Below are positions 1 to 22,315 of a stretch of 22,315 nucleotides of DNA, in pieces (within the stretch, counting starts at the first letter, position 1; every line of letters starts with the position of its first letter). This stretch comes from a virus. The notes beneath the pieces are model-generated. The model was not told where the DNA came from. It searched no databases and saw only the letters and a list, made by a program, of their open reading frames with translations. The stretch spans positions 1-22,315 of IMG/VR virus record IMGVR_UViG_3300009159_000357. One strand, 5' to 3'. Both the position numbers and the translations under genes were made by a program.

Positions 1-527
1 CCCCACAGGTCCTTCAGGCCGTTGCTGGCCGGTGTGCCGGTCAGCTCGATCAGCCGAGTGATGCGGGTGTGGGCGATGGAGCCCAGCGCCTGCGCGCGCT
101 TGCCGCCCTGCCGCAGCCGGAACGACTTCACCTTGGTGGACTCGTCCAGCACCACGGTCTTGTAGGGCCACCTGTCGCCCCAGTAGGCGACCAGCCAGAC
201 CAGTTGCTCGTAGTTGGTGGTATAGATGTAGGCCGGGGAGCGGATCGCCTCAATGCGCTCCTTCTCCGTGCCCGTGATGACCGAGACGTTGATGTCCTTC
301 AGGTGGGACCATTTGAGGACCTCTGAGGGCCATGTGGTGGTCGCCACGCGCAGCGGGGCCACGATGAGCACCGGGCCGTCCTCGACCAGTTGCAGGCCGT
401 CCAGCGCCGTCAGGGTGGCCACCGTCTTGCCTGTGCCCATGCCAGCCCACACCGCGCAGCGCGGCGTGTCGATGATGTGGTCAATGATCAGGTGCTGGTA
501 AGGCCGGGGTATGAATTCTGTTCTCAT
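1..527 (-). CDS. SNF2/DEAD-like helicase, N-terminal part (runs off the window)
   Basis: This is an ATP-dependent superfamily 2 helicase or translocase, probably acting in phage DNA replication or recombination. The 175 visible residues start with a Q-motif-like stretch (FIPRPYQ, about 5-11). A Walker A loop GMGTGKT follows (29-35), then the motif Ia-like IVAPLR (55-60). The Walker B position reads LDEST (127-131), where many relatives have DEAH or DESH. Motif III is LTGTPASNG (162-170). This order is typical of the SNF2-like helicases in phage replication modules. The C-terminal RecA lobe lies beyond the left edge, so total length is unknown. The ATG overlaps the stop of the upstream nuclease gene by four bases (ATGA), which implies translational coupling. 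The family call is firm; the exact role is inferred from context. Confidence 0.9.
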   Translation of the reverse strand, partial: MRTEFIPRPYQHLIIDHIIDTPRCAVWAGMGTGKTVATLTALDGLQLVEDGPVLIVAPLRVATTTWPSEVLKWSHLKDINVSVITGTEKERIEAIRSPAYIYTTNYEQLVWLVAYWGDRWPYKTVVLDESTKVKSFRLRQGGKRAQALGSIAHTRITRLIELTGTPASNGLKDLW

Positions 528-793
528 GCTATTAAGTTGTCCACGGCTTCGTATGAATCGATGACTTCCACCAGTTCACCGAGCTTGCGCATGCGGTTGT
601 GCTCACGTATCTGGTGGGGCTCTGGCTTCTTGCCGGGTGCCTTCAGCTCAATCCAGATAGGCATCCGGTTGGGCAACATCACCCGACGGTCTGGTGCGCC
701 GACGTGGCCGACCCACTGGGCCTTGCGTATCTGGCCGCCGACGTCCTTGACGCGTTTGACGAGGTACTTCTCAATGTCCGATTCCTTGGTCAT
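524..793 (-). CDS. VRR-NUC domain nuclease
   Basis: This is a stand-alone 89-residue VRR-NUC protein, a minimal PD-(D/E)XK-fold nuclease related to those thought to cut branched DNA. The motifs are visible: GAPDRR with the metal-binding Asp at residue 35, then WIELKAPG giving E49-x-K51, and a helix with HQ at about 60-61. The start is placed at MTKESD because that ATG overlaps the upstream stop by four bases; an in-frame extension of ten codons upstream would run into the upstream gene. It lies between a coiled-coil protein and a SNF2-like helicase. VRR-NUC next to helicase next to PolA is a common phage arrangement, consistent with processing of replication intermediates. Confidence 0.9.
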   Translation of the reverse strand: MTKESDIEKYLVKRVKDVGGQIRKAQWVGHVGAPDRRVMLPNRMPIWIELKAPGKKPEPHQIREHNRMRKLGELVEVIDSYEAVDNLIA

Positions 794-1260
794 TCTTGCC
801 TTTCTACTTGTTTTTGTTCCCACGCAATTCTCTTGGCAACTTTGACATCATGAAGCGCCAGTAATTGCTCATGCTCTTTTTTGTGCTTAATTACCCGCAT
901 CTCTTTTGCGGCTCTTGCTTTGGCTTTTTTCTCCAAACGCTCTTTTGTTGCCGTTACTTTTTCGGCAGCAAGAAGCCGCTGAAGCTCTATCTGTTCCGGC
1001 AGGTTTTTAAGACGCAATTCAGCTCCCGCTACCTTGGCCGCGTTTACTGCATCAAAACGACGCCGCGCTTCTTCAGCCCGGTGTATCTCCAACTCAGGCG
1101 TCAGGTGCATCTGCTCACGGACGTATACATCCTTGTTCCCCTGCCACATGCCTGACTCCATGATGTGGTCACGTAAGAGATTTTCGGTTTCGATGCGCCC
1201 CGTGCCCTTTGGTATAGGCAATCGCACAATGAACGTCGCAATGAACGTGTCCTTGGTCAT
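790..1260 (-). CDS. Unrecognised charged coiled-coil protein
   Basis: I do not recognise this 156-residue family. The first 45 residues look globular (TFIATFIVRLPIP, then IETENLLRDHI). From about residue 50 to the end the chain is almost entirely charged helix rich in Glu, Lys, Arg and Ala, which suggests a long coiled coil. Start and stop both overlap the neighbouring genes by four bases, so it is an integral part of the replication operon. Its base composition is visibly more AT-rich than the polymerase gene upstream, which may indicate separate acquisition. A structural or adaptor role near the nuclease and helicase is possible, but nothing in the sequence proves it. Confidence 0.75.
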   Translation of the reverse strand: MTKDTFIATFIVRLPIPKGTGRIETENLLRDHIMESGMWQGNKDVYVREQMHLTPELEIHRAEEARRRFDAVNAAKVAGAELRLKNLPEQIELQRLLAAEKVTATKERLEKKAKARAAKEMRVIKHKKEHEQLLALHDVKVAKRIAWEQKQVERQE

Positions 1261-1412
1261 TCTTCGTTCCCGCGTAGGTCTTCCGCGTCAAACAATTCGT
1301 CTTGCGCATCTTCCAGCTCGGCCTGCAAGTCGATGGCGATGGCCAGCAACGCGGCCCGCTCGGTGTCGCCCTTGATGTAGGCAAGGCGCTCTGCTTCTTT
1401 CGGTGTGATCAT
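1257..1412 (-). CDS. Small acidic helical protein, unrecognised
   Basis: This is a 51-residue acidic protein beginning MITPKEAERL and ending in a Glu/Asp-rich helix. The start is set at 1412 because a purine-rich ribosome-binding site (AAAGGA) lies just upstream and the polymerase stop at 1414 comes immediately before it; a longer in-frame start would sit inside the polymerase gene. It ends with a four-base overlap with the coiled-coil gene. The N-terminal ITPKEAERLAYIKGD resembles a short phage family that often sits beside replication genes, but I cannot assign a function. Confidence 0.65.
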   Translation of the reverse strand: MITPKEAERLAYIKGDTERAALLAIAIDLQAELEDAQDELFDAEDLRGNEE

Positions 1413-1413
1413 G

Positions 1414-3471
1414 TCAGTCCTTTCGATATCGATACGTTTCAAAACCCGCAGCCGCAAGCGGCATGTCGGGTGCCCAGTCCGGGTTCATGGCCAGCAGCGA
1501 TGCTAGGTGGTCCGCGTTGAACTCCGGTAGGTCGGGGGCCTCGGCAATGATCTCGTCATGCACCGTCAGCACTATCTGATAGCCCGCAGCTTCGATGCGG
1601 GGCATGTTGGCGGCCATCACGTCGCGGGCGACGGCTTGGCACAGGTTCTCGAACAGCTTACCGCCGTGCGTGCTGATCCGGGTCCACTTGCGCGTGAATT
1701 GGTCCACGCCCATGTAGGTGACCGCGCCGTCCACCAGCTTGGGGTGCGGGTACACCAGCGACCGGCCTGACGGCAGCACGATCCGCAGCCAGCTTGTGCT
1801 GGTGATCTTCAGCCCCAGCGCGACGACGGTGGACCCCCGGTTGTTTATGGCCCGTATGACCGCGTTCTTGAGCTGCGCCCAGTAGCTGGTGATGTTGGGG
1901 TGCGCCTCGCGCCACGCCCGCTTGAGCACGTCGCAGGCCACGAAGGCGTCGTCGGACAGCCCGTAGCGCGGGCGCTTCTCCTTAATCACGAAGCTGAAGT
2001 AGTTGTCGGCCGCGTTCACCAGCTCCTGTGGGGCGTTCTCCAGCACCTTGTCGGCCAGCTCGTCAAGGTTGATGCCGTAGACCCCTGCAAAGGTCGCAAA
2101 GGCCCCTACGCCGCCCTCATAGCCCAGCGCCAGCTCCTGCACCTTGCCGACCTGCCGCTGGTCCTTGGTGACCTTGTCAGGGGTCGTGCCGAAGGATTTG
2201 CTGTAGGCCAGCTTGTATAGGTCTGGGCCGATGCCCTCGTCGAACTCGCGGAAGGCTTGGAGCTTCCACTCCTCGTTGGCCAGCCACGCCTGATCCCGGC
2301 CCTCGATGTTGGACAGGTCGGCCACCACCAGCTTCTTGCCGGGCGGGGCGATGATGCAGCTACGGATGGCCGAGCTGGCCAGCTCCATCACGTTATCGGT
2401 TGTCAGGTGGGCGCACCCGGCCAGCATGGCCTCGATGCCCGCGTCGATGGCGTCCTGCTTGAGCGACGGCCGGGGCAGGTTCTGGGGCTGGAACAGCCGC
2501 CCAGCCCAACGCCCGGTACGCGCCGCGCCGTTGAACTGCAAGAGCCCACGCAGACGCTTGTCCGCGCTGGTGCCGCGTGCCAGCACCCTGTACTTGGCCG
2601 TGCTGGTGGAGCTGGCCTGCAAGCGCACGCGCAGCAGCTCCTTGAGCGCCGGGTCCACGTCCATGGCCAGCGTCTTTTCCACCGTGGCCATCTGGAGGTC
2701 GGGCATGTCCACTGCGTAATTCTCGAGTATGTGCAAGCGCAGCGCTGCGCCTTGCGTGGTATTGGCAACTTGGCCGTCGGTCATCGCCAACGACTGCGCG
2801 GTCAGGTCGCCTTGTGCCCGGTCCACGGCGCGGATGGCCGCATGCACCAAATCCATGTCGATGGCCACGCCCCGGTCGTTGATGCGCTGGTCGAGCTGCC
2901 ATAGCGCCATCTCGGGTAGGTACATCGTGTTGTGCGCGGGCATGCGGGTCATGACCTCGCGCATGGCCTCGATGTCGGACGCGGCGTACGCCTTGAAGCG
3001 TTCCCATTCCGCCGGGTGCGTGTCGCGGGTGGCGCGGGCGATCTTGCGGTTTACGCCTTGGGGCTTGCAGAACAGGTTAATCAGCCGCTTGCCGTCCTTG
3101 TCCTTGGCCTTGTCGGCTGGCAGCCCCAGCACCTCACAGAGCATGCCCAGCGAGGCCGGTAGGCCGTGGCTCAGGGCCTGCACCATGGTGTCATGGATGC
3201 GCGTGGTCGGGATGTCTAAGCCCCAGACGTGCCGGATCACCGTGCGGTCAAAGTGGCTGTTGTGGATCACCACCATCACCTTGGGGTCGCGCAGGCATGC
3301 GTCCAACTCCCCCGGCGGCTTCTCGAACGATGTGACGTCGTGGACCTGCACGGCATCGTCGTCCACCGCCCACGCCACCAGCAGAATCTCTGCGTCGGCG
3401 GCGTAGGCGTGGGTGCCGTGCGTGATTGGGGTCTTGGAGTAGGTCTCCAAGTCCAAGTACAGCGTGGTCAT
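1414..3471 (-). CDS. polA: Family A DNA polymerase with 3'-5' exonuclease
   Basis: This 685-residue replicative phage DNA polymerase resembles the Klenow part of Pol I and lacks the 5' nuclease domain. Proofreading motifs are intact: DLE (D7, E9), N71-x-x-x-F-D75 and Y162-x-x-x-D166. Polymerase motif A is ADLSNIEGR with D385, motif B is R439-x-x-x-K443 leading to GYEGG (450-454), and motif C is H638-D639-E640. Both active sites therefore look functional. The residue matching E. coli Phe762 is Leu447, a substitution known in many environmental phage polymerases. The ATG overlaps the upstream stop by four bases. Its nuclease, helicase and SSB-like neighbours support a role as the phage replicase. 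Confidence 0.97.
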   Translation of the reverse strand: MTTLYLDLETYSKTPITHGTHAYAADAEILLVAWAVDDDAVQVHDVTSFEKPPGELDACLRDPKVMVVIHNSHFDRTVIRHVWGLDIPTTRIHDTMVQALSHGLPASLGMLCEVLGLPADKAKDKDGKRLINLFCKPQGVNRKIARATRDTHPAEWERFKAYAASDIEAMREVMTRMPAHNTMYLPEMALWQLDQRINDRGVAIDMDLVHAAIRAVDRAQGDLTAQSLAMTDGQVANTTQGAALRLHILENYAVDMPDLQMATVEKTLAMDVDPALKELLRVRLQASSTSTAKYRVLARGTSADKRLRGLLQFNGAARTGRWAGRLFQPQNLPRPSLKQDAIDAGIEAMLAGCAHLTTDNVMELASSAIRSCIIAPPGKKLVVADLSNIEGRDQAWLANEEWKLQAFREFDEGIGPDLYKLAYSKSFGTTPDKVTKDQRQVGKVQELALGYEGGVGAFATFAGVYGINLDELADKVLENAPQELVNAADNYFSFVIKEKRPRYGLSDDAFVACDVLKRAWREAHPNITSYWAQLKNAVIRAINNRGSTVVALGLKITSTSWLRIVLPSGRSLVYPHPKLVDGAVTYMGVDQFTRKWTRISTHGGKLFENLCQAVARDVMAANMPRIEAAGYQIVLTVHDEIIAEAPDLPEFNADHLASLLAMNPDWAPDMPLAAAGFETYRYRKD

Positions 3472-3641
3472 TGGCTGCTTGCGGTACGGATTGCGTCAAT
3501 AAGCTCTTTCAAGCCATCACTCAGGGATTCGGATTGGTAGACCCGGCCAATCAGGTCGGGGTTCTTCTTTGCGTACCCTTCGCCCAAGACAATGTCAATG
3601 GCTTCAACAACGTCCCATATTTGATTTTTAATTCGGCTCAT
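3468..3641 (-). CDS. Small protein upstream of polymerase, unrecognised
   Basis: This 57-residue protein begins MSRIKNQIWDVVEAIDIV. It looks mostly helical, without Cys, signal peptide or membrane segment. The start is chosen because of the upstream GGAGATACAC, nearly the same leader as in front of the genes starting at 5803 and 5959; an in-frame upstream extension would destroy that spacing. Its stop overlaps the polymerase start, so the two genes should be translated together. No family is recognised. An accessory role in replication is only a guess from position. Confidence 0.7.
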   Translation of the reverse strand: MSRIKNQIWDVVEAIDIVLGEGYAKKNPDLIGRVYQSESLSDGLKELIDAIRTASSQ

Positions 3642-3742
3642 GTGTATCTCCGGTGTGTATGTAAAAGGCGGGGGTACTCGCTGCGTCTGTGGTAGCAAAC
3701 TTTCGTTCTTTCGTCCACAGCATCCGCTTTCCCCCCTATTCG
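3642..3742 (-). promoter_or_regulatory. Intergenic region with inverted repeat before the polymerase operon
   Basis: This is the only sizeable gap in the minus-strand arm. It contains an inverted repeat, CTGTGG at 3687-3692 and CCACAG at 3715-3720, separated by 22 bases, plus a GGGTAC box at 3672-3677. It could hold a secondary promoter for the polymerase transcript or a processing or termination hairpin after the DUF2815 gene. No uridine-tract terminator and no convincing -35/-10 pair is evident. Confidence 0.35.
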
Positions 3743-4279
3743 TTAGACCAATTGTTCCAGCGTCAGGTCGTCAAAGTCATCTTCGTCGGCCACGCCGCCG
3801 CCAGCAAAGTGTTCGCCGTCCTTGTAGAACTGCACACCGGCCAACGTGGCGTTGATGCGCTTGCCGTAATTGTTGTCCTGCACCCACAGCTCAACGCTGG
3901 CGTTGACGAAGCAGCCCGCGTAGGGCTTGCCGTCTTCCTCGGCCAGCGGGGACTTGTTGACGTCAATCACCAAGGGCCGCAGCGCGTTGCGTGCGCTAAC
4001 GTACAGCATGCCCTCAAAGCCCGCGTAGTTGGACTTCAGGTCACCGCTGTGCAGGCAAGTCTTGTCCGCCGCGCGCAGGGTCTTCAGGTTGGCATCGGCC
4101 TTGACGCCCCACTTCTCGCGGGCCACGGCCTCTATGGCCGCGTTGACGGCCTTGACCTGCGGGTCCTTGGGGTCGAGCAGGAAGACCGCGCTGAAGGCGG
4201 GCTTGCCCTCACCGTTGACGGTCTTGGCCTCGAAGAGCTGGGGGAAGCTCAGGCGTACGTTTGTCAGTTTTACTTTCAT
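3743..4279 (-). CDS. DUF2815 family protein, probable ssDNA-binding protein
   Basis: This 178-residue protein matches the DUF2815 pattern: N-terminal MKVKLTNVRLSFPQLFEAK, a central FSAVFLLDP strand, a basic helix, and an acidic tail (DEDDFDDLTLEQLV) like the acidic C-terminal tips of single-stranded DNA-binding proteins. DUF2815 proteins are regularly found between DUF2800 nucleases and PolA in phages and are suspected to bind ssDNA as SSB or gp2.5 analogues. The start at 4279 has a good GGAG site; a TTG four codons upstream is possible but would consume that site. The family is clear. The ssDNA-binding function is inferred from the tail and neighbours. Confidence 0.88.
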   Translation of the reverse strand: MKVKLTNVRLSFPQLFEAKTVNGEGKPAFSAVFLLDPKDPQVKAVNAAIEAVAREKWGVKADANLKTLRAADKTCLHSGDLKSNYAGFEGMLYVSARNALRPLVIDVNKSPLAEEDGKPYAGCFVNASVELWVQDNNYGKRINATLAGVQFYKDGEHFAGGGVADEDDFDDLTLEQLV

Positions 4280-4295
4280 GGGGTTCTCCAAAAGG

Positions 4296-5450
4296 TTAGG
4301 AATTCGTCACGTCGTCAAAGTCAGAAGCGGTCGCTGACGTAACCAGCGCGGGCCGCTTATCGGATTCGGGTGCCACCGATGGCTGCCCTTCGGATTGGGT
4401 GATAAGGTCTTGGATCTTGGTCCACTGGCGTGGCCCAACGTCCCCGGCCTTGGCCAACTTCTCGATGCTGGTGGGGCTGGCCAGCTTGTAGTCGTACATC
4501 TGGTCGTGCTTGATCCGCATGGACTTCAGCGTCTCCTCTGCGGCGTCCGGGTCGGCCCACTGCCGGTTGCCTTTCTTGCCCTGCACCAACTTGTAGCCGT
4601 GGACTGGCTCACCGGCCAGCAGGCGGCGCTCGACCTCGGCACGCACGGCCTTGACCCACTTCTCGATCATGTCCGCGTTGGCCATGATGCGTGCCAGATC
4701 CCGCTCGTCCGCCGTCTCAGGCACCACGTCGTCAAAGTCGTCCATGATCTGGTTGGTGATGGCCGGGCACGTCGCCTTGGCCCTGCACCACTGGCAACCC
4801 TTCGCGGACACCACCAGCGGGGCATCCGGCTGCCGGGTCAGCTCCGCCGAGACCTGCACCTCTTCCATGAATTCATTCAGCTCGGCCACGGGGATAGTCC
4901 ACTCGGGGCTGGCGTTCAGGCGGGGCTGCACGATCATCATGCGCACGCGCTTGAAATCGTAGGCCAGCTCGTGCTCCACGTAGGCCGCAGCCGCGTACAT
5001 CATGAGCTGCGGGTTTTCCTCGGCGTCCACCGCAACACCCCGGCCAAACTTGGCGTCGATGACGATCAGCTCGTCCATGGTCATGATGACGGCGTCAGCG
5101 GTGCCGTGGGCATCCTCCTCGCCGGTCATGTGCCAGATGGACAGCCGCTGCTCAACCAGCAGCGCACCGCCGGTGGTCACGACAATGTCGCGCACCGTGT
5201 CCACGTAGGTCTGGATCGCCTGCGCCTGCTCGGCCTGCAGGATCAGCCCGGTCTCGGGATCGGTCACGCCGACATACCCGGCCGCGTCTGTGCCCCGGGT
5301 CAGGCAGTGCGCCGACACGGTGTGCATCATCGTGCCTTCCAACGAGGCGTCGGAGCTGGTGTCGGGTATGCCCTCGCACATCCGCACCGAGCCGGGGCAG
5401 GACATCCAGCGCACAGCCGAGCTGGGGGATAGCTGGGCGTGTGCGCTCAT
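4296..5450 (-). CDS. DUF2800 PD-(D/E)XK (RecB/Cas4-like) nuclease
   Basis: This 384-residue protein has a recognisable RecB-type nuclease core: H43 in the EGTMMH helix, D119 in GTADAV, the D132-x-K134 pair in VIDAKFGRG, and Q148 with Y152 in the QLMMYA helix. A C-x2-C-x5-C cluster (C219, C222, C228) plus an N-terminal Cys (C18, in SCPGS) matches the Fe-S arrangement of Cas4 and AddB-type nucleases. It probably processes DNA ends or recombination intermediates during phage replication. The start overlaps the upstream gene by four bases, and DUF2815 follows after 16 bases. The C-terminal third after residue 270 is an accessory region ending in a low-complexity tail. Catalytic residues look intact. 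Confidence 0.9.
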   Translation of the reverse strand: MSAHAQLSPSSAVRWMSCPGSVRMCEGIPDTSSDASLEGTMMHTVSAHCLTRGTDAAGYVGVTDPETGLILQAEQAQAIQTYVDTVRDIVVTTGGALLVEQRLSIWHMTGEEDAHGTADAVIMTMDELIVIDAKFGRGVAVDAEENPQLMMYAAAAYVEHELAYDFKRVRMMIVQPRLNASPEWTIPVAELNEFMEEVQVSAELTRQPDAPLVVSAKGCQWCRAKATCPAITNQIMDDFDDVVPETADERDLARIMANADMIEKWVKAVRAEVERRLLAGEPVHGYKLVQGKKGNRQWADPDAAEETLKSMRIKHDQMYDYKLASPTSIEKLAKAGDVGPRQWTKIQDLITQSEGQPSVAPESDKRPALVTSATASDFDDVTNS

Positions 5451-5803
5451 GCTGTCAGCTCTTCCAAAAAGGCCGCGTAGTCCTCGACCTTGAGCTGGGG
5501 GCCCTTGGCCGCGCCGAACTTGCCCAGCGCCGCCACGACCTTGGCCCGGTCGATCTTGAACGTGCTGGTGATGGCTGCGGCCACCTGCGCGTACTCAATA
5601 GTATCGGTCGCGGCCGGTGTCGAGGTCGTCGTAACGGTCGCGGCGGAAGGCTTCTCCTTGGAGGTAGGCGGGGTGTCGGCCTTTGGGCGCAGCTTTGGGA
5701 CGGGGGGTGCCTCCTGCTGGGCTGCGGGCTGGAAGCCCTCCAGTGCGCGGATCAGGTCCGCCATCATCTCGGTGTTGCGCTCAAGCGCTTGCTCTAGGCT
5801 CAT
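5447..5803 (-). CDS. First gene of the replication operon, unrecognised
   Basis: This 118-residue protein has three parts: an N-terminal helix (MSLEQALERNTEMMADLIRA), a Pro/Thr/Ala-rich flexible linker (about 30-70), and a C-terminal helical module of about 45 residues (AAAITSTFKIDRAKVVAAL to the end). Such a layout suits a small adaptor with two binding elements joined by a tether. The start at 5803 has the leader GGAGATACACAC, identical to that of the divergent gene at 5959. Its stop overlaps the DUF2800 start. As the promoter-proximal gene of the operon it may interact with the nuclease, but no family is recognised. Confidence 0.75.
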   Translation of the reverse strand: MSLEQALERNTEMMADLIRALEGFQPAAQQEAPPVPKLRPKADTPPTSKEKPSAATVTTTSTPAATDTIEYAQVAAAITSTFKIDRAKVVAALGKFGAAKGPQLKVEDYAAFLEELTA

Positions 5804-5821
5804 GTGTGTATCTCCATAAAG

Positions 5822-5841
5822 CCACAACGGGATTGTTGTGG
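5822..5841. repeat. Inverted repeat CCACAAC/GTTGTGG, candidate operator
   Basis: Perfect 7-base arms (5822-5828 and 5835-5841) flank a 6-base spacer. The repeat lies 18 bases upstream of the minus-strand gene start at 5803, so on that strand it falls in the promoter or 5' leader. It could be a repressor site or an mRNA hairpin. Confidence 0.5.
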
Positions 5842-5904
5842 GTGCGCCGATGGTACACCACTTTTCTGGTTGGTTTGTAACTTTTTAAAAATATTTTGTT
5901 GTGG

Positions 5905-5923
5905 GTACAAGTTTTTGTTGTAC
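5905..5923. promoter_or_regulatory. Palindrome GTACAA-N7-TTGTAC inside the putative plus-strand promoter
   Basis: The arms at 5905-5910 and 5918-5923 are perfectly inverted. The palindrome fills the space between the putative -35 (TTGTGG) and -10 (TACTAT) boxes, where a dimeric repressor would block RNA polymerase. The HTH protein at 8113 is a candidate ligand; this is inference. Confidence 0.45.
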
Positions 5924-5958
5924 TATTGGGCTTCCCTTAACTTTTTGGAGATACACAC

Positions 5959-6282
5959 ATGAACTGGAACCCCTACAAACGCATCGCTGACCTTGAGCGC
6001 CGGGTCAATGAGATGCACCACGAGATGCTGCACATGGTGGCAAGCACCAGCGCACGCGTGCGTAGGCTGGAACAAAAAATGGGCCGCGAGTCCGTGCTGG
6101 CCGATTTTGAGAACCACACCGTGCAAACGCTCGCCGACGTGCCTGCTCTGTCTACTGAGCTGCTGACCCTTGAGCAGGCCCAAGCCCTGATTGACAAGCG
6201 CGTGCGGGTCAACGCCATCGCCCGGAAGGCTTACGCCAAGAAGAAGCGGTTGCAAGCCAAGGCCAAGGCGGTGCAGTCATGA
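5959..6282 (+). CDS. Small coiled-coil protein opening the early operon
   Basis: This 107-residue protein begins MNWNPYKRIADLERRVNE. Residues about 8-45 have heptad-like spacing of Leu/Ile/Met, suggesting a coiled coil; the C-terminus is strongly basic (AYAKKKRLQAKAKA) and could bind nucleic acid. It is the first gene on the plus-strand side of the divergent promoter and has a strong GGAG site. Its stop overlaps the next start (ATGA). No family is recognised. Position suggests an early-expressed host-interaction or regulatory protein, but that is inferred. Confidence 0.7.
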   Translation: MNWNPYKRIADLERRVNEMHHEMLHMVASTSARVRRLEQKMGRESVLADFENHTVQTLADVPALSTELLTLEQAQALIDKRVRVNAIARKAYAKKKRLQAKAKAVQS

Positions 6283-6440
6283 GATACATCGCCGACCTAT
6301 TTGCGCTGGTGGGGCTTGTCTCCACCATCATCGTTGCGGGGTTCTACATGGGCTACACCACCTACCAACCCAAGTGCGGCAACATGCTGGCTGTGTTCAC
6401 CAAGGGGTGCAAATGGCTGAAGACCAAAAGTGGCAACTGA
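6279..6440 (+). CDS. Single-pass membrane mini-protein (53 residues)
   Basis: This short gene begins MRYIADLFALVG and continues as a hydrophobic stretch of about 20 residues (about 7-27), then a polar tail with two Cys (CGNM and GCKW). It starts by an ATGA overlap with the preceding gene, the linkage used throughout this operon, and it overlaps the next gene by 28 bases. The coupling and clean membrane segment support it as a real gene. It might act at the inner membrane, for example in superinfection exclusion or lysis timing, but there is no family evidence. Confidence 0.6.
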   Translation: MRYIADLFALVGLVSTIIVAGFYMGYTTYQPKCGNMLAVFTKGCKWLKTKSGN

Positions 6441-6592
6441 TGAGAACGCTGATGCCGCCAGCGTACTTAGCCGCAATCATCACAAGGGTTGCAGACGGCA
6501 CTATCACCAGAGCGGGAGCAATTATTGTGTTCGACACCATCTACGAGCAGAACATGGCCAAGTTGGCCGCAGCGATTGAGGAGCAAGCATGA
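6413..6592 (+). CDS. Small unrecognised protein (59 residues)
   Basis: The chosen start, MAEDQKWQLM, follows AAGGGGT at a good distance and overlaps the end of the membrane mini-protein gene. The frame is open far upstream (from 6191), but those codons lie over two other coupled genes and are unlikely to be used. The product looks like two helices joined by a DGTITRAG turn. Its stop overlaps the next start by four bases. Function unknown. Confidence 0.6.
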   Translation: MAEDQKWQLMRTLMPPAYLAAIITRVADGTITRAGAIIVFDTIYEQNMAKLAAAIEEQA

Positions 6593-6780
6593 AAGAAGAC
6601 ACCGACAAAACATGGAAAGAAGTACATGGCGGATATGCCCGCGACATGACCCTACGTGACCACTACGTTGGGTTGGCTATGCAGGCGATGTTTGGAGACC
6701 ATGTGCGGAATTTTGACTTGCTTGCAATAGAGGCTTACCAAATGGCAGACGCAATGCTTGCCGCGAGGGAGGCGAAATGA
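6589..6780 (+). CDS. Small phage protein of a common early-region type
   Basis: This 63-residue protein has the core LRDHYVGLAMQAMF followed by LLAIEAYQMADAMLAARE. That pattern (a start helix, then a tyrosine/alanine-rich helix ending in ADAMLAARE) recurs in many small phage and prophage proteins of unknown function, usually in early regions. It is coupled by ATGA overlaps on both sides. No catalytic motif, Cys or membrane segment is present. Confidence 0.7.
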   Translation: MKEDTDKTWKEVHGGYARDMTLRDHYVGLAMQAMFGDHVRNFDLLAIEAYQMADAMLAAREAK

Positions 6781-6893
6781 ACGACGAAGACGATGACATG
6801 CTATTCAGCGTGTTGTTTGTCGCGCTGACCGTTGCGGTGGTGCTGTTCGTAGTGGGCGGCATCGGTGTAGTTTTATGGAGTTTGTTCACATGA
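6777..6893 (+). CDS. Very small membrane protein (38 residues)
   Basis: The product has an acidic N-terminus (MNDEDDDML) followed by a continuous hydrophobic segment of about 25 residues with Gly-Gly near its end, and it stops almost directly afterwards. The acidic head suggests an N-out orientation by the positive-inside rule, but this is uncertain. ATGA overlaps with the genes before and after support translation. It is too short for most automatic callers. Function unknown. Confidence 0.55.
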   Translation: MNDEDDDMLFSVLFVALTVAVVLFVVGGIGVVLWSLFT

Positions 6894-7102
6894 TCCAAGT
6901 TATTTTTGTTCCCGTGCTTTTCATTTGCATGAACGGCAACTGCGAGTTCATGCAAGCGCAAACGTGGTTCAAATCCGAGCAGCAGTGCCGCACGGCATTG
7001 GAGTCGCAGAAGGACAACCTACGCAAGATGGCCCTCAAGGGCAACGCGATGGTCACGCAGCTCGAAGGCACTTGCATCACACTCAAGAATGGAATGTTAT
7101 GA
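6890..7102 (+). CDS. Small Cys-containing, possibly exported protein
   Basis: This 70-residue protein starts MIQVIFVPVLFICMNGNCEF. The N-terminus is hydrophobic and signal-like but lacks basic residues. Four Cys (C13, C18, C33, C62) could form two disulfides outside the cytoplasm. The start at 6890 is chosen because it makes the ATGA overlap with the preceding gene; a start five codons upstream is also in frame. The tail overlaps the next gene. Similar short Cys proteins occur in proteobacterial phages, but no role is recognised. Confidence 0.6.
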   Translation: MIQVIFVPVLFICMNGNCEFMQAQTWFKSEQQCRTALESQKDNLRKMALKGNAMVTQLEGTCITLKNGML

Positions 7103-7500
7103 AAACTGAAGAAGACGAAGCGTTCGATGAACTTTCCCGTAAGCAGGGCGCGTGGGGCGGTGGCTTTACAGCCAAGCGCCAAGCAGCGATGGACAAAATC
7201 AATGCTGAATTTCGCGAGGAATACATCAAGTACCGTACAGCCTTCCCCAAGGAATACACAGCACCACAGCAGGGGTGTGAGCCTGTCCCAAAAACCGAGG
7301 TGCTAGACACGCTGGTGAACATGATGAATCAAGCCGCGCAGGAGCCTGACGCCCTGACCATCGCGTACCAGTCTGGTTACTACGACGGCAAGCAGGCAGC
7401 ACTGGCTGGACGGGAGTGGAATTTTTGTGAGCGTTGCGGTAAGCGCACGCCCGACAAAACCGTTATCCACACCTGCACACCGCCACAGGAGGGCAAATGA
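7099..7500 (+). CDS. Unrecognised protein with C-terminal zinc-ribbon-like motif
   Basis: This 133-residue protein has an acidic N-terminus (MKTEEDEAFDELSRK), a helical middle, a SGYYDGKQAALAG motif (about 91-104) common in small phage proteins, and a final CERC (C110, C113) with H124-x-C126 that could hold one zinc ion. The frame is open upstream to 6925, but the ATG at 7099 overlaps the preceding stop by four bases and is the better start. It may bind nucleic acid or protein through the zinc site; no function is established. Confidence 0.7.
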   Translation: MKTEEDEAFDELSRKQGAWGGGFTAKRQAAMDKINAEFREEYIKYRTAFPKEYTAPQQGCEPVPKTEVLDTLVNMMNQAAQEPDALTIAYQSGYYDGKQAALAGREWNFCERCGKRTPDKTVIHTCTPPQEGK

Positions 7501-7718
7501 ACGTACTGCAATACTTGAACAACTTGCGGCCAGCGATACCTATGTCCGCCGAGCGGCCCTGCACCGTCATGAGCAATGGCGAACTGCGCAGGCACATGCT
7601 GCAAGGCGCTGTGCTCATTAACGGCGAGACGGTGACCCCGGACGAGCCGATGGACTTCCCCGTTTTTTCGCTGGTGTTCTTTCCAAATTCCAAGAACCGC
7701 AGAACCACAATCGTATGA
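7497..7718 (+). CDS. Small S4-like phage protein
   Basis: This 73-residue protein contains SNGELRRHMLQGAVLINGE (about 26-44), which resembles the S4 RNA-binding fold in which an arginine-rich helix precedes an 'INGE' strand. It ends FSLVFFPNSKNRRTTIV. Close patterns occur in many phage early genes of unknown role. It is coupled by ATGA overlaps on both sides. RNA binding is suggested only by the S4-like pattern. Confidence 0.65.
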   Translation: MNVLQYLNNLRPAIPMSAERPCTVMSNGELRRHMLQGAVLINGETVTPDEPMDFPVFSLVFFPNSKNRRTTIV

Positions 7719-8116
7719 TTTGCCCCACCTGCAACGCGTGGACCCGCACGCTCGAGACGCGGGAAAAGCCCGGGCACCAAACCTACCGCAGGTACGAGTG
7801 CGCCAACGGGCACAGCATCAAGACCTTGGAGTCCGTGATCATCGTGCCGGTCCCGGTCACGCGGGCCGACGAGGTGCGCAAGATGATGCGGCAAGACTAC
7901 CTCGGCGGCATGACTGCGTCCCACCTAGGGCTCTGCCTCGGCATGTCTACGCGCTTGGCTAGGGAGATATTCGTGAGGATGCGGGATGCCTACGTCAAGA
8001 GCTGGATTGTCGAGAAGGACAGATGGGTGGGGGTGTGGGCCATCGCCGAAGATATTGACGACGTCCCACGCAACTGCCCGAAGCCAACAATGAAACCACC
8101 GAAAGCAAAACAATGA
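7715..8116 (+). CDS. NrdR-like zinc-ribbon protein, putative regulator
   Basis: The N-terminal 40 residues match the zinc ribbon of NrdR-type regulators: C3-x2-C6, then RTLETRE, then YRRYEC (C29) and H33 in place of the fourth Cys, followed by KTLES. The ATP-cone domain that NrdR uses to sense nucleotides is absent. The remaining 90 residues include MTASHLGLCLGMSTRLAREIF (about 69-89), a possible helix-turn-helix. The 133-residue protein may thus be a phage DNA-binding regulator. It precedes a Cro-like gene, with a four-base overlap. The ribbon is well supported; its regulatory role is inference. Confidence 0.7.
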   Translation: MICPTCNAWTRTLETREKPGHQTYRRYECANGHSIKTLESVIIVPVPVTRADEVRKMMRQDYLGGMTASHLGLCLGMSTRLAREIFVRMRDAYVKSWIVEKDRWVGVWAIAEDIDDVPRNCPKPTMKPPKAKQ

Positions 8117-8343
8117 GCACCGAACTGAAATCAGGGATTGAGCAAGCCGTGGCGGCCGCAGGATCGCAAGCCAAGCTGGCCGACATGCTGGGCTGCACGC
8201 AGCAGAACGTATCGTTCTGGGTGAGGCAGGGCTACGTGCCCGTGGAACGCATCAGGGAGATCGAGCAGGCCACCGGCGTGCATCGGTCTATACTGATCGA
8301 CCCGGCGTTGATAGACCTGTTGTCACCGACAGCGGACCTATAA
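8113..8343 (+). CDS. YdaS/Cro-like HTH regulator
   Basis: This 76-residue protein has a helix-turn-helix at about residues 18-40 (SQAKLADMLGCTQQNVSFW), followed by RIREIEQATGVHRSIL, the usual C-terminal helix of the YdaS/Cro family in proteobacterial prophages. Such proteins bind operators as dimers and switch early transcription. It ends the train of small overlapping genes, and 103 bases separate it from the primase-helicase. Likely targets are the palindromes at 5822-5841 and 5905-5923, but this is untested. No partner CI-like repressor is visible in the window. Confidence 0.85.
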   Translation: MSTELKSGIEQAVAAAGSQAKLADMLGCTQQNVSFWVRQGYVPVERIREIEQATGVHRSILIDPALIDLLSPTADL

Positions 8344-8446
8344 TCGTTTCGGAACACGGCTAGGTGCGAAGTCATGAGCGCACCGAAAAGCGAACTACCC
8401 ACGCAGCCGTTGTTCACTTTTTAATTGGGTACGTTTGGGTATAAAA
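8344..8446 (+). promoter_or_regulatory. Leader/promoter region of the primase-helicase gene
   Basis: The segment contains an inverted repeat GGTGCG/CGCACC (8363-8368 and 8379-8384), a possible 16-codon leader frame starting at 8374 and ending at 8424, and a tandem TTGGGTA-like pair just before the gene. TATAAA at 8440-8445 is too close to the start codon to serve as the -10 of a leadered transcript for it. Nothing stronger can be supported. Confidence 0.4.
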
Positions 8447-10513
8447 ATGACACAGACAACACCAGACCTGCCACCAATCGGGCGGGTATTCAAGCCGCAG
8501 CACATCCCGCAGCAGCTCAAGGACATGCGCCGCTGGGCCCCATGGAAGGCCGTGTGGAACGAGACCCGGCAGAAGTACGACAAGATTCCCTACCACCCCG
8601 ACCACTATGGCCTGAGCACCAAGGACGTCAAGCGCTGGGTGGACTTCGACACCGCCAACAGCTCCCAGCGGCTCAACCCCAACAAGTACAAGGGCGTGGG
8701 CTTCGTGCTTACCGACATCACCGACGTGGTGGGCATCGACCTAGACAACTGCGTGAAGGACGGCGTCATCGCCCCGTGGGCCTTGGAGATCATCGACGCC
8801 GTGAGCAGCTACACCGAGCGCAGCCCCAGCGGCAATGGCATACGCATACTGGCCACCGGCACCTTCCACACCGACTGGAATAACCACGACGTAGGCATCG
8901 AGGTCTACGCTGGTCACGCGCCGCGCTTCCTGACCATCACGGGCGACGTGGTGGGGCTCCCGGTGGGCTACCCGCTGTACGAGGCTCCTGCTGAGGTCCT
9001 CAGCTCCCTGCACAGCCGCTACGGCCGTGGCCGGGCCACCGCCAACGTGATCCCCATTCAGATGCCCGAGCTGATCCCGTACGTCCTGCTGCACGACGTG
9101 GAGGACATGGATATACCTGATGCCACCAAGGACATCCTGCTGCACGGGCCGGACGAGCTTGAGGACCGCTCACTGGCCCTGCACCGCACCGGTGTGCAGC
9201 TCTACAGCGCGGGCTACAGCGACGCCGAGGTCCTGTCCATACTGGCCAACAGCCAGCCCCTGTTCGACGTGGCCCTGTCCCACCGACGCATGGACGACGA
9301 GCGCGCCTTGCAGTACCTATGGGTCGAGCACTGCCAGAAGGCCAAGCCCAAGGCCGTCACCAAGGACTCGGTCATGGCCGACTTCCAAGACCTGAGCGCA
9401 GACCCGGAGGTGGCCGCCCAGACAAAAAAGTCCGAGGAGGCTAGGGCCAAGGCTGAGGACCGGTTCAAACTGGAGACTGCGGCCGAGTTCGCCAAGCGCC
9501 GCAAGGCGTCGTGGATCGTCAAGGGCGTAGTGCCCATGGCCACGCTGGGCGTCGTCTACGGGGCATCGGGCTCGGGCAAGTCGTTCTGGCTGTTTGACCT
9601 GATGGCCGCCGTGGCCCGCGCGCAGGCCGTGAAGGACACCGCCAACGCCGTGCAGGCCCTGTGGCGTGGCAAGAAGATAAACCCTGCCCGCGTGTGCTGG
9701 ATCGCCGCCGAGGGCGTGGAGGACATGCGCAAGCGCGTCTTGGGCTACTGCACCCACCAAGGCATACCGCTGGCCGACCTGCCTATGGAGTTCATCGGCG
9801 AGGCACCCAACTTCATGGAGGCGGTGGATGTCAAGGCCGTGATCAAACAGATACGCGCCCGGGGCAAGTTCGACGTGATCGTCATCGACACGCTGGCACA
9901 GGTCATGGCGGGCGGCAATGAAAACTCAGGCGAGGACATGGGACAGGTGCTGGCCTACTGCCGCGAGATCACCCGGCTCACCGGCGCGATGGTCGTGCTG
10001 GTCCACCACAGCGGCAAGGACGAGAGCAGGGGCGCGCGCGGCTGGTCCGGCCTTCGCGCCGCAGCCGACTTCGAGATGGAGATCATCCGCTCGGACAACG
10101 ACCGCGTGGCCACGGTCACCAAGATGAAGGGCGGCGAAGACGGCGGCGAGTACGGTTTCAAGTTGCAGACCATCGTGGTCGGCAAGGACGACGATGAGGA
10201 CGTCGAGACGACCTGCGTGGTGGTCTACACAGACAGCAGCCGGGCGTCTGTGGCCGTCACCAAAGGGCCCAGCGGGGCGAAGCACAAGCTGATCCTCAAG
10301 GAGGCCACGCGGCTCATCGAGCTGGCCGGGTCCGGCGTCACCTTCAGCGAGATCGTCGAGGTGGTCTGGCCGAAGTACCCACGGAACGACGAGAGCAAGC
10401 GCGACCAGCGCAAAACCAACGCCGGACGTGATCTGCGGGACGTCATTGCGGCTGGGCATTTGGTTCAAAACGACGATGGCGTGGTCAGTTTTCCGGTTGC
10501 GGGTGGCGTGTAG
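8447..10513 (+). CDS. Primase-helicase (PrimPol-like domain fused to RecA-like AAA_25 ATPase)
   Basis: This 688-residue replication protein has two enzymatic halves. The N-terminal half shows the phage/plasmid primase-polymerase pattern: NKYKGVGF (79-86), the metal-binding GIDLDNC with D98 and D100, and ERSPSGNGIRIL (124-135). The C-terminal half is a RepA-like hexameric helicase ATPase with Walker A GASGSGKS (372-379), Walker B DVIVID (476-481), and VHHSGKD (519-525) followed by ARGWSGLRAAAD (530-541). It should prime and unwind DNA for the PolA on the other arm. The last 70 residues look like a winged helix that may bind the adjacent repeat region. No strong ribosome-binding site precedes the ATG; a TTG four codons upstream is an alternative. 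Confidence 0.93.
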   Translation: MTQTTPDLPPIGRVFKPQHIPQQLKDMRRWAPWKAVWNETRQKYDKIPYHPDHYGLSTKDVKRWVDFDTANSSQRLNPNKYKGVGFVLTDITDVVGIDLDNCVKDGVIAPWALEIIDAVSSYTERSPSGNGIRILATGTFHTDWNNHDVGIEVYAGHAPRFLTITGDVVGLPVGYPLYEAPAEVLSSLHSRYGRGRATANVIPIQMPELIPYVLLHDVEDMDIPDATKDILLHGPDELEDRSLALHRTGVQLYSAGYSDAEVLSILANSQPLFDVALSHRRMDDERALQYLWVEHCQKAKPKAVTKDSVMADFQDLSADPEVAAQTKKSEEARAKAEDRFKLETAAEFAKRRKASWIVKGVVPMATLGVVYGASGSGKSFWLFDLMAAVARAQAVKDTANAVQALWRGKKINPARVCWIAAEGVEDMRKRVLGYCTHQGIPLADLPMEFIGEAPNFMEAVDVKAVIKQIRARGKFDVIVIDTLAQVMAGGNENSGEDMGQVLAYCREITRLTGAMVVLVHHSGKDESRGARGWSGLRAAADFEMEIIRSDNDRVATVTKMKGGEDGGEYGFKLQTIVVGKDDDEDVETTCVVVYTDSSRASVAVTKGPSGAKHKLILKEATRLIELAGSGVTFSEIVEVVWPKYPRNDESKRDQRKTNAGRDLRDVIAAGHLVQNDDGVVSFPVAGGV

Positions 10514-10540
10514 GTTTTTGCATGCTTGTAAAAAATAGCT

Positions 10541-10646
10541 TGCTTCATTGCTTCAAGATTGCTTCAGAAGCCTTCAGAAGCATGGCAGTTTGCTTCATTC
10601 GCTTCACCCCCCTTTAGGGGTGAAGCATGAAGCAGAAGCCTGAAGC
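10541..10646. repeat. Opposed TGCTTCA/TGAAGC repeat cluster, candidate origin
   Basis: TGCTTCA occurs directly at 10541-10547, 10549-10555, 10560-10566 and 10591-10597, with variants at 10571-10576 and 10601-10606. The inverse TGAAGC follows at 10621-10626, 10628-10633 and 10641-10646, with a variant at 10634-10639. Repeats next to a primase-helicase and followed by AT-rich DNA are the usual design of iteron-type replication origins. The alternative is a complex transcription-control hairpin. Confidence 0.55.
10591..10634. repeat. Long hairpin within the repeat cluster
   Basis: The stem is 10 bp perfect (GCTTCACCCC 10601-10610 with GGGGTGAAGC 10617-10626, loop CCTTTA), extended by 8 bp (10591-10598 with 10627-10634) after a 2-base bulge. 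No uridine tract follows on either strand, so a simple intrinsic terminator is unlikely. Confidence 0.7.
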
Positions 10647-10747
10647 CAATTTGGTAATTATTTACAAAAACTATGGTGGTGGGATTTACAATAGAAATAT
10701 TTTACAAACAAACGCTTGTAACATCCAAAAAGCGGGTACACTTCAGG
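10647..10747 (+). promoter_or_regulatory. AT-rich segment with three TTTACAA repeats
   Basis: TTTACAA occurs at 10661-10667, 10685-10691 and 10701-10707; the reverse complement TTGTAAA is at 10526-10532 and a related TTGTAA at 10716-10721. The AT-richness suits an unwinding element or a promoter. A possible promoter pair is CTTGTA (10715-10720) with TACACT (10737-10742). Confidence 0.4.
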
Positions 10748-10790
10748 CATCGCAACAACGCGATGACACACAAACACACAGGAGTTAAAA
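10748..10790 (+). promoter_or_regulatory. 5' leader hairpin, copy 1
   Basis: CATCGC-aacaac-GCGATG (10748-10765) forms a perfect 6-bp hairpin, followed by a CA-rich single-stranded stretch and a GGAG ribosome-binding site before the ATG at 10791. A near-identical leader lies at 12869-12912. It may stabilise the mRNA or control translation. Confidence 0.55.
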
Positions 10791-11078
10791 ATGGCAAAAG
10801 CAGCAAAGTTGGTGGTGGAATTGAACGAAGGCAGCGTGGACCGTCTGGGCATGTTGCTGGCACAGATCGCTGATCTGACCAAAGAAGCCGACGCGATCAA
10901 GGACGCGATCAAGTTGTCCGGCCTGTCGCACGAAGGTTCGTTCTTCAAAGCCACGCTGGTGGACATGGACCGCAAGGTCTTCGACAAAGAGTTCTTCGTC
11001 GAGCAGAACGGTGCCGAGGTCTACGACGCCTACACCAAGAACACCGTCTCCGTTTCCGTCCGCGTTACTTCCCGCTAA
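10791..11078 (+). CDS. Unrecognised small protein, possibly highly expressed
   Basis: This 95-residue protein has a helical heart (LGMLLAQIADLTKEADAIKDAIK, about 19-41) and a beta-like C-terminal half. The helix-plus-strand pattern resembles short phage proteins of the nuclease-inhibitor or recombination-accessory kind, but I cannot place it in a family. It has a dedicated leader hairpin and a good ribosome-binding site, and an intrinsic terminator follows only 7 bases after its stop. It therefore looks like a separate, strongly expressed unit. Confidence 0.75.
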   Translation: MAKAAKLVVELNEGSVDRLGMLLAQIADLTKEADAIKDAIKLSGLSHEGSFFKATLVDMDRKVFDKEFFVEQNGAEVYDAYTKNTVSVSVRVTSR

Positions 11079-11085
11079 ACCCCCC

Positions 11086-11106
11086 GCCCCTTCGGGGGCA
11101 TCTTTT
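11086..11106 (+). terminator. Intrinsic terminator (GCCCC-TTCG-GGGGC with T-rich tail)
   Basis: A 5-bp GC stem closed by a TTCG tetraloop (11086-11099) is followed by ATCTTTT. It lies 14 bases before the ATG of the DUF932 gene, so that gene is reached only by read-through or a promoter within this short gap. Confidence 0.75.
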
Positions 11107-11119
11107 GAAAGACCTCATC

Positions 11120-11986
11120 ATGATCCGTTTCGCAACCGCTTCCGCTCAGACCACCTTCCGTTCCACGAGCCCCTTGAGCAATGGCCAGATTGCCTACCAC
11201 GCGCCCAGCGTGATGGCCGACGCCGCCCACCACTCCCGTGGTGACCGCTACGCTTTCATCCCCACGATCCAAGTGATCGACGGCCTGCGGGCCGAGGGCT
11301 TCGAGCCCTACGAGATCCGTCAGACCAAGACCCGCAGCGCTGACAAGCGTGAGCACACGAAGCACATGGTGCGCATGCGTCACCTGAGCTCGATTGCCAC
11401 CAGCGAGGAGGTGCCCGAGATCATCCTGCTGAACAGCCATGACGGCAGCTCCAGCTACCAGATCATGTCGGGCGTGTTCCGCTTCGTGTGCTCCAACGGC
11501 CTGATCGCCGGGGACATGTTCAACAACATCCGCGTTCGGCACAGCGGCCGTATCGTGGACGACGTCATCGAGGGCGCGACCCGGGTGCTGGAGGACGCCA
11601 AGCAGATCGGCAGCCGCATCGCTGACTACAAGGCCATCACGTTGGACCACGACGAGCAGGTCGCGTTTGCCAAGGCCGCAGGACAAGCCCGCTGGGGTGA
11701 CGACGCCCCGGTCACGCCTTACCGCATGCTGACGGCCAACCGTTGGCAGGACAACAAGGCCGACCTGTGGACCACGTTCAACCGCGTGCAGGAGAACATG
11801 CTCAAGGGCGGCGTCACCGGGCGCAGCGCTACCGGCCGTCGCATGACGACCCGCGCTGTGGGCGGCGTCACCGAGAACGTGAAGCTCAACAAGGCGCTGT
11901 GGACGCTGGCGGATACCATGGCCGCCCTGAAGCTGGACAAGGCCACCGACCAGTTCGTCGAGGCCCACGAGCACGCCTACCTGTAA
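11120..11986 (+). CDS. DUF932 family protein
   Basis: This 288-residue protein matches the DUF932 family found in phages and plasmids. It contains the typical NSHDGSSSYQIMSGVFRFVC segment (about 105-124) followed by SNGLIAGD and a helical C-terminal half. Its biochemical function is not established; relatives often lie near replication or anti-restriction genes. The start MIRFATA at 11120 is chosen over a TTG at 11105, which overlaps the terminator tail. Its ribosome-binding site is weak. Being directly behind an intrinsic terminator is odd and suggests low or regulated expression. Confidence 0.9.
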   Translation: MIRFATASAQTTFRSTSPLSNGQIAYHAPSVMADAAHHSRGDRYAFIPTIQVIDGLRAEGFEPYEIRQTKTRSADKREHTKHMVRMRHLSSIATSEEVPEIILLNSHDGSSSYQIMSGVFRFVCSNGLIAGDMFNNIRVRHSGRIVDDVIEGATRVLEDAKQIGSRIADYKAITLDHDEQVAFAKAAGQARWGDDAPVTPYRMLTANRWQDNKADLWTTFNRVQENMLKGGVTGRSATGRRMTTRAVGGVTENVKLNKALWTLADTMAALKLDKATDQFVEAHEHAYL

Positions 11987-11994
11987 ACCAACCC

Positions 11995-12012
11995 GGCCCC
12001 CTCACGGGGGCC
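11995..12012 (+). terminator. GC-rich intergenic hairpin without T-tract
   Basis: GGCCCCC-TCAC-GGGGGCC (7-bp perfect stem) lies 8 bases after the DUF932 stop. The following ACAACCAAGG has no uridine run, so it may be a weak terminator or an mRNA-end stabiliser. Confidence 0.5.
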
Positions 12013-12029
12013 ACAACCAAGGAGCCAGC

Positions 12030-12266
12030 ATGGCCACCGCAACGAAGACACTAGCAAAGAAAGCCCCGGCAAAGCCCACAGAATCGGCTGTGGACAGCGT
12101 CCAGACCTACCGGATGCCCAAGGACGTCTCGGACTGGATTGAGGGCGCTACGGCCCGGATAACGTACCTGACGACGACCGTGGACCGGCTGAAGCAGGAG
12201 AACAAGGACCTGCGCACGGCCAACAAGGTCATGGAAGGCCGGGTCATGGGCAATTCACAGGAGTAG
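12030..12266 (+). CDS. Small protein with basic N-terminus and coiled coil
   Basis: This 78-residue protein begins with an Ala/Lys/Pro-rich, histone-tail-like stretch (MATATKTLAKKAPAKP), continues with a helix around DVSDWIEGATARI, and then shows heptad-like Leu spacing (about 45-72). A GGAG site precedes the ATG. It might bind nucleic acid with its basic tail and dimerise, but no family is recognised. The next gene's ribosome-binding site overlaps its stop. Confidence 0.65.
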   Translation: MATATKTLAKKAPAKPTESAVDSVQTYRMPKDVSDWIEGATARITYLTTTVDRLKQENKDLRTANKVMEGRVMGNSQE

Positions 12267-12269
12267 GAC

Positions 12270-12554
12270 ATGAAAAAAACATACGGGTTAACCGAAAATG
12301 GCCAGCTCAACAAGGGGTTGACCATCGTTTCGCAACGGCCTTGGGTTTACCGGATAGACGTCCGATACGAACGGAAAAGCCCAATGAGTCAACAGATTTT
12401 TGTTTCACTGGCGAAGGGCTGGGTTTTTATTTACCAAGAAGACGAAGCAAGACTTTTTTGGAATTCCGAAGTTGGGATACGCATGTTTTGGAGCACAGAA
12501 AGTGTTTTGCGTAGTACCAGTAAACGCAGAGTCAAACAAATAACGCAGGAGTAA
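12270..12554 (+). CDS. Unrecognised AT-richer small protein
   Basis: This 94-residue protein begins MKKTYGLTENGQLNKG and is rich in aromatic residues (VYRIDVRYE, GWVFIYQE, RMFWSTE), suggesting a compact beta-sheet fold. Base composition is clearly more AT-rich than its flanks, which hints at separate transfer. A CAGGAG site lies just upstream. No motif points to function. Confidence 0.65.
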   Translation: MKKTYGLTENGQLNKGLTIVSQRPWVYRIDVRYERKSPMSQQIFVSLAKGWVFIYQEDEARLFWNSEVGIRMFWSTESVLRSTSKRRVKQITQE

Positions 12555-12557
12555 AAA

Positions 12558-12812
12558 ATGAGCAAACCAGAACTGACACCCCTCGCCCGGCAGCTACTCG
12601 GGCACAGCGGCGCGATGCAGCTCTTCACCCAAAAGGAGTTCGATCAGGCGCTGGAGGAGGCCAAGGCCGAGATCATGGCCTTCGCCATCGACGCAGCCCG
12701 GCAGGCCGTGGCCATGGAGAACGAGGCGTGCGCACGGCTGGCCGACGAGTGCGTAAACATCGAGACGTTGGCCGACAGCATTAGGCAGAGGCTATCGAAG
12801 CGGGTGCATTGA
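12558..12812 (+). CDS. Small Ala-rich helical protein
   Basis: This 84-residue protein has a long helical centre (about 27-70) rich in Ala and Glu and ends SIRQRLSKRVH. The pattern of ARQAVAMENEACARLADE with an ensuing SIRQR is common in small phage proteins of unknown role. An AGGAG site and a 3-base gap tie it to the preceding gene. Function unknown. Confidence 0.7.
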   Translation: MSKPELTPLARQLLGHSGAMQLFTQKEFDQALEEAKAEIMAFAIDAARQAVAMENEACARLADECVNIETLADSIRQRLSKRVH

Positions 12813-12868
12813 TAGAAAAGTTTTTCTCTGAGGACGGCGCAACCTGTAATTTCCTGTTACATTTCATT

Positions 12869-12912
12869 CATCGCAATAACGCGATGACACACAAACATAC
12901 GGAGTAAAGAAA
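12869..12912 (+). promoter_or_regulatory. 5' leader hairpin, copy 2
   Basis: CATCGC-aataac-GCGATG (12869-12886) repeats the hairpin of 10748-10765 with one loop change, followed by the same CA-rich stretch and GGAG before the ATG at 12913. The DNA upstream (12813-12868) differs from that of copy 1 apart from short TGTAA-type words, so the conserved element is the leader rather than the promoter. Confidence 0.55.
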
Positions 12913-13152
12913 ATGGCAAAAGTTACAACAGCAGTCGTTTATCCCGCAGTCGGATTTATGGGCGCAACAAATTGCGTTCCTGTTTTTGGTAAGTCGGTTG
13001 AAGAAGTTCGCGCACTGGGTCGCACTGATCGTGAGCGTTTTGATCTTGCTGTCGAAGTAGTAGCGTATTTTTATCGCGGCGTGGCTACACCTCAAGTTCA
13101 GGATAATCCTGCCGCTTTTTTTGCACCTTGGGCGCAAGTAGCTGCGCTTTAA
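12913..13152 (+). CDS. Unrecognised small protein with duplicated leader
   Basis: This 79-residue protein starts MAKVTTAVVYPAVGF and contains a hydrophobic Gly/Val-rich beginning and a RTDRERFDLAVEVVAYFYRG helix (about 37-56). The gene is more AT-rich than its neighbours. Beyond the first residues it does not resemble the product at 10791, which has the same leader. It is followed by a GC-rich hairpin, making it a self-contained unit. Function unknown. Confidence 0.65.
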   Translation: MAKVTTAVVYPAVGFMGATNCVPVFGKSVEEVRALGRTDRERFDLAVEVVAYFYRGVATPQVQDNPAAFFAPWAQVAAL

Positions 13153-13159
13153 TCAACCC

Positions 13160-13175
13160 GGGGGCTCCGGCCCCC
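13160..13175 (+). terminator. GC-rich intergenic hairpin GGGGGC-TCCG-GCCCCC
   Basis: A 6-bp perfect stem begins 8 bases after the stop of the 79-residue gene. No T-tract follows (ACCTACAC), so termination may be weak or the hairpin may protect the mRNA end. Confidence 0.5.
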
Positions 13176-13202
13176 ACCTACACACCCACACAGGAGAACA
13201 CC

Positions 13203-13358
13203 ATGGAAACAATCAAACAAGCACTCAAGCAAGCAGAACTCGTTTTGATGCTGGACAACCGTTACGCAAAAGAGTTCAACCTCCCCGGCATGGAGGAGGA
13301 CACCAAGAAGGCGCTGGCTGCGGTCCGCAAGGCCCTGCGCGTACTGAAGACCCTGTAA
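13203..13358 (+). CDS. Small helical protein (51 residues)
   Basis: The product METIKQALKQAELVLM followed by a Lys/Leu-rich helix has no recognised family. The start at 13203 has an AGGAG site six bases upstream; an upstream in-frame start would cross the hairpin at 13160. Lys- and Leu-rich helices suggest a two-helix bundle. It precedes a gene with its own GGAG site after ten bases. Confidence 0.6.
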   Translation: METIKQALKQAELVLMLDNRYAKEFNLPGMEEDTKKALAAVRKALRVLKTL

Positions 13359-13368
13359 GGAGAGCACC

Positions 13369-13737
13369 ATGAACAAAGTATTCGACGAGAGCCTAGACCA
13401 CGTAATCCGCAACGACGACGACAAGATCTTCGTCGAGCCCTACGGCACCGACGGCGTTTGGCTGTCGGTCCAAGCCCAGCGCAGCGCTGGCGTCACCAGC
13501 GTGGGCACGTCGATGTCCATCGAGACGGCCCGCCAACTGCGCGACGCGCTGGACGCGGTACTCGCCGGTGTGGCCCTGCCGGTCTTCACCGTTGAGGCCC
13601 TGACTGCGGGCAAGAACCACCACTACACCATCGACGTGCATGCCACGGACGAGGACGCCGCCATCGACTGCGTGCTCCAGCAGTCCTTCGACGAGTTCCG
13701 CGTGCTGACGTGCGGCGAGATCGAGGTGATCCTGTGA
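13369..13737 (+). CDS. Unrecognised phage protein (122 residues)
   Basis: The N-terminal 65 residues read as a beta-rich module ending in the helix IETARQLRDALDAVL, a pattern common in small actinophage and proteobacterial phage proteins. The C-terminal 50 residues form a second alpha/beta module. A TAAGGAG site precedes the ATG. Its stop overlaps the following GTG start by four bases. No catalytic residues can be assigned. Confidence 0.7.
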   Translation: MNKVFDESLDHVIRNDDDKIFVEPYGTDGVWLSVQAQRSAGVTSVGTSMSIETARQLRDALDAVLAGVALPVFTVEALTAGKNHHYTIDVHATDEDAAIDCVLQQSFDEFRVLTCGEIEVIL

Positions 13738-13916
13738 GCCCGGTCCAGCTCCACGTGGAGTTCAACCCGCTCTACATGCGGTACGTCGCCACGTTGGGCA
13801 GCGGCGATCCCGAGGACCACGCGCCGTGGGCGTGGGGCCACACGGAGCAGAAGGCTATCGACGAGCTGCTGGCGCTTGAGGGCCTGCCGCAGGACACGCC
13901 CTACGTTGTTTGCTAA
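13734..13916 (+). CDS. Small unrecognised protein with GTG start
   Basis: This 60-residue protein is read from a GTG overlapping the previous stop (GTGA). It contains a beta hairpin region (LHVEFNPLYMRYVATLG), then GHTEQKAIDELLALEG, resembling small proteins that pair a strand region with one helix. A longer in-frame ATG eight codons upstream exists, but the GTGA coupling fits this genome better. Terminase small subunit follows after 42 bases. Function unknown. Confidence 0.6.
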   Translation: MSPVQLHVEFNPLYMRYVATLGSGDPEDHAPWAWGHTEQKAIDELLALEGLPQDTPYVVC

Positions 13917-13958
13917 ACTGTCCCCAAACGCGCTGCAAGATGCGCTGAAGGGGTACAA

Positions 13959-14498
13959 ATGGCAACTAGTAAGAACGGCAAGACGATAGGCCGCCCACCG
14001 GGCGATACGCTCTATCCGAACAAGGAGCAGCTCAAGGACGAGATCGTCGTTTGGGTCTCCAATGGCAAAACGCTGCGCGACTTCTGCCGCCAAGATCACG
14101 CGCCGAGCTTCAGGACAGTCTACGATTGGCTTGCTGAAGACGCCGCGTTCGACTCACGCTTCGCACGTGCGCGGGAAGCAGGCCACGACGTGATCGCAGA
14201 GGAGGCGCTGCACATTGCAGACACCCTGCACGTGGGCCGCAAGGTCACCACGCACAGCGGAGTCAACCCTGACGCAGACGCCGTGACGGTGACCGAAGAG
14301 GACCTGACGCAACACCGCAAGCTGCAAATTGAGACGCGCTTAAAACTGCTGGCCAAGTGGAACCCCAAGAAGTACGGCGACAAGACAGTGCTGGCGGGCG
14401 ACCCCGACGCCCCGGTGAACATCGCCGTGGACTTTGGGCCCTTCGAGCTGATGCTCTCCAACATCGAGCTGCTGCGCCACGATGGGCAACCTAGCTGA
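13959..14498 (+). CDS. terS: Terminase small subunit
   Basis: This 179-residue protein recognises phage DNA for packaging. Residues about 36-64 (GKTLRDFCRQ to TVYDWLAED) form the helix-turn-helix typical of phage TerS proteins, and the segment RLKLLAKWNPKKYGDKT (about 127-143) is a hallmark of one widespread TerS family. It sits directly before terminase large subunit and overlaps it by 17 bases, as expected. A GAAGGGGT site precedes the ATG. The long acidic middle (HSGVNPDADAVTVTEED) is probably a flexible loop. Confidence 0.92.
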   Translation: MATSKNGKTIGRPPGDTLYPNKEQLKDEIVVWVSNGKTLRDFCRQDHAPSFRTVYDWLAEDAAFDSRFARAREAGHDVIAEEALHIADTLHVGRKVTTHSGVNPDADAVTVTEEDLTQHRKLQIETRLKLLAKWNPKKYGDKTVLAGDPDAPVNIAVDFGPFELMLSNIELLRHDGQPS

Positions 14499-15897
14499 AC
14501 TGCTGCGCGATCCGAAGATTCGGGCGCAGTACGCCAAGCTGCCCGCGACGCACCGCGCAGCATTTGCGTGGCGCTCCAAGTGGCTGATGGCCGCGCACAA
14601 GCACCAGCTCGAACCGCCCGGCACGTGGTGGAACATCCACTTGATGGTTGCAGGCCGGGGCGCGGGCAAGACGCGCGCAGCCGCCGAGAACCTCGGCTGG
14701 TGGGCATGGCAGAACCCCAACACCCGGTGGCTGGTGTCAGCCCCAACATCCAGCGACCTGCGCGCCACCTGTTACGAGGGCGATAGCGGGCTGCTATCGG
14801 TGATTCCCCCGGAGCTGATCAGGGACTACAACAAGAGCCTGCACGAGCTGGTGCTGGTGAACGGCAGCCTGATCAAGGGCATCCCGGCCAGTGAGCCCGA
14901 GCGTTTTCGCGGTCCGCAGTTCCATGGCGGATGGCTGGACGAGCTGGCCGCGTGGGACTACCTGCAAGAAAGCTGGGACATGATCATGTTCGGCATCCGG
15001 CTGGGCCATCGCACCAAGCTGATCTGCTCGACCACACCCAAGCCCAAGGACGTGGTGCTGGACCTGATCAGCCGCGAGAACGACGACGTGGTGATCACGC
15101 GCGCCTCGACCTACGCCAATCTTGCCAACCTAGCCCCGTCGTTCCAAAAGCAGATCCTCCAGTACGAAGGCACCAACCTTGGTCGGCAAGAGATACATGC
15201 AGAGATTATTGACCCCGAGGAGGGCGGGATCGTCCAGCGCGACTGGTTCCGGCTATGGCCCGACGGCAAGCCCTTCCCGCGCTTCGAGTACGTGATCCAG
15301 TCCTACGACTGCGGCTACAAGGACAAGGAGGCCAGCGACCCGACCGGCAACATCACGCTGGGCGTGTTCAAGCCGCTGGACGGCGGCATGTGCGTGATGG
15401 TGATCGACTGCTGGCAGGAGAAGCTCACCTACCCCGACCTGCGGCCCAAGATCATTGACGAGTACGAGACCGTGTACGGCGAGGGCAAGGAGAAGAAGCG
15501 CGTGGACCTGCTGCTGGTCGAGGATAAGGCGGCGGGCATCTCGTTGATACAGGACCTGCAACGGGCCGGGCTGCCGGTGCGCGGCTACAACCCGGGCCGG
15601 GCGGACAAGAGCCAGCGCCTGAGCATCGTGGCCAACATCATCAAGGCCGGGCGCGTCTGGGTGCCGGAGAGCAGCGTGCGCAAGGGCTACGTGCGGGACT
15701 GGGCCGAGGGCATGGTCAGCCAGATATGCTCGTTCCCCAACACGGCGCACGACGAGTACGTGGACTGCATCAGCCAAGCCCTGCGCTTTCTGCGCGACGC
15801 GGGCTGGATCAGCATCGACTTCCCCAAGGAGTGGGTGGACGAGGACGACTACATTGACGCGGGCCAGCGCAGCCGCGAGAATCCGTACGCCGCGTAG
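14482..15897 (+). CDS. terL: Terminase large subunit (ATPase/nuclease)
   Basis: This 471-residue packaging motor cuts and pumps DNA into the prohead. The ATPase shows Walker A GRGAGKT (58-64), Walker B with catalytic acid WLDE (151-154), and an ICSTTPKPKD coupling motif (181-190). The RNase H-like nuclease shows D276 in SYDCGYKD, E347/D348 in LVEDKAAG and D424 or D428 in AHDEYVDC. The length is normal and the motifs are complete. The downstream gene starts 29 bases later with a GTG, and the portal appears only after two more large genes. Confidence 0.97.
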   Translation: MGNLAELLRDPKIRAQYAKLPATHRAAFAWRSKWLMAAHKHQLEPPGTWWNIHLMVAGRGAGKTRAAAENLGWWAWQNPNTRWLVSAPTSSDLRATCYEGDSGLLSVIPPELIRDYNKSLHELVLVNGSLIKGIPASEPERFRGPQFHGGWLDELAAWDYLQESWDMIMFGIRLGHRTKLICSTTPKPKDVVLDLISRENDDVVITRASTYANLANLAPSFQKQILQYEGTNLGRQEIHAEIIDPEEGGIVQRDWFRLWPDGKPFPRFEYVIQSYDCGYKDKEASDPTGNITLGVFKPLDGGMCVMVIDCWQEKLTYPDLRPKIIDEYETVYGEGKEKKRVDLLLVEDKAAGISLIQDLQRAGLPVRGYNPGRADKSQRLSIVANIIKAGRVWVPESSVRKGYVRDWAEGMVSQICSFPNTAHDEYVDCISQALRFLRDAGWISIDFPKEWVDEDDYIDAGQRSRENPYAA

Positions 15898-15926
15898 AAT
15901 GCGGGCCAAACCCTACCGGAGGTCAT

Positions 15927-18287
15927 GTGACACCACCCATTGAGCAAATGCGTGCCGAAGTGACGGCAAGCAAGGCCAAGAAGGCCAAGACGCCCAAAAA
16001 ACCCAAGCTGCTTGGCGAAGACGAGCAGAAGCGCATCAAGGTCGATGCCGAGGGCTCTGGCGGCGTCAAGGGCATCGTGGTGCCCAAGCACCTGATCGAA
16101 GGCAACCCCAAGGCGTACGCCGAGGGCTTGAAGAACATGATGGCCGCAAGGGCGCAGGTTTACGGCCCTGAGCACCGTGAGCCGCTGACCCTTGGCCAGA
16201 TGGGCAAAATACACAAGCAAGCCCTGCAAGAGCACTTCGACAAGCCATTGCACGAACAGCTTAGCGCGGAAAAAGAAGCGCTGAACCGTATCCGTGCCGC
16301 GAAGTTCATCAAGCCGGACAAAGACACACTGGACGAGTCCGAGAAGCTGGACACCGTGGAGCACGAGCACGACGAGCAGGGCCGGTCCCACGTCGGGTAC
16401 GCGTCCAAAGGCATTGCGGGCCACGCACTGTTCCCCAAGGGGCACGGCGACGACATGGACTACAAAGTCATCAACACCTGCCCCGGTCAGACCGGCGGCT
16501 GCGGTGGCGGGATTGACAAGAACGGCATTGTGGACACGAAGCAAGGCACCTGCTTCGCGCCCAACGCGGAGTCCCAGTACGCAGCCGCCGTGAGCCGCCG
16601 TGCGGGCCACGCCATCGCCAAGCACGATCCGGCCATGACCCGCGACTGGATCATTGCCCACACCGGGTCGATGCGCACTGCCGCCAACAAAGCGGACAAA
16701 AGCAATAAACGCATGCTGTTCCGCCCGAACGTGGTGGACGAGACCGACGTGTCATCCCGTCACGCCATCCGGCATTTGAACGAGCAGCGCAAGGCTGAAG
16801 ACAAACCGGCGATCATTGCCAATTCCTACGGCAAGACCAACGAGCTGCACGACCCGGAGAACGGCTACTACGTCACCCATTCCAACGTCGGCCCGAAGGT
16901 TAAGCACGGGCAAGAGATCACGGAAAACATTGGCCGCGACAAAGCCCGTGTGCGCAACACCGTCATGGCTGCCGACAACCGGGGCGACTTCACGAACGAC
17001 CAAGGAAACAAAACGCCCCCAAGGGGCTCGTACATGGTCACGGACATGAAGCGCGGATCGCCTTTGGCCAAGAGAGCGGAGCAGTCCATCACCCACGCCA
17101 AGTACTGGACCACCGGGCGGCCCGCCAGCGAGTTGTCCGAGGACGAGAAGGCAGAAGGCGAAGAAGGCCACTTCGGCCCTAACGGCAAACCCACAACGCC
17201 TGAGAAGGCGCACTTTGGCCACACCACGCTGAACGACAAGGCTGGCACGCCGTTGCGCTTTGATTACCAGAAGCAGCACGTCCTGCACCCGCGCTTGGTG
17301 AACGTGCCCGAGCGCAAGGAAAACAAAAAGACCGGCAAGACGGAGATGGTCGAGCACATGATTCCGACCGACTCCCGGTTCAAGGACGAGGACTTTTTGC
17401 CCAAGAACCGGTTCAAGACCAAGAACGGCAAAGTGGCTGGCCACATTCTGATGACCACGCCGACAGAGTCCACCAGCAACATTGGCCACCAGACATCGTT
17501 CACCCATCCCGTGAGCCCGGCGCATATTGAACACGCGCTGGCCAACAACGGCGAGTACGTGATGGACAAGCCCGAGGATCAGATAAAGGCCAAGGGCAAA
17601 GAGTACGCTGCCCCACAAGCAATCAAGTTCTACGCCGAAGGCGGCCATGTTGGTGGGCGGCATATTGGCTTCAGCGATGATGACTTCCACTGCTTCCCCG
17701 AGCGGAACGTCGTGGCACAACGCCACTTGGCTATGCGGCGCGGCGACGACGAAGCAGAGATTCGCAAGCCCGTGCGTCAGCCCACCCGCAAGATGGCCGA
17801 CGGCGGCACGGTTGAGCCCGACAAGGACGAGATGCTGGCGGCCCTGATGCTGCGCAGGACGCCCGACTCGGTGAACATCAAGAACGTCGGCGTCAAAGAA
17901 GCACCCGACCTGCCCATCAAGGCGTTCGTGTCGCCCAACGGCGGCAGCGGTACGGGTTTGCCTATCGGCGGCGTGGACTTCCAACCCCTGACGCCCGGCA
18001 ACCAGATGATGCCCATGCCTCAGCCGCAGGGTGGCCTGCCGCCACCGCCCGGACAACCGCCCATGCCACCGCAAGGCGGTATGCCGCCCCCCGGAGCGCC
18101 CGGCGCACCGCCACCAAGGCCCAACCAGCCCCAGAGCAACATCCTTGCCCTGACGCCCCAAGGCCAAGCCATGCAGGCCATGCGGCCAAACCCACAGGCC
18201 ATGCCGCAGCGCCCCGGGCCAACAGGGCCCCGCATGGCGCGCGGCGGATCGACCCATGACATCCACATGACGGAGCGCAAGTTGTGA
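15927..18287 (+). CDS. Large modular protein with Cys motif and A-x-G-G motifs
   Basis: This 786-residue protein lies where a portal is expected, directly after terL. Residues 1-150 are Lys/Glu-rich. Residues about 155-385 contain NTCPGQTGGCGGG (C185, C192), GTCFAP (C209), a RPNVVDETDVS strand (266-276) and IIANSYGKTNE (296-306) followed by NGYYVTHSN (312-320). That series recalls gp88-like phage proteins with a Cys-rich CP...C...CYA motif, but the match is weak. Residues about 690-769 are Pro/Gln/Gly-rich linker. Three motifs, YAEGGHV (569), MADGGTV (623) and MARGGST (770), mark module ends. GGAG lies five bases before the GTG start. Function unknown; packaged or structural polyprotein is possible. 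Confidence 0.7.
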   Translation: MTPPIEQMRAEVTASKAKKAKTPKKPKLLGEDEQKRIKVDAEGSGGVKGIVVPKHLIEGNPKAYAEGLKNMMAARAQVYGPEHREPLTLGQMGKIHKQALQEHFDKPLHEQLSAEKEALNRIRAAKFIKPDKDTLDESEKLDTVEHEHDEQGRSHVGYASKGIAGHALFPKGHGDDMDYKVINTCPGQTGGCGGGIDKNGIVDTKQGTCFAPNAESQYAAAVSRRAGHAIAKHDPAMTRDWIIAHTGSMRTAANKADKSNKRMLFRPNVVDETDVSSRHAIRHLNEQRKAEDKPAIIANSYGKTNELHDPENGYYVTHSNVGPKVKHGQEITENIGRDKARVRNTVMAADNRGDFTNDQGNKTPPRGSYMVTDMKRGSPLAKRAEQSITHAKYWTTGRPASELSEDEKAEGEEGHFGPNGKPTTPEKAHFGHTTLNDKAGTPLRFDYQKQHVLHPRLVNVPERKENKKTGKTEMVEHMIPTDSRFKDEDFLPKNRFKTKNGKVAGHILMTTPTESTSNIGHQTSFTHPVSPAHIEHALANNGEYVMDKPEDQIKAKGKEYAAPQAIKFYAEGGHVGGRHIGFSDDDFHCFPERNVVAQRHLAMRRGDDEAEIRKPVRQPTRKMADGGTVEPDKDEMLAALMLRRTPDSVNIKNVGVKEAPDLPIKAFVSPNGGSGTGLPIGGVDFQPLTPGNQMMPMPQPQGGLPPPPGQPPMPPQGGMPPPGAPGAPPPRPNQPQSNILALTPQGQAMQAMRPNPQAMPQRPGPTGPRMARGGSTHDIHMTERKL

Positions 18288-21142
18288 GCTTTTATTCCCC
18301 TATCGACCGGCTGGCCCAAAACCTACCCCGTCCCAAGGGGACCGGCGCGGAGTTTATGACCGAGTTGAGCAAGATGCCCGGCTACAAGGCGCAAGAGGCC
18401 GAGGACCGTGGGCTGCAAGCGCTGACGAACCTGCCTAAAATGGAGCGGGCGCAGTTCATGGAGGCGTTGAAGAGCAAGCCGCCGGTGGTGCCTCAAACGC
18501 ACGAGTTGAGTGGCGACTACGGTGGCTACGAGCCTCATCACGAACAGTACACACTGCCGGGCGGAACCAACTACCGTGAAATATTGTTGCAGCACCCAAA
18601 GGGCGCATTTAAGGGCGTAGAGCACCACTTCGATGGCACGCCAAACATATTGGCCAGCGTCCGCGTTAAGGACCGTATGGTTCCCGGCGAGATGGGTTAC
18701 ACCTTGCGCAACAAAACATCGGGATTTAAGAGCCGCCATCACAAAACGCTAGAAGAAGCGCAGGCTTCGATACAAAACTATCCAGAACATTTTCGTTCCA
18801 CGTTGGACGTGGTGCCTAATAAAGGCCCAGACAAAAAAATACTGCACATTGAAGAGCTGCAATCCGATTGGCATCAGCAGGGGCGCGACAAAGGCTACAC
18901 GCCGCCTGATGTTGCCAAGCAAATAAGTGCGGCAGAGCGTACGCATCGGGAGTTGCAACGACAATTAAATGAGGCCAAACAAAATGCGGCTTTTGTGGAA
19001 AGTGGTTTAAGCGATCCAACAACAAAACGGATGCGAGATTTGAATCCTGAAATGATTCAGCGCTTGGAAGCGTCCAAAATTAAGCACAACAACACCATCA
19101 TGGAACTGCTTCCGCAGGTCATGAAGGCCGAGGCCGCGCACCAAGACCTGCTGCATCAGTCAAAAAACACCGTGCCCGATGCCCCGTTCAAAAAGAACTG
19201 GCATGAGATGGCGCTCAAAAAGATGATTCACCATGCCGCCGCCAACGGCTACGACGCCATCGCCATTACGCCGGGACGAGAGCAAGCGGATCGGTATGGA
19301 CTGGCCCAACACGTTGGCCTTATCAGGCATATGACGCACGGAGATAATCCCAATAGCGGAATCTTGTTTGCTTATGACCCACAAGGTAATCAAATAGTGC
19401 GAGAAGACGATGTGCCACACGAAAAACTATCTGAGTACATTGGCAGAGAAGGCGCTAAAAAACTCATGGATCAAAAACCGGATGGCGTTGGGTATCGTGA
19501 ATTAAGTGGAGAAAACCTTCAAGTTGGTGGCGAAGGCATGAAAGGCTTCTACGACAAGATTGTGCCCAACTTCCTGAACCAGTTCGGAAAGAAATACGGC
19601 GCAAAGGTCGGGCAGATTCAAGTGCCTGTCGTGCATGCACTTCAAGGGCTTAGGCGAGTAAATAATTACCCAGACGATCCACCGTTGACCCTGCACCACT
19701 TCCCCATCACCCCAGAGATGCGCGAGGACGTGGTGAAGAACGGCGTGCCGTTGTACGCCAAGGGCGGCGGGGTTGAGGTCAAGCCCACGGTGAAGGACGA
19801 GACAATCCAACGCAAGATTCCCGAGATGGAAGAAGCGGCCAAGGCCCTGCAAGCCGGGACCATCACCCGGGCGCAGTACGACAAGGTAGTCAAGCAACAC
19901 AAGCCCGTAAAACCCTACGAGTTCGTGCCGCAACCCGCCACGGACGAGGACGCAGAACGTGCGTTGATGGCCAACAAGAAGGCGCAATGGCGCGGGCACG
20001 AGCAGTGGCCCGCTGGCCGCAAGGTCGGATTGCGTTTGGACATCCCGGCGTACGAGAACCACGGCGTGTGGGTTAATTCCATCCACGACGAAGAGGGCAA
20101 CGGCGAGGACAAGTACCCGACCGCGTACAACTCGGTGTCATCGGTAAAGAACGCCACGTTCGACGCCAAGCCGGAAAAGGCTGTGCGCGTGGCCACTGGT
20201 GAGCAAAACAAGTCACCCTTTGCCCGCATCCGTGGTGAGCTGCACCACATGACCGAGGACGAGGCGGTGGAGCACATGAAGGCCCACCTGAACCACCCGG
20301 ACTACGTGCAGGTTGGCATGGACCCGCGCAGGCACGGCTACTTCTACGACCGCAAGACCATGAAGCCAATCACCCATTCTGCCCACGTGGTGCAGATTGG
20401 CCCGTTGGTACTGGCGCACAAGCCCACCTATGGCAAGCGCGAGACCTACGCCAAGGGCGGTGACGTTCACTCTGGTGGACCGGAGATGGGCATCAATGTC
20501 CGGTCGGACAAAAAAGCAAATTTGCAATACGCCGATTTGATCGTCGATGGCCACAAAACATACGAGTCCCGCAACGGCGACACGCTGCGCCCTTATGTTG
20601 GCAAGCGGGTGTCCATAGTGCGCACTGGAGATGGCCCGGCCAAGGCCATAGGCGCGGTCACTGTCGGTGAGCCCATAGTCGTGGACCGCAAGAAATTTCG
20701 CAAAATGGAAAAACAACATCTGGTGCCCGAAGGATCGGCATTTGATATTGCCAGCGGAACCAAGCACCTGTACCCGATGCACGAGCCAGAGCGCTCTGAG
20801 AGCGAAAGGGACGTTGGCCACGGCATTGTGGCGCGCAAGGTCCACATGGCCGACGGCGGACCCGTGCCGCCTCTGCGTCCACTGAATCCCCAGCTTGCTG
20901 CGCTGCGTGAGCAATTTGCCGCACAGTCCGCGTTGCACAAGGCGTACAACGAGGCCATGAAGAACGTGTACACCAACCAGATGCCGACTTTCAAAGATTG
21001 GGTGGCGTCGCAGGGCAAGGCCAAGGGCGGCAGCATCAAGCCGGTCGGCTACACTAAAGAGCAAGTTACAGTTTCACCAAATCTCGACGCCATGCGCTAC
21101 GAGCTGATGAGCGTGAAACGCTACACTAAGAAGGTTAAATGA
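18284..21142 (+). CDS. Large polyvalent-type multidomain protein
   Basis: This 952-residue protein strings together modules known from phage polyvalent proteins. Residues 1-70 (PRPKGTGAEFMTEL, then MPGYKAQEAEDRGL) form an N-terminal helical module. Residues 182-490 carry ILHIEELQSDW, APFKKNWHEMALKKM and YDAIAITPG and end in FPITPEMR. Residues 575-715 form a beta-rich module (KVGLRLDIPAY to QIGPLVLAHKP) with YFYDRKTMKP. Residues about 740-840 resemble an ASCH domain (LIVDGHKTYESR). Motifs YAKGGGV (491), YAKGGDV (722), MADGGPV (855) and KAKGGSI (912) separate the modules. Start is a GTG overlapping the previous stop. Polyvalent proteins are thought to be injected with DNA against host defences; the role here is inferred. 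Confidence 0.8.
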   Translation: MSFYSPIDRLAQNLPRPKGTGAEFMTELSKMPGYKAQEAEDRGLQALTNLPKMERAQFMEALKSKPPVVPQTHELSGDYGGYEPHHEQYTLPGGTNYREILLQHPKGAFKGVEHHFDGTPNILASVRVKDRMVPGEMGYTLRNKTSGFKSRHHKTLEEAQASIQNYPEHFRSTLDVVPNKGPDKKILHIEELQSDWHQQGRDKGYTPPDVAKQISAAERTHRELQRQLNEAKQNAAFVESGLSDPTTKRMRDLNPEMIQRLEASKIKHNNTIMELLPQVMKAEAAHQDLLHQSKNTVPDAPFKKNWHEMALKKMIHHAAANGYDAIAITPGREQADRYGLAQHVGLIRHMTHGDNPNSGILFAYDPQGNQIVREDDVPHEKLSEYIGREGAKKLMDQKPDGVGYRELSGENLQVGGEGMKGFYDKIVPNFLNQFGKKYGAKVGQIQVPVVHALQGLRRVNNYPDDPPLTLHHFPITPEMREDVVKNGVPLYAKGGGVEVKPTVKDETIQRKIPEMEEAAKALQAGTITRAQYDKVVKQHKPVKPYEFVPQPATDEDAERALMANKKAQWRGHEQWPAGRKVGLRLDIPAYENHGVWVNSIHDEEGNGEDKYPTAYNSVSSVKNATFDAKPEKAVRVATGEQNKSPFARIRGELHHMTEDEAVEHMKAHLNHPDYVQVGMDPRRHGYFYDRKTMKPITHSAHVVQIGPLVLAHKPTYGKRETYAKGGDVHSGGPEMGINVRSDKKANLQYADLIVDGHKTYESRNGDTLRPYVGKRVSIVRTGDGPAKAIGAVTVGEPIVVDRKKFRKMEKQHLVPEGSAFDIASGTKHLYPMHEPERSESERDVGHGIVARKVHMADGGPVPPLRPLNPQLAALREQFAAQSALHKAYNEAMKNVYTNQMPTFKDWVASQGKAKGGSIKPVGYTKEQVTVSPNLDAMRYELMSVKRYTKKVK

Positions 21143-22315
21143 TGGCAGACCAAGACGACGACCTGAACGACCCCGAGCTGAACGAAGACGGATCGGCGGA
21201 CGTTGAGCTGCCCGAGGACATTTCCGACGTCGTGGAGATGCCAGACGGCTCTGCCGTGGTGAGCATGGACACCACCGGCCCAGAGGAGTCGCCTGACTTC
21301 TACGCCAACATGGTTGAGACCATGGACAGCTACGAGCTAAACAGCTTGGGCATGCGCTACGTCAACCTGCTGGACAAAGACAAGAACGCCCGCGAGGAGC
21401 GCGACAAGCAGTACGAAGAGGGCATGAAGCGCACCGGGCTGGGCAAGGACGCCCCCGGCGGAGCCAACTTCTACGGCGCATCCAAGGTGGTGCATCCGGT
21501 CATGGCCGAAGGCTGCGTGGACTTTGCGTCCCGTGCCATCAAGGAGCTGTTCCCACCGGACGGCCCGGTCCGCACCAAGATCATTGGTCAGGTTGACGAC
21601 CTGAAGACGCAGCGGGCCGAGCGCAAGCGCGACTTCCTCAACTGGCAGATCACCGAGCAGATCGAAGAGTTCCGCGACGAGCAGGAGCAGATGCTGACCC
21701 AGCTACCATTGGGCGGATCGCAGTTCCTAAAACTTTGGTACGACGAGCAGAAGAAGCGCCCGACGGTGGAATTCCTGCCCATCGACCGCGTGATCCTGCC
21801 CTTTGCGGCCACCAATTTCTACACCGCCCAACGTGCGGCCGAGGTCCACGAGATCACCGAGTGGGAATACAACCGGCGCGTGGCCAGCGGCATGTACATC
21901 GGCGGCTCCAACCTGACCAGCGGCCAAGAGCCCGAGCAGAGCCGCCCGCAAAAAGCCAACGACAAGATTGAGGGAAAGCAGTTCCAAGACAACGACGACG
22001 GTCTGCGCAAGGTCTACCACATATACGTGTTCTTGGAGTTTGAGGACGACAACGAAACCAAGGGCGAGATGGCTCCGTACATCATGATGGTGGACGAGCA
22101 AAGCTCCGAGGTCATCGGCCTGTACCGTAACTGGGAAGAGGGCGACGAGACGATGACCAAGCTCGATTGGATCATCGAGTTCAAGTTCATCCCATGGCGC
22201 GGCGCCTACGCCATCGGCCTGCCGCACCTGATTGGTGGATTGTCCGCAGCACTGACCGGCGCACTGCGCGCTTTGCTGGACTCGGCGCACATCAACAACG
22301 CGGCGACCATGCTCA
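21139..22315 (+). CDS. Portal protein, N-terminal part (runs off the window)
   Basis: The 392 visible residues begin with an acidic low-complexity leader (MMADQDDDLNDPEL) and continue with portal-type segments: FYGASKVVHPVMAEG, an acidic-basic helix DEQEQMLTQLPLGGSQ, YDEQKKRPTVEFLPI, and KFIPWRGAYAIGLPHLIGG close to the window end, which matches the wing/stem transition of large phage portals. The start ATG overlaps the previous stop by four bases. The portal is the dodecameric entry ring for DNA. The C-terminus lies beyond the right edge, so total size and tail type cannot be judged. The unusual point is its distance from terL (5.2 kb). Confidence 0.85.
   Translation, partial: MMADQDDDLNDPELNEDGSADVELPEDISDVVEMPDGSAVVSMDTTGPEESPDFYANMVETMDSYELNSLGMRYVNLLDKDKNAREERDKQYEEGMKRTGLGKDAPGGANFYGASKVVHPVMAEGCVDFASRAIKELFPPDGPVRTKIIGQVDDLKTQRAERKRDFLNWQITEQIEEFRDEQEQMLTQLPLGGSQFLKLWYDEQKKRPTVEFLPIDRVILPFAATNFYTAQRAAEVHEITEWEYNRRVASGMYIGGSNLTSGQEPEQSRPQKANDKIEGKQFQDNDDGLRKVYHIYVFLEFEDDNETKGEMAPYIMMVDEQSSEVIGLYRNWEEGDETMTKLDWIIEFKFIPWRGAYAIGLPHLIGGLSAALTGALRALLDSAHINNAATML

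Follow-up and report, generated by a model that had tools for sequence, protein, structure and literature searches.

Polyvalent proteins of phages combine 2–15 distinct domains in one polypeptide, are encoded together with head and packaging genes and are carried in the virion (Iyer et al., 2017, PMC5512222). An embedded MPTase peptidase is present in about 36% of them and is not obligatory; DdrB of phage P1, itself a polyvalent protein, is reported to be processed before packaging, and the N4 vRNAP is packaged unprocessed (PMC5512222). Shuffling of modules is a known property of this multidomain class. Two further systems are instructive here. At the VENN junction of CdiA, a short conserved peptide is followed by abrupt sequence divergence and effector modules are exchanged (PMC3150448). 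The capsid targeting sequence of the T4 internal proteins and the localization signal of P1 DarB are constant N-terminal peptides that direct packaging (PMC12373910, PMC9024508).

The gene pair and its relatives

The window analyzed here is the whole 22,315-base record of a viral contig, which is a phage fragment only, with the portal gene interrupted where the contig ends. Two genes that overlap by 4 bases are situated directly between those for the terminase large subunit and the portal:

14482..15897, + strand, terminase large subunit (PF03237, 9.2e-25)
15927..18287, + strand, P0001, putative polyvalent-type protein of 786 aa (open reading frame, module architecture)
18284..21142, + strand, P0002, putative polyvalent-type protein of 952 aa (open reading frame, module architecture)
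21139..22315, + strand, portal protein, truncated by the window end (phrog_1216, 9.7e-11)

Cut at the motifs described below, P0001 consists of M3 (GP88-like), M5, M1 and a type I tail, and P0002 of M2, M6 (L5 gp82-like), M12 (ASCH), M8 and a type II tail. The ASCH match of P0002 (PF04266, 1.7e-6) lies over the cut-off, the GP88 match of P0001 (PF17338, E 8.5e-5, 22.9 bits) lies under the cut-off of 24.4, and the gp82-like match of P0002 is weak. A Foldseek search with the P0002 model returned no match at E<=0.001, and profile searches of the PDB with the P0001 and P0002 families returned no convincing relative.

Matches in viral contigs were found at 9 loci for the 786-aa protein and at 79 loci for the 952-aa protein, and similar GenBank phage records number one and seven, respectively. 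The two window proteins share with the described class the presence of several domains per polypeptide and the location with head and packaging genes, and are on these sequence grounds assigned to the polyvalent type in the sense of PMC5512222, with the qualification that the class-typical ART-PolyVal, LPD23, GNAT, M15 and PcfJ-like domains occur in the relatives and not in the window's own pair, while ASCH occurs in both. A contig with a 96% identical terminase carries ART-PolyVal in the corresponding protein. The MPTase-PolyVal family (PF18818) matched none of 12 records and likewise gave no match in the control genomes. By analogy with the literature on the class (PMC5512222), the pair would travel inside the virion and enter the host at infection.

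Several neighboring features were recorded alongside. The replication-recombination region of the window encodes DUF932 and DUF2800/PDDEXK proteins (11105-11986 and 4296-5450). An SPFH/Band 7 protein and a ketoacyl-synthase-like protein are encoded by the GenBank relative MW202545 (L088), as is a Tad2-like domain of the Thoeris anti-defence type. One acidic element, DGSA[DT]V[ED]LPE, is common to the portal N-terminus (window:21139-21270) and a scaffold-like protein (L071:11792-12781, L026:8827-9684) and is possibly another assembly peptide shared by these two proteins.

A conserved seven-residue joint

A first-pass annotation of this DNA had listed seven A-x-G-G motifs in the two adjacent proteins, and all of them were recovered:

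17631..17651, + strand, joint YAEGGHV in P0001; A, G, G and V do not vary in orthologues with the motif
17793..17813, + strand, joint MADGGTV in P0001 (shuffle test, orthologue conservation)
18234..18254, + strand, joint MARGGST in P0001, leading into the type I tail
19754..19774, + strand, joint YAKGGGV in P0002, end of module M2; the next module varies between phages
20447..20467, + strand, joint YAKGGDV in P0002, between M6 and the ASCH module
20846..20866, + strand, joint MADGGPV in P0002, 20 residues past the ASCH domain
21017..21037, + strand, joint KAKGGSI in P0002, leading into the type II tail

At the V position, T is found in MARGGST and I in KAKGGSI. For the consensus given in the first-pass annotation, seven matches compare with 0.008 expected and none of 5,000 within-protein shuffles reaches seven, a test that is post hoc because the consensus had been built from the same seven motifs; for the plain pattern A.GG, 1.15 matches are expected and one of 5,000 within-protein shuffles reaches seven. 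The relatives provide an independent replication. In the open reading frames of their loci, A.GG.[VI] was observed 225 times vs. 14.6 times in shuffles, and control patterns such as A.AA, A..GG and V.GG were without comparable excess. The shuffles and the enrichment in relatives together rule out chance or composition as the source of the motif. From the aligned contexts of the relatives, the sharper consensus [KYMLF]-A-[KED]-G-G-[SA]-V was obtained.

At the first joint in orthologues of P0001 that have the motif, A, G, G and V are 100% conserved, compared with an identity of 28% at the x position and of 30–70% at many flanking ones. Invariant A, G, G and V residues around a free x position point to selection on the peptide; the joint is conserved at the protein level. 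Codon identity at the motifs is somewhat over the expectation from codon usage (0.57 vs. 0.42 for the first Gly), which leaves room for a DNA-level contribution to the conservation of the motif. The excess is modest, and on this ground simple copying of a DNA repeat was rejected as the origin of the motif.

The joint as a boundary of module exchange

Placement of the motifs at module ends or in linkers, as proposed from the sequence alone, agrees with structure prediction, domain matches, alignment breakpoints and individual junctions. In the AlphaFold model of P0002, two motifs (residues 492 and 723) are found in stretches with pLDDT<50 (490-512 and from 719 on) that are directly preceded by folded regions. 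None of the motifs lies inside the 21 Pfam domain hits, where 9.3 would be expected, and the ART domain is followed by a motif after 11-12 residues in all seven of seven cases. A setting inside the domains themselves, in a common fold or beta-hairpin that escapes sequence comparison, would have to hide in poorly known domains, and the model of P0001 is too poor for judging where its motifs are placed. This reading is largely refuted by the Pfam count, by the low-confidence placement in P0002 and by the joining of the same motif to unrelated domains, and we consider it very improbable.

In an all-against-all comparison, 22.9% of internal BLAST ends have a motif no more than 8 aa away, compared with 6.0% +/- 0.6 for shifted positions, counts that are phylogenetically non-independent and may be inflated where a conserved motif itself holds an alignment end. 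The latter concern is answered in part by the control with other Gly-Gly sites (breakpoint ratio of 1.03 vs. 3.87 at A-x-G-G) and by the listing of junctions. Redundant relatives as the origin of the result were likewise rejected, as the effect stays after redundancy removal: in the non-redundant set, 18.5% of breakpoints are near a motif vs. 5.8% at shifted positions, with a maximum of 7.7% over 300 shifts. Nor do all Gly-Gly or Pro-rich linkers mark boundaries equally, as other Gly-Gly sites have no breakpoint excess and Pro-rich ones have slightly fewer breakpoints. The placement at module boundaries put forward in the first-pass annotation is strongly supported by the breakpoints, the domain hits and the junctions.

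The junctions themselves are explicit. In the close clade, M2 ends in ITPEMREDVxKNGVPLYA[KDE]GG, and the GG is followed by M6, M11, M8, M12, M1 or directly by the tail, depending on the phage. Other M2 architectures among the relatives comprise M2 and M11 with a tail at the end of a longer string, M2 with M8 and tail, and M2 with tail only. Relatives of P0001 have the order M18, M1, M3, M5, compared with M3, M5, M1 and tail in the window, and the relative in MW202545 has the same blocks permuted at the motif. These observations show that the joint is the unit boundary of module exchange between phages. Distant M2 relatives are without the GG joint and still end in the tail, so that the role of the tail, whatever it is, does not strictly depend on the joint.

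Such a pattern could also arise if the motif were a permissive flexible linker that recurrent recombination retains and that does not itself take part in binding, comparable to VENN in CdiA. The clustering of breakpoints at the motif, its position in low-confidence and probably flexible regions of P0002, and the codon identity above expectation are in line with this explanation. However, flexibility alone needs less than the complete conservation of A, G, G and V with a free x seen in orthologues of the same architecture, and the DNA-level excess is small. We regard a purely neutral linker as unlikely, all the more so in light of where else the motif occurs (see below).

Possible cleavage at the joint

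Double glycines are a known cleavage signature in other systems. The first-pass annotation proposed, as one of two readings, a polyprotein whose modules are released by proteolysis; a host or phage protease would cut after Gly-Gly before or after injection, as in the maturation of T4, adenovirus and ASFV. In a reasonable variation, the tail would be removed once packaging is complete. The location of motifs in linkers between complete domains would suit such a scheme, and so would the reported processing of the polyvalent protein DdrB (PMC5512222). The evidence from the relatives does not support it. Two near-complete relatives, G003 and MW202545, were scanned with Pfam and PHROG, and no capsid-maturation, C39-like or other Gly-Gly protease is among the matches listed. 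To this extent, the Cys protease gene outside the window that the first-pass annotation had suggested looking for was not found. Targeted searches for Peptidase_S78 and ClpP were negative in all 12 records with positive controls working. The capsid protein matches just the capsid part of protease-capsid fusions, and the M15 and transglycosylase matches are peptidoglycan enzymes. In addition, no more than 3-13 residues separate several motifs from the C-terminus, and a cut there would free only a short peptide; together with the failure to find a protease, this leaves cleavage without support. The packaging of N4 vRNAP in unprocessed form is a further counterexample (PMC5512222). Processing at the joint thus appears improbable.

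Constant C-terminal tails and a second element

Both proteins end in a peptide that the first-pass annotation had missed:

18249..18284, + strand, type I C-terminal tail STHDIHMTERKL of P0001; 41 such tails among 613 long genes
21032..21139, + strand, type II C-terminal tail SIKPVGYTKEQVTVSPNLDAMRYELMSVKRYTKKVK of P0002; near-invariant in relatives

In a census of 613 genes of at least 250 aa, type I tails (xDIxLxERxL) terminate 41 genes, every one of which encodes a GG-motif protein, and type II tails (DxMxxEL, then basic residues) terminate 44. Sorted by locus, 27 have type I followed by type II, 31 have one tail only and no locus carries the same type twice. Several forms fused into a single gene terminate in the type II tail. 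The tail type is independent of module content. A constant terminal peptide on otherwise unrelated cargo is a hallmark of capsid-targeting signals that the tails share, and the N-terminal position of such signals is one that they do not, as they are C-terminal. By this analogy, the tails are candidate packaging signals.

A helix-like element, DxMRxEL, likewise went unnoticed in the first-pass annotation. In the window, it is represented by three sequences:

15942..15962, + strand, EQMRAEV, at the N-terminus of P0001 (family enrichment)
17826..17846, + strand, DEMLAAL, shortly after joint MADGGTV
21086..21106, + strand, DAMRYEL, inside the type II tail

DxMRxEL was counted 114 times vs. 4.4 expected; 72 of the 114 elements lie within 28 aa after a GG motif, and some are found at N-termini. 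In scans of whole phages, the element is nearly confined to the two polyvalent genes. DxMRxEL is often the second element after a joint.

Occurrence of the motif in other virion proteins

The strict motif belongs, in near-complete relatives, largely to products of virion genes. It is found in the polyvalent pair, at scaffold-like N-termini, in the C-terminal parts of long late proteins and in a capsid-proximal protein. The few single matches outside virion genes, such as LAIGGSIG in a hydrophobic stretch, look like chance. The capsid-proximal protein is encoded two genes from the capsid gene, comprises 305–449 aa and is a string of [AK]xGGxV repeats between a fixed N-terminus, MGQFKPMVKM, and a usually fixed C-terminus, KRGGSxKC; one member was scanned and had no Pfam or NCBIfam match.

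L088:37304-38650, repeat protein near the capsid gene
L103:6020-7255, repeat protein near the capsid gene, A5 member
L095:10940-12136, repeat protein near the capsid gene, A5 member (further A5 members exist)

The presence of the motif close to C-termini, at scaffold-like N-termini and, repeated, in this protein speaks against a neutral linker between exchangeable modules.

In some small proteins, the sequence closes with GG and a few basic or aromatic residues (FKKGGKVNW, KAAGGRVSW, KAFGGKVKKSCW), which would resemble use of the joint as a tag at the C-terminus:

L088:35984-36496, small GG-ending protein
L002:4304-4543, small GG-ending protein
L095:9136-9879, small GG-ending protein

Separately, an element GDGQSDDIPAWLADGEFVFPADVV was observed in late virion proteins of L098, L102, L105, L107 and L115 and in the L124 tape measure protein; it is very similar to the element GTSDSIPAxLSNGEYV known from tape measure proteins.

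Discussion

The reading that we prefer, and to which we give an even chance, is that these proteins are strings of modules with a standard joint and two constant tails, and that joint and tail are uncleaved docking peptides of proteins packed into the head and injected. The polyvalent-type pair would be loaded into the head and accompany the DNA on injection, and [KYMLF]-A-x-G-G-x-V would be the standard joint from module to module and from the last module to the tail. As uncleaved docking or hinge peptides, joint and tail might make any module loadable into the procapsid via a shared loading partner, which could be the capsid, the scaffold or the portal, and at infection the loaded modules would be threaded out. 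As all modules share one terminal joint, recombination at joints between phages would yield working proteins, which in turn would allow the anti-host payload to be swapped quickly.

The step from a joint to a packaging or docking peptide is suggested by tails that stay constant whatever the cargo, by the T4 and P1 precedent and by the sharing of the motif with the capsid-proximal protein. The alternative function put forward in the first-pass annotation, a shared sorting tag for packaging, gains indirect support that falls short of proof from the fixed C-terminal tails, the near-restriction to virion genes and the capsid-proximal repeats; its interpretation as a whole is partly supported. Against a docking role, it has to be considered that placement at module boundaries is also predicted if the motif is a flexible linker or a product of recombination only, that distant M2 relatives keep the tail without the joint and that codon identity at the motifs is somewhat over expectation. 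We more tentatively suggest that the proteins are plug-in cargo of tailed phages, in which effector modules on AxGGxV joints, often with DxMRxEL, would be loaded into the capsid in any combination by the joint together with one of the two tails, type I on the first gene and type II on the second. In that case, anti-host functions for injection would pass between phages in cassette form. Joint and tails provide a sequence rule for splitting polyvalent proteins into modules, a means of finding new injected effectors in metagenomic data and, in the tails, two concrete candidates for packaging signals.

Comparison with known systems

With the polyvalent proteins (Iyer et al., 2017, PMC5512222), the pair shares large size, multidomain composition, proximity to head genes and shuffling of modules between phages, and its relatives share the ART-PolyVal, LPD23, GNAT and M15 domains. 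The words “glycine” and “linker” are absent from the text of PMC5512222, in which no description of a standard joint peptide or of paired constant tails was found. A search of the open-access literature found no description of the joint and no relevant paper on the motif or tape-measure strings, which, given the open-access scope, is weak evidence of novelty.

Tape measure proteins, which occupy the virion lumen, contain an element, [FY]AxGGxVxGPGTGTSDSIPAxLSNGEYV, that opens with the seven-residue pattern of the joint. An approximate consensus of the element matches 1,683 phage records, most of the annotated ones being tape measure proteins, and the element is present in the sequences of the solved entries 8zdo and 8rk3. 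However, it is longer than the joint and continues differently.

The internal proteins of T4 and DarB of P1 are unrelated anti-restriction proteins with one constant terminal peptide, comparable to the tails described here. Their signals are N-terminal, whereas the tails of the present pair are C-terminal and of two types, one per gene. By analogy, these tails may have a packaging role.

The closest precedent for the logic of exchange is the VENN junction of CdiA, where homology likewise stops abruptly at a short motif and unrelated modules come next (PMC3150448). In CdiA, a single C-terminal toxin follows the junction, whereas the phage joint is repeated, its modules are strung together and permuted, and the constant part is the C-terminal tail.
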